A DNA stretch of 64,000 nucleotides from Prostheceraeus crozeri (Eukaryota > Platyhelminthes > Polycladida > Euryleptidae): the NCBI GenBank assembly GCA_907163375.1, contig CAJQUW010011534.1:370341-434340 (forward strand), given 5' to 3'. The translations under genes and the position numbers were made by a program. Below the pieces are notes generated by a model. It was not told the origin of the DNA, made no database searches, and saw nothing but the letters and a program-made list of their open reading frames with translations. Shown here piece after piece: positions 1 through 64,000 of the stretch; the first letter of the stretch is position 1; the number at the start of each line of letters is the position of its first letter.

Positions 1-2283
1 ATGTGAAAGGCTCCGGCTCGGCTCCGGCTCCGGCTCCGACTTCAAATTCAGGTTCTATCTATGCTGGTTATCCTGGATCCGTTGAACGGGTTTTTGGATA
101 ACGGTGTGGCCTTTAGAGGCTTGCTACAATCATCAAATTAGTTTTCATTAACAAGCAACGACTTAAGTTAATAACAAAAATGATAATAGCCTAATATAAT
201 GACAAATAACATACTTGTCATATATTTTTGCATGAATCGACTATCTCTGAAAGATAAAATAAAGTTATAGCCAGGATTGGTTAAATTAGATAAAGATCTC
301 CCGCACTGGCTAAATATAAATTGGCCTAGCCTGCAACCAGTCTACTACGAGGCTACATCAAATAAGACCACATGAGTGATGATGATATACCTAATTAGCC
401 GTCACAGGGGCCGAATAGTAGTATAAGTTTTTTTACAAAGCTTGAATATGAAACTGGATAGCGTATGCCTCTAAATAGCTTATAGGGCCTGTATCTACTC
501 GAACATGAAAGGGTATCGGCTATATAGATACCTTATCACAAATATACCGTATCAATAAAGATATCAATTGCTTTATTGAATATTAAAGTGTATATAGGCT
601 AGCTTAGGTTGTTATTGTTATTTGTTATTGCCTTTATTCAATAGTCTGTTAGTCCATGAATAATATGATCGGTGGGTAGCCCACGACTCATCATCTGTAG
701 AAATTGTAATTTAGATAGCCTCATTGCAGTGTAGGCTAGAAATGTACAATTGAAAATTATACTTAAAAAATTAAAAATATCTAATTTAGGACAAGTTTTG
801 AATTCTATGCAGCATACTTAATAAGTAAGGCCTAACTTACATTATATTAATTTCGTATTTTTCATTATGGCGTAAAGTTGCACTAAATAATTCATCAATG
901 ATTCATGTATATTATTATATTCAATTTATATATAACACATTGCCACTATTCCTCTGATGATGGTTAGGCTGATGAAACTGAACTCGGAGTATCACACAGT
1001 ATGTTGCAGGATGCTATGCATAATAAAAATTTGACTGCGAGCACCGAGCAGAAATCCCATCTACTTTGCTAGCTTTCGAATGCGCGTGTGGTTTAATGTC
1101 ACAGACAATAGAAAAGGGATGTCAAAAGGCGCTTTTATTGAGAGCGTCTCAGTCTTTTTTTATTGTTTACATATAAGTCAGCATGATATCAGCATAAAGT
1201 GTTGACAGACGGAAAAAATAGTAATGAAAATTCTTGAAATCCACATGTCTATGACATTTGGGGAAATATTATTACACAATACGGCTCTTGTGCAGTCCTC
1301 CCCCCCCCCATTTTTTCTCTGGTCAAAAGATGCAGCACCATTGGATGTCCGTTTCAGCATCACCGGTTTGAGTGAAGCATTCCGTGCTGTTGTAAAAATC
1401 TACGTGGGTAATTGCGATGTCATGCTGGTCGCAAACTTCGTCACCAAGTCAACATTGTAATTTGCCTTCGGGTTTTTCGCATTGAAATATACCCTTTGAA
1501 TTTTGAAGTCAAAGGAAATTCATTGTGAATGAGATACCTTTAATTAAAATAATAGGGCGCTACTAGAAGTGGCTGGGATCGCTTATTGCTATAGCCATGT
1601 GAGGAGGTCATTCTTATCCCTCAATCAAATTGATCAAATTGAATAATGTTTTGAAAAATGTAGGTGGGGGGACTGCACAAGAGCCTACAATACAATCTAA
1701 GGAAATTGGCATTGTCACAGATACCAGTTGCTTCTGCCAGTAATACCGATAGATGATAGCCTACATAGTAACCGTCTTAGATTTAAGTACATTGCGCAAG
1801 TCAAATCAAGTAGCTATATTATCTTTGCTGACTGAACTGGAAATGTGTACATAAATGACTGGCGACTTGTCTCTAGGAATCTACAATCATCTAGTTAGCA
1901 TGCATATAACAAGTCTTCAAATTAATGGATTTTGGAGAATACGTTGTCAATATGGAAATTAGTCTTACGAAACATATGCAATAAAAAAATATTACACATG
2001 TGTGTAAATATATAATAAATATAATACAAAAGAAGGCGGCAACTGCAAAGAAAGATATCATGGAGGACAGATCATTGGTATACTTAAAAGACATATCTTT
2101 AGATTTCAAATGATTTAATTTTTTTATGATGCCAATTAATAACTTTCAAAATTCTAGATTTATATCAAAGCTCAGCAAACTATCGGAGCCGGAGCCGGAG
2201 CCTTTGTGATAAATCGGCTCCGGCTCCGGCTCCGACCAAAACCATCGGCTCCTTAAGGCTCCGGCTCCGGCTCCACAGCCCTG
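1..2283. mobile_element. hAT-like non-autonomous element, cut by the left window edge
   Basis: Both ends carry clusters of GGCTCC units (9-41 on the left, about 2185-2283 on the right) in inverted orientation. Read on the minus strand, the right end starts CAGGGCTGTGGAGCCGGAGC, a typical terminus of hAT elements of the 'GGAGCC' type. The left edge lines up with an inner part of the right repeat, so the true left terminus should lie roughly 70-80 bases before base 1. The 2.2 kb interior has no transposase-like frame and is AT-rich. The 8-bp target duplication cannot be tested because the left flank is missing; the right flank reads CTTCATGG. Confidence 0.65.
1271..1700. repeat. Inverted-repeat insertion (MITE-like) nested in the hAT-like element
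   Basis: A segment around 1271-1320 containing GGCTCTTGTGCAGTCC followed by a C-run reappears inverted at about 1652-1697, where a G-run precedes GGACTGCACAAGAGCC. The arms are about 45 bp and enclose about 330 bp without a coding frame. It may be a small transposon inserted in the larger element or an internal inverted repeat of it. No target duplication was recognised. Confidence 0.5.
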
Positions 2284-2692
2284 CTTCATGGTCTCTAATT
2301 CAAAAAGTACTTGATCGTGTATTTAAAGTTTTGTGACGTCTGATGCGTTTTTGATACTTAGATGACCCATAAGTACCCAAGGGTTCGTCAGTGCTGAAAG
2401 GCCCAAGTTACGGTATCTTATGACATCGAGAATGGCTGCAACATGATTTATCGCGGTATGAAGACCCTTGCTGTCAGATATGAGATATTTGCAATGAGTG
2501 ATTGATACGGAGTTTGACAGCAAAGTTTGAGGAGAATAGTGGGTTGAAATTCTGAAATGAGAATCCATTAGATTGCTCAGACGGAAGTTCTGTAGCCAAG
2601 ATTCCAGACAGGTTGATTGCTGTCAATAAAAGATTATTTCCGCTCTGTGTGTTCTATCAGCAGACATTTTCAACTAAGTCATACTGATCGTC
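2284..2692. other. Intergenic or intronic, no recognised gene
   Basis: The only notable content is an 81-codon minus-strand frame (2323-2568) with no family motif. No repeat, tRNA or transposase similarity was seen. Confidence 0.4.
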
Positions 2693-2697
2693 AAAAA
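2693..2697 (-). terminator. Pol III terminator of the tRNA-Gln gene
   Basis: On the minus strand a run of five T lies four bases past the 3' end of the tRNA, the usual RNA polymerase III stop signal. Confidence 0.75.
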
Positions 2698-2701
2698 GTG
2701 G

Positions 2702-2773
2702 AGGTCCCACCGAGATTTGAACTCGGATCGCTGGATTCAAAGTCCAGAGTGCTAACCGTTACACCATGGGACC
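2702..2773 (-). tRNA. tRNA-Gln (anticodon TTG)
   Basis: On the minus strand 72 bases fold as a tRNA. The acceptor stem GGTCCCA pairs with TGGGACC and is followed by discriminator T, as in animal tRNA-Gln. The anticodon stem CTGGA/TCCAG encloses the anticodon TTG (glutamine, CAA codons). Internal promoters are intact: A box TGGTGTAACGG and B box GTTCAAATCTC. There is no intron, and a T5 terminator follows. It reads antisense to the C16orf89-like gene, and is intronic to it only if that gene's earlier exons lie to the left. The sequence closely resembles the tRNA-Gln-TTG of many animals, so it is probably functional. Confidence 0.93.
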
Positions 2774-3149
2774 ACGTGCAGCAGTGAATGATTCATTATT
2801 GAATGACAATGATCGCTGTGCACTTGTGCGCTGATAATCATTCTATTGTCAGCAAATTTGTTTACCTGCGTCTGGTTCCTTTTAGGATTAATCAGTCACT
2901 TGAATGCTTAACTGAACAATGGTTTTCTTGTTTGATCACCTCAGATTGACAGATAACGTGATACGAGTCTAATGCCCTTGTTGAACTTGAGAATGAATCA
3001 ACAGCCAACGAATTTCCCTAAATCTCAGCACTGAATTGGGATGCCGGTAAAATTATCAATTTTGATTCATCCGCAATTGAAATTTGCTAATTAGTGATTT
3101 AATAAGTTCAGGCGACACCGCACACGAGGATAGATGCCAGTCGAAATGA

Positions 3150-3385
3150 AATTTTGTCAGACCTACCTACCACTACAACACCTTTCCCTTCCTGCCGCTA
3201 CACAACGGATCTCTTTGCTACCTGCCTGCCGACTTTCAATGATGTTTGTGGGAGGTGTCGAGCCTGGACCCTTGGGATCGTTAGTCAGACCGTCCTACCC
3301 CTACACCACAGATGTCCTTCCTGACCGCTTACCTGCCGACTTTCAATGATGTTTGTGGGCGGTGTCGAGCTTTGATCCATGATGC
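3150..3385 (+). repeat. Two diverged copies of the 110-bp minisatellite, inverted relative to the main array
   Basis: Two units about 111 bp apart share the core GGTGTCGAGC and TGCCGACTTTCAATGATG. They are the reverse complement of the units at 4621-5445, with about 20% divergence by eye. A 71-codon open frame here is a by-product of the repeat. Confidence 0.75.
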
Positions 3386-4620
3386 TTCGAAAATATTCAC
3401 AGCGTGACGAAACAGCTCGAATGTGTGATCTCAATGATTTCTAGTGACACTCATGCTGTGTTCTTATCCTGTCAATGTTCGTGAGGACGACATAGGAAAT
3501 CTGCTCGACTTTGACTCATTGTCGACAGCAAGGAGAGTACAGATGGCATTAATTAGTGCTCCCTACTTTCGCCGCTGGAATTCTGTCTTAAAATCCTTCC
3601 ATTAAGTTTTAAGAAGGAAATTTCTCTTCAACTTCGGAAAGAAACGGATTGCAGATTGTTTAGTGAAAGGATGGCTGTCAAACATTGTTTGAATGGACCG
3701 TTGTGAGAAACCTTCCATTAAATGAATAATGAAGCAGAATTTTGAATTTATTAGTCATTGAATAGTGCAGTCATCGTTCAGTAGCAGTCATTAACGATAT
3801 TTCAGAAGTGTGTGCACCTTTCATAATCCGAAGCTGATGAATACATGCACTGTATAATTGCGATAAATCTATCCACAACATGACTTTCAAACGCATGTCC
3901 CGACCGAATGGAATAGGACCGAAGTTTCCTTGTGTCTCGTAGGAGGTGAGTTAAAGGGTCTTTCTGTCCCTGTTGCTCTGGTGTTGGCAATCTCATTGCC
4001 TTTCTTCGATGACTCATTTGTATTGCGGGATAATCTGACAATTGAATCATTAGTTAATGTGATATGTATTCGATCTCCCCAGATATGCGTCTTCACATAA
4101 TGAATGTACTAATGAATTTGAAGGAAAATATTTTCCTTTTAAGATGATGAATGTAAAATAGGTCCATTTCGGGCAGGATCGGCCAATTATGAGTCATCTC
4201 TGTCGTCTTTGCAAATCCATACAAAGCACTTCGTTCCATTATTGATTGTAGAAACGAGGAATCGATTTAGCTACAGATAAAACTGCTTAAAATTGGTTGT
4301 CTGAATATGTTTGGAGAACTTTCAAAACTGTTTCTTTTACAATTAATTGCGGAGTGGGATATTCATTTGATTTCTCTGTCTCCACACTTCCGGTCTTCAA
4401 TAGCGAACATTCGAGAGGGGATTCGTCAACTGTCTGCTGTCTGACGGTATAATGAGAACGCCGGCAAGGATCATTGAAGCATCAAATCCGGACAAATCAC
4501 TCTCCTCTGACTTCACTATGATGAAAGGAAAATATGAGGACAAAATGTATCCGTAGATTATGACAACTAACAGAATTTGTGTCAAATATTAGAAAATAAT
4601 TCCAATGTGAAGTCAACGAA
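3386..4620. other. Spacer between the two minisatellite blocks
   Basis: About 1.2 kb of AT-rich sequence with no recognised gene or element. Several short overlapping frames on the minus strand (3802-4096) show no family motif. Confidence 0.4.
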
Positions 4621-5445
4621 AATCAGAAGGGACATCCGTGCTGCAGGGGTAGGAAGGCCTGACTGACGATCCCAGGGATCCAGGCTCGACACCGCTCACA
4701 GGCATAATTGGAAGTCGGCAAGGAAGCAAGCAAGCAAGCAGGAAGAACATGCGTGCTGCAGGGGTAGGAAGGCCTGACTGACGATCCCAGGGATCCAGGC
4801 TCGACACCGCTCACAGGCATAATTGGAAGTCGGCAAGGAAGCAAGCAAGCAGGATGAACATGCGTGGTGTAGGAGTAGGAAGGCCTGACTGACGATCCCA
4901 AGGATCCAGGCTCGACACCGCTCACAGGCATAATTGGAAGTCGGCAAGGAAGCAAGCAAGCAGGATGAACATGCGTGGTGTAGGAGTAGGAAGGCCTGAC
5001 TGACGATCCCAAGGATCCAGGCTCGACACCGCTAACAGGCATAATTGGAAGTCGGCAAGGAAGCAAGCAAGCAAGCAGGATGAACATGCGTGGTGTAGGA
5101 GTAGGAAGGCCTGACTGATGATCCCAAGGATCCAGGCTCGACACCGCCCACAGGCATAATTGGAAGTCGGCATTGAAGCAAGCAAGCAGGATGAACATGC
5201 GTGGTGTAGGAGTAGGAAGGCCTGACTGACGATCCCAAGGATCCAGGCTCGACACCGCCCACAGGCATAATTGGAAGTCGGCAAGGAAGCAAGCAAGCAA
5301 GCAGGATGAACATGCGTGGTATAGGAGTAGGAAGGCCTGACTGACGATCCCAAGGATCCAGGCTCGACACCGCTAACAGGCATAATTGGAAGTCGGCAAG
5401 GAAGCAAGCAAGCAAGCAGGATGAACATGCGTGGTGTAAGGGTAC
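4621..5445 (-). repeat. Minisatellite, about 7 units of 110-116 bp
   Basis: The block CAGGCTCGACACCGC recurs at 4681, 4797, 4907, 5018, 5133, 5243 and 5359, giving spacings of 116, 110, 111, 115, 110 and 116. The length differences come from an internal AGCA/AGCAAGCA microsatellite that carries two to four copies. Identity between units is well over 90%. Because most unit lengths are not multiples of three and stop codons are rare in the unit, several minus-strand frames stay open (up to 225 codons). They encode only the repeat and are not genes. Confidence 0.95.
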
Positions 5446-6328
5446 GAAGATCTCGATCACAAGGATTCAGAGTCAGCTTCCTGATTCTTTTACTCAGTCA
5501 AATGGTCCCATAGTTATAATGTGGTAGAGGTCAAAGAATGTCGTGCATAGGAAGCATAACTCTTCAACATAGTCTTCACTGTTGGTATAGTTGTGACGCA
5601 AAAGTTTGGAGATAGACAATCTTTTCTGTGATTATAATTTGAGATGTCATGTCTGTAAATAAGTAGATAAGAAAAATCCGAGTCGCCTCCGGGGATGTTA
5701 TCGCATTGATGAATTTCTTGTTGATACAAAAATCCGCTCCGGGCGTCCTTCATTATTCAGTTATGCACTGAACGAAGCTCCTCATCCAATTTGTGGCAAA
5801 TTGGCGGAGGGTTTTCTGGAATTACAAATTTCGTTTGTGATCCAATTTCCTGAATGAGGATAAGTAACTGCTAAAATGATGTGTTTCTTGTCATTCTTTT
5901 CTCTTGTGTCATGCCACAGTTCAGATAATATTTCTCATGGAAATGAACTTCTGATAGATGAATAACGGAAATGTATCAGAATGAAAGTCGTGTTTGATCA
6001 GATAGTTCATCATTTGCTTCTGAATAGAGTTTTAGCTTCATTACTCCTACGCTGGGTTAAATTTAGGAATGAGATGAATTCTACTAATGAGACAATGAAT
6101 TAATGACTACTTGACTCCTGTCCCAACTTGATGTCCGTAAGTAACCCAGTTAACTGATTTATCCTATTCAGACGGTTGTCAATGAGACACAATTTTTGTG
6201 TAGCAAAGAACTTAAAGTTGTGAAAAAAGTATTGTAAAATAGGAATCGAAGTAATTCTAAAAAGCTATTTTTGTGTTTTTCCCGACATTGTATACGGTTT
6301 TATGATTTCTTTCCATTTTTGTGATTTA
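5446..6328. other. No recognised gene
   Basis: AT-rich sequence. A minus-strand frame of 79 codons (5514-5753) shows no motif. It ends at the TA target site of the Tc1/mariner-like element. Confidence 0.4.
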
Positions 6329-6502
6329 CAGGGTGGCGCACGTAAACCTCCGGATTTTAAACTCTTATTACTCCTCAAGTATTCATCCAATCGCCATGAA
6401 ATTTCGACTCATGCTAGTTTGGAGTATAGGATTTATGATGATTATACCTGTTGTACTGAGAATTGTCAGAAAATTCTGATTCTATTGACCGAATGACATG
6501 TA
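6329..6502 (+). repeat. Left terminal inverted repeat of the Tc1/mariner-like element
   Basis: 174 bp, matching 7889-8060 in inverted orientation, from the terminal GGGTGGCGCACG through to GACCGAATGACATGTA. Confidence 0.92.
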
Positions 6503-6680
6503 CTCATTTTGTTGACATCGAAAATCTAGGTCAAGTTAATTAACTTAACATGAATCGTATTCTGCACAACGAATTGTGCGCAGACTTGAAGTGAATATTG
6601 TTCAGTTACTTCCATGTCATATAAAATACCATTCGACGATTAAATCACTATCTGAAAAGAATCGAATATACTGTAGAAGA

Positions 6681-7727
6681 ATGGATGATTATTCGGTTGC
6701 AGAACGAGCAAAATGCTCGGCTTGGTACGAATGGCTCAAGAGTCCAGTGGAGGTACAAAGGCTTTATCATTCAGAGTATGGGAAGAACGCGAGAGCACCG
6801 GATGCCCGTACCATACAGCGGTGGCACACAAACCTGTTGACCAGTGGTAGTGTGGTGACTGTCAAGCGGGACCGGTCATCTTCTGAACGAACGGAGCAGA
6901 ATGTGGAACGAGTTGTGCAGCACTTGGAGGAGGACCCAAACACACCTACCCGTCGTGCATCTAATGCCTTCAAGTGAGTCGCCGCACTATCCAGCGCATA
7001 CTCCATGACTATGGATGGCATCCGTACAAGGTCCAGGGGGTGAAGCGATTACACGAAGAAGATCTGGAAAACCGAATGGAGTTCGCAGAACAGGAGCTAC
7101 AGCGCATCCAAGCCAACCCGAGCCATTTGGTGGAACTAACCTGGTCCGATGAAGCTCACTTCCATCTGGATGGTGGTGTGAATCGCCACAATTGTCGTTA
7201 TTGGGCCAACCAGAACCCTCATTGGATCAAGCAAGAGTCTATGCACTCGCCACGCACCACCGTCTGGGCGGCAATCAGGCATCTACGGACCGTTTTTCTT
7301 TGACGCCTCCGTCAACAAGGATCGGTATCTCAAGATGCTACAGGAGGAATTTTGGCCAGCGGTGCAGTTGGACAGAAAAGGCAGGAGCATCATATTCATG
7401 CGGGATGGTGCACCTCCACACTGGGAACTTCCTGTGCGTGAGTGGTTGAACAAGAAGATGCCTAACAGATGGATGGGACGTGGATCTCCTAACATGCCCT
7501 GACCACCGCGTTCACCTGACCTGACGCCTTGCGATTTCTTCTTGTGGGGTTTTGTCAAGTCTAAGGTTTACCATACACGGCCAACATCCATGCAAGACCT
7601 GAAGGACAGCATCATACAAGCATTTCAAGAAGTGACAACTGAGATGTGTCGAGAAACTGCTCTGGCCTACCAAAAGCGACTCGAATCCGTCCTCGAGAAT
7701 GGAGGAGGACACGTTGAAGTTCAATGA
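6681..7727 (+). pseudogene. Tc1/mariner-like transposase, broken
   Basis: A transposase that would cut and paste this element. The likely start is ATG 6681 (MDDYSVAERAKCS), opening an N-terminal helix-turn-helix region of the DUF4817 type. Frame 3 runs to about 6970, where a one-base slip moves the reading to the frame beginning MSRRTIQRILHDYGW. That frame carries LTWSDEAHFHLDG with the first catalytic Asp at 7148. A second slip near 7275-7290 returns to the first frame, with the second Asp in FMRDGAPPHW (7404). An in-frame TGA stands at 7500-7502. The third acidic residue is the Asp of SPDLTPCDFFLWG (7533). The reading ends with TGA at 7725. All three acidic positions survive, but two frameshifts and a stop make it inactive. 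Known for the family: a D,D,D/E RNase-H-fold nuclease. Confidence 0.93.
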
Positions 7728-7888
7728 CTACTAACACCTTTCTTGTGTTTTTCATTTAATAAATGTTTTCTATGACATTTACCTTAATTCGTTTTGGTCA
7801 TTATTGATAAAGACGTGGGGAAAATAAAGGGAAAAGTTTATCATTAAATTTTACATGTTAAGATACATTGTTGGTATGTCAATTTTAC

Positions 7889-8060
7889 TACATGTCATTC
7901 GGTCAATAGAATCAGAATTTTCTGACAATTCTCAGCACAACAGGTATAATCATCATAAATCCTATACTCCAAACTAGTATGAGTCGAAATTTCATGACGA
8001 TCGGATGAATATTTGAGGAGTAATAAAAGTTTAAAATCCGGAGGTTTACGTGCACCACCT
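7889..8060 (-). repeat. Right terminal inverted repeat of the Tc1/mariner-like element
   Basis: 172 bp. Its outer end, read inward, is AGGTGGTGCACGTAAACCTC. It has lost a couple of terminal bases relative to the left repeat. Confidence 0.92.
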
Positions 8061-8062
8061 TA

Positions 8063-9191
8063 TATGTCTTTATAATTGTGTAATCTACGATACATAATCT
8101 ATGATTTTCTGTGTGCACTTCAAATCTGATCATTTATTAATGATTGATTGCTGTATAGATAGGGCCGGATCGGTGATATAGATTTCAAAGTTTAGTCAGA
8201 ATTAAAAAGTGCGTCAAAATATATAATTTTACATTTTTCATGACAAAGGAAATCTTTTCTAGATTTCTTTTTCTAGAAAAATAAGATTTGTAAGTCTTTT
8301 TTCACCAAAGCAAAAATAATAACGGAAAATATTAATATATTTCTACCAGCTCTTTGGTTATCGTCAGAAAGAAGGATTTTACATGGAGACAAAATTCAAA
8401 ATTCATGTATAGGGACTAACATGGAGATGAGTAAAATGATCTCTATTCAAATGATAGAAATCAGAGTTCGACCGAAAGAAATAGGAAGTGGGCCTCAATG
8501 ATCTCTTCCGTGTTGCCTGCAAAATTGAAAATACTTTAATGTCGGCTACACGAAACAAGAACCACAGAGACCCACTCAAGATGCGTGTTATACATATAGA
8601 ACGTCTGTGAAGGCTTCTTGGTTCTTCTTTGTTTTTATTGTTATTAAGGGTTACAATACGAAGAAGAGCATTTTAGACAGAGCTAATATAAAGATGGATA
8701 CTTTGCACTAGTTGTGTAAATAACTATAAAATATGTTATATGGGGCATGAAGACAAGGGCAGTGAAAAGCAAATTCTTCATATCCCCATCGAACTTTGAA
8801 GGCGCGGGACATCAGAGCACCGTCCATTTTGTACATTTTTGAACTACAATAGAGATACCTCTTGCTTCTTGCTTCAAACCTGACTATGATCTCCTGTCGC
8901 TTTATGAATCTTATCGCTGGACATGGATACAAAGACTGAGGACACTCTTTATGCTGCATGGATAGTAGCTGCAGTGAACGTCTGATTTGGTGAATATACC
9001 GATTAGAATTTCAAAATTAGCAAGGGGCTCAAAACTTTTAATTGTTTGAACTGTTTCAAATGATAACTTTCGAAACACTGTCCAATCCTATTTTTAAACA
9101 ATGATTATTTTAACCTATCTTAAATTATTTGACATTTTAATTCAGCAGTTCTGCTTTATTGTCTGATCTACCGTTTTTTTCTCTTCAACAG
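8063..9191. other. Sequence before the C16orf89-like exon, probably intron
   Basis: No coding motif was recognised. The last bases form a strong splice acceptor, a pyrimidine-rich stretch ending TTCAACAG at 9191. Confidence 0.5.
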
Positions 9192-9353
9192 TGTTTACTT
9201 GCTCACACATCGGCTACATGGAATTCGCCAACATTTCCTTCATCGATCGAATCATTGGTTGGCAGCATCCATCGGGCTGTTTCCATGACCCTTCGAATCA
9301 ACCGAAAATCAAGCCTGGCCAGCGACATCTTCTCAAAGACGTTGAATTGAAAG
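9192..9353 (+). CDS. C16orf89: Conserved internal exon of a C16orf89 (UPF0764) homologue
   Basis: A 162-base exon bounded by a clear acceptor (TTTTTTCTCTTCAACAG) and a consensus donor (AAAG|GTGAGT). It enters in codon position 2 and leaves after one base of the next codon. It encodes about 54 residues including TCSHIGYMEF and IIGWQHPSGCF. These match the conserved block of the C16orf89 family in which a Cys-Gly-(I/M)-G-(F/Y)-x-x-F stretch is followed by a Leu/Ile-x-W-Q helix and GCF. Homology ends in a charged stretch (LLKDVELK) just where vertebrate proteins continue into DGCSSHN. The next exon, 26 kb away, begins exactly with that motif. The family has no known enzymatic function; human C16orf89 is a secreted, thyroid-enriched protein. 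The 5' exons are not identified and probably lie left of the window. Confidence 0.87.
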
Positions 9354-9919
9354 GTGAGTTCTTGGAAACCAACACGGCCGACACGGCATATTCTAGCAAA
9401 CATGAGCATCTCGCTCTAACATTTTCTTCGCCCGGATTGGATTTTTATGCAAAAGATAACCAAGAAACTTCGCTATTTTCACGACAAGAATGAAGCGCAC
9501 AATTCAGTATGCGACATATTATCGGTATCATTGAATGCGACAGTTCATTACGCACGGTATCGAGACGTCTGTATATTAATCGGTTAAACGGTCCGCGGTT
9601 AAATTGCATGAACCGAAGTCATTAGTCCAATCTACAGCAGCGTTTCCACAATGTGGGTATTTAATAGCTTTTAGCTACTAGGTGTGCTTTAAAAGAAAGA
9701 AACAAATTTAAAGTAATGCCGGCCTACATTAAATAATAGCCACAGAAGCATTTCTCTATATCACTGGGTATTATTGTTCTTCCGTGTCCAGTTCTGGCAT
9801 GGTACAATGGGAAAATGTACCTATCAATGGATGAATGGGTACTTCTATTCTTTCTCCCCCACATTTTTCAATGTTTCCAAATTCATCGAATTTTGTCAAA
9901 CTTAGTAACATTGGATTTA

Positions 9920-10270
9920 GAATAGACTTGATGAAAAAATAACCTTCTGCGGATACTAAATTGATTTATTACGATAACCAATATTTCGCCTTGTGGCTTT
10001 GTCAAGGTTACAATAAGTAGAGCAGAGAGTGGTAAAAGGTGGGCCTATTTAAACAAACTGAGTACAGCTAAAGGAGAAACATTAACTTGGATGCTTGCGG
10101 CCTTGACTTGCCGCATTGCGGATTGACTTGCGGCCTTGAGAAAGCCGCAAGGCGAAAGATCGGTTATCGTAATAAATCAATTTAGTATCCGCAGAAGGTT
10201 ATTTTTTTCATCACGCTTCCATTCCGGATACGAGGATCACCTGATTTATTTGGAATAGAATAGACTTGAT
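9920..10270. mobile_element. Foldback/MITE insertion with about 80-bp inverted arms and a 13-bp flanking duplication
   Basis: The left arm (about 9930-10010, beginning TGATGAAAAAATAACC) is the inverse of the right arm (about 10134-10213). Both contain CTTCTGCGGATACTAAATTG. The pair is flanked by direct copies of GAATAGACTTGAT at 9920-9932 and 10258-10270, which look like a target-site duplication. The inserted stretch is then 9933-10257. The right arm is followed by about 45 bp of non-palindromic sequence before the duplication, so the element ends are asymmetric. There is no coding frame. Confidence 0.7.
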
Positions 10271-12329
10271 CTGTCACTGAGTGATTGCACAACACCACTG
10301 AGAAGTCTTACTTGACCCCTGGGATGAGGGATTGGTCCCTTGGATGCTCAGTTAGAATACAAGATACAGCTGTGATCATGAATTTCGTGAGATTGTTGTC
10401 TACACTGCAACTACAGTGAACTGCAAAACAAGTGCTGTGAATTTTCTACAAACCAGAGGAATTTTACACACTCAACGCTCATGCGACGGTAGTGAGACTG
10501 CATTCAGGAGCAAGAGGAGGTCGCTGACGATGCAACACTCGAGGGTGTCCACGAAAACATTGTGGGGGGGGGAGAAGAATAGTAGTACCGATGAATGTTT
10601 ACCGGTGTAGGATATCATCAGAATTTATCTCTGTCACTGCAGATTATAAAGATCATCAACAATTTATTGTTGCATTGTTCTATGATGTCTATCAATCACT
10701 TATTCGTTTTAGCCATAGTCATGACTTAGACACATATTTATAGAATGATCGGGTGCAGACAATGACAATTTTCCCAAAGTGTCAAATGACTTTTTCAAAA
10801 CAAAGTTTTGTTATGTTTAATTAAAATATTGTGAAATAAATTTCACGAGGTAGAACAATACAACTCAAAGAGTAAAAAAGAAAGATTGAGAAGATGAATA
10901 GCCCAGCAATTTCAGATGTTACGGGTTATTATTTTCTTAATATTCCCAAAACATATGATTGAAAAATGTGGATGAATTATATTGTGAAAATAAATAAATG
11001 GTGCAAACAGTCCTTACAAGGACAGATGGTACGTTCACAGTTATAAGACAGTCACAGCACCAACAGAGTCTCCAGATTCTTCCAGGACCACAAGCCGTGG
11101 TGATCACGTCCGCAGCAGTTCGATGATAGTTCGCACATAGAAGATAGGCTGCAACACCGTCAACGGCTCTCGCCGACAACTTCGCTTGGAGAGACCAGAT
11201 TGCGTGAGCGGGCGTTGTTCATGCCGCGTTAAATACGTCTGTGAAGATTCGCTCACGGTCAGCTACCAATTGTTTCGTCACCCATTGTCTGATGCCATGA
11301 CATGTCTGTGTTTTATAGTACCCTATATTATAATCTTTTTTCTTATATTTACAAAGTTTTTAATCTATTTCAATATCGATTCTGTTTGTGTCTGTGTATC
11401 TTCTTCTAATTTACTTGTTTCTTGTCAATATAATAATTCTTCTTATTTTCTTTCTTTTTTTCTGTCTCGGGTTTGTTTGTTTCTTATTATAATTTATTTA
11501 ATTTTTTTTTATTTTTCTTATTGCTCTAATCATATTACCTTTGTCAGTAGTGCTTATATTGTCAGTCATGTACCATAGATAGCTGACAAGCTGGACTTTT
11601 GTATGACATTGGAACTTGAAATGCATGCCGCGGAAAAGTTATTGCTCTAACAATGGAATGGAGATTGTTCTCACAAAACAATGAAATGCATAATAAATGC
11701 ATAATAAAGCAAGAAGACAAACTGCCTAGCACACAACACAGATAATCAATTAATTGCTAATTACAGTCACTAAAAGCGTCAGATGAAAAGACTTTAATGT
11801 TGGTCTCAAAAAATCCTAAAATTGAGTCTCAGATTTTTTGTAGACAAACACCCTGTGTAGCAACATTGACCCAGATTGACACAGTACCGATCGGCTGAAA
11901 TAACCATCAACAAAGCGAAAAGTTTGATTTCTATGGATGTGACATTTCCTTATTTTCAAGGATTTCACCTCGTGTTCGATTTTTAATTGTTGAAATTTTA
12001 TTAAAAATTAGTTTGAAGGAATAAGAACACATGAGGTCATTGGGGAAGGGGTAGGCATCGAGTGTGCACCTACTTCAACATCCTACTATTTCATATTTCT
12101 GCAAGTGAACGCTTCGCTGCTTATCTAAGCTCATTCATTGGTCCTGGTGCCTCATAGCCACTTGCATAAGGCGCCTCATGAAACCTCATTAAATCAATCC
12201 TTCAATGCCCAATGTAGGCATCCTTTTTTGTATCATTCCGACCGACGTTTTTGGGCCAACGTTCAGCTTATAAAGACAGAACATTAGTAACCAAAAGAAA
12301 TATAACATCAGAGCACATTTCTACATAAC
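10271..12329. other. Intron sequence with a T-rich tract
   Basis: No gene recognised. 11020-11290 is noticeably more GC-rich than its surroundings, and about 11310-11530 is a very T-rich tract on the + strand. The tract gives a spurious 130-codon hydrophobic frame (11186-11578). A GC-rich block followed by a long T-rich stretch resembles the 3' part of a decayed retroelement, but no coding motif confirms this. Confidence 0.35.
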
Positions 12330-12440
12330 CTTGATCGTAGGTTCGAATCCTACCAGCCGCACATATTTTGCATGGAAATTTCATCTATCGTTTATTTAAT
12401 TTCATAGTTGTTCATTGCATTCACGACATAGTGTAAGATG
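12330..12440 (+). repeat. tRNA-derived SINE fragment (3' half of tRNA head plus body)
   Basis: ATCGTAGGTTCGAATCCTAC is a tRNA T-arm with a perfect B box (GGTTCGAATCC), followed by CAGCCGCA. Then comes CACATATTTTGCATGG and an AT-rich body shared with the copy at 12585-12690. The A box half is missing. Confidence 0.65.
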
Positions 12441-12584
12441 CTTTGGTGGACAATCGTTCCCCGATACTTGCCTTAATTTCGTCGGTCACAATTGTGACGT
12501 GTTCTTTGTTCATTGATTATTATTGCCTTGACAACTGATGTGTGGTGGTGAGGGTTTGATCCTGTCAATTGACACAGTCGCTTA

Positions 12585-12690
12585 AGTGGCTCGTAGCTGA
12601 GTTGGCAGAGCACATATTTTGCATGGCAATTTGATCAATCATTTATTTTATTTCATTGTTGTCAATCAATGTGATTCTAAAAGTGACTTG
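12585..12690 (+). repeat. tRNA-derived SINE fragment (5' half of tRNA head plus body)
   Basis: GGCTCGTAGCTGAGTTGGCA contains a tRNA A box (TAGCTGAGTTGG). It is joined directly to the same CACATATTTTGCATGG body found at 12359-12375. Here the B box half is missing. Together the two copies reveal the parent SINE: a tRNA head followed by a short AT-rich body. Confidence 0.65.
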
Positions 12691-15600
12691 TATTTGGCTG
12701 CTAAGTAGTATTTCATTGTTTCTAGAATTATTCAACCAAATTTCCAAACTGTCGTATATGCCAACACCGTTTATGTCGTTTGTAATGTTTACTTGAGGAG
12801 GCAACATTAACGGTAAGATTTATGTTGCCACTCTCAGCTACGCACAGTGCCAAGAACGTTAGTGAATTCCGTTTGAAAATAATTCGAAATAACTCGGGCA
12901 ATAAGTGTTGAATGGCAGTTTGAGTAGAAAACTCGATATTCTGCACATGACGCCGAAGTTCGGCAAAATACTGCTGTCAGCGGATCTACGTGTCTTTGGT
13001 CTACCTTGTGGTGATAGCGGAGATGTTATCTGTGTTCCCATGTTCCTGCTTATCGTCTCTTTACTTCCATGTGTGAATGATGAATATGTCTGTTACATTG
13101 AGTGACAGATTACTGTGTGAATCCTGAATGCCGCCTCTGATCCAGGAACGTTCCAATGAAAATCAAAAACCTTCCTAATCATTCACATTTCAAATGGTAA
13201 TGTCTTAGTTTTTACAAATCTAATGATATTCAAAGGCCAAATGATAATGCCATATTCAACATTCTAAATGCTTAATGGATGTCTATGACACGTAATATGC
13301 TCTGATTGGAAATCGATATGCTTTACTGATAGTTTTTATGCAATAAGTGACGAAATTATAATATAAATGGAGAAATTCGGGCAAATTTAGTAAACTACAT
13401 TCTGGTATATTTTTTCATTTTATGTTTACAAAAACATCGGCAGTTACTCACTCGGGAGAGTTTTTGCCTATTTCAACTTTTAAGTTACATATTTACTTTC
13501 CAGTGAGCCCAATCCAATGATTTTTGGGAATGATTTTATTGAAAAACAACTGAAAGTCGCGGAAGAGTGCGTCTTCTTTCTGCCGTATTGCGATGAATGC
13601 TCACGGACAAACATCCCCCACAGCTACTGGATCTACTAAGTGCTGTGAACATCGTTGTACTGCATTAACGTTTCAATCACATTAACTTATCATCAGAGGC
13701 ACTCGCACATGTGCAATTGCACACGATGCAAGTATCAGTGTTGACCTAATATCGACTTTCATCCTCACGACAATTCATATCACAAACAAACGATCAAATG
13801 TCGGTGTTTTCAACAGCAATTTCCGTAAATTTACCGAAACTTATTCGGGATATTGAAACTGCCGTGAATTTTACAATAATGCATGATGCATCATAATTTT
13901 TATTCCAAGTGGTACAATTCGCAAACTTCCAAATTCAGATTGACATGCTTATCCTTTTGAAGCAGAAAGACAAAAAGTTGCAATTAAGATTATGAATATC
14001 TTGACAGCAGATACCATAAGATGGAGCAATTCGAACACCTAATCATTATTTGTCTTTAATGGCCAGATACAAGTTGTTGCATGCCTCTATCAGAGTCAGA
14101 ACACATTCCTAAAGTTTAAATTACATATAGGCGAGAGCATATATAGGCCTACACAGACAGAGGGAATCAATAGATACGATAGAACTGCCATCAGTATTCG
14201 AAGTACTCAATTCAATTACTACTACTATTACTATTAGTATTCAGTTCTCAAAACTTCGAAAGTGATTGAAAAATATATTTTCATGATTTTTCATAACGAT
14301 CGATCGAGTATTGCGGTTTCTTGTTAATCAATCTGACCAGGCCTCTGGATACAACATTATAAACGTTTGAAAAATCATCTGTTTGTTTGACTTAGCAGTG
14401 GTTTACCCAGCTGAAGACGGAACCCGTTCAATCTGTTCCTACACGATTGGATATTTCTCAGATGCTATCGCAATGACAATTCGTTGAAGGTTTAATGTTG
14501 GTAATCCATATTTTGAGTGTGCCAAATGTATATAGACTTTCTTAAGCGTTTTTTCTATTTGATCTGACTCTTTGTTCGTTTAGAATTATAGATTTTGTTG
14601 GTGTCCGAATTACACATTTTTTCTATTTCTAAATAGTCCTCTTAGAAATTACCCAGACAAATTTCAGCAAGGCTTGCTCACTACATATTGCAAATATTGT
14701 CCCATTTGCGGTTCATGTAGGATTTTAGAACACTAGCATCAACATAAACAACTAAAATTTAAAAAAAGTTGTCCGAATTACCCCATTTTGCGGTAAATAA
14801 AATCAATCAGTCAATGAAAATAATTTAGGACTGTTTTGCAGCCATGCTGTTGTTGTTTATGAAACATTCTAATAGCACCTACTGACCGAATCAAAATTGG
14901 GATCACATAAGAGGCTTTATTATCAGATATTTGATGATGGACCACTAAGAGAGTGTGGCGTTGAATGAAATTCTGTCATGATTATCTAGAGCAGCATACA
15001 TGTGACTATAAAAATCATGAGATATTAAGTCAAGGATTCTTTTTGACCTCCATAATTGTCTACTTTTCCTCGGTCAAGAAGTAGGCAATGAAGCGTTTTG
15101 GTCTTGAATTAGTTGGTCTAAGCTTTTAAGATGTTTTTTTTTAGCTCAGCGAATGTCTTCTGTTGACCCACTAACCCTAAATACTTTTTCTAATTTCCGC
15201 AAATCCCGCTAAGGCAAATTGCAGTTCCTGGTTCACATTCTTCAACATACAGCGCTTCCTAATTGATATATAGCCCTGACCGGCGAAGTGTTATTGATAT
15301 CATCACCCGCGGAACTTCACCTAATTTCGAATCTCAGACAATGTCACTTCTATCGTGAATTCAACCGACGTTGTAAATAGTTGATGTTCCTTCCATACCT
15401 AAATGATGAAGAAAATGCTCTAGCAATCCAATCTCTATGGGACATTCTTGTCAATTTCCTTGGTGCGTTCTAGGAAATGGTTCCGGAGGACATCAATAAC
15501 TGCAGAATGGTCACGAATTTCTTGAAGTGTTGAACGCTCTTTCAAGAATGAGATTGAATTCTTGCAATAATGTTGGTAATATTTGTCAAAAGCAAACATT

Positions 15601-16135
15601 CCTTTGAAAACCATATGCATGGAAGATTGTTTGAAGACCATTGATTAAAATGACTGTTTGCACATTCTAATTGCTCTTCTGATTTTATGGGATTGAATAA
15701 TTAAATGACAGAAGATTGATTTTGGTTTTTGATGTCAATATTTGCAACCGAATGAGTTTATTCTTCGCATATGTTCAATTTCACTCTCACATGAGCAACC
15801 TTCGAGATATTATCGAACCTAGAAACGTCTGCTCAGAGATCGCAATTCTCCGTTTTTTTACGAAATTAGTATAATGTAAATATTTCAAATTCATGCATTC
15901 AAACCGTGGTTTCCCGATTTTCCGTTTTTTCTTGGGTGAATTGCGATCCCTACGTCTGTTGGCTAGCGTAGGGTGATTGTAGTGGACAGAATAAAATTGA
16001 AAATTAGGATTTTAGCTTTCTTGCATGGATCTGCGGATGGATAGTATTCCTACAACTCAAAGTCTTAGTCCATTATGCTAACACTGGATCCGATTTGAAC
16101 TTCCACATTAGAACAGTCAAAACTCGCTGAGGTCT
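12691..16135. other. Intron sequence, nothing recognised except a microsatellite
   Basis: AT-rich. There is a short trinucleotide run (TACTACTATTACTATTAG, about 14218-14240). Frames such as 15435-15641 (minus, 68 codons) and 12905-13105 (plus) carry no motif. Confidence 0.4.
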
Positions 16136-16139
16136 TTCT

Positions 16140-16610
16140 GGCCCTCTGTTTCTCTATAATGAAATTGAGCTGGTTGACTTGGACAAATAGACTGAATTGG
16201 AGTGAGCATTTTTCGAATGTTATCCGAACTGGAAATCGACGTTTGTTTGCTCTCCGATCGAACTTGTTTCAAAACAACAACTGTTTGATATCTTCAATGC
16301 GATTGTTCTTTTTGTGTTTATATACTGTTCTCCTCTGTTTGGAAACTTGCGTTATGATGATGTCAACAAAGTGAATTAAGTTTCTTCGACGTGCTCATCG
16401 GACTATCTGTCATGAGAACTGCACATGTACAGCTATGTTCGAGTCAACAGAATTTAGCACTCAAATTATTATGCAAATGTGGAAGTGGATCTCATCCTTT
16501 GCATCATCTGGTTCCGGAGCGTCTACCAAGAAGCAACCCCTATTGCATGCCTTATTGTTGAACATCCAGACGTTTAAACTCGTTTATCCCATGGGCATGT
16601 TCAATTGCAA
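16140..16610 (+). pseudogene. CR1/jockey-type LINE relic: end of the reverse transcriptase ORF
   Basis: Conceptual reading with several frame changes gives the usual C-terminal end of CR1/L2/jockey-like LINE polymerases in the right order. LNWSEHFSNVIRTGNRRLFALR comes first, then an YCSPLFGNL stretch, then FLRRAHRTICHENC (about 16380-16425), then HPLHHLVPERLPRSN (about 16487-16535) and finally NSFIPWACS (about 16580-16602). Hallmarks are the HPLHxL box and the final NSFIP box. Frameshifts and a stop (TGA after CMPYC) show it is long dead. It lies in the C16orf89 intron in sense orientation. Confidence 0.82.
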
Positions 16611-19600
16611 ATTCTACGAGTTGGCTTACATGATTGTGATAAACATGTGCATAATCATTAACTTCATCTCTGTGTCTGATTTAATCTTTCTCGATTTTCA
16701 TTTCTTCTGGAAATAAACATACATAATGGGGTTTCCAGGATGTTCCATGAGTGGCATTCAATGGATAATAAATGAATAATGTCAAAGAATGTAGTACATT
16801 TTCCCCTTAGTAGAATGTTTAGTAATGGATAGGCAGCCTTCTCCGACTAAATGCTTTAATTTTTGGAACCTGCGAATCGGTAATGCATGAAAATCAAATC
16901 GAATGATAGAAAACTTACATGACTTATTTTTTTTTGATTTGCTGGTTGCTTAGCCAACTATGCAATTTTCCAATAAGAAAGTAGGCCCTATGAATATAAG
17001 CCTCATGGGTTTTACATGGCTAGATGCACCTAGGAATTCTTTATTGTCTTTCTGAGATTATTAAAGTCTAATACGTTTTGTAACTCAACCTATTTCGAAT
17101 GACTAATTTGCGCTGAATGATGAGTTAGATATTGGATGTTGATATGACATGCGACTTGCCATTAGCCTTGTTTTTCTTAAATTGCTAGTTCGGTGATCAC
17201 GACTAGCTACGTAACCTTTGGCTCTCAGGGAAAGTCTTTCGTGTCTTACCCGTGACTAAGGCTATCCCTCATTACAGCATATAGGAATTTAATTTACAAA
17301 CAAATAAGGCAAAGGAGCTTTGAATGAAAACAATGAGTCATTATACTTGAACATTTGTATTATATACATATACCACAAAAACTCGGCTAGCGTTAGGCCT
17401 TGCGTCAGTTATTATACAACCGGTCGGCTTAAAGCTGAGGAAAATTGTGAAAAACAGAATAACAATTCAAAGAGATACTATCTTTTTATGTTCAGTAATA
17501 CTTAAGTATGAAAAAATATTTTCCTTGAGGGAAATTTTCATTACGTAAATTTCAGCACAACTGTCCGACCTCGACTTCGATATATTTCACATCGAGATCG
17601 AGGTCGGGAAAAAGTTATCGAGGACGCGAGGTCGAGGTCGAAACTCTGTTTTCAATCATTCCTGTCTTAATTTTCAGAAAGCAATCATTGTATTTTTCCA
17701 CCAAGTGAATAATGCTTACGTATATCCTACTTGCCTAAAATTTCAGGAAACAATGTAGAATATGCAAACTTATAAATTCGTCACTCAATGTCACACAAGC
17801 ATATACGGGTACAATTAAAGAATTGCTATGATTTAGAGCACTGTAATGTAGACTTATTCTTGTACAAACTTGGATAAGTTTGGACTTTGAAATGGAAAAC
17901 ACAGAATCTCAGGTTCATGATCTCGTTCTTGAATGAAAGCTAGTCACTAGTTACGTGAACGGCATGAAGCTCGCACTAAAACTGCTTCGACTAGCTCTTG
18001 GCTAGCAACTGGCGTTTTCTTTTTCTTTAAAATCCAAGCATTAGGAGCTCATTATAACGTCACTTTCAAGTCGCGTCGAACGAGAAGAGACTATAAATCA
18101 GAAGAAAACAATTGAAGTACCTAATTTATGACCAGCCGAAGCGAATTCGAATTTTCCAAGCACAAATTTAGAATCGAATCGAATCTCGATGCTTCGCAGC
18201 TCATTATTGATTTGTATCAAATTATTAGAACAGTGCAACGGTAAGAGAACTTACACAAATACAGTTTCAGCCAGGTCTAGGGTGATACATGTGATGTAGT
18301 CTAGGTATTTGAACGACCAAGTGCCATCCACCAGCAATGATTTGCACAGCGTCGTGAATTTTGAGCTGAGATATCCACATCCAAATGTTTTCAAACATAT
18401 GCTCACAGAAATTCATCAAGAAAAACAGCAAGAAGTTGAACACGATCTTCGGCTGCTGCAGTTTAGAAAGTTCTCGAAGGAAATATCAAGTTTAATTCAT
18501 CTTCATCACAAAGTGATATTAGTGTATGCAGACTCTGTTGCTGATACACCTACACGGAAGCAGTACGTTGTCTAGAAGTATGTGATGCAAATTCTAACAT
18601 TCTTCTCGTTTCAAGATACAACTACAATTTTTGTAGCATATTTAATAGTACGAAGATTTTGTTATTTAGAAAATAAATGAGTAAAGAAGAGAAACAAGAT
18701 CTGAAATATTCCTCATTGGAAAATATTTTTTGCAGAAAAAGCACTTAAACGTCAGGATATTTGGATAAATCAACGAAATCAGTGCATTTCTCTCACTGTT
18801 CACCGATTTCGATGACTGATATATCAAAAAGAAGCTCAGGAAATGCTCGTTCTTCTCGCGTTTGATTCATTGTCAAACGCAGAGAGCTTTTTTGAAAAAT
18901 TGCGATTTCCATATCGAATGATTTTTGTATTTTGACCAGAAAACCTAATAGCGAGTTCAAGAATGTAGTAGAAGTTATTTGAAAGCATTATCATCGATTG
19001 AATATTGGTGCAATTCATATCTTCAGTTGCTTGGTGAAATGTGTCCGATGCTAATATTATTCTTTGTGAATATAATATCACATCATCTTCCGCTGTGAAC
19101 TCTGTACGAATGAAAAGAACGAACTTTCCTGATAGTTAGAAGTCAGTCAGCCACATTTAGCATCATGTTCATTCAAGATGAAAGTATAATGAGATTATCG
19201 GATGTTTAATTGAAGGACAAACAATTGATAGATGATAAGTGGAAGTATCAGAGTTGTATAGCTTGGTAGTGATTTACGCTGTTCATTTACACAAGTGCAA
19301 CAGTCTTATGCATCGCCACAAAAATTTTGGAGATTTAAATAATTTGCTCGTATGGTGTTACCTTCTCTACTGTTATATTTCTATTAATGATAGCTCTGAT
19401 GCTACAATAGTTCAAATATTGTAGCATGCAATTTCTGTTATGGTATAAACCGTTGCGTGCTATTTATATATCACTGTCCATTGAAGACTCCATGCGGATT
19501 ACGAAGATAACGATGTTATTATGTCTTCCTAATGAGCACAGTTTTTTGGCATGAAATGCCATTTTTTAGACGGATACTACAGGCATAATTTTCACGCGGT

Positions 19601-19827
19601 CATTTTAGTCGTGTGACAGCATTAAAGCAGGATTCATGAGCCTCATGGATTTCCTGGAAACCACTGGACAATCGGATATACAATTCCAAGCTCTGGATTT
19701 CCTGGAAACCTCCTAGAAAATTGTCCTGAGGAAGTAATAGGAGTGTTGTTGTATCACGTGCATGAGTCATGTCATTCATGCAACTCATGAGCGAAGATAG
19801 AGGTGTTACAATAGTTATTTACACAAC
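16611..19827. other. Intron sequence with a TCGAGGTCG-rich hairpin
   Basis: At 17567-17608, CGACCTCGACTTCGAT and ATCGAGATCGAGGTCG form a stem, followed by further GAGGTCGAGGTCG repeats to about 17640. No element boundary was recognised. A plus-strand 88-codon frame (18309-18575) and a minus-strand 81-codon frame (18836-19081) have no motif. Confidence 0.4.
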
Positions 19828-19830
19828 AAG

Positions 19831-19949
19831 TACAAAGTATCCAGCTTTATTGCATTTTTTGAGATCAACATGTCTATGCACCAGCCCGAAGGGCGAGGGC
19901 GTAGTTTGTTGATCGAGAAAAATGCAATTAAGCTGGATATCTTTGCACG
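19831..19949. repeat. Hairpin repeat with GC-rich cap
   Basis: The arms 19831-19870 and 19908-19949 are inverted copies (both contain ATCCAGCTT.ATTGCATTTTT and GATCAACA). The loop itself contains a mini-hairpin GCCCGAAGGGC. There is no coding frame. It resembles a MITE, and shares its architecture with the hairpins at 20.1 and 29.3 kb. Confidence 0.7.
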
Positions 19950-20094
19950 AGTTCTGTAAGTAACTGTATATTTCACAGAACTACCAGAATCTATGATCAT
20001 TGATATGATCTTTGATAATGCCCAGAAATTCATTAACGGCCCAGAATTCATGGCCTGGAAATGAAACCATAGAAATATTTCGCAACATGGCATA

Positions 20095-20207
20095 CAATGA
20101 TTATGACATCTACATTTTTCGGGCTGTCAATGGCAAATTGTCGGGCCGCTAAGGCGGCCCTCTAATTTGCCATTGACGCCCTCAAAACATAGCTGTCATC
20201 ATATCAT
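20095..20207. repeat. Hairpin repeat with GC-rich cap
   Basis: An inner stem is formed by GTCAATGGCAAATT and its inverse (20125-20138 with 20163-20176), capped by GGGCCGC-taag-GCGGCCC. Weaker pairing extends to the outer AATGAT/ATCATT ends. It is non-coding. Confidence 0.72.
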
Positions 20208-20277
20208 TATCCTTAACATGATTTGAAAATCAAATCAAAGCAATTTTGAAATCAGATAGCCTGCTTCTCTGTCCATT

Positions 20278-22419
20278 GTACATGCATAGACTTCTAAATT
20301 TCTCTGGACAGATAGGTTGAAATTGGATTTCTACATGATCAGGCCAGAAATCTTAAATTAGAATACCTTGCAAATAGACTGACATTAAGTATTATCAAAT
20401 TTTTGCCTGCACAATGCATGTCAAGCACAGTATGTGCGTGTATTCATGAATATTAGGTTTTGGAACGCATGGGCTGACATGCTTATGCCTTAAATTCATG
20501 TGTTTCACCTCGGCGTTATTTGCTTATTTTGCGATATTTCTTCACACAACTTTCTCAGAACTGAGGCATCTGAGATTTTTGAACAAATTTATTGAAAAGT
20601 TGTTGAAAAATTTCACTGAAATTTCGGAAGCCTGATCGTCCGTATGCACAACGAGATTTTACGAAGAAGTAATTGGAAAAACCATCAAGAATCATCAAAT
20701 ATTCATCGATATTCTGAGCACTGACCTTTCAATTTTTAAAGCAAAAACTTTTCCATTACAATTCAGTTTGATCTCATAGAACACCCTCCAGTAAAACATG
20801 TCTAGTTAAAAGGATTACTTTGGGAGAGAAGAAGAGAAGACCACATGATTAATTCCATTCAAAGGTTTTGCAGTTTCAGGGAAATCATTGATGTCGAACA
20901 TTGCTAGATCGCTATTGGTGACAGTGCATTCACGACAAAAATCACATTTTTACATTTCAAGAGTGAAGAGTAAACAGTCACCAATAACATTATCTCGATG
21001 ATTAGCATTCATATTGAAATCAGTCTTTGCATGAAAACATTCTGATCATCTGTGGTTGACTGCATGATATTTTATCATTTACATTTCTCAGACTGAATCC
21101 AGAAAACTTCAATAAAGAAACTGTTTTTTATTTTGTCACACTCTGTAGGTGACGCATGGAGATAAAATAATTTGCTCCACTCATTTGACCCATCCAGCCA
21201 AAACACTTCTCAAGATAATCCGACTGTTCTTTTCCGAGTATCGGTCATTAGCCTCAGAAGATTCTCTATCACAGGTCGGATCGTTCAACATCTGTTAAGA
21301 CCTCCTCAGAAGTGGTTACTCAGGTTGGGAATGCTTTTTGTGTCCATCATCATCGCTTTCATGAAAGTAAATGCAAAGAAGAATCCCCGTATAGTTCACT
21401 TGTCCGTCCTGATCCCGCTTCTGTTCCCTTTGCTTTCAAGACATTCATAATGAAGGAATCGGCGGCTTCTCTTTTCCTCTCGAAACTGTCCCTTACAATG
21501 GTCAATGATTTGGGTAAATCTAGCGGAAATCTTCCGTCCGTTGACTTCGGCTGCACCAGCAACTTTGTCAGTCTTTCCCAAGAATAAAATAATTGAATCC
21601 GATCTCGAATTTCTATTACTGGCTGTCATCCGGATATTATACAAATGTCATCAGATGGAAAACTTTGAAAAACTCGTGATGGATGATATGTGCTTGTTGA
21701 ACTGGATTTCTTCTCTGTGATAGATGCGAACATTCGCAGACTTTTCGACAGTAAATGATGTGACAGTAGTGAAAGGAATATTTCAACTCATGATCGCCCC
21801 AATTAGTCCATGATAGATTTGAAATGTCACAAACCCAGATAGAATGGTTTCTTTGTAGACAAAATTGTTGTAAGAAGACATTTGATCTCTTTAAAAAAAA
21901 TCTTCCGAATGTGTTTCCATTGCCAGGGCATGCACTTGAAAATATAGCTATATCGGATCGCGGCTTTGGAGTTGTTTGGAGCAGCATCTAGACAGATAGG
22001 AAATTTGATGATACTCCTTTAGATTACACGTCTTCATTTTGCCTCTTTGTTTGCAATTATGATTTATGTCCCTTGTGGTGGTATTGAAGTCAGATTCATG
22101 GAAGTGAAAGTTACACAAGACGGAATGTTTAGTTGGGATACAATGCTTTCTACTACTTAACTCGATGCAACTGCAAATTCAAATTTCTTTGTTATGATTT
22201 CGGTTGACAACCAGAAGCGGCATGCATATGTATGTTTGTTATTCTGCATTGAAATGAATCGCACAGGAGACTCATCATTTCAAATAGTCATTGATCACTT
22301 CGATTAGCTACAAAATTCGATCTTTGTAGCACAAACGTTGGTTGGCCTGAACATGTAGAAAATGATTTCAAATTTTGCTCACCTATCTGTCCAGAGAAAT
22401 TTAGAAGTCTATGGTACAT
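20278..22419. repeat. Pair of inverted 75-bp repeats 2.1 kb apart, possible transposon ends
   Basis: The left copy (20278-20345) and the inverted right copy (22343-22419) share ATAGACTTCTAAATTTCTCT and GGACAGATAGGT, and both run on to CTACATG.TCAGGCC. The interior (20346-22342) has several overlapping frames of 70-116 codons near 21.2-22.0 kb on both strands with no recognised motif. It could be one non-autonomous DNA element or two independent copies of a short repeat in opposite orientation. Confidence 0.5.
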
Positions 22420-25400
22420 GCATTTCTATGCAAATTCTATGCATGATTTTCGTTGTAGAGGATGAAAAACTTTCTATGTGCTAATGTATTTCAATAAAGG
22501 AGTGCAATAAAGACTGTTTGAAATTTATGCACACTTTCGAAAGCATAAACTATATTATGGAAGCAATAATCATAGAGATTATAGCACTGTGAAATATAAA
22601 TGATCTACAGTGATATCATCATAGATCAACAATGCATTTGTGTACCCAATAAACTGGCTAAAATATGAGCATTTGCCCTTGCTCTCCACTTCAAATCAGA
22701 TCACATTTGTGTTATAATATCGCAAATTCGTTTTCCAAGTATGGGTTAAGGTAATGTTTGATGACATCCTAACAAAGATTTACAAACCAATACAGCAGAC
22801 TTCTTCGTAGACTTTGTTGAAGTAAACATAACTCCTGCGGAGCGCCGTGTACATCTTTGTAAATGCGGAGAATCACAAGATCACAAATGTTGCAGGAGAA
22901 TCTCGCTTGGAGAACTCAAGTTTCCTCTCGTCTCGTCTCGGAGAGTTGATTTCGTTCGATGCAGGCCATATGTTGAGATGATATCAGCTATCATAGTGGC
23001 GATGAAAACAACAGCAGAGTGGCTTCTCTCTTCGCAAATACATGTAGTTTGAAGATTAATTACGGATCGAAATATTAATAACTTGCATGTCAAAGTGTTG
23101 AACTATTCAAATTTCTTACTTTTTTCTATGCCGTAACATTCATCCTGAGAACTCATCGATATCTCGTTCTCTTCGTACAGAAAATATGACTCTTCAGAAT
23201 TCGTGTACATACTGATTACAGTATTTTGCTGATATTTTGAAAATGTCCATGCTATGAGGGGGAAATTAACAGTTAGAAATCTCCGTAGTGATTACAATCA
23301 AGTTGAGAGGGGATATACACGAGCTTGCCTTTCGTGTTGATGTCTCGTAACTCAACTGTCGTGCGCTGGACCGTGGAGCCATCCATCAGCCTTATCAACA
23401 TCTCAGTTGGCATTCCTGGCTGTCTCCGAGTTGATGGAAGGTTAAAGTGATGTCCCCAGATGCCATCACAAATGGAAAACAATAAAAACTGATGAATGGT
23501 ATGTCGAAGAGACAGTTTCTCATTCCCAAACCTTTCCCGAAATCCTCTTACTAACGACAGACGAAGGTGCAAGAGGCGGAGTTTACCTTCATTTGAATAG
23601 TTAACATTTTTTGTAAAGAATTTGAATAATCCTTTGCTGTTAGGCAGGTGAGAAATATTTCTATGTCGGTACAACAGCGGGGAGTGAATGAAACGTTCAA
23701 TTTGTGGAAATCACAACTCGAATCTTGTGCGCGCTTCCTTCAGAATTTCATGCAATCAGATGTCACGTGGTGCCTCGGCCTGGCGGTACAGAGTTCGCCT
23801 CGAGTCCTGAGAATGAAAGCTCAATTCCCGATTAATTAAGTTTTGACCCTAACTTAAAGTTAATTCTTGAATATCGAGAATTTTTGCCCTTGCATAATTA
23901 AACAAATTAATCTAATGAAATTATTTATGCAGATTTGCATATTAAGCTATTAAACTAGCATGTACACTCATTCACAAGTGCATTGTCATAACACTACTCA
24001 CAATAGCTTTATAAGTAATCCTGTCAGCTTTAAACGGCACATAATGGATCCCAAAGTCAGAATAAGGACAGATTATCATGCCTCATAATATATTTAGTGC
24101 ATTCATTCACTTGGATGAGCAGTTACTGCAACATTTTTGCACGATGTATAGCAGACTATGTAAATTTCAAGCAGATACTCAAAAATCAATTTTTGAACAA
24201 AGTAGAATTGAAAATTTTTCAACTGCCGTTTCGAGTGAAAACTGAGTGTGAGTTGGTGAAAACTGGCTGGAACACCACTGGAGCGAGCATTCGCCGATCG
24301 TGTTTTACACCATTTTTGGAACGATTGATTCGTAGGAGCATCAAAATCGAGGGGCTCCGACTGCCCTCCTCACCCGTGTTTTCAGAGCTCAAAATAAACC
24401 ATTCTTATTTCGCTGCGAAGATGTGCGAGAGCTTGGCATTTTAAGGAATATTTTTAGAAATCAGGTAATTCACACTTGCCTGACATTGATAACCATTTGG
24501 TCTATTTCTCTTATTTCGCTTAACTCATCAAAGCAATTATTCAGTTTCTTCAATTATGCATTTACTGAAATAATGTATTAAGCAAGAATTATAATGTAAG
24601 TCTTTCAACGCACAAAAATGTGTGATGCCAAATCGATTTCGCCGGTTCGGCCTGATCACTTTGTAAATATACCGGTATATTGAAATTATAGTACATATAA
24701 CATAAAGATCAAGGAAATGGAAATTGCGTCGTGTCAAAGTTCAGTGTTGAAAATTAATTCTTACAAACGGTCGCTTGAGTCCATTATGTTTTTGTATTCA
24801 AATGAAAGAAAAAACGATTAGGAAAAACATATACCTTAGGTAAGTATGATAGCATTCTACTCATCTACTCAGAACCTAATTGGGCATTGAAAAGGGGATG
24901 TGGAAACAATCAAAAACAGTCAAAGTGATGGAGATAGCGGGGGAAGCATTGAAGCGAAAATTACAAGAATCTACACCATTGAAACGAAGAGAATGCAAAG
25001 AAAATGGATGCTTCATATGTGACTGTGATGGCAAAGAGATGTAATGACAATTAGTATGCGAAGGTTGCAATCATGAATACAAAAACGGAAAGGAATGAAG
25101 CGAGTGTGTCAGTTGTTATTGTTTGCAAGAGTTTATTTTTAACTCTGGAATTTTCTACGACCTCACTTCCATTTCTATGATCTTTATGATGTCTGTGCTT
25201 GAGTTTCTGTGTTGGCAAATGACTTTGTATTTGATTTCTAGGATTTGTTTCACTGTTGGAGCAGCGAAATCGATCTGAAATTCTATAGTTTTGCTTGTGG
25301 AAGACGTACATTATAATTATTATTTGATGTATTCGGGGAATGATTTCCCAGTCTTTACGATTTGTGTCAGATTAAATTCTTTTCAATTTCCTTTTAATTT

Positions 25401-26390
25401 CCTGAATTCTTCTTATGACAAGAATTGGCGTCATCCGGTGGCCGCAGAGGACCATAACTTGTAAATAGCAGAGCTGCCAATCTTCCGCCTTTTCGCCGAA
25501 AAAGGGTCTGAAAAGTCGATTCCCGTTAATCGACCAAAAAACCATTGAATAATTAGGGGTAGGGGTGCAGTGGTGGGGTGGTTGTATTAATGTAAGCAAA
25601 TTCAGGTTATTTTCACTCAGGGTATGTTTAGGCTATTAAACAGTCAGTTTTTTGTTATTTTTACTCATGGATTTGTATGGTTGCAAGTTGCTCTAATCAT
25701 AGAGCAAGGGTGCTAATTGTAATTGTCCAACGATTGGGACAAAAAGGAATATTTTTCATGGCTTGCACGAATACATGTACTTACAGTGATACATCGATGT
25801 TCAAAGATATGGGTAAGTCAATCGGCATGGATATATGGATCCATATTATGTGTAACCCAGCTAGTGTTGAGATACGTGAATTGATTTAAGATTGTTCTGG
25901 GAATATGTTAAGACCCTCAAGACTTAAAATTTAACCGACTATTCGACTGCATAAAAACTTTCCGTCAAAATGACTTTCTTCTGTTGCCAGCTCTGATATA
26001 GAAGTTGTGCAGTCTGATTCAGCTGGTCATTCATTATTCATCACAGTAAGTGGTCAGATAACTGCATTTTTCAGAGAATGACTTCTGACATCTTCCCATT
26101 TGAGTCCATTCTCTCTGCCTCGCTACTTAGTGAATTCTCCGAGGAATTTCAATCGTCTCTGCCATTTGGCATTCGTCTCCACAAAACGACTCAACTATTT
26201 CCTTCCTTATTCGTGGATGGTTGTTATCTTGAGAATGTCAGCATCATTTCCATATTGTGTCGCGTCAATTTGCTTTCATCATGAATTGATGAAAAAAGTT
26301 CTCCTCGTTGAGATGACGTCAGATGCCGCGGTTTCCATCGATGTGGCACTTTCAACAATGGATGAAGTTATGGAGGACTAGTCGCTGTAA
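22420..26390. other. Intron sequence without a recognised gene
   Basis: The largest frames are a 133-codon minus-strand frame (23273-23674, containing STRRQPGMPTEMLIRLMDGS) and a 115-codon plus-strand frame (24097-24444). Neither matches a family I recognise. The minus-strand frame has a coding-like composition and could be a decayed transposon ORF. Confidence 0.35.
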
Positions 26391-26733
26391 GGGCGTGTGC
26401 GCACTAAGCGGCCTGGTCGCGGCGACCATGAAAGCGGCTGCGACAGCGACCAATCGACGTCATTTGTTGAGGAAAAAAAATGAATGAGGAAGAGGTTATA
26501 GCAGTTTATTATCTATTTGTCGCGGGAAGGGTCGCCAAGTGCGCGCTCTGTCATGGGTTGCAATGTCGCCGCGACATCTTGGCCGCCTGTGCGCCGCTGC
26601 AAATCTTGATGGCCGCCACAACCAAGTGCGCGCGCAAGAAGACGACTACCCATCTCCGCAACGATGACTAAGCATTCTTGCTGGCCGACAAGACTTGCCC
26701 GCCGCGACCTGGCCGCCTAGTGCGCGCACGCCC
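26391..26733. mobile_element. GC-rich MITE
   Basis: The ends are inverted repeats of about 35 bp: GGGCGTGTGCGCACTAAGCG at 26391 and GGGCGTGCGCGCACTAGGCG read inward from 26733. Both continue into GCC.GGTCGCGGCG. The 340 bp interior is non-coding and much more GC-rich than its surroundings. No clear target duplication was found, so the superfamily is unknown. It abuts the retroelement fragment at 26734. Confidence 0.7.
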
Positions 26734-27345
26734 ATGTACACGCGACACAAGCACACAACACCTCCACGACAAAACACACGTCCTCCCCATTGCTTGACAC
26801 CACCATCTTCACCACAGGGAAGCACAATTCAACCCCATCCGCACAGTAATCCAACGCAACAACAAAACAGCTACTCACGCAAATTATACCCATCATGTCC
26901 GCACATGCATAGCACACATACAACAATAAAGTCATTAACACAATGCCGCAACAGTTCACAAATCAGAACAAACACTCGAAAGACGCACACTCAGAACACT
27001 GGCACAACTCCGAACACACAAATCGCTGCGCTTAAAAGAATACTTGCACAACATAAAACCCACTGTACACTCTTCACCTCTTTGTCCCCTCTGCAAATCA
27101 CAATCGCACAACGCAAAACATCTCTTCTCTTGCACACGCAGACACAACGCTTTTATTGTGGGATCTGTGGGCTTCCACGTCAGAGCTCATCCGCTGCTAG
27201 GAGCGGGAGATTGGCCAGCCCAACGCCTGAGGGCCCCCTGGACACCCTCCCAATAGCAGGGAGAGGGTGGGTCGACACCACCACTATTCGCTGTAGTACT
27301 TGCGCAGATACGACGTCTGAACAGATTCTATTGTTATTTTGATTT
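26734..27345 (+). pseudogene. 5'-truncated non-LTR retrotransposon, C-terminal zinc-finger tail
   Basis: Conceptual translation in the frame of 27044 gives RTLRTLAQLRTHKSLRLKEY, then LHNIKP, then the finger CPLCKSQSHNAKHLFSC (about 27090-27142). This is the C-terminal TLAQLR...CPLCxxxxHxxxHLFxC block found at the end of the ORF of a widespread animal non-LTR retrotransposon family. Upstream the frame is interrupted by stops, and the sequence is A/C-rich on the + strand with very little G. A different-frame 215-codon open reading (26695-27342) runs through the same bases and into the neighbouring MITE. It is an artefact of the skewed composition. The element is 5'-truncated at the MITE border. 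Confidence 0.75.
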
Positions 27346-28405
27346 GAAAAATACCACCATCGATTTCAATTTGTACGTTCTACTGTTTTTAGAGTACTCA
27401 TGTCCCTTTTCATGACAGGTTTTGGCTTATCTGACAAGTAATGAATTGAGCGGACGGACATAGTGCTACTCTTTTCGGGCGCCTCCAGTTCATAAGAAAG
27501 ACAGTCATTCAATTATCTAAATTGCAATCAATATTAAAATGCAGAGGAGCGCATCAGATTGACCATAGAGGTCCGATATCAAAGCTATCTAAGCCTAGGG
27601 AGGACATAAGATGACTATGATGGAGCCAGTCTGGACTCTGAGAACGGGTCTAGTTCAGAACCTTGATGTCTTTACCTCGAGATAACTTCTGATGTAAATG
27701 TCGTATAACCTACCATTTCTACACAGAGTGAGATCTACCTGAGAGATGTCATTTGTCTGAATATTAATGAAAATGGACCGTTAACAAAATCTGTAGACCA
27801 CATGAAAGAAAATTCTTAAAAGTTGGTCCTGTGAAAATAGGTTTATAGATTTCGCTCCAATTCGTGAGGCTTGATCTTGACCTATTGCAAACGATCCTGA
27901 GCGGTTGATATTCCAGCATGCATCTAGAAGATTCCACAAGAGATTTTTTGATTTCATCTGCAATGGCCAGTCATGTTGCTGCTTTTCAAAATTTGATATT
28001 TCTTTCAAATTAGTTTTCTTTCATGAACACAGAAGATGCCGTCCTCATGCTATAAAACACTAATTTTCGTTGCTTATCAGTTTATCAGGATTAATGGTGT
28101 TCTATTTATTAAACGTCCCAGGTCAAATTACCCACAACAGCTGATGGTGGATTTCATTTCAGTTAAAATTTCACCGATGATGTAAAATAAATGAGAGAAA
28201 TTTTGCAGGTCGGTCAGATTCGTGCACGCGTCCGCTAAAAGTTATGATCACAATGTTACAAGTTCTTCGTTTTCAAATGAGTCCACCAACAGACTAGCAA
28301 AAACTGTCACATTCACGGATGACTGTGATTTGATTTCAGCTTGTAACCGTTATAAACTCTTGTAAGAGATATTTAGTATGTCCTCTCTATACTGAGATAG
28401 CAGAG
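27346..28405. other. Intron sequence
   Basis: No gene. 27540-27605 carries one diverged unit (AGAGGTCCGATATCAAAGCT) related to the tandem repeat at 30.4-30.7 kb. Confidence 0.4.
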
Positions 28406-28429
28406 ATGGCTAGCAATCCGACCTCTGTC

Positions 28430-28860
28430 CACGCAGCAACTCCTCTATTGATTCTATCCTTTCAAATCACACTGGATCAGCAGATATCAGACAAGCAGCT
28501 GTCACTGGATGGTCATCAAGTAGTGCCACAAAACCCCGAGTTCCAGAAAATATGGGGATCTATTGCAGCTTCGGAACGTTTGGAAACCTTGGAGGAAAGA
28601 GCCGTAGATCAATTTGAATTGGCAAGATGACGTTCAGCACTATCATCGAAATCTGACCCTTGGCTATCTGCATTGTCCAGTTAGGTACAGCATTGGACAG
28701 GAGACATTCAGAATTGGAATCTCTTTGAAAACTAGTGCTTACGTTATGCGACCTTGTAAGTGCAAGTGTGGACATAATTGCGACGACAAAGGCTACCATC
28801 CTCTGTCCTGCAGACTCACATCTGGAAGGATTCTACTTCTTTATCAGGGGCCCTTTAAAG
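28430..28860 (+). pseudogene. Retroelement relic: cysteine-rich C-terminal domain
   Basis: Two overlapping frames give pieces of one protein. The first ends near FQKIWGSIAASERLETLEER. The second contains FRIGISLKTSAYVMRPCKCK, CGHNCDDKGYHPLSC and SGR. The order (x-x-RLxAxSxxxSxxWLxALP, then FR(I/V)xxxLRLGxxxCxPHxCxCGxxVDxxGxHxLSCxxSxGR) is that of a C-terminal domain attached to reverse-transcriptase proteins that are very abundant in marine invertebrate genomes. One TGA (28628) and frame changes show decay. I know the family by its sequence pattern but not its formal class. Confidence 0.65.
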
Positions 28861-28869
28861 TAAAATGCT

Positions 28870-29290
28870 CTAACATTTCTTAGCCTCTGATTTCAAGCTG
28901 GAGTAATATATGACAAATCGATATACGAGTATATACAAATCGACATTACAAGTTACACATGTGTCTGATTATACTCTTGATAGATTATAGGGGCGATATT
29001 TCAAAGTGATGAACGTACAGAACGTTTTAGAGGATTTCCTTCTTTGTCATCCTGTCGCCGCTGTATTTTACAAATTCATTATCGTTTTTGTGTACATGAT
29101 CTTTGGACATGGGGCAACAATCCACAACACAAATTGGCTTAATAAATATAAATGCCAATCAGAAAACTTGGAAACCAGCTCGCACCATTTGCATTTTGCC
29201 CCAACTAAGTTCCCCCGGCGTGTGCCATAATTTTCATGCAATTTCCATTCTAGGACTTTCTATGGTATTGTTTATTTCTATGTATAGGAT
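28870..29290. other. Intron sequence
   Basis: AT-rich, with only short frames and no motif. Confidence 0.4.
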
Positions 29291-29295
29291 ATAAC

Positions 29296-29398
29296 AAATG
29301 TACCATAGTGCTTCAGAGACATGACCTAAATGTCAGCCTCGGCCTGTGGCCTCGTTTTGTCATGTCACTTCATCGCTATGGTACATTTAGTTAGTGTT
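29296..29398. repeat. Hairpin repeat with GC-rich cap
   Basis: The outer arms AAATGTACCATAG and CTATGGTACATTT and the inner GACATGAC/GTCATGTC form an imperfect hairpin capped by CCTCGGCCTGTGGCCTCG. It has the same plan as the hairpins at 19.8 and 20.1 kb. Confidence 0.7.
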
Positions 29399-30359
29399 AA
29401 GCAAAGGTTAAAGGATGACATAGAAATTTTTGCCAAAATTGCAGATGTATAGAATTCCCTCAAAATCCAGCGTTGCAAATTTCTAGGAAATCCTTTAACC
29501 GTGTGAAAGGAAAACTAATTGATACCTATGATGAGCGGAGGTATTTAGTTATATTTGGGTATCATCCCCACTTTTCTTCTATTTTCTGCTTCTATCCGTA
29601 AATCTTCTGTTGAGAGACTCCGGCTAAAGTCCTCGGGATTTTTGAATTAATTTCCTTTCTATATCCCAGGGAATCTTAATGTTATCCATTATCCATGGCC
29701 TAGAAATAAGACAGATATTCCCTAAACCATTTTGAGGATGATTTACATGTTATTAGCAGCGATATCTCTTGACGTCTAACCAATTACACATTTGGCCATT
29801 TAATGAACACTTGTCATACTTAGTTGCTTCCCAGTCTTACGTCCTTGGTTCCTCAGGCTTGGGGGTTGGACGGCCATAGATTTAAAGGAGATAAGCTCGT
29901 CCGCTCCGTGGCTTTGGTTATCAACATTTTTTTGCCCTTCTGACTCCATTAGAATACTTATTTCTCCTTTGTGTCCAACAGTATTATCCAAGACTTTCGT
30001 TTTCTTCTGAAATGGAGAATGTACTGAAAGTCACACCCGTCTCTACCGTCTACAAAGATTATCATCAATAGAAAATCGCAATTCATTCTCGAACCTCATG
30101 TATCGTTAAAATGCGCCGAAAAGGTTAGAAAATGAAACACTTTGTACTCTGAGGTAGAAAAAGTGGAAAAATCTGTTCGTCTGACGCCTCAATTCACCTG
30201 ACGTCAATTTGCGATGCTGAAGGGATGTTTTCAACCCTGGAAAGAGGAGGAAATTCTTTGTCTGTTTCAAAAGAGAATGAGAAACATCTGTATAAGTGGC
30301 AATCGGGGATGATTTATGTGGTGCGTGCGGTCGGGACTGTTTGAATCGTTTATCAGTCC
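29399..30359. other. Intron sequence with a half-copy of a hairpin repeat
   Basis: About 29650-29712 (CTATATCCCAGGGAATCTTA and TTATCCATTATCCATGG) is related to one arm of the hairpin at 33212-33330. Nothing else was recognised. Confidence 0.4.
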
Positions 30360-30459
30360 ACAACTAATAGACACGCAACTTGTAAACCACACACCATAAA
30401 GTCTAGACGATCCTAGAGGCCTTTACTTTTTATCTGCAACTTCGAGATTGAAATTAAAA

Positions 30460-30735
30460 GGCACTACTGAAGTCTAGAGAAGGCGTAGAGGTCGGAAATC
30501 AATGCTATCGAAGTCTAGAAAGAACACACGTTCGTAGAGGTCGGAGATCAATGCTATGGAAGTCTGGAGAGGACATAGAGGTTAGAAATCAATGCTATCG
30601 AAGTCTGGAGAGGACAGACGTCGGAAATCAATGCCATTGAAGTTTAGAGAATACACAAGAGGTCAGGAATTCGAAATCTTGAGAGGATATAGAGGTCAAA
30701 AATCAATGCTATTGATGTCTGACATGCAGATTGGA
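30460..30735 (+). repeat. Irregular tandem repeat of about 40-50 bp
   Basis: The unit AGAGGTCGGAAATCAATGCT followed by ATCGAAGTCTGGAGAGGACA recurs, with ATCAATGC at 30498, 30547, 30588, 30627 and 30701. Spacings are 49, 41, 39 and 74. Related single units occur near 27560 and 30410. Confidence 0.75.
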
Positions 30736-30740
30736 GATGA

Positions 30741-33205
30741 ATGCCGGCGAAGCACCATCAGGTTGCCACTACTTTGCCATACAGTTTAATGACACTGTGT
30801 CTGGTACTTGGATAAAAAGTCCTACGAGTCTCATATTATAGAACCAATGAATTATTATGACCATATTATTTGATCAAATTTTCCCCGATGGAAGTACGAG
30901 TAATTTAAGGTGTGAGCTGCAATAATAGTTTGCGTGAAAATGACTTATTCTGGAGGATACTACCCTTCTAACATCAGATAAAGAGAAATGTCTCTGAATG
31001 CAAGGGACACTGTGAGATCATCGAGTCACTTAACGACTTCAATTTGATTAGATTTACTTCTCTTTCTTAATGAAATTACAGTGTCAGACAGTGATTGTGT
31101 CTTCTGCTGCTGTCAATCATCTGACGGCGGCGTACGTCACCTACAAAGAATAGCTGTTCTTATATGAGGAAAGCTCAATTTGATCAGGATAAATACTTAT
31201 TGTGCACAGCCAGTTCTGAGGCTTTTCGGTGTGGCACCGCCGGGCATCATCAGGCAAATGAGACAGATCTCAGGAATCATGCAGCCAACATCGCTCAGAC
31301 TGCGGAACATGCATGACTGGTCCATTATTTCAACAAACAAGAGTTTGGACAGGATTTGGCCTACAATCACATTAATTGGAAGCTACTAATTATGATTTAT
31401 AAGTGGTATTCACCAGAAAATCAAAACATTGATTCTCCCTTTCAAATAATTTATAGCGGACATTGAAGGACAAATATACAATCTTTGCTGTTTTTAAGAA
31501 AGTTAGGTGCTACGTTTATCAAGTTCCTGGTCAATGGACTGCGTCATTTGTATTTTTTTGGAATTTCGCAGGCCTGCTTCAAAATTACCTATAAATTATA
31601 GAAATACACAAACTTCCGGTAAACTTTCAGTAGGTTGATGTACTGAGCATGATAAGAAATCATAAAAATGGGCATGGAAGAAGTGCGTATTTCATATAAA
31701 TTGTGCATTATAATTTTTTTTGAAGACCCGCGTCAGCATTTGTAATTATTTTCTTATTCTGTTCACTTGATAATTCTATGATGCTCATAACGAATAGCAG
31801 CGGTCTTCTTTAGTCTATAAATTCATCAAGATTCTCTCCAAGTACTTCAAAGTCGTTATGATTTGTCAAGGGAAGACCAACATCACGCAAAACCACAAAA
31901 AATGTCAGACTTTTTCAAAGTCCATGAGCGACCTCTAAATCTTCGAATTTTTCAAAAATATTTCACATGAGTTTGTTTTGGTCACCATGCAAGATATTTA
32001 GGCAGTAAGACCTAAAAAATTTGATTTTTTTGAGAAACCCTAGCTGTGGACGTCATATTTTCTACCTCTCTCACCGCAGAAACTCGTTCTGTCGGTTGCC
32101 GGACTTTCAAATAATATTTTCAAAATCCTATCCGACTTTTGTGTAATTCTGCTAATTCGAAATCATTTTTCATGATACAGACAGACAACAATCCGCATGC
32201 TCTTATATCCTACTTTTGATAAATTGCTCACATTTTGTTTGCTTATAACTGAAGGATTGGGGATCTCGTTTTCGATTCCACAGCCAGCGCAACTCACTCC
32301 CTATCTGTACGGAGCTCTCAGTCGACGCTATTACGCGTAGTGTTGTTCTGAGAATGATTGCAGCTTACCTGGTGATGTAACTTGGAAAGACTTTCATCTC
32401 TCCTGGTTGTTTAAATCAATCTCCCATGACAGATGCGGTCAGTTCTATGACATGTGGAATCAGGTGACGCTGATAGAATCATCAATCACTGCATTGAATT
32501 ATGGAGGAACTTTGGTGTGTGTGAAAATACAGGCGAAAACTACGGAATTGATGGAATTTAATGGATGCAAAATTCTGAGCGAAGAGGCATTTACTGCTCA
32601 GCTGTACGACGATCATTTTCCAGTTGGTCGTAAATTCCAAAATATTTGGGAATTGAAGGCTAAAACTTTTAAGTTGATGCTTCCATTGAATTCCGACCTC
32701 TAAGTCCTTCAACCTCCATAAAACTAATTTGTTTATTACGTTTGATATCATATCCCCAAGTGGTGTTTCTTTCAATTATCAAAAACAATTGCTAGCTCAA
32801 ATATATTTTCAATGTTATATTTTGCATAGATAACGGTTCTTACCAAAATGATAAGAAATGAATATGGATAACATCGATAATTGCTATGTTCAATCGTTCA
32901 GGTCCATTAAAAAAAGTCGATTTAAAATGACCAATAAAAACAAACTGGTCAATGCCACATCGTCACTCCATATTAACTTCTATTTCTACTTCTCATCATG
33001 CGTCTCGAGTGCGTTGTCAATAATGGGTCTTTGATTGCTTCCTTTTCTTATTCCTTATCATCATAATACAATGACTGTAATTAATCAGGAAAAATCGAGG
33101 CAGTTAATTTAACTAATTTAAATCAAAGTAAGTGTATAAGGGAAGTATGGATTCAATGGTTGAATTGTGGCGACAGCTATAATATTGCTTTTTATCCAGC
33201 GCTTA
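30741..33205. other. Intron sequence, no recognised gene
   Basis: A 98-codon plus-strand frame at 32407-32703 and its 97-codon shadow on the other strand carry no family motif. The rest is AT-rich. Confidence 0.4.
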
Positions 33206-33211
33206 TAAGCA

Positions 33212-33330
33212 GTTTTAAGTAATGGATAGAGGATGGCTGTAGGATTCTCTGGCATGTAGAGAGGGATATATCAAATAATTTCACTCTCTATATCCCAGAG
33301 AATCGTATAGTCATCCTCTATCGGTTTTAA
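33212..33330. repeat. Hairpin MITE-like repeat
   Basis: The left arm (33212-33264: TTTTAAGTAATGGATAGAGG then GATTCTCTGG) and the right arm (33285-33330: CCCAGAGAATC then CATCCTCTATCGGTTTTAA) form a long imperfect stem. A related arm lies at about 29650-29712, and further related sequence (GAATCCCTCTCTAC) at 33370-33395. Confidence 0.65.
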
Positions 33331-33404
33331 GTGTGCCAGATTATTAGGACCATAGATATCCGCGATAGAATCCCTCTCTACTAAGATTTTCCCTGGGATA
33401 TCAG

Positions 33405-33905
33405 ATACATCAAATCAAATCATCTTTATTGAGTTCACAAGATGGCGATGAAAGCACACAAAATTCTTCACATTATGTAGTACGTGAAAATTAAAACTAA
33501 AAGTTTAAAAAACACATGAAATATTATCGACCGAATTTTATAAAGGATTCACTGTACCGACGCGTAGAAGCAAAGGATGCTGTGATGCAATGTGGATTCC
33601 TTCGATTTGGACATCTCTTTTTGAACAAAGCACGTAGCAGATGATTCTCACTAAGCTCAATTTGTCTGAACAATCGATGGCAAAGATTATCAACAACAAA
33701 TGACATGTCTGAAAAAACATAATTTTTAAAAAAGCGATTTTTTAACGCGCAGTAATTCACTAAACAAATATTTCGGCAAATTGCAGAAACAAGGCAAAGA
33801 AAAAACTAAAATCGAACGAATAAAAGATACGTAGCATCTGAAAATCACTTCATCAGAACAACTTGCCATCTTCAAATCACGCAAAATGAACATCTTACGG
33901 TAGCA
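33405..33905 (-). pseudogene. CR1-like LINE relic with 3' tail, minus strand
   Basis: Read on the minus strand, from about 33905 downwards, frames give FRCYVSFIRSILVFSLPCFC, NLPKYLFSELLRVKKSLF, then DNLCHRLFRQIELSENHLLR, then ALFKKRCPNRRNP and RRYSESFIKFGR with a stop. This is the thumb/C-terminal end of a CR1-like LINE polymerase, ending in the HxLxxLFPK and SFI boxes in weathered form. About 100 bases further comes AATAAAGATGATTTGATTTG (33402-33427 on the + strand in reverse), the usual microsatellite-type 3' tail of this class. Frame changes show it is dead. It lies antisense in the C16orf89 intron. Confidence 0.75.
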
Positions 33906-34030
33906 TTTGGCAGTGGTTTGTCGAGCATGCTCATTCCATGAGAATATAGAAGGGATTCTGAAATACGATTCTACAGCTATGCAATAATCTGATATACTTT
34001 ATTTGACGACAGAGCATTATTGAAGTATGA
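33906..34030. other. Spacer between LINE relic and hAT-type element
   Basis: Nothing recognised. Confidence 0.4.
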
Positions 34031-34038
34031 ACTGGAAG

Positions 34039-34875
34039 TAGGGATTGCAATCCCGACCCCGATTTTCCAAACCCGGTCATCGAGGATTTATCCTGGGATT
34101 CAACAAATTAATCACGAAAGCCACACTAAGTACATGTAGACTACATATATATGCTACATTATATGGCGGTTTGTTACTGATGATTCTAGTTCTAGTTTAA
34201 TTTAGAGTAATCTTACTAAAGGCACTCAATCTAAGACCTGCAAGTGCGTTTTTTCGATCATCACAGAATTTCACAGGAGCTGGATGGCAGATTGCATATG
34301 AGTTAACACATTGACAATTTTGATTTTGTCACTTTATACTTTCATGCTAAGTAATCTAGGGCTTACATGTAGCTAGGTCTATTTGCGATCTTCGTGCACA
34401 TAGATTTAGGCTACAAGACATAATAAATTGTATAGTTATTACCATCAAGAACGATGTATGATTACGAATAGTATACATGTATTTATGAATATGTTTATAA
34501 CAATCAGCAAAATATCCATTACAGTACAATAGCACATCAAATTGAGAACCGCTATGAGAATTCTAACAAATTAATTTAGATGTTTAGAAATTTTTGTTAT
34601 GATTCTAACAAATCCAATTCAATACCCAAATATAGTCTCACAAATCAAACTGAAATGCGCTATAAAAACCTAGCAAAACAGATAAAATTTTAACAAAATA
34701 ATCATCTAGTTTTTGATACAAAACATGTAATGGCATACAAAACAAATAATATAATCTGAAGAATTCTGAAATTAGGCCAAGAAAATCATAATTTCAATTC
34801 CCGGGATCACGCACCCTCTAATCCCGGGATTTCAATCCCGTGAAATGTATGAAAATCCCGGGATTGCAATCCCTA
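34039..34875. mobile_element. hAT-type non-autonomous element with perfect 8-bp target duplication
   Basis: The left end TAGGGATTGCAATCCCG and the right end CGGGATTGCAATCCCTA are 17-bp perfect inverted repeats. Each is itself partly palindromic (GGGATTGCAATCCC). Direct 8-bp copies of ACTGGAAG flank the element at 34031-34038 and 34876-34883, exactly the size made by hAT transposases. Near the right end, several more CCCGGGATT motifs form subterminal repeats (34799-34865), as hAT transposases use for binding. The interior (837 bp in total) has no transposase. It must have been moved by an enzyme encoded elsewhere. Confidence 0.88.
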
Positions 34876-35616
34876 ACTGGAAGGGAATGAATAGCAATGT
34901 AAAAAGTATGAATGAAGTAGAAACTGAAGGAATGAACTGCGGCGTTGTCAGTTCATATACTAGAGGCAGTGATGTCTGGGAACTACGGCACTACCTAAAT
35001 GATTTTGCTACGATGTGTGGAACTGTGAAAACAGACCATATAGGCCTAAGCTAGATGTGATGTCTCATACTCATGATTGGTTACAGTATTGTTTATAGTT
35101 AGTTACCAAAACCAACAACCATCGGTCTGATTGACCCTTTAACATAGGGACTTTGTTATTATTGAAGACATTGGTAATCGTTCATTATCGTTAGCTGAAG
35201 ATTGAATAGGCCTAACTTTTTATTATGTGTACGAGCATTATCTTAGAGGTTGTCGGGTAATTAAGAGCGCATTTAAGTGCTTATAGCACTCTATACGTAA
35301 CTAGAAATACAACTCAGTGATATTATAGTCGCTTAGGCCCTCTATGTCTAACGTTCTGTATGAGTATTAACAAATAAGCAATATAGGGAGGCCTGTCCTA
35401 ACAAATACAGATAATTTTGCCTACGTACACACTCAATTTTCCCATGGGATGCCAACACTGACTTGAAAGAGCACGTACTAGAGGCACCTCTCGAAATAAC
35501 AGTTAAGGGATGCTGCTACATTAATGTAAATTGTAAACTGCTTCCACCATCACCCAGCGTTTTTGCTACTTCCTTGAAGTTGCGCAAAATCTACAATTCT
35601 GTTATTTTCCTTGCAG

Positions 35617-36104
35617 ATGGGTGCTCCTCACATATGACTGCCGTGTGCCTCGGTGCCTTGTCCGTCTATCTTCGACTCTTCCTTGATTTTAACATTCAAA
35701 TGTACTTCCCCGACTTTCCTTCTTATCCGCGTCTCATCATAGAAGAAAGGAATGAAATTCAACGCAGAAATCTTCCTAATCTCATTGATGAAAGGGACGC
35801 CTTAGAAAGAGAGAAGCGGAGAAGTAAGTTGGAAGAAAAGGACGGATTTAAGCCGGTTTGGCCTGGCAATCGGCCACCAGAGCGCCAAGCTCAAACAGTT
35901 CAGCATGTGGTGGAAGAGAATAATCTTGATTCTCCGGACTTAAAGGATGACAAAGATATGTCTTCTTATGTGAAAACATTCTTTAATTGGATGTTTATTT
36001 TATCCATTCTTATGGTGATTGGCGTTTTATTCCGGAAAGGTTATGTTTTACGTTTCATTGCCTTTCTATATCGCCGTCAACATTCAGTTTTTCACAACGT
36101 TTAG
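35617..36104 (+). CDS. C16orf89: Last coding exon of the C16orf89 (UPF0764) homologue
   Basis: The acceptor TTATTTTCCTTGCAG ends at 35616. Joined to the G left by the exon at 9192-9353, the first bases complete the Asp of DGCSSHMTAV. This is the strongly conserved DGCSSHNTA signature of the family, followed by a helix resembling the family's ALGGxLR segment (ALSVYLRLF). Vertebrate proteins end soon after this point. Here about 120 more residues follow: a Glu/Arg-rich stretch that is probably helical or coiled-coil (ERNEIQRRNL to RSKLEEKDGF), a polar linker, and near the C-terminus one membrane-spanning segment (WMFILSILMVIGVLF) followed by basic residues. The stop is TAG at 36102. The nearest AATAAA is at about 36694. 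The frame upstream of 35617 is intron. Family membership is an inference from motifs. The membrane extension is seen directly, and its role is unknown. Confidence 0.86.
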
Positions 36105-38060
36105 AATGACTAATCATGCTACTTATTTTATTTTAATAAGTAACATGATGTGTTCCATATTGTGTATTATAGGGATGTAATATGGAAAGACACACAACGC
36201 TGTCTCGTTGAGAAATCCATCTTGCGTCAAAACATATCAGTAGGAAATTAAAGGAGCTCCCGTTGCCAACATATCATAACTGGAATGTTGAATTGCATTT
36301 CAGCTTCCATCAAAATTATCGACTGCTCCGATCTCACCAATTCCATGTGCAAGTCAGTTCACTTGGCGCGTCGTATTTCGGTGTTGTTTTTATATCTATG
36401 ACGAATGTTGTCGAATCATGACATCGCTTTGATGAGGACACTGATGTTATCGTTGATCTTATAACGAAGGTTTCACAGACTGGTAAAGAATAGACCGCTG
36501 TGGTATTTGGCTATTAATAGAAATTTTCATATTGTTGACGTGGTATAAGGTTTCTTATGATGAGTTTGATCATCCTGATTGTATTCTGATAGAAACAGAC
36601 ATGGAACCGGGCCGTCAGACACTAAAAAATTAGACCATGAATTCCAAGCTGTTGTTCGCAGTCGTATAATGAAGCACATGAGACACTAATGATAATAAAT
36701 CATTCATTTATTCAATGCTTGAGAATTGCCCTCGATATTAATACAGATACTTTTCAGATCCAATATCCTGTTTAGGGCTTACTGAGATTTCTGAAGCATA
36801 CAGACGGCTTCAGTGGAAATAAAATCACATGAGTCTGCATGTATTCGAAATGACATAGCTCCGTGTCTAGTATGCAGTACAGCTCCTTCTTTCATTGATC
36901 TAGAACTTCAATTCGCCTCTTTCATACATTTTAGATTGCTGAACAATTTTTACTTATGAATGTACTCTGAAATCGAAGGGAAATTCTAGTCGGTAGAAGT
37001 GATTACAAGAATTAGATTTTTCTCAGCATTGTTGATCGATTATGGATGCTTAATCAGGAAGAAATATACAAATGTTCATCTCATAGAAACAATTGCAGAC
37101 TTGATGATGGATTGCAAACTCTGCTCGGTTCCATCTCTTCGTATTGAGAATTATGAAGGCTTGTAGTTTCATGTGAATAATTAAATGACATTTTTAAATG
37201 AAGGATCATCGTCATAGAAAAATTGATGAAATCTTAAAATAGTCTTTCCTCATGTCCACCGTGCTTTTTGCGGAACAGTAACACAATTCATTCATCAAAA
37301 AAAATGTATACATATTTTAAATGTTCTTCATATCTTCATACAGCACATACTTTTCTTTCTGTTGAAGTAAGTGGTCACAAGTTTTTAATAATACGTGGTA
37401 GTGCATCAAGAAATGTTCGGAAAGCTCCAATCAGGTTAATGTCATAAATTGACTTAAATTAGCTAGGGAGACCTGTATCAAATATTCTGACAGCGCGGAT
37501 GATGAGAAGCACTTCAGCCATTTGACGATTTATTTTCTCATCACCTTGAAGTGTAAAGTGCGTCAATTTTGTTCAGTTCATCGATGTTTTCTATTGGTTT
37601 TTGTGATGACGGCCTTCCTGTTGATATAAAAGCATTTTTATTGGACAAACCGTTTTTCGAGTTTGTCTGACTGTAAATATCGTGTACATAGAAGATGGTG
37701 CTGATCGTTGGCGCAAGCCTTGTATGTGCAATCATGTGACTGAATTCCAATGTAATTTTTGTATTAATTACAATACAGGTGAATGAAACAAAACAGCTTT
37801 CAATATGTGAACCTCCTTGGAAGAATGTATGGCCATTTCTAAGGACGCCGGGTCTCAGTGAAAGTATATCTTGTCATGAAACTTATGTAAGCTTGATTAT
37901 TAAGTTAGCGGTTCTGTTCTTGATTTTTAAGCTGAAGCTGGATATGAGTTTCTCAGGAGCGGATCTTTAATTATTAACGTATGTCCAATTTTCTTAGACC
38001 ATTGTGAAAAGCAATGACGCCTACAAATTGCAGCTATTTAAAATGATTGAAATAAACAGT
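36105..38060. other. 3' flank of the C16orf89 homologue
   Basis: Contains the presumed 3' UTR, with AATAAA near 36694. No further gene or element recognised to 38060. Confidence 0.45.
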
Positions 38061-38065
38061 AGATA

Positions 38066-38160
38066 AAATTGTGCAGAATGTGTGCGGCTGGTAGGACTCT
38101 AACCTACGATCAGCCAGGAGCGGTAACTGGAAGTACATGCAAGTCTTTGAGCAGAGATAT
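38066..38160 (-). repeat. tRNA-derived SINE fragment
   Basis: On the minus strand GATCGTAGGTTAGAGTCCTA then CCAGCCGCACA is a diverged copy of the tRNA T-arm half seen at 12333-12362. It is one of at least three fragments of this SINE in the window. Confidence 0.55.
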
Positions 38161-38182
38161 AGAAAATGCCTTGACCGTGCAT

Positions 38183-38392
38183 TATAAAATAATTAGAAAA
38201 TCTGGGAATAGGCCAAGTGTTTATATTGATAGAAAATATAAAAATGTATGAATTAGAAAAATCTAGGAGTTTGTAATAATAATAGCAATAATTTTTTTTA
38301 GTAATAATAATAATTTTTCTAATTCATACATTTTTATATTTTCTATCAATATAAACACTTGGCCTATTCCCAGATTTTCTATATTATTTTAT
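38183..38392. repeat. Near-perfect inverted repeat, 69-bp arms, AT-rich loop
   Basis: The arms 38194-38262 and 38313-38381 are almost identical inverted copies (both contain GGGAATAGGCCAAGTGTTTA and ATGTATGAATTAGAAAAAT). Weaker pairing extends outward by about 10 bp. The 50-bp loop is TAATAATAAT/T-rich. The motif TTTGAGCAGAGA stands on both sides (about 38146 and 38392) and might be a flanking duplication. It would form a cruciform. Confidence 0.8.
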
Positions 38393-39230
38393 TTGAGCAG
38401 AGAACCTGGCCGCTGATACATAGGCTAAGATAATTTTCCTCCAAAAATTGACTTTTATATTGCATGATGCGAAATTGAATTTGCAATCATGGCGGACGAA
38501 TTGATCAGTACAGAGCTTCGCTTTAATTGGAATTATTCAGCAAGTGGATTTAAAAACCAGCGCGTTCTGCACACAACAATCAGTTGTAATTTCTGCATGA
38601 TTTAGCGGGATAAATTAGTTTCGTTGGCAGTGTAGCTTCCTTTGCCAGTACGAGTCGCAACTGAGGTTTCGAAAGCGGTCACGCGCTTGTAGGCCTACAA
38701 TAAGAATTACTTCTGTATGTTTGCGAAGGCCTACCTCAAAATTGCATTCAGTTGACTCATGCAGTTTGATTGAATCTCACCCTGGGATTGGAATCCAGAT
38801 GCATGCTCTTCCTAGTTGTGAAACTTAAAATCTTTTGACATAATTGGTTTAACCGATTCACTTTTAAGGAAACCTATTTATCAGATAATGTTACGGAGAA
38901 AGTGGACCAAACGTGTTGCTGATGTTAGTCCAATGTTTCACTTTTGTGCCATACTCGAATGAAATCCATTTTCATATATCGAATGACCATTTTTCAAAGC
39001 TAACACTATGTAATAAAATTCTTTCTCACATTCAGGATATTAATTCCGCCTCACCGCGGCCGACGGGTATATTACCTGTCTGAATGTCTATGCAAAAACG
39101 CGGGCGACCCGTCGTTGTAGGCATATGCGGTCTGTCTTTGTCAACATGAATCATACTGTAAACGATCGTATGAGGATGCATACGCTTGCCTAATACAAGC
39201 GTGTACAACTATTCGGTCCGTTGACTGACT
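38393..39230. other. No recognised gene
   Basis: AT-rich, with no family motif in any frame. Confidence 0.4.
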
Positions 39231-39506
39231 ATGATCAAGCATGTATACAAGGTCGTGATGACTCATAATCTTTCCATCATTTATAACCTTGGTAGAAATC
39301 AAAAAAGCTGCCTCTCTGAATTAAGTCATCTGTCTGAGCCTCTCAACACTTCGAAAATCATGACTCCAAAACGCCGTGCATCGCAAATGTACGCCTACGT
39401 CAAACTCCCATTTGGTCAATCTATTCCCGAAAATGTGGAAATTTTTGAATCTGACGACGAAGGAACGTCCTCAAGTGCATCCGATGACGAATTTCAACTG
39501 CACTAA
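39231..39506 (+). CDS. Possible 3' exon of an unknown gene with an acidic C-terminus
   Basis: A 91-codon open frame. The second half (from ATG at about 39360) reads MTPKRRASQMYAYVKLPFGQ and ends in an acidic, serine-rich tail (ESDDEGTSSSASDDEFQLH) with typical casein-kinase-2-like sites. A TAA stop and, about 135 bases later, AATAAA (near 39642) make a terminal exon plausible. The exact acceptor is uncertain, and no family was recognised. It could also be a chance frame. Confidence 0.3.
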   Translation: MIKHVYKVVMTHNLSIIYNLGRNQKSCLSELSHLSEPLNTSKIMTPKRRASQMYAYVKLPFGQSIPENVEIFESDDEGTSSSASDDEFQLH

Positions 39507-39783
39507 GTGCGTAATTAAACTTGTCTTTTTGTAGTGAGTTTAGCAGATTTGTTCATAAAATCAAATGCCTTTCAATGAAGCCTTTTTTAATTTTAGTCTT
39601 TCAATCAAACCTGCTGTGATATTCCATAAAAAGTAATAAATCATTGAAAAAGCGCCGATGCTGCTAAGTGAATAGCCGACGCGAGCGGGTTCCCGAATAT
39701 CGCTCATCGTACAGGGAATTTAGGCTTTTCAAATATCAAAAAATTGTGATGATAAAATGAATTGGACATTGTTTCTAATCGAT
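39507..39783. other. Spacer before the piggyBac insertion
   Basis: Contains the AATAAA near 39642. Otherwise nothing recognised. Confidence 0.4.
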
Positions 39784-39801
39784 TTAACCCTTAGGCTACG
39801 A

Positions 39802-39824
39802 AGGGTGGTTCTGAGAGCCACCCT
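39802..39824. repeat. Subterminal palindrome of the piggyBac left end
   Basis: AGGGTGGTTCTGAGAGCCACCC plus T, a near-perfect hairpin. The right-end partner is at 42186-42208. Confidence 0.85.
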
Positions 39825-40255
39825 GTGCTGTTTTCGTGAGTATTACTCAGTTTGTTTCAATCAGTGACAAATCCTTTCATGACAATTTTCTTAGATATAT
39901 TAGCAAACGATTTGTGATGATCTAGCGACCGTTGTTCATTAATTGTTCATTGACCGTTGAATCAGCGCAGTTCTTTTGGGTTCTACCCATTTACAGAGGC
40001 GTACGACCTGGCTTGCAAAGATTGACATTTATAAGACAGACAACAGAAAGAGGTATAGAGAATGATGACGCGTCGATGTCGAGGCGTCAGAACTGGAGTG
40101 CGAAAAGGTCAGCAAAAGTGCACGCGCTAAGGTGCACGCCAGAAGCAGAACGAACGCTCGTCTGACCGGCCGATCTGAGCGATGCTCCATGATGCTAGGT
40201 CAAAGCCAATCGATGGCGCAACCCTACACATTGTCAGTTACTGTCATTCTCAATC

Positions 40256-42091
40256 ATGCGACCGCAACGAGAGGCTGCTCGACTGGCTCAAGCTGCACTA
40301 TTCGGAGCAACAGAATCGGACTCAGAAGTAGATGGTGATTCAGACCAGGAAGATAACGTGGAGCACATTGTAGATGTTCACGATGATTCGGCATCGAGTG
40401 AGGATAATACGAGTGATGAAGATGTCCCAGTGCCACGACGACGCGTTGGCGGAGGAAGAGGGCGAGGATTACTTGTTTCGTCTCAACAACCGGCTGTGCG
40501 CGGTCGTGGACGAGGTTTTGTACCTCGACAGGCACAAACAAATCCCTACAACGATAAGAATGGTTACTTGTGGTCACCTGAACCACCTCAACAGAGAGGT
40601 CGACGCGATGCAGCAAATGTTGTTCACGTTGGTGGAGGGAAACCCGAACCAGGTGCAGTGAAGAACACCATTTTGGAGACCTGGTCACTTTTCTTCCCGG
40701 ACACTATGCTCATGCAAATTGTTCATTTTTCTCAGATGAAAGCAAATGCTCTGGGTATTGAAGTTCAGTTGACTGTTGTCCAGCTTAAAGCTTACTTTGG
40801 AATTCTGTACTTCAGAGGGGTTTTCGGCGATCAGAAGATTCCTATCGAGCAACTTTGGAGTGAGAACTACAACACGTTCTACCGCACAACTATGAGTCGC
40901 AACTTATTCCAAACTTGGAACCGTGTATTGCGATTCGATGATTCAGAGCTCAGAGAAGACCGGAAGAAAACAGATTCATTTGCTGCCTTGAGAGACATCT
41001 GGTCTGAGTGGAATGAAAGACTCCGTATTTTCTACAAAGCCAGCCATTCAATCACCATTGATGAACAACTGGTCGCGTCACGTTGTCGCTCACCACACCG
41101 GATCTACAATCCGTCAAAACCGGGAAAGTATGGCGAGCTTGTGAGATGGTGCACAGATGCTAAGAACAGGTATTTCTTGAATGGCAGCCCACTAACTAAA
41201 CGTCCGGAAGACAGTGTCGCGGCTGAAGTTCACAAAGAGTCAAATCGAGCAAAATCACTTGTGATGAATTTGTGTGGACCGTTCTTCAACGACGGAAGAA
41301 ATGTCACCGGGGACAGATTCTTCACTTCGATGGATGTTGCTACTGAACTGCTGAACCGGAACACCACGTATCTCGGAACAATGCAGAAAAATAAGAGGGA
41401 CATTCCGGCGATCTTGCATGAACCACGGGAGCAATTTGACTCAATCTTCGCATTCGGTGGCGACCGGAAGAGACTCACAGTCCAGTCCTATCAAGTCAAA
41501 CCAAAGAGGAAGGTTTATCTAATATCCTCTATGCATCACTCTGCTGAAACACTACCTGATGGCAAGAGAAAGAGCAACATGCAGCTCTACTACAACGAAA
41601 CCAAAGCAGGCGTTGATGTAGTGAACGAAATGTGCAAGGCCTACTAGGTCAGGACTCGAGTTCACAGGTGGCCCATGGTCCACATGCACAACATGTTGGA
41701 TGTGACTGGGATCAACGCCTACACCATCTTCAACATGTCCCTACCAGACTGGACAACGGTTGTGGAGAGCAAGCGACGTCGACAGTTCCTACAACAGCTT
41801 GCTACCGAGTTAGCCAAAGATCACATGCTGCTCCGACTGCAGGAACCTATCGGACTTTCAACGGAGCTTGTCAACCTGATCACCAAAGCAACAGGTCAGC
41901 AAAATCCACGTCGATAAGCACCTGTGCAAGAAGGCCAAGAAGCACCGCAGTTAAGATGCGCCAGGTGCAAAGACAGTGGCAAGCCAACTCGCGACTGTAA
42001 CAAAACTCGTCACAGATGCCGAGAGTGTGATGCACCAGCTTGCGGGCGACACACTCTCGTGGCCCAGGTGGTTTGTTCAAACTGTATGTAA
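40256..42091 (+). pseudogene. piggyBac transposase (PGBD-like) with two in-frame stops
   Basis: The transposase that would excise and integrate the element at TTAA. ATG 40256 opens a 463-codon frame. It has an acidic N-terminus (about residues 18-56), an Arg/Gly-rich linker, then the DDE_Tnp_1_7 core. The three catalytic aspartates are present: D269 in SITIDEQLVASRCRS, D353 in VTGDRFFTSMD and D454 in TKAGVDVVNEMC. A TAG at 41645 interrupts the gene. The same frame then continues (HRWPMVHMHNMLDVTGINAY) to a second stop, TAA at 41915, and on to a cysteine-rich C-terminal domain (CARCKDSG, CRECDAPACGRHT, CSNC) ending at TAA 42089. Total length is 611 codons, normal for the family. With only two point stops and no frameshift, this copy died fairly recently. 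Confidence 0.93.
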
Positions 42092-42185
42092 ACTTTACTG
42101 AAATAGGCATTCGTTTTGTTGACATGTTGTTTTGTTCCTTATGTTTGGTATTAAACATGAAACTCACTGGAAAACTTGTTTTTTT

Positions 42186-42208
42186 AGGGTGGCTCTAAAA
42201 GCCACCCT
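42186..42208. repeat. Subterminal palindrome of the piggyBac right end
   Basis: AGGGTGGCTCTAAAAGCCACC plus CT, the partner of the palindrome at 39802-39824. Confidence 0.85.
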
Positions 42209-42304
42209 TGGTAGCCTAAGGACTATTAAATACCTTGGTAGCTTAAGGGTTAAATCAAAAATTTACTTGGAAACTGAAAACCAGTAAAAATTTTACCGAA
42301 GAAT

Positions 42305-42310
42305 TTTATT
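42305..42310 (-). promoter_or_regulatory. Possible polyadenylation signal, minus strand
   Basis: AATAAA on the minus strand, about 35 bases past the stop codon of the candidate exon at 42343-42474. Confidence 0.35.
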
Positions 42311-42342
42311 AAGAAATCAAAAGAAAACAGTATTAAATTTTT

Positions 42343-42474
42343 TCAGTGTTGAACAGCCATATCTTTCTGGGAAACTCCTGCAGAATCCTCGTCCTCTTCG
42401 GTATCCAAATCCGATCTGACGTCAGTGTTGGTGTCGTTTGGTGGCTTCAACTTTCCTCAAAAGAAGGAACTCAG
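42343..42474 (-). CDS. Possible 3' terminal exon of an unknown minus-strand gene
   Basis: On the minus strand CATTTTCTCTTTTGCAG makes a strong acceptor just before 42474. An open acidic reading (SDLDTEEDEDSAGVSQKDMA) ends in TGA (42343-42345), with AATAAA shortly after. That reading would need a GAG acceptor at about 42456, because a TGA blocks it when it is read from the CAG site. From the CAG site a different, shorter reading (EFLLLRKVEATKRHQH, stop at 42422) is open. No family was recognised, and it may be chance. Confidence 0.25.
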
Positions 42475-42479
42475 CTGCA

Positions 42480-44054
42480 AAAGAGAAAATGAATGAATTT
42501 GACGCAAGAATTTGCTTTTGGAGGTTGCTTTGTCCGATTATAATTTTTCATATTTTACATTTGGAAAGTAAATCCTGCGGACGCATTCACTATACAGTTG
42601 ATCTCTTGCTTTAATACTTCACGACTTTCTTCTCCTCATAATGATATTTTCGTTTTATGAAAATGTTTTCTTCTCTGTTCAAATTCCAAAATCAAATGAG
42701 GGCTAAATTGGATTTTTAGATTAAGGAAATCCTAAACAATATCCGAAAATGAAAAATTCTATTAAATTAATTCAGATATTTTACAATAAGAACTTCCCTA
42801 TCAATAATCAAAAACTTGCAATAAAAAATTTGACTGAAGAAAGATTTCAAAAAAGTCATTACTTTTTCATGTCTTGATATAAAAGTGTATTTTCGAAAAA
42901 ATCATATCTTGAAATGAAAATATATTTTCTCGTGATGATAAAGATGTACTAATTTTAAATATTCTATACCTAAGAAATGAAAATTTTGAAAATAGTGAAA
43001 ATCAATAGCAAAGTATGTCACACTTTCTCAGAGCCATCTCCTTTTTCATTATCAATATCACTGAATTTTAGATGTATCACTGGTCTAGATTTTACTGAGT
43101 CACTGTCATTTTAGAAATCGTCGCAAGCAACAAGTTGAAAAGAATAGTAGTCCACTTCACACAGACTAGACATGACCAGCAGATATCAAGTTGGGAACAA
43201 ATACACATTTTTGAAACTTCAAATCCGAATATTTTTCCTTTAAATTGTCAAAGCACAGCATATCAATATGAAAAAATTGACTATTCAAAAATTCAAAAAA
43301 TCGGACATAAATATTGCATTCATCAATAGTAAAATATAAGCGTGCTGTAAATGGATGACCTCAACATCAATTTATGTTCTTTCAAAATTATTAATGTGCG
43401 CCGGACATCACAGAAAACAGGATCATCGAACTTTTATACCGAAGATGATTTTCGATCGTTCCACAAAACCGTTAAGATAAAATGAGATGGCGCATATTTT
43501 CAAATCAATAGGAGTCAGTCAAACAGATAATCATATCAGTAACCAAAACATAGCATTGTGCAAAGACATCCCGTTGCCTTGCAATGCGATTGTAACAAAC
43601 GTCCACCGGAAAGACGCTGCGGAATGATGGAATTCAAAATACGATTACAATCCAAAACTGACACACAATTTCATAGCTTGGTGGCGCTGAATTTCAAAAA
43701 GTCAGGCGAACACTTCAGTTTGCATCAATTACATATAATTTTGTGTCAGCGTTTCCAGAAATTCGAAATTAGATGTTTATCTTTCGTCAAAATATCTCCA
43801 ACATATAAAGAACACCCTTTATTCAAAATAGAGTGGACAAGTGTCTTTTTTGATGATCATAGGTTTCAGGACAGTTTTCATACTTATTTCTTAGTCAACA
43901 AAACTATGTTTATTATCGCTACATATTGCATGACAGGAATTCTATTAATTAGTATATTCTTTTATTCCATCATTTCGGTAATTCATTTAAAAACGTATTC
44001 TCAATTTTTTTTCTAATTAAGTAAACGGTAATAGAGAATGACTCGTTTTGTAGG
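42480..44054. other. No recognised gene
   Basis: Very AT-rich. A 152-codon plus-strand frame (43558-44016), with a cysteine-containing start and a hydrophobic C-terminal stretch, matches nothing I know. It is a weak gene candidate. Confidence 0.35.
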
Positions 44055-44321
44055 TGGAAAAGACATTCTTCTTTGCTCGGCGCTTCGTCCGTTCTTGTGA
44101 AAGACCTGTGCCCGTATTAACAATCTGTCGGTAATCCTACTGTGAATTACCAACAGCAGTTGGTAACTTTCACAACAGCTCAGTTCATGGTATTAACAAA
44201 CTGACAGTAACATTCACAGTAGCTCTTCACTGGTTACTGCCATCGGCCAATCAGAATTCAGCATTGACTCCTTGGTCGATCACATCTTTATGAGACACAT
44301 GTTAACTATGACTGATGTACA

Positions 44322-45040
44322 ATGACCAATATGTCTAAAGGCAAAGAACTCGATATTCGAATAATCGAGCTGTATGAAGAGAATCGCAGTATTTTGGAAA
44401 ACAAGGGACGAAAGGCTCAAATCGATTTAAGAAAGAAAGAAGCCTGGGAGTCCATAACGCTGAAGATCAATGCTGAATTTGGTGTTCAGCTCACCACAAA
44501 AAGGTTGAAGATAAGTGGCGCTACTTGAAACGAACATCAAAGAAGGCCAATGCTACCCATGTCAGAGCCAAACAAAGAACTGGTGGTGGCCCACCTCCGA
44601 AACCCCTGACAGAGACTAATGAGAAAGTGGTGAATGTGTTGGGGAAAACTGTTGGTTTCCGGGGTATCGCAGGAGGAATGGAATCAACGGTAGCTGACCT
44701 CATAACAAGCAACAACACCAATGATGTCGGAACTTCAAGTGATCCAGGACCTACAAACAGAGAGCATCAGAATACGAGTATACCCGACAATGCGAATGAA
44801 ACTGGTATTGTTGCATTGGGTACTGATGAAAATAACGATCCAATAAATCTACCAACAAACCGACAGGTGAGCCGGAAGAAATCACCTAAAAAGAAACTAA
44901 GTCAAGAGGACATTCTGCTCCTTCAGGAGAAAGTCCTAAAACGAGATCTTGAACTTCAAGAAATAAAATTCAGACTGTTTAGTAAAGCTGAAAAGTTTTT
45001 TGATATAAAATTAGCTGAATTTGATCGTGATGTTTTATAA
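44322..45040 (+). pseudogene. Harbinger Myb/SANT-like DNA-binding protein, one frameshift
   Basis: The partner protein that Harbinger nucleases need for DNA binding and nuclear import. ATG 44322 starts KGKELDIRIIELYEENRSIL and a trihelix. Near 44500-44510 a missing base moves the reading to the next frame, which continues VEDKWRYLKRTSKKANATH and the typical TGGGPPPKPLTETNEKVVNV stretch, then a Ser/Thr/Asn-rich linker, a basic cluster (RKKSPKKKLSQED) and a C-terminal helix (LQEKVLKRDLELQEIKF). Total length is about 240 codons, as expected for NAIF1-like Harbinger proteins. Apart from the single indel the gene is intact. An assembly error cannot be excluded. Confidence 0.85.
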
Positions 45041-45772
45041 GACTTTATCCTGAACGACTCGAGTTTTACTACAGAAAATATTTTCTGATATTTTCATTAG
45101 TATCAGTAGGCCCTCCATGTAGATGTGTGTTCATATGGTATTGGTGTTAAGTGTTCTTTGGTATTGGTTTTGGTTATATAATAGAGTTATCACAACAATC
45201 CTTTGTTTTTGTTTGTTCATGTACATGAAAGCTATCCATTGAGTACACGTATTTAGAATACATTTATGAAAAAGAATTCTATTAAATATATTTAATTCGG
45301 GATTATTAATTGAATTTTTAATTTGAAAGATCCCCAAACTACTCCGAAAAGATAATTTTCATTTGTTTTGCAACAATAATTGATTGCTATCAATGAAATT
45401 TGCCTTTCCTTTATAATAGAATTTTAGAAACTGTTAATTAATTATTAGTATAACTTGGTATCTTGCTTCAGAAGTTTAGTAGAAAAGTATAGTCTATAGG
45501 CCTTTTATTGTAGCCTATATAGTCTCTCAATCATATCCGTGTAATGAATAGCTTACGTTGGGCTATATTTTAAGAACTTGACATTTGAATTACATTTTAT
45601 ATAACTTTGTAGTTTTTTCGCCAAATTTGTGAATCATATAGAAATGGATTGTGCCAGTCGTCCGCGCGGCTGGTACAATACATTTCTATGTGTATACTCG
45701 TATACGATTTCAGTCTTAGCATTCATTTTAAAAGTCTCATTCACGCAATATATATTTTTCCTTTACAGTATC

Positions 45773-46783
45773 ATGGCAAGGTTTATAATCGCTGCAAGCC
45801 GAAAAACGAAATCGTATAGGAAGATATTTGATCCCTTGGCTGAATTGAACGACAAAGAATTATATTCTAGATTTCGATTTGACAAGAACGGAATTATTTA
45901 TTTATCTGATATGTTGAGAAATGATCTGCAGTCGGTAACGGCAAAAAGTCGAGCAATTCCAGTCGAAATACAAGTATGTATAGCACTGAGATATTTATCC
46001 TCTAACGATTTCCAGATAGGGGTTGCAGACGACTTTCATATATCTCAACCCGAAGTTTCTCTCATAGTAACCAGATTTATAGATGCAATTGTTAGACATG
46101 TTGATGACTTCGTTAAGTTCCCTTCTTCACGAGATGCAAGTCGGCATGCTCAATCAGAGTTTTACCAAATTGCGGGGTTTCCTCGAGTTGTTGGATGCTT
46201 GGATTGTACCCATGTACGCATTCTTGCTCCAGGTGAAGATGAAAATGATTATGTTAATCGCAAAGGATATCATAGTATCAATGTACAGGCAGTTTGCGAT
46301 GCCAATGGGAAATTCATCAATTTCTCTGCGAAATGGCCCGGATCCACTCACGATTCATTCATATTACGTAACAGCTCTCTTTGGGATTATTGTGAAGCGG
46401 GGAGATTGGATGGAATAATTTTAGGAGATTCTGGATATCCGAACAGAAAATGGCTCTTCACACCTTACAGAAATCCCCAGACTGATGCCCAGACAGTTTA
46501 TAACAGTAAACATAAGCGAACACGTGTTCTAATCGAAAACGCTTTTGGACGTTTGAAACGACGCTTTGCAATATTACACAGTGAAGCGCGTCTTAATAGC
46601 GAAAAGGTTGCTAAAGTTGTAGCAGCTTGTATTATTTTGCACAACATAGCAATCGATATAAGATTGCAAGATTTGAGTGATGTTGAAATTGATGACCAAG
46701 AAACCGATCTTCCTCCTGTTGGGTCTTTCCCATTGAACTCATCAGCGTATCGAGATGCCTTTACAAACGATGTTTTTGGCTAA
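45773..46783 (+). CDS. Harbinger transposase, HARBI1-like nuclease, intact frame
   Basis: The DDE nuclease (DDE_Tnp_4) that cuts the element. The frame is open from 45629, but the first 48 codons are hydrophobic and unlike the family. ATG 45773 (MARFIIAASRKTKSYRKIFD) is the more likely start, and TTTTTCCTTTACAG at 45755-45768 could be a splice acceptor just before it. Catalytic acids counted from 45629 are D192 in GCLDCTHVRI, D267 in ILGDSGYP and E303 in VLIENAFGRLKRRF, a D-D-(35)-E arrangement. An HTH-like helix (PVEIQVCIALRYLSSNDF) precedes them. The 337 codons from 45773 are normal for HARBI1-type proteins, with no stop or frameshift. It is a potentially active nuclease whose DNA-binding partner upstream carries a frameshift. 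Confidence 0.92.
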   Translation: MARFIIAASRKTKSYRKIFDPLAELNDKELYSRFRFDKNGIIYLSDMLRNDLQSVTAKSRAIPVEIQVCIALRYLSSNDFQIGVADDFHISQPEVSLIVTRFIDAIVRHVDDFVKFPSSRDASRHAQSEFYQIAGFPRVVGCLDCTHVRILAPGEDENDYVNRKGYHSINVQAVCDANGKFINFSAKWPGSTHDSFILRNSSLWDYCEAGRLDGIILGDSGYPNRKWLFTPYRNPQTDAQTVYNSKHKRTRVLIENAFGRLKRRFAILHSEARLNSEKVAKVVAACIILHNIAIDIRLQDLSDVEIDDQETDLPPVGSFPLNSSAYRDAFTNDVFG

Positions 46784-47575
46784 TTGTTTATACTCGTGCA
46801 ATATTTTTGAAATACAAAATTCTCAGCCCACTAGTTTTCTTATTATACTACAGTCAAAAATTCAAAATAATAACGATTGAAGTCCTCGTTGACATCGATT
46901 GTGTAAAGTAAATTAGGATGTATCATATTTACGTATGTGGAACATAAATGTGGTTACATTAATGTACGCTATCAATGTAACAAAATACTCTAGCCTACAT
47001 ATTAATCATTTTGAGGTTAATTTGAGAATTCTGTTACGTCTCAATTATCTTGTCAATTACATGTACAGCTTTCTCGTAGCTATGCATAAAAGAAAAGTCT
47101 CCTCTTTATGGTAATCAGTCCAACAAAAACGATTATCTTTAAAAATCATATGAATCTGATTCTTTCATGAGGAATTTTGTTTGTAATATAAGTCTACCTC
47201 AAGCATAATTTGAAAAAATATTTCATAATTTTAATTATTGTATTGTTATTCATAACCTCCATAAAAATCAATATTGAAACCGGTACAGCGCTATAACGTT
47301 TTTTATATAGAAAATTTTTCAGTATATATATATACCATGAGCAAAAATGCTTACTTTAGACTTTTTGATCAAAATTTCACAAAGGTATTTTTATAGACAA
47401 AGTTCGGCGAAGATTAGGCATATATACGCTCGTATATTTGCTATATGAGGGTGTAAAACAAAATAATACTGTTCATTTGACATGTTAGCTTAGCATAGTA
47501 TACCATACTGAGTCATGTAGAGGACAGATTTCTAATTATTATGACTAATGAAAACATTTATCGACATTTTACCTA
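46784..47575. other. Non-coding 3' part of the Harbinger element
   Basis: AT-rich; no frame recognised. Confidence 0.5.
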
Positions 47576-47640
47576 CAGGTAGCTGTCGGTAACAATTTTG
47601 ACCTGTTGGTGTTTGTAATTACCTACAGTTAAAATTTGTT

Positions 47641-47780
47641 AATACCAATTACCAACACCTACAAGTAATTACCAACAGCTGCTGGTAATTACCTACAGAT
47701 AATATTTATTAATACCAATTACCAACAGCTACAGGTAATTACCAACAGCTGCTGGTAATTACCTGCAGGTAAATGATTGT
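47641..47780. repeat. Two 70-bp subterminal tandem repeats of the Harbinger right end
   Basis: AATACCAATTACCAACA occurs at 47641 and 47711, 70 bp apart. Each unit contains the palindrome-like TTACCAACAGCTGCTGGTAA and TAATTACCT.CAGGTAA. Related motifs occur at the left end (44145-44230: AATTACCAACAGCAGTTGGT). They are likely binding sites for the Myb/SANT-like protein. Confidence 0.8.
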
Positions 47781-48050
47781 TAATACGGGCACTGATTAGA
47801 TTAGCTTTACCTCAGGCACAAGTTCCTGAACTGTTTGATATCTGTTCTGTAAAAGTGGCAGTAGATCGACAGATACACACACAAGATTAATCAATAAAAT
47901 ACTGATATATCATAAATAAGAAGCAATAAAAGGGACATGAAGTTAAAGAAATGTTGATTGTGCTAAAAGTACGCTTGTACACCGCGCTACCGGTACATGA
48001 TATGATAATTGAATGAAAAAAAGAAAGTTTGAAAGACACATATCAAAAGG

Positions 48051-48678
48051 CTACAAAATCGTTGAGCAAAATATGCGCTCCTTCTGAATCCACAGACCAG
48101 GATTGAACCATTTCATAGTCACACCACTTGAGATGAAAAGTTTATACTGTGTGTTACACTTTCTAAGGTAAGTAAAATTGCTGATGCTGCAGCTGTCACG
48201 GTGTAAACATTCTTGAAGATGGCGAGTGATGCTCGAAGTTGGGGCATTTGTTGATTGAGGACGCGTACATCCAACAGATAGCCACTTTAGGAGATGCTCC
48301 TTTACACGCAGTCGAAGTGGTCTCGCGCTCTCCCTTGCTCCGCAACCACACTTGAATTGATATACAAGTTTGTGTTGATAAGGAAGAGGCGTGGGATCTT
48401 TCGCTGCGTTTGGACCAAGGCGAAATGTCTTAAACATCACATGTAGTTTAATAATGAAGTAACAGCTTTGGACAGCGTTGGCAAGGTTATTACCGGGGAC
48501 TTTGCTGACCGTAATAGGGTAGGCTGACGTAGATTTTCTTCTCAACGGTCGACAGTTTGGTATGATCGGTAGAAGATTTCCGTATAAACCACCAAGGGTA
48601 GCAATTTCGAATTAGAATATTTTCCATGTATGTGATCTCTTCATTCAAAAACTGAAGGGAACAAATCTTTCGAATTCT
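48051..48678 (-). pseudogene. Penelope-like element: linker and decayed GIY-YIG endonuclease
   Basis: Minus-strand readings in two frames give RIRKICSLQFLNEEITYMEN, NILIRNCYPWWFIRK, KKIYVSLPYYGQQS, then (after a frame change near 48500) a KLHVMFKTFRLG stretch, KLVYQFKCGCGARESARPLR, LRVKEHL and TRHLQECLHRDSC. This is the order of the region between reverse transcriptase and endonuclease in Penelope-like elements: NGYP helix, LPYxGxxS, VxFxT, then the Y-x-F-x-C-x-C start of a GIY-YIG nuclease and its R..EH helix. The YIG core itself is lost (GARESARP). It is cut off from its polymerase by the foldback insertion. Confidence 0.82.
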
Positions 48679-49281
48679 TAGGTTAAAAGGTGAATGTCTT
48701 ACGTAGTATAGATACAAATCAATAAAATCAATGTACAATGGACTGAACATGAATGGAACAATACAGCTGGTGAAACCATGAACTACTAGTAGCAGCCTAA
48801 AAGTGCAGAAATACCAGCAGGAAGAGAGTTTAGATACATTAACTTGCTAATGGCCTAACGCTAATCACATTAGCACCCAAACCCAACTGAACTTCAATTT
48901 TAAAAAAGACGACAATTATAGAACGACCCATCGAATTTCACTTGTTTGTTGAGTTTAGGACTCAATTTTTTAATGTAAAAAGCTTCTTATTAAATATCAA
49001 AGAAGCTTTTTACATTAAAAAATTGAATCCTAAACTCAACAAACAAGTGAAATTCGATGGGTCGTTCTATAATTGTCGTCTTTTTTAAAATTGAAGTTCA
49101 GTTGGGTTTGGGTGCTAATGTGATTAGCGTTAGGCCATTAGCAAGTTAATGTATCTAAACTCTCTTCCTGCTGGTATTTCTGCACTTTTAGGCTGCTACT
49201 AGTAGTTTATGGTTTCACTAGCTGTATTGTTCCATTCATGTTCAGTCCATTGTACATTGATTTTATTGATTTGTATCTATA
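48679..49281. mobile_element. 603-bp foldback element with 282-bp near-perfect arms and 12-bp target duplication
   Basis: The arms 48705-48986 and 49002-49283 are inverted copies of equal length with only about three mismatches (GCTGGTG/GCTAGTG, CCATGAAC/CCATAAAC, GGACTC/GGATTC). They are joined by a 15-bp loop (TTATTAAATATCAAA). Direct copies of CTTTCGAATTCT stand at 48667-48678 and 49282-49293. They are most simply a 12-bp target-site duplication inside the Penelope reading frame. The left side has 26 extra bases (48679-48704) not matched on the right. There is no significant coding frame. Confidence 0.88.
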
Positions 49282-50017
49282 CTTTCGAATTCTATCGAAT
49301 AAGGTCCTCACTGAATTCATCTTGCAGAGCTTTGGGCAGGACTCGTAAATGGGGTATATAAACCTGTGAAACACGCTTTCCGATGAACCTTGATGAATAA
49401 TCTTCCATTAGATGGCATTATCTCCACATCAAAGAAAGAATCTCCAGAATACCGTGTGCACAGTAAATTATGATGCATTTTGCTATGGCTTGCAAAAATT
49501 ACTCTCTTGAACCGGATTCGATATTCATCCGCAAGACATACAACTACTTCGGGTCTTATGCTTTGAAGCATCCGCTGCTCATGATGGCCAACGAAAATAG
49601 AGGCGAAGAGCCAGATAGCGGACTACCCATCGCTAAGTAGTCCTGCTGGATGCAAATATTGTCAAACACAAACTTAACGTTCATGGAAACTGCAGTCAAC
49701 AATTCTCTCAGACTTGTTTCAGACAAACATCTGGATCCAATTTTTGATGGAGTTCTGTCTGAGCGATAATAAGTTTCGCATATTCTGTCGATCGTTTCTT
49801 GTACCGGTATATTCTTGAAGAGACTTCTAATATCAGTTATCATGAGCACGTCGCAGTCGGCAATATTACTGCAGATAACAAATCACAAAATCCAGAGGAA
49901 TCTTTGACTGAGAAACGATTGAAATGAGACAGAATTGGCTTTAAAATCTCAGTATCCACCATCTTTGCTATGCCATGACATGCCGCTCCAGTCATAGATA
50001 GGACGGGTTTTGTCCCT
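49282..50017 (-). pseudogene. Penelope-like reverse transcriptase, truncated, lacking the YxDD box
   Basis: Minus-strand frames give KPVLSMTGAACHGIAKMVDT, LKPILSHFNRFSVKDSSGF, then DIRSLFKNIPVQETIDRICE, VKFVFDNICIQQDYLAMGSP, and after a gap GDSFFDVEIMPSNGRLFIKV and HRKACFTGLYTPFTS. This is the Penelope-like polymerase order (LRPI-S, DVxSLFTNIP, Q-x-x-G-x-AMGSP, PFLDV, KxTFTGLYTxFxS). The stretch that should hold the catalytic Y-V-D-D between AMGSP and PFLDV is missing, so a deletion removed the active site. The N-terminal part is also missing: coding similarity stops where the inverted repeat begins (about 50017). Several frame changes add to the decay. Confidence 0.87.
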
Positions 50018-50149
50018 TTTGTTGCTCTTTATTTATGACATATCAGTCCTTTATTGATTTTTGTTTGTGTGCATCTGTCGATCTACTGTCACTTTTACAG
50101 AACAGATATCAAACAGTTCAAGAACTTGTGCCTGAGGTAAAGCTAATCA

Positions 50150-50819
50150 CAGGGAGTAGAACGCTTGACTTCAAAATCCACGGAAATACCAAATACCCAT
50201 TTTTTTCACGCTACTTATATTCATCGATATCTTGTGATCTAATTTTGGCAAAGCAATTTTCTAAAGATTGAGTTCCTCAAAAGAAAAAAGTAAAATTCAA
50301 ATGAGACTTTCAATTTCTTAACTCTGGAAACACATTCACAGATAGTTAACAATGAGGAAGTTTCTGTACATGCGCATCAGTGAAAACATTTCAGATACAT
50401 GCAGAAGAGAACCCGTTTGTATTATTCATTGACATGAACATAATAGCCTAGTTCCTGATCTGGGCTTGAATTTTATTTTTTCACATAATTTGACAATTTT
50501 CGGAAATTTATAAATTTATTCTGCTGCTAAACTTTTGTAAGTTGCCTAAAACCACTTACAGTTGCAAAAATTCAAATAGTAGAAAACATTTTCTGTATTT
50601 GATAAGAAAAGTGAGACTTAACTAATTCATACTCATATGACGTAAGCTATACACTATGTGAATTACGAGTATATACTTGCTTAACGGAAAGTTTTTATTG
50701 AAACCTAATAATTTTCGGGTACCCCTATCCCCCACCCCTCCATTTTCTATTCCATATTTGCACGAAATATGAGAATGACCATTTCCATCACCAAATCCAA
50801 GAAACCGTTCTACTCCCTG
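50150..50819. mobile_element. 670-bp non-autonomous DNA element with 14-bp ends and a 6-bp target duplication
   Basis: The ends CAGGGAGTAGAACG and CGTTCTACTCCCTG are perfect inverted repeats, with weaker similarity continuing inward. TAATCA is duplicated at 50144-50149 and 50820-50825. The insertion interrupts the right arm of the large inverted repeat. Removing it restores the alignment with the left arm. There is no transposase inside. The superfamily is uncertain: hAT makes 8-bp and others make 5-6 bp duplications. Confidence 0.8.
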
Positions 50820-50820
50820 T

Positions 50821-51216
50821 AATCAGTTCCGTGTATGCTCTTCAGTAAGAGCGAACGAAGCGCCGAGCAAAGAAGAATGTCTTTTCCATTGTTACTTAGC
50901 ATTAACAAAGAAAGAGGTAGATCACATTTTTGGTGAAAGGAAAGACCTGAACGAGGATAGTGCACTCAAGAGAATTCTATTTCTGTGGTATTGGGCGCTT
51001 TGCCACATCAACAGGAATGTGCGCCGTGATGGTCTGACTGAAAACCCCTTGCTTCGAGGAGGTTTTGAGGACTTTGGCATCGTAACAAATGACAAACCCC
51101 AGAGAGAAGCAGTCAAATTCGCTGAAAGCAATCATTATTTCATTTTTGCAGCTTACTGTATAGAAACTGTGCGAGAAGACAGCGTGCAGAGACTGCGAAT
51201 TAGTAAATGCAAATAG
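50821..51216 (+). CDS. Unassigned open reading frame, about 130 codons
   Basis: The frame stays open from at least 50821 through the right inverted-repeat arm to a TAG at 51214-51216. It reads VDHIFGERKDLNEDSALKRI, LFLWYWALCHINRN, GLTENPLLRGGFEDFGIVTN and ESNHYFIFAAYCIETVRED, a coding-like composition, but I recognise no family. No ATG lies at a convincing start; 51019 is GTG. It could be a piece of an old transposon ORF, or an exon. The beginning of the frame is shared with the inverted-repeat arm at 44.1 kb, where a similar reading (DEAPSKEECLFH) is also open. Confidence 0.35.
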   Translation, partial: NQFRVCSSVRANEAPSKEECLFHCYLALTKKEVDHIFGERKDLNEDSALKRILFLWYWALCHINRNVRRDGLTENPLLRGGFEDFGIVTNDKPQREAVKFAESNHYFIFAAYCIETVREDSVQRLRISKCK

Positions 51217-51560
51217 ATAGCGCCAGTGAATGCGGCGATGCCTCACCGTTGTTAAAGCTATATAAGATATGATTCCCTAAGACGACCTTTCCATTGAAGT
51301 TTATGCGAGATTCAGAGCCAAATTATCCTCAATTTTGGTAAAGATGAAATGACTTAATTTACAGTTTTTAAGCAATGCATTCGCCACATGCACCGCTTCT
51401 ACGGATCACATGTCACTGGTTTAGAGGCATAGATTATTGAAGAACAACAGCACAAGTGCAAAATGAAAGCCTTTAATTCTCGTCAGTGACGAACTTAACT
51501 GTGAGATGATAGATCTGTGGTACTTGACAATTCAATCTGCATCCCAGTCACCAAGTCAAT
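51217..51560. other. Spacer before the P-element-like transposon
   Basis: Nothing recognised. Confidence 0.4.
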
Positions 51561-51900
51561 TAGGGGAGAGCGGGGTATTATCGATCACCTGAGTTTGAGG
51601 GGTGATAGAGACCACTAATTCCTCTCTAAAACCAACTTTTTCGGCCAAATCACTAGCTATGAACCAAGGACAACTAGATATCAATAAGCTGCCAGGACGC
51701 GGAAAGCGAAATCATTGTGTCGAGTTTTATAGGCTGACAGTTGACTGCGGCCGATCAGCTAACACTGTCTTCCCAGCTCTCTGCTGTTGTTATCGTTATG
51801 ACTCAGCACTGCACCGTCAGGCGGATAATGCACATAATACACAGACTCGAATCATCGCATTAAGACTTTCATCGAGTGCGCTACTTGAGGTCTTGTCGAA

Positions 51901-52377
51901 ATGCCTCGGAAGTGCTGTGTGATACACTGTAAGGGCAATTACGATTCCAGCGATTCAAAAGTAACTGTTTATGGATTCCCAAACGAAGAGGAGGAGCGAA
52001 ATCGCTGGGTGCGAGCGTTACCGAATACGATCAAAAAGGTGACACAATACATCGGCATTTGTGCTTCTCACTGGCCGGAGGACACAGAAATGGTTAAAAT
52101 CAAGCGCTATAATCGACCGATCAATCCACCATCAATATTTCCTAATTGCCTGCCTTCGAACTTCATTCAAACAGCTTCTTCTTCGCTCAGAGATGTAGAG
52201 AATCGGCGAGTCTCTTCTTCAGTTCGTTCCTCTATTCCTGATGAGTTGGAAACATTCGAATCTCTTGACAACATCGTTGATTGGACATCATTCATCGCTC
52301 AACTCTCCTCAAAACTTTCATCGAAGACCATGATTTATGGGTTGTTAAACGTTCATCTACAGACGTGGTCAAAATGA
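51901..52377 (+). CDS. THAP-domain N-terminus of the P-element-like transposase
   Basis: ATG 51901 starts a textbook THAP zinc finger, the site-specific DNA-binding domain of P-element transposases and THAP9. The C2CH ligands are C5, C10, C54 and H57. The conserved FP (26-27), W36 and the PPSIFP version of the AVPTIF box (76-81) are present. After residue 100 comes a linker that enters the transposase region, and the frame closes at 52375. Similarity moves to the next frame near 52300-52325 (from WTSFIAQLSS to LLKTFIEDHDLWVV). A one-base indel therefore separates this domain from the catalytic frame, or the two products are made separately. No intron with normal splice sites was seen there. 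Confidence 0.9.
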   Translation: MPRKCCVIHCKGNYDSSDSKVTVYGFPNEEEERNRWVRALPNTIKKVTQYIGICASHWPEDTEMVKIKRYNRPINPPSIFPNCLPSNFIQTASSSLRDVENRRVSSSVRSSIPDELETFESLDNIVDWTSFIAQLSSKLSSKTMIYGLLNVHLQTWSK

Positions 52378-54506
52378 TTCACTTCATATGTGAAAACATC
52401 GTTGATTATTGTGTTTCTGTCACAAGTGACTTTGTTATAACATCTGTAAAACAAAATACACGTGTTGACATCAAGTCTGTGGTCGGATTTGGACGGAAGT
52501 TGACGAAGTGGTCTCAGTTAGAAGCTGTGATATCTGTTACAAAATCAACGCTACCTTCATTTGAAATCGAACTCAATTGTGCTGCAGAAAACATTGAGCG
52601 TTCTATGCAGTTCGCTGACATCGACATGGATGTGAGGCGACGTCTTGAATTCTTATTATTTCAAGTAAAACACATGTCATCTCGTCCATACGAGTATCCA
52701 GCTTCCATTTTGAAAGTGAGTACAGAACTGTTGTTAGCCGGAACAAAATCATATAACATTTGTAGAAAGCACCTACTACTCCCTCATCCTGATACTGTCA
52801 AAAAGCATATAGGAAGTTTGAAAAGTACTGGCAGTGTTGCTGATGCCAAAGACACTATAAATGCCGTTTTTCACAAGCTTGTTGGCATTCAGAGAACATG
52901 TTTGTTGTTGTTCGATGAAGTGTACATAACACCCTCTGCAAGATACCGCGGTTGCCATCTTTTAGGCAGAGCTGAAGATGATCCAAATAAAACAGCTAGA
53001 ACTGTTTTAAGTTTAATGTTGAAACCACTTTTGAGTCATCGAGCTTTTATGGTTCGTCTAATTCCGGTTTTTTCATTGACTGCAGAGTTCCTTGAATGTG
53101 AGATTTTGAAGCTTGTTGAAATAGTGAATGAATGTGATGGTAAAATCAAAGCATTTATTTGTGACAGCGCATCGGTTAATAGAAGATTCTACAAATCTAT
53201 CTGCTCTTCAGATAACGAAAATTATTTGTTTAAACATCAGTCCACTGATTCATACATTTACTGTCTACACGACACAGTACACTTATTAAAAAATGTGAGG
53301 AATAATTGGATTTCTGAAAAGAAAAAAGAGATCAAATTTGAGTTGCCAAACAAAGGCACAGTTGTAGCTAAATTTAGTGACTGCATCAAATTGTATAGAT
53401 CTGAGGCATCCAATATTGTTAAGCGAACAAATCTCACATATCAATCATATTTTCCGTCTTCAACAGAGAAGCAAAATGTTCGCCACGTGCTCCGAGTCTT
53501 TAATGAGAAAACAGTAGCCGCACTTGTGAATGATGGATGTATTGATACTGCGAAATTCATAGATTATTTTCTTAGGTTGTGGAAGATGCTAAACATCAAA
53601 ACCATAGAGGGACACATTCGCTTGAACGACTCTGATAGAAAACCTTTCTCCGATCCGAATGATAACAGAATTGTATTTCTTCGTGAAACAGCTGAAGCCA
53701 TTTCAAGAATGCCCGGAAATTCAGGGCCGTACAGAATACAGTCTTTCACGTCTGTTACTAGAGACGCCTTTGCCCAAACTCTGCGTGGGCTGTCCAAATT
53801 GATTCAGGAGCTATTGAGAGACGAAGCATTAAAATACATCTTACCAGGTATTTTTCAAACTGATCCTTTAGAAGGCGAGTTTTCATGCTATAGACAAATG
53901 AGCGGCGGGAACTACTATATCGGCCTAGACCAACTTTTGTGTAGCGCCAGACTGCGTAAATTGAAATTATTTGAGGAATTGGATATCGATCGTAGCGAAT
54001 TCTTTCATGTTCAGAATTTGTGTTGCTCGAAAGAAATGAGTGATGATGAATTGAGTGTGATTGACTCTCTTTTCGAAAGATCAAACTCTTTGTCCGACAA
54101 TGAACGCTCTTCCTTGTATTATATATGCGGATACATATGCTTCAAGGAAGGTATTGTGAATGATTCAGAATCGGATCTGTTGACTGATGAATCGGGTAAT
54201 CGTTTTATTTGTGAGTTCACCGACTTAGTGAGCAGAGGGAAACTGACTTATCCCCGTCATGATGTGGTATATTTTGCTTTTGTAACATATACGTTCTTTC
54301 CGAAAGATAAATCTATTAATTGTGGAAATCTCTTATGTCACAGGTTCCTCTACATTTATGAGTCTCTCTGTTTTTGCTTTCCGAACTGTCTAAATGTGTG
54401 TCGGCGGTTGGTGAATTGCTTCTTCAAGGGACAAGTGAATATGAGCTCGGATGAGCTGAGCTCATCCAAAGCTGCCAAGCGAAAACGACAAAAACTTAAT
54501 TCGTAG
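52281..54506 (+). CDS. P-element-like transposase catalytic region, 741-codon frame intact
   Basis: The long frame matches P-element/THAP9 transposases from the first helices to the C-terminus. The RNase-H-fold acids, counted in this frame, are D212 in CLLLFDEVYI, D295 in AFICDSASVN and E531 in TDPLEGEFSCYRQMSGG. The family signature HDTVHLLKNVRNNW (about 330-343) starts the GTP-binding insertion region. The C-terminus has a Cys-containing module (YYICGYICFKEG) and a Ser/Lys-rich tail (SSSKAAKRKRQKLNS) with a nuclear-localisation look. There are no stops or indels within 2.2 kb. Only the junction with the THAP frame is off by one. The true product would begin at 51901 if the frames were joined; ATG 52281 is just the first Met of this frame. 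Drosophila P transposase is a GTP-dependent cut-and-paste enzyme; the same is inferred here. Confidence 0.92.
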   Translation: MDIIHRSTLLKTFIEDHDLWVVKRSSTDVVKMIHFICENIVDYCVSVTSDFVITSVKQNTRVDIKSVVGFGRKLTKWSQLEAVISVTKSTLPSFEIELNCAAENIERSMQFADIDMDVRRRLEFLLFQVKHMSSRPYEYPASILKVSTELLLAGTKSYNICRKHLLLPHPDTVKKHIGSLKSTGSVADAKDTINAVFHKLVGIQRTCLLLFDEVYITPSARYRGCHLLGRAEDDPNKTARTVLSLMLKPLLSHRAFMVRLIPVFSLTAEFLECEILKLVEIVNECDGKIKAFICDSASVNRRFYKSICSSDNENYLFKHQSTDSYIYCLHDTVHLLKNVRNNWISEKKKEIKFELPNKGTVVAKFSDCIKLYRSEASNIVKRTNLTYQSYFPSSTEKQNVRHVLRVFNEKTVAALVNDGCIDTAKFIDYFLRLWKMLNIKTIEGHIRLNDSDRKPFSDPNDNRIVFLRETAEAISRMPGNSGPYRIQSFTSVTRDAFAQTLRGLSKLIQELLRDEALKYILPGIFQTDPLEGEFSCYRQMSGGNYYIGLDQLLCSARLRKLKLFEELDIDRSEFFHVQNLCCSKEMSDDELSVIDSLFERSNSLSDNERSSLYYICGYICFKEGIVNDSESDLLTDESGNRFICEFTDLVSRGKLTYPRHDVVYFAFVTYTFFPKDKSINCGNLLCHRFLYIYESLCFCFPNCLNVCRRLVNCFFKGQVNMSSDELSSSKAAKRKRQKLNS

Positions 54507-55838
54507 ATGTACACAGCATCCAAATTGATGCATTTTTGCCTTTGAAATATATGTTTTTTGCCTATAAATTGGTTTTCCTAATTTAAAAAGTTTCTTGTAA
54601 AATATTGATAATTAAGGGTCAGTCTATAAAAAAATTTGCTTACTTCTGACATTCTGCGTCCTGGCACTACTTATAACATATTTAGTAGTCCTTGTATGAA
54701 CACATACGCAAGATTCCTTGTTATTTTCCCATAATACCCGTTTCACCTTGTTGTGGAGGATATTTCCTGATTAGAGACGAATTTCCCATTTTCAAAAGTT
54801 CGGGAGTGTTACGGGCCACCTGTTGGGGTGTCATGGACCACCAATTAATATTTGTAGAAATGCGACAATAATGATGTTCCACAACAGTCAAATTGAAGAT
54901 GCTCCCTACACATGAGCGATTAATTATTTGATTGACCGGTTAATAGATAGGCTAATAACAGGCAAAAATGAAGACGAATAATTCAGTTCAGTCTTCTTGC
55001 TATGCGAAGACATGATAATCAAAAAGATATGACTGAGAATAATCTGCGTGAGAGCTGTAAATAAACACTCATAAAGATTGATCAATTCCAAACGAAGTCA
55101 GTAAACTGCTTGAAACCCATTCATAATCGTTCTAGCTGGTTATCAACCCCAATTTATGAACATTAGTTTGCAGACTCACTGGATGTAAGTATGCTGTAAA
55201 AACACTGCCATGAAGCAATGTATTGATTGACAATATTGCAGCCTGAGATAGCAGTCCAAGTAATTACGTGGGATAACATGCCTTAGGCACAGCCCTCTGC
55301 AGATGTGGACTAGGCCTATTACTCCTACTACTCTTTTTCACCCGATGTCTCGACTTGTTGGTTTCCTATTGCTTACATCGCTTTAACTTTCGGTGACCTT
55401 TCACAACATACTGCAACGTATTTTCCTTTTGGCTATGTTTGTGCTTGAGTAGAATGAAGAACTTTTTTGGCGACTTTTAAGGTATTTCGGGGAATTGTGA
55501 GGTGGTCCATAACTCCCCACCATAAATACACTTGCAAAATCAACTGTTCCTAGAAAATGTGAATACATTTCAGCCAGCCGTTTTTGTTTTCTCGAAGATG
55601 GTTAACCATGCTACATCTCCACAGTCAGAATCTAAATTGGTGTTCAAGCATGACTTATTCAGGAGAGAAAAAAACATACAAAAAGAGCACTCGAATTTTC
55701 GTAAAAACCTAATTTGGGGAAAAATTGAAAAAAATTATTTTTGTAGTTAAAGACACCATACATGTTCTTATTTACAATGGCTTCGTTCTCATATGCTCGA
55801 AAATTAGTTTGCAGGTTGAAAAGCATTTCTTAAAGGGT
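54507..55838. other. Non-coding right part of the P-element-like transposon
   Basis: No gene. It contains subterminal motif copies and a short frame at 55532-55750 with no family motif. Confidence 0.5.
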
Positions 55839-55867
55839 GATGGCCCATAACTCCCCGCTCTTCCCTA

Positions 55868-57507
55868 CTTGCGAAACAATTCAGTAACTACTGAACTTTC
55901 AATCGTAGCTAACTTTCACAGTTTATAGATGTCATCCAAGTTTCAAGTTCAATTGTGATGCAACTTCATCATAGAATAAGTCAGTTATTGCATGGGAGAA
56001 ACCGCATCGAATCCATGCATGAATGAATGGCATTAAGAAACTACTTAATTTTATAATTATCAAGAACGCACCTGTTGGGTCTTTCAATTGTATCTCACAT
56101 CGCAACATACTGTGATTAGCAGACTAATGAATAAAAGAACGTTTTTTAAACGCAAGTAGGCCTGACAGTTAGAAAAGGACAATTATACATAACAGAATAC
56201 GAAGGAATATAGTGAATTGGAATAGAGCTACGTATAAAAATTCATTATAATCTATAAGCCAAATCAGATGATTCCGAAATAAAAGCTAGGATTATTTGAA
56301 TAAGAATTGGAGATCAAGTCGAGTATCGTAGATAATGCAGAGACGCAACTGTTTGACTTGCTTCAAGGAAATTCTGGGAGATATTTCACAGCAATTTTTT
56401 GCTGTTTAGTGAAATGAGAAGACAATCTTCACACAAACGTCTCCAGAGGCGACGAATCGGATGAATGATGCGCTATCAATGGTTTTCAAAATATGTGACG
56501 TTTTCTTATTTTAAAAACAACTATTTTTTGCAAAATTCATAATGCGTTAATACAAGTTCATATCTGATAATGACAACTCACTTTCAGTGTTTTTCTTCTC
56601 TGGTTTTCATATCATGTGCAAATGTAGCGAATACGGGTTAAATCCTGTCTGCTGATTCCCGATAATATTACCAGTTAACAAAATCATGAAAATCCATTTC
56701 GCCACCATAGACGTACCATATGAATGTTTTGCTACCCACTGTGATTTTGAATTCAGGTCGCGATACCTTCAACTGAATTTTTTTCAAGTCGAACAGTTCA
56801 TGGACACACTAACATACTTTTAGATTGGAAAAGGAAATCCTTTCCCTCCAACTCTCTTGGTTCGTTCTTCAGATGACCAACATTTGACGCATCAGGTGAA
56901 TGAGCTGCTTTTTGAGAATCGTCCGTCAGCTCCACTGAAATCGTATCAAATCCAGTGATAAGTCCACCTGCAACAGTCGAATGGTATTTCTTTTCAGCAA
57001 GACGAATCCCGCTATGCAAAATTGTCAGATATTTACATTTCGCAAATATTTTCTTCAGACAGTAAGGCAGTCCGACAGCGTAGTGTAGACACCTCCTATT
57101 GCGCAGTATATGAATGCTTTGTGTTCCAGATGGCGTTGAGTATCTGAGAGCTCAACATACAGCATAGTACCTTTTTCGATCCCTCCTTCGTTTCTCCGAT
57201 TTCTCGTCGGGTGAAATCAATATCGTGGATTCACCCCTATCGTTAGACTTAAATTCATGATACCCAAGTGCATCTGCAAATTCTCCAATATTTCATGAAG
57301 TGGAGTATCCGGTGGAAGTACATCGCTTTTGTCATGTTCAACATTTTCCATATATCTGAAATAAGAGAAATATTCATTTGCTGATTGTATGAAAGCCAGT
57401 TTCATATGGCATGAAGGAATTCTGAATGTAGCGCGACACTTCGATTACCTAAAGAGAGCAACAACTATTAAGTCAGTAAAAGACACCCTTGATTCCCTAA
57501 CCGCACT
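55868..57507. other. No recognised gene
   Basis: Minus-strand frames at 56798-57019 (ending in an acidic ELTDDSQKAAHSPDASNV stretch) and 57217-57405 look somewhat coding-like. They match no family, and their order gives no clear protein. Confidence 0.35.
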
Positions 57508-57580
57508 GTCCTGACCCAGAAATCGAGCCTAAGTCCGTGGTGTAGATGAGCTCACACCTTATTCACTAGGCCACACTGAC
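57508..57580 (-). repeat. tRNA-derived SINE head
   Basis: On the minus strand GTGTGGCCTAGTGAATAAGG fits a Pol III A box and TTAGGCTCGATTTC a B box, about 35 bp apart. The cloverleaf is imperfect, so it is a SINE head or tRNA pseudogene rather than a working tRNA. Confidence 0.55.
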
Positions 57581-60500
57581 GGTACAAAAGGAATACGTCA
57601 CTTTCATCAGCAGAATTAAATGAGCAGCAATCATTTACAAGAGTATCTTCTTGAAGTCTGCTGTTATACGCAATCTTAATGAGTTTAGTGACCTTACCAT
57701 GGTAATGCTGGCAAAAATCAGCAATAGCATCGAAATTCCACATAAATGCTGCCACGGTGATTTCGACTATTGCTGTAACTGTACTTTATGTGCCAAAAAA
57801 AATATCGAGTTACTGTTCTCACTTATGAAAGTGCATTTGCCTAAAGATTTTCTGACATTTCATACGCAATTATACATAAACAGAAGGGATTACATCTGGT
57901 TAAGAATTGCGGATTGTGCGTCGAAAAAAGAAAAGATGCCTTTTACAGAAAAAAATACAAAAAATTAAAAAACACTGTTTTTAAACATATTTAAAACATA
58001 TTTTTTACAAAACATATATTTAAGCGAACGTGACATTTTTCGTACTTGAAATCAAATAGACATGCGAAAATTTTCATTTTATTCTACTTGAGATTTCTGC
58101 TCTAACATTTAAGATACAAAATTGATACTTGGACAGGAGCTAGCTGATATCCGTGACTACAATTTCGTGTTAAAATGAATTTGATAACTATATTCTGGTT
58201 TACAAGATATGGCGATCGATTTGTGTTAGTCACGTGACATTTTGTCCAACCATCTAAACATATATCCAACATTAGGTTTTTGATCCCAAACCACTGAAAT
58301 GAAATCTGGAAGCAACAAATTAATGAATAAAATGTGCATTCTTCTTCTTCTTCTTAGAACAAAGAACTTGAACAAATGAATAGTTTTGCTTTAGTAGGCC
58401 TATTTCAGGACATCGAACACAGCACAAAGTACTACAGCGCACAGTCGGACAAAATCTACTCGATTTCTTCGAGTTGACTTTTAGAAATGGTTAAGATAAG
58501 ATGTCGAGATGGTTCATCCTTCAGACACGAAGTACATCTTCGAATGGATAGGCCTACTCTCCGCTGTTGAACGACCTTTGCCACTGAAATCTCGTACTTG
58601 GAAGTGGCGGACGTAAGGAAATTCATTGCGATCATCGGAACTCCTTGTCACTGGTTGCTTCATGGAAACTGAAGTTAACTAAGGCTGTCGCATGGTACGA
58701 GAACATTTACGACCTTCAAGTCAAACAGATTGTCAGCATTGTCAATACAGCTCCAACTTGATTCTTCGCTGTGGACGACATCATCGCCAATAGTTCTCAG
58801 ACTGGAAACGTCTGTCGGCTCACTCATCTCGCAACTGAATTTGTGAAACAATGTACAATCACCTTTTTGGGCCATGCAGAACATTTTGGTAATTTTAGTA
58901 AAAGAGGTATAGAATTGAAGTTGGCTGGAAACACAGAATTAGATTCATCTGCGCGTGTCTTCGGTTTCCTAGAAAGGAAGAATCATATCTAACCTTAACA
59001 TCGAAATGGCACATCACAGAATTAGACAACTTGCTCCTTCTCGAATGGATAATTCGTGTATCGCTTGCTACTGGAAATGGCAAACAATAAGCTGTCAGCA
59101 GAGTAACCGGAGCCAATGAGAGATGCGTGCGTGATGTGATGAAAACATCAAGTGAACTAATTTTCGTACGCCTGCTACTTTTTTCGATAATGATAAGATG
59201 AGCCAACATTATAAAGAAAACTTGTGCGCATTGATCTGAATTCTTCGAATCTGATTTTAACAGACGGAAAATAGCTGCGCGTCTTGGTGGATTCGGCAAT
59301 TTCGGCAATCAAAACACTTTGATAGAACTCACATTAATCCCCAAGCGACGCACGATTTTTTTTCCTATCTCTGTAAGGTATAAGGAATTCCTTTTTGCCC
59401 ACTTAATAAGTTCATAGATGTGCCGGCGATTTCGTATTAATCACACTTCTAGCAAATCGAAGCAGATAAATAAAATATTTAATTCTGCGGTTGGAAATGT
59501 TTCAGATAGATAATTAGAATACCAGTGAGTCTCTTGTCATGTTGTGATACAACCGCCTTATCGTCCTGACTGTTTACAATCATATTTTTTGCAAGACCCC
59601 ATTGTAAACATGACGCTTATTGGCTATTGGCGGCAACTTCATCGTCAGAGGCATCCTTCACATTTTAAGGGGCAAAGAAATTCCTAGTAGGATAGCGTGC
59701 CAAATATTTACTCAGGAAATGAAGCGATGAAACTTTTATCGGACCAAATTTTGAGGGAACTGAATGAGAAAATGACTGACTGAAAGAACAATTGCACTAC
59801 TTGGACGATCAGAACCTTGCCAAAGGACACTTAGTAAACAATGTACATCTGCTTCTTCCATTGAGTATGGTGGATCTCGCATTGAAAAAATAGTTGAGAA
59901 AATCTCAACAAAATCAATTGGCATGCACTGCTTTAGTACCATCATCTTCAATACCCTATCCTACTCAATACAAGAAGTTTGAACATTTTGCAATGTTACA
60001 AAAATTCCGGTGAAGTATCTACAACATCCGTATGCAGCTCATCTATAGTTGCAGACATATTGCGGTTAACCCATACTGGTCATGGTACGCTGGTATAGGC
60101 CTACTTTCCCGTTACCACTTGCGCCATTTGCGCATCTTAATGGTAGTGCAACGTAGAGGATAGTTATGGAGGCAAATTTGTTGCCACCGACACATGAATC
60201 ATGAGCTCATCCAACAGTTGTGGCCTGGTGACATTTGCATGAGTTTTTGCTCTTTCATGCAGTCGGCCCCGTTGGTCACGTGACGAGTTTCAATGCCGTT
60301 TTACGAAAAGGTGCATTCTAAAAAAAATTTCCACCTCATGTCTCGGCTCGCGTGGAATGGCCCTTCAGATTTTAAACATGTATTCAAAGCATCATATTTC
60401 AAATATCAGTCATATCTAGAAGTGATTCTTTAATTTCTTGAGATCTCCGGAAAGCGACAGAAATTGGGCGGTCCACAACAGAGTCAGTCTCATTAGATCG

Positions 60501-61184
60501 AGTTATCAAATTCTTGGGGCAGGTTTGAGATTAAGCAGACGATTATAGGCTCGGATAGTAAAGGTCACATTTTCACTACTTTGAATAAAGTTTTTAAATC
60601 TCTTTACCAGTGTAATACTCCACAGTGAATGATGCTTCTCGTTGAAAACAATGACATTTTTAGAAATTCCATTGAATTATTTGATATCCATCAACTTGAG
60701 AATCACCAGTGAGCTTTATTAAACCAATTTTCCATTTTCCTTTTATATTGGAATATGAATTTGTCATAACTTTTGCACTGTTAGAAAGGAATAAACAGTG
60801 TTTCATGATCGACTGAGATAACAGCGAAATTTGACGGTTTCAATAATGTGCGTCCAATAAAGCGATATACAAAAATGAAACTCTTCGTAAGAATAGTATA
60901 GCAAAACATCACGTAGTATATCACGTGAGAATTTTATATTGGAAAGACTGTCTGCATGTAAAATACTATGCACCGACGGCATTAGAAAGTCATATATGAT
61001 AAAAGTGCATTTTACAATCACCTGAGAGATAAGAATGGGGGAGATGCGGAATCGGTAATTTCGAGTCGGTCTGATTTAGAGATTTCATCCCATGTACACT
61101 TCCTAATCCCATGATTCCGGGATAGTAAAGTCCATTCCCGGGGATCCCTGGATTTTTAAACAAATAGATCTACAGTGCTGATTG
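57581..61184. other. No recognised gene
   Basis: AT-rich, with a CTT microsatellite near 58340-58356. The largest frames (58895-59308 minus, 137 codons; 57651-57968 plus, 105 codons) have no family motif. Confidence 0.4.
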
Positions 61185-62543
61185 CACGGTGTCACAAGTG
61201 AAGCTCTACAACTTTCATCGGAAATAACTTTTATTGCCATCAAACTTCAAAAAATAACTATAGCCAGTCACAACCTTTTAAAATGCCTAATTTCTGAAAG
61301 ATGTCATTTCTTCACACTGAATTCAATTGGTCACCTGGAGGGCACTGCTTTTATCAGATAAATGAATAATATTTCTTTTGCTATGAATTGTTGACATCTC
61401 TCACATTAAAGCGGAACACCATGGCAATTTGCAGTTCTCATTCTCTGATGCAAATACCGTGCTGACGACGTGGACAAGACATGACCACCCCAATATTCAG
61501 ATTGGGACGAGAACGCAGTGGCGCAGTGATGACCACTTTCAATCAGTTGCCAAAGATGTCGGTTTGATGAGCCAATGATGAGATAAATTATCGAGTGATA
61601 ACAACCATCTTCCTCATGACAGATGGAAAGCTATCATACCTGCACACCACTGTGCAGCCTCTGCACCAGCTAAACATTGTTGGATGGATCAGGATTAAAT
61701 CTGACGGACTGATTCGGCCACTGGTGCTCGATGACAGCTATCTCGTGATTCTGTGTAACTAACTGATTGAAAGCGGTTATCATAATGCCAACGTTCTCTG
61801 CTGTGGCCTTGTGGTAGAGTGTTCGTTCTGCGTCCGGGAGACCTTGGTTCAAATCTTGGCCGAGTCAAACCTAAAACTTTTAAAATAGGTACACTCTGCA
61901 TTCTTGCTAAACACTCAGCACGAAAAAGAATGAGAGTGGTAAATGACAACTTGGCCACATGGAAGAAAGGCTCCGTGCCTAATGTGCTTCCGAGTATAAA
62001 CAATGTTCATACATTTTATTTTTTATTTTGGTTCTCGTCCCACCGGAGTGTTGGAATTGTCCTGTCTTGTCCACGTCGCTCTACTTGCCCGAAAAGGCTT
62101 TGATGGTCGGTCTTGAAGAAATTGCCTCCTTTCTGTCCCCAGTCCAGCACGGTATTTTTTTCACAATAATAGCCAATTGCTATGGTGATCCGTTTTTTAT
62201 ATGCGAAAAATATCAACAGTTCAGGGCATGATGAGTAGAACGCAAGCAAGATATTATCGTTCAATAGCATCAGCAATATTATTAACTTATCTGATAAAAC
62301 CAGTGCCCTCCAGGTGACCGAAAAGACAACAAAAATTGTTAAATTCAGTAAGAATGCCACCTTTCAGAAATTAGACATTTTGAAAATTGTTGTGACGCCA
62401 GTTAAAGTTAGTTTTTAGAAATTATTCTTTTGTCAAAAAACTTTTAACTCTAGTATTATGTTAAAATTTGGTGGCAATGCATCGTTCCATTACAAACAAA
62501 ATTATTCCTTGCAAGAGTTGGAACGCTACATTTGCGACATCCT
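61185..62543. mobile_element. Long-terminal-inverted-repeat DNA element, non-coding, carrying a SINE
   Basis: The outer ends CACGGTGTCACAAGTG (61185) and, read inward from 62543, CAGGATGTCGCAAATG are related. Similarity continues inward over about 180 bp with gaps. It includes CCTAATTTCTGAAAG (left, about 61287) against its inverse near 62365, and GGTCACCTGGAGGGCACTG (left, about 61331) against its inverse near 62312. The interior has no transposase but holds a tRNA-derived SINE at 61800-61935. The CAGG.TGTC start is like some Tc1/mariner ends, but no TA duplication is visible. Confidence 0.65.
61800..61935 (+). repeat. tRNA-derived SINE
   Basis: A box TGGCCTTGTGGTAGAG (about 61803) and B box GGTTCAAATC (61846) are spaced as in a tRNA. 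The flanking pairing is CCTTGG/CTTGGCC. Downstream, a tRNA-unrelated body (CTGCATTCTTGCTAAACACT and CAGCACG) follows. A short frame covering it (61819-62103) is not a gene. Confidence 0.7.
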
Positions 62544-63305
62544 GTACTGTATATCTACTTGTAGATAAACAGGCTTTGCTCTTGATGATCTTCTTTATGT
62601 AGAATTTTCTACAACCGATAATCTGACCATAAGTGATAAATACAAGCGTGGGTGATTTGAGTATTGTGAGTCATTTACTCGTATAGTGAACCTACACAGC
62701 AAATATTACCAGACATTCACACTTGCTGCTTGGAATCATTTTTGGTTATTGGAGGCTGTTGCATTGAATTCCCATCAAATAACCAAAATATCTAAGGTTC
62801 TATCCAAGCAGTCGATTGACTTCTGCGCTGGAACACCATTGATGGTGTATTTATCATGGTAGACACCATGTCCGTGATGCGAAAGTTGGAACGGAAAGGG
62901 CAGTCGGAATTCGCATTGGGGAAACGTAGAGGAAGTGGAGCGAGCTAGTTAGCCTGTTGACCAAGAAAAGCATTTCGTTAAAGAACGGCCCACGTTTACC
63001 AGCTGTGCGAAAGATGTCTTAATTCTTGCTGCCGAAATATGGTCCATCACTCAGAAATTGACTGAGTACCGGTACCGGCAGCTAGGTATGATTGCGCATG
63101 CCGCGTTATGTGTGAAGAAAATGTGCCAAGTGACAAAGTGGCAAGACTATGTGGCCTACTTGAGATGTCTGTGAATGCCTGAATGATAGGAGTACACCTC
63201 GGAAGTAAATGTAATCAAGCATGCAAATAGTTATTTATGAGTACAACTGTAATACGCTATCAAGATGAAGCGTGATCATTTAGAGGAACCACCTACCAGA
63301 AAAGG
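62544..63305. other. No recognised gene
   Basis: AT-rich; nothing recognised. Confidence 0.4.
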
Positions 63306-63695
63306 GTCGTAGTAAAATCAGACCAAAGTAACAAAAACCCGACCAGCACCGACCAAGCTCGTAAGCTGTGCTCGGTGCACATTTCTCTTCATAAACAATT
63401 TCTTTCATCCCCAATCAAGCACACGACATCCATAAAACACATCCGATCACGTTCTAACACCTCCGACCAGACCGATTTCGATTCCATTCCGATCAACAAT
63501 CCGACCAGACCCGACCAACACCTTTAACTAAGGTCGGAGCTGTTGAAGTGTGGTCGGATGTGATTTATTAATGTCGTGGGCTTTATTAGGGATGAAGGAA
63601 ATGATTTTTTAAGAGAAATATACACTAACCACTGTTAAAAGGGTTGGTCGGTGCTGGTCATGATTTTGGTGCTTTGGTTGGATTTTACTACTATC
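63306..63695. mobile_element. MITE of about 390 bp, imperfect palindrome along its whole length
   Basis: The ends GTAGTAAAATC (63308) and GATTTTACTAC (ending about 63692) are inverted. Matching continues through CCGACCAGCACCGACCAA against its partner TTGGTCGGTGCTGGTCA near 63644-63661, and through TTTCTCTT...CCTTCATCCC. Arms of about 165-180 bp show roughly 75% identity by eye. Several (C)CGACCA motifs are repeated within the left arm. It is non-coding. Confidence 0.75.
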
Positions 63696-64000
63696 TACGC
63701 CATCATTACAAAGGAAAAAGTTCAGAGTTAAGAGGAGGGTAGGAATTTAAAATTATTAACGTTTAAACAAATAACTTTTGTTAATTCAATTCAATCAACG
63801 AAAGTTATTAATTAGTAATGAAAATTAAGTAAGTAAATTAATTATTTGGTAAATTAATTAAATATTATTTTCCAGTAGAATCAGCGCCAAATTTGAAAAA
63901 TCAGCTGTTGACTCTGAGTGAATAAATCGCAAAATTTTGTTGAACGTATCGTGAACTGTGACTGAATAGAATTTAGATCGGCATTCTCTGAAGCTGTTAT
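63696..64000. other. AT-rich sequence at the right edge
   Basis: Runs of TTAATTAA-like sequence between 63750 and 63870; no gene recognised. Confidence 0.4.

Follow-up and report, generated by a model that had tools for sequence, protein, structure and literature searches.

Background

The closest described systems are Penelope elements of two animals. In Adineta vaga, Pen2, Pen2a, Pen5 and Pen6 have inverted pseudo-LTRs (pLTRs) of ~180-220 bp at their ends, a 31-bp tail that may be present on one of the inverted pLTRs, and target duplications of 8-10 bp, according to the description of their termini in PMC3846280, where self-priming is put forward for the inverted pLTRs. PAc, a Poseidon element of Anolis carolinensis, codes for a protein with reverse transcriptase (RT) and GIY-YIG endonuclease domains and occurs in tandem copies with pLTRs; in the in vitro work presented in PMC11167929, both target strands are cut and extended by the protein of a Penelope-like element (PLE), the tail corresponds to the interval from one RT start site to the other, and the top and bottom strands showed no difference in their start sites.

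The window, i.e. the whole stretch of 64,000 nucleotides of Prostheceraeus crozeri DNA that was analysed, contains an element of one PLE family (A) into which a member of a second family (B) is inserted. In keeping with the structural account of A. vaga Penelope (PMC3846280), inverted terminal pLTRs enclose 5'-truncated copies, a tail is present on one side, copies stand head to head, target duplications occur, and one PLE lies inside another. In contrast to that account, copies are more numerous here, most family B pairs have unequal halves, only the window pair among 13 B pairs is a near-perfect short-loop palindrome, and family B duplications measure 10-13 bp. Likeness to PAc, as far as PMC11167929 portrays it, extends to the protein with RT and, putatively, GIY-YIG domains, the tandem copies with pLTRs and a tail set by two RT start sites, in a system whose two target strands are both cleaved and extended in vitro; in contrast to PAc, Rfam finds no hammerhead ribozyme here, and the genomic pairs use one start site per end.

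Structure of the family A element

The feature at about 44042-50901 (minus strand) is predicted to be an old, 5'-truncated, endonuclease-type PLE of family A with its own inverted pLTRs at both ends. Inverted-repeat comparison within the window matched the arms in three blocks (47799-47881/50066-50148 at 96%, 47889-47937/50011-50059 at 88%, and 44055-44096/50847-50888 at 95%), and BLAST within the window gave 91% identity over 139 bp (E ~2e-50) and 95% over 42 bp (E 4e-14), values that exclude chance as the source of the arm similarity. A preliminary description of this DNA had recognised two inverted arms of about 200 bp that frame a PLE and are interrupted by a Harbinger transposon and a 670-bp element; this arrangement is confirmed, apart from the length given for the arms, which extend outward to 44042 on the left and to about 50901 on the right.

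The left pLTR arm consists of an outer part (44055-44108, minus strand; 95% inverted identity to 50847-50888; its final 3 bp are one copy of a CTG duplication) and an inner part (47792-47937, minus strand; 91% identity to 50011-50148; 47792-47794 is the second CTG). Beyond it lies a remnant of the outer tail of this 3'-side pLTR, CTCGTTTTGTAGG (44042-44054, minus strand), which other family A copies match in their own tails; 27 bp found in those copies are absent at 44054|44055. The right pLTR arm is tail-less and comprises an inner part (50011-50149, plus strand), matching the left arm in inverted orientation, and an outer part (50820-50901, plus strand; 94% identity to positions 141-230 of the 249 of the arm at locus L004; 50820-50825 is the second copy of a TAATCA duplication). 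Both edges are adjoined by a candidate target site duplication, TAATAGAGAATGA (44029-44041, plus strand) and TAACAAAGAAAGA (50902-50914, plus strand), which is ranked only as a candidate because it is decayed (10/13 identical). An equal score was reached by 107 of 5000 random left ends, the window figure being the only usable control, with self-matches contained in the controls for short loci; three of nine other family A pairs scored 2 or less in the same scoring.

Between the arms, the element is collinear with residues 386 to 845 of an 845-aa PLE protein encoded at locus L066 of the same genome. The 3'UTR and endonuclease region occupies 47938-48488 (minus strand; 48054-48488 corresponds to residues 698-845), followed by the linker from RT thumb to endonuclease (48499-48678, minus strand; residues 632-692, 54% identity); endonuclease region and linker match L066 at 54% with a joint E of 3.5e-59. 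The RT remnant (49282-50010, minus strand; residues 386-635) is frameshifted, with a decayed YVDD motif, and aligns to L066 in three main collinear pieces at 45-63% identity, and to the family B RT at 37.5% (E 3.7e-12). Coding similarity to L066 stops at 50010|50011, precisely the inner edge of the right arm, as had been described.

Copies of the arms in the genome

The window's own genome (2.05 Gb) was searched for further copies of the arms. Outside the window locus, 22 of 29 unique arm copies are joined to the 3'UTR of this PLE at one and the same position, each of these junctions scoring above the maximum of 20,000 random 60-mers; paired arms were counted singly, and the count leaves out the arms of the window itself, near-duplicate places and any arm whose start lies beyond position 8. 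The arms are therefore the PLE's pLTRs rather than termini of a transposon that carries it, and those in the window are 3' terminal repeats of the family A element. Of the two readings offered in the preliminary description, PLEs that end in inverted repeats and a PLE carried inside another inverted-repeat transposon, this result supports the former and leaves the latter unsupported; arm copies never linked to Penelope sequence, named there as the refuting outcome, were not what the search returned. All 13 family A pairs in the fetched loci outside the window are head to head, and in 12 of them exactly one arm bears a tail (alignments were read by eye, and several arms are fragments). Three arms are present at locus L003/L019.

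Assignment to the Penelope-like elements

Pfam RVT_1 matched the L066 protein (E 2.4e-8) and the family B ORF of locus L052 (E 2e-12), and no Pfam RT or endonuclease match was obtained for the window pieces of the family A element. For GIY-YIG, the endonuclease part of L066 (residues 698-845, matched by the window at 54%) gave E 0.0085, below the curated cut-off; three residues are missing at the YIG position of the window copy. Three further traits of PLEs are present: pLTRs adjoin the coding region at the 22 arm junctions and in L052, which has a direct, upstream, partial pLTR; a tail stands on one inverted pLTR in family A (the 12 pairs above), in family B (13/13) and, as the remnant at 44042-44054, in the window; and target duplications vary in length, with 10-13 bp in the 10 unique family B pairs tested and the 13-bp candidate of the family A element in the window. 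The PLE branch is assigned, as the probable one, from motifs and domain order, with all comparisons made within this one genome.

Some PLEs carry a hammerhead ribozyme in the pLTR region, and it is not known to be obligatory for every member; Rfam detected none in 43900-51200 at E up to 10 or at six related loci at E up to 5. In the PDB, the window had no useful match and L066 resembled bacterial RTs only weakly, and two scans of viral_contigs yielded no confirmed PLE relative.

DNA transposons in the arms

Two DNA transposons were inserted into the family A element later. The left arm is split by a PIF/Harbinger transposon (44109-47791, plus strand; 3683 bp) with a DDE transposase, terminal inverted repeats and the 3-bp duplication CTG on either side; its transposase ORF (45776-46783, plus strand) matches Pfam DDE_Tnp_4 (E 5.5e-42). 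The first 372 bp match 30 genomic places, 17 of them (window copy included) at 672 bits and 100%, and the left end is bordered by CAG or CTG in all six inspected loci, the window included; right ends fall outside those loci. Copies at the inspected loci are offset from each other by an indel. The right arm is split by a terminal-inverted-repeat element of exactly 670 bp (50150-50819), with TAATCA on either side.

The family B palindrome

A third insertion, unnamed in the preliminary description, is a 603-bp palindrome at 48679-49281 within the family A coding region. It consists of two inverted pLTRs of family B, the second and young PLE family, between the copies of a 12-bp target duplication, CTTTCGAATTCT at 48667-48678 (plus strand) and its right copy at 49282-49293 (plus strand). 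The duplication falls in RIRK codons, which are doubled in the window and single in the relatives L062 and L066, and none of 1000 random left ends reached its score.

The first arm (48679-48988, plus strand) begins with a 26-bp outer tail (48679-48704), and its inner portion is 99% complementary to 49000-49283. The second, tail-less arm (49000-49281, minus strand) matches it in inverted orientation. At the centre (48989-48999), nine nucleotides extend the tail-less arm and two are filler, where most other B copies continue TGATATTTAGGGC. The halves are near-equal (311-312 and 320 nt), and the arms have four variants in common, three of which are missing from 25 other B arms. Genome-wide, the family B pLTR has 44 scored matches at 90-100%, the window's two included. 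A DNA foldback element and a microRNA gene were rejected as explanations, as these arms come from a PLE family in which an RT ORF is present; Rfam returned only generic long-hairpin matches far below gathering scores.

On evidence other than nesting, both the Harbinger copy and the palindrome appear to be young. The preliminary proposal that the order of insertions can be read from the nesting holds in that the family A element precedes its three inserts; these are not nested in each other, and nesting gives no order among them.

Two-ended insertions in the genome

Relatives of the window RT comprise 150 scored matches out of 4456 candidates. Neighbours at most 6 kb apart on the same contig share a strand in 25 cases and lie head to head in 10, never tail to tail, so that every opposite-strand neighbour (10/10) is head-to-head (two-sided p 0.002).

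Family B insertions were sampled from the best matches to a query containing the tail, and the presence of at least one tail per insertion is therefore partly a selection effect. Thirteen of 24 unique insertions are two-ended, i.e. head-to-head pairs of 3' ends, and in a further 10 only one end lies within the fetched stretch; two of the latter, L041 and L045, terminate in a hairpin 20-22 nt long, which is a slight sign of self-priming. Every pair has one tailed arm (13/13). The tail-less arm starts at position 26-30 in 10 of the 13, the exceptions being L035 (39), L055 (17, part of the tail) and L059 (ambiguous, 23-27). The length difference between halves ranges from 8 to 2323 nt, with a median of 297, and exceeds 100 nt in all pairs but one (12/13). 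A target duplication of 10-13 bp surrounds the whole composite in all 10 unique two-ended insertions tested, a score equalled at each locus by 0-2 of 1000 random left ends; with a single composite duplication and such controls, each pair is best read as one event. When arms were compared with one another, 8 of 11 pairs had the partner as the nearest arm, one was tied and two deviated; partner arms at L033 and L051 are not mutually closest.

Origin of the inverted ends

We consider it probable that the family A element in the window is a truncated PLE with its own inverted pLTRs whose ends arose by priming from both sides of the target. For the genome at large we lean, with moderate confidence, to the reading that many PLE insertions consist of two cDNAs, one per target end, started at the distal RNA site (with tail) and about 27 nt inward, respectively. 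The inverted pLTRs would then be a footprint of two-ended priming rather than of self-priming, and the palindrome at 48679-49281 would be its minimal product, two near-equal short cDNAs alone.

In the proposed sequence of events, PLE RNA, for the most part that of a single source locus, would be reverse-transcribed from primers on both sides of the cut target, giving inverted ends. The start of one cDNA would be the tail site, that of the other usually 26-30 nt inward, and end joining or template switching would then connect the two head to head. For the family A element in the window, the left cDNA would have extended to RT residue 386 and the right one would have ended at the inner end of the pLTR. 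The symmetry of the strands reported for the in vitro reaction (PMC11167929) counts against this mechanism, the genomic pairs being asymmetric.

Self-priming, in which a folded-back cDNA or antisense transcript serves as its own template and yields a head-to-head palindrome, is unlikely as the general route, although the near-equal halves, short loop and four common variants of the window palindrome, as well as the hairpins of L041 and L045, are what it would produce. The unequal halves (12/13) argue against this published proposal and in favour of two offset priming sites, one used by each target end. Furthermore, the exact pattern of a short-loop palindrome (at most 30 nt between arms) matched this locus only, genome-wide, in a search that copies with mismatches in the pattern escape, and folding leaves the tail asymmetry at nearly fixed positions unexplained.

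In L1 twin priming, the second target end is extended from an internal position of the RNA already in use; the products are inverted, non-overlapping segments of one transcript, flanked by a single target duplication and connected through small overlaps or filler. The insertions described here are likewise two-ended and inverted within a single duplication, with small overlaps or filler at the join; however, L1 halves are not known to overlap or to have a common 3' end, whereas B halves overlap and both begin near the element's 3' end, mostly within ~30 nt of each other, which makes this route quite improbable. Slightly less probable still are two independent PLE insertions or a later inversion: PLEs are abundant in this genome and three arms occur at L003/L019, but one duplication encloses both halves in each B pair tested, opposite-strand RT neighbours are uniformly head to head, and partner arms are usually most alike. 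That an inverted-repeat DNA transposon, with the arms as its terminal repeats, carries the PLE is hardly credible despite the inverted arms and the possible target duplication, since the arms adjoin the PLE 3'UTR in 22 of 29 copies instead of being independent of PLE sequence, their ends differ by the tail, which is not a property of terminal inverted repeats, and the inner limit of the inverted partner arm differs among copies.

Implications for PLE replication

The inverted-pLTR shape of the window copy is already described for Penelope elements, and the interest of the finding lies in the pattern of priming. Replication of PLEs is poorly understood, self-priming being one published account of the inverted ends (as put forward in PMC3846280), and many young copies in one genome make that account testable by counts of half lengths, start sites, junctions and duplications. 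The first such counts favour a scheme in which each target end primes at its own, offset site, in agreement with the both-strand activity seen in the in vitro work of PMC11167929, and the B pairs reveal a strand asymmetry that is absent from the in vitro reaction as reported there.

The family A element and its arms

The inverted arms reported in the preliminary description are real, far beyond chance, and removal of a Harbinger element (44109-47791, CTG on either side) and a 670-bp element (50150-50819, TAATCA on either side) leaves two aligned copies of about 200 bp, as had been claimed. Between them, Penelope-type protein remnants are found on the minus strand, collinear with residues 386-845 of an 845-aa Penelope-like element (PLE) protein encoded elsewhere in the same genome (locus L066); coding similarity to the latter ends at 50010|50011, i.e. 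at the inner edge of the right arm, again as described. This family A copy (about 44042-50901) is dead, since its coding region contains several frame shifts and a decayed YVDD motif, and lacks three residues at the YIG position.

The window is part of contig C9571 of a 2.05-Gb genome. The preliminary description had allowed for either Penelope-like ends or an inverted-repeat carrier transposon. With the inner left arm as query, 72 candidates yielded 40 scored matches, two of them in the window itself, and 30 loci of some 3.1 kb each were retrieved. The PLE 3'UTR adjoins the arm at the identical point in 22 of 29 unique copies (outside the window, reaching the inner end, both arms of a pair counted separately), with junction scores higher than any obtained from 20,000 random 60-mers; 26 of the 29 exceed the 99% level of these controls. 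In view of this constant junction, the arms are the terminal repeats (pseudo-LTRs, pLTRs) of the PLE. The left arm in the window has the native arrangement with the 3'UTR and the right arm is its inverted partner; the partner's inner limit differs among copies, with no fixed repeat border.

With the window's reverse-transcriptase (RT) piece as query, 150 places were scored of 4456 candidates (counted as scored, and possibly including duplicate assemblies). Most are 48-68% identical to the window piece and are therefore related to family A without belonging to it. Neighbouring RT places within 6 kb on one contig comprise 25 same-strand, 10 head-to-head and no tail-to-tail cases; one head-to-head and one tail-to-tail case lie further apart. 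Twelve of the same-strand cases belong to one array (G000:C12656:14615-38201) of at least 13 PLE RT fragments in tandem on one strand, with a repeat unit of about 1.67 kb; the array looks like a PLE-derived satellite.

A second family and the order of insertion

A 603-bp palindrome (48679-49281) interrupts the PLE A coding region at its RIRK codons, which form a 12-bp duplication around it and are present in single copy in two relatives, L062 and L066. The palindrome arm has 44 scored genomic matches of 90-100% identity (the window's own two counted), and the copies whose interior is long code for a PLE reverse transcriptase (RVT_1, E 2e-12 in locus L052, where it is 37.5% identical to the PLE A piece). 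The palindrome is the inverted pLTR pair of a second PLE family, B, with a 26-bp outer extension (tail) on one arm. Its arms have four variants in common, three of which are not present in 25 other B arms; an exact-pattern search of the genome found no second locus with a short-loop palindrome of the same inner edges.

The claim that insertion order can be read from the nesting held in part: PLE A predates all three inserts, none of which lies inside another. The B arms differ by 1.1%, versus 9.3% (inner) and 5.0% (short outer parts) in A, so B arrived after A, unless gene conversion kept its arms alike. The first 372 bp of the Harbinger element have 30 genomic matches, and the element looks very young because 17 of these, window copy included, reach the full score of 672 bits; apart from the window copy, 16 of 29 matches are scored as identical to it across this length. 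Its left end is flanked by CAG or CTG in 6/6 loci inspected (window and L081-L085). The 670-bp element has 44 matches including its own, the nearest other being 88% identical; a 6-bp repeat flanks it in the window and in L070 (CGTTTT), no clear 6-bp flanking repeat was found at the L073 and L074 copies, and the L071 and L072 matches stop short of the very end.

Other features of the window are 185-bp inverted repeats (93% complementary) enclosing transposase-like ORFs at 6327-8064, presumably mariner-like; long ORFs of 162 and 741 aa at 51889-54503, with a putative THAP-type zinc finger and a protein presumably resembling that of the P element; a 482-aa ORF at 40199-41644, presumably resembling a piggyBac transposase; and a perfect, AT-rich 69-bp inverted repeat whose copies are 50 bp apart (38194-38381).

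Structure of paired insertions

In a family A pair, one arm runs out as far as the tail, CTACAAAACGAG, and its partner stops near TTAGCATT or earlier. Outside the window, 13/13 pairs, some of whose arms are fragments, are head to head, and 12/13 have a tail on exactly one arm (three-arm cluster L003/L019 excluded). The tail-less arms of L006 and L028 stop early (171 and 144 of 249), and their outer ends may be lost. The exception, L007/L010 (G000:C13104), has no tail; its outer flanks are themselves inverted repeats. In the window, the tail end is kept in the left arm at 44042-44054, with 27 bp lost, and the edges carry a decayed duplication (TAATAGAGAATGA/TAACAAAGAAAGA, 10/13 identical), the score of which was matched by 107/5000 random left ends.

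For family B, 24 unique insertions remained after merging of duplicates, a biased sample since they were chosen as best matches to a tail-containing query; 13 are two-ended, 10 are one-ended in the stretch fetched, and L038 was counted in neither class. All 13 two-ended insertions have their 3' ends outward, with a tail on one arm and none on the other. The tail-less arm begins at position 26-30 in ten pairs; in the remaining three the start is at 39 (L035), at 17 (L055, with part of the tail) and at about 23-27 (L059). The two halves are unequal in length by 8 to 2323 nt, with a median of 297, and only in the window pair is the difference 100 nt or less. At the junction, six pairs have an overlap of 0-10 nt and seven have 1-8 nt of filler. 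Each of the 10 unique pairs tested lies as a whole within a duplication of 10-13 bp, the score of which was reached by 0-2 in 1000 random left ends at each locus; L036 and L044 also show one by eye in their flanks. The closest arm is the partner in 8/11 pairs, with a tie in L032 and another arm closest in L033 and L051.

Among one-ended B insertions, a duplication is present in 3/7 unique ones tested. Hairpins of 20-22 nt were seen at the 5' ends of the one-ended L041/L077 and L045 and may be a minor vestige of self-priming. Internal jumps occur in some B copies. L052 continues past the full element into a direct pLTR upstream of it, consistent with a tandem template.

Proposed mechanism

The pairs are head to head, have a single tail each and halves mostly of different length and, where tested, lie within one duplication. 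Insertion is inferred to proceed by staggered cleavage of the target, after which both target ends would prime at two offset sites, on RNA mostly from one source locus, and the two cDNAs would then be joined. An in vitro study describes cleavage and extension of both strands, with no difference between strands, and a tail that corresponds to the sequence lying between two RT start sites (PMC11167929). Inverted pLTRs, an optional tail and truncated copies are described, and self-priming is proposed, in PMC3846280. Among the papers listed by literature searches on Penelope, none was recognized from title or beginning of abstract as giving a comparable count; few subscription journals were covered, and no priority is claimed. 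The feature in the window is best read as known PLE anatomy with nested later insertions, and is of value for the genome-wide pattern to which it led.
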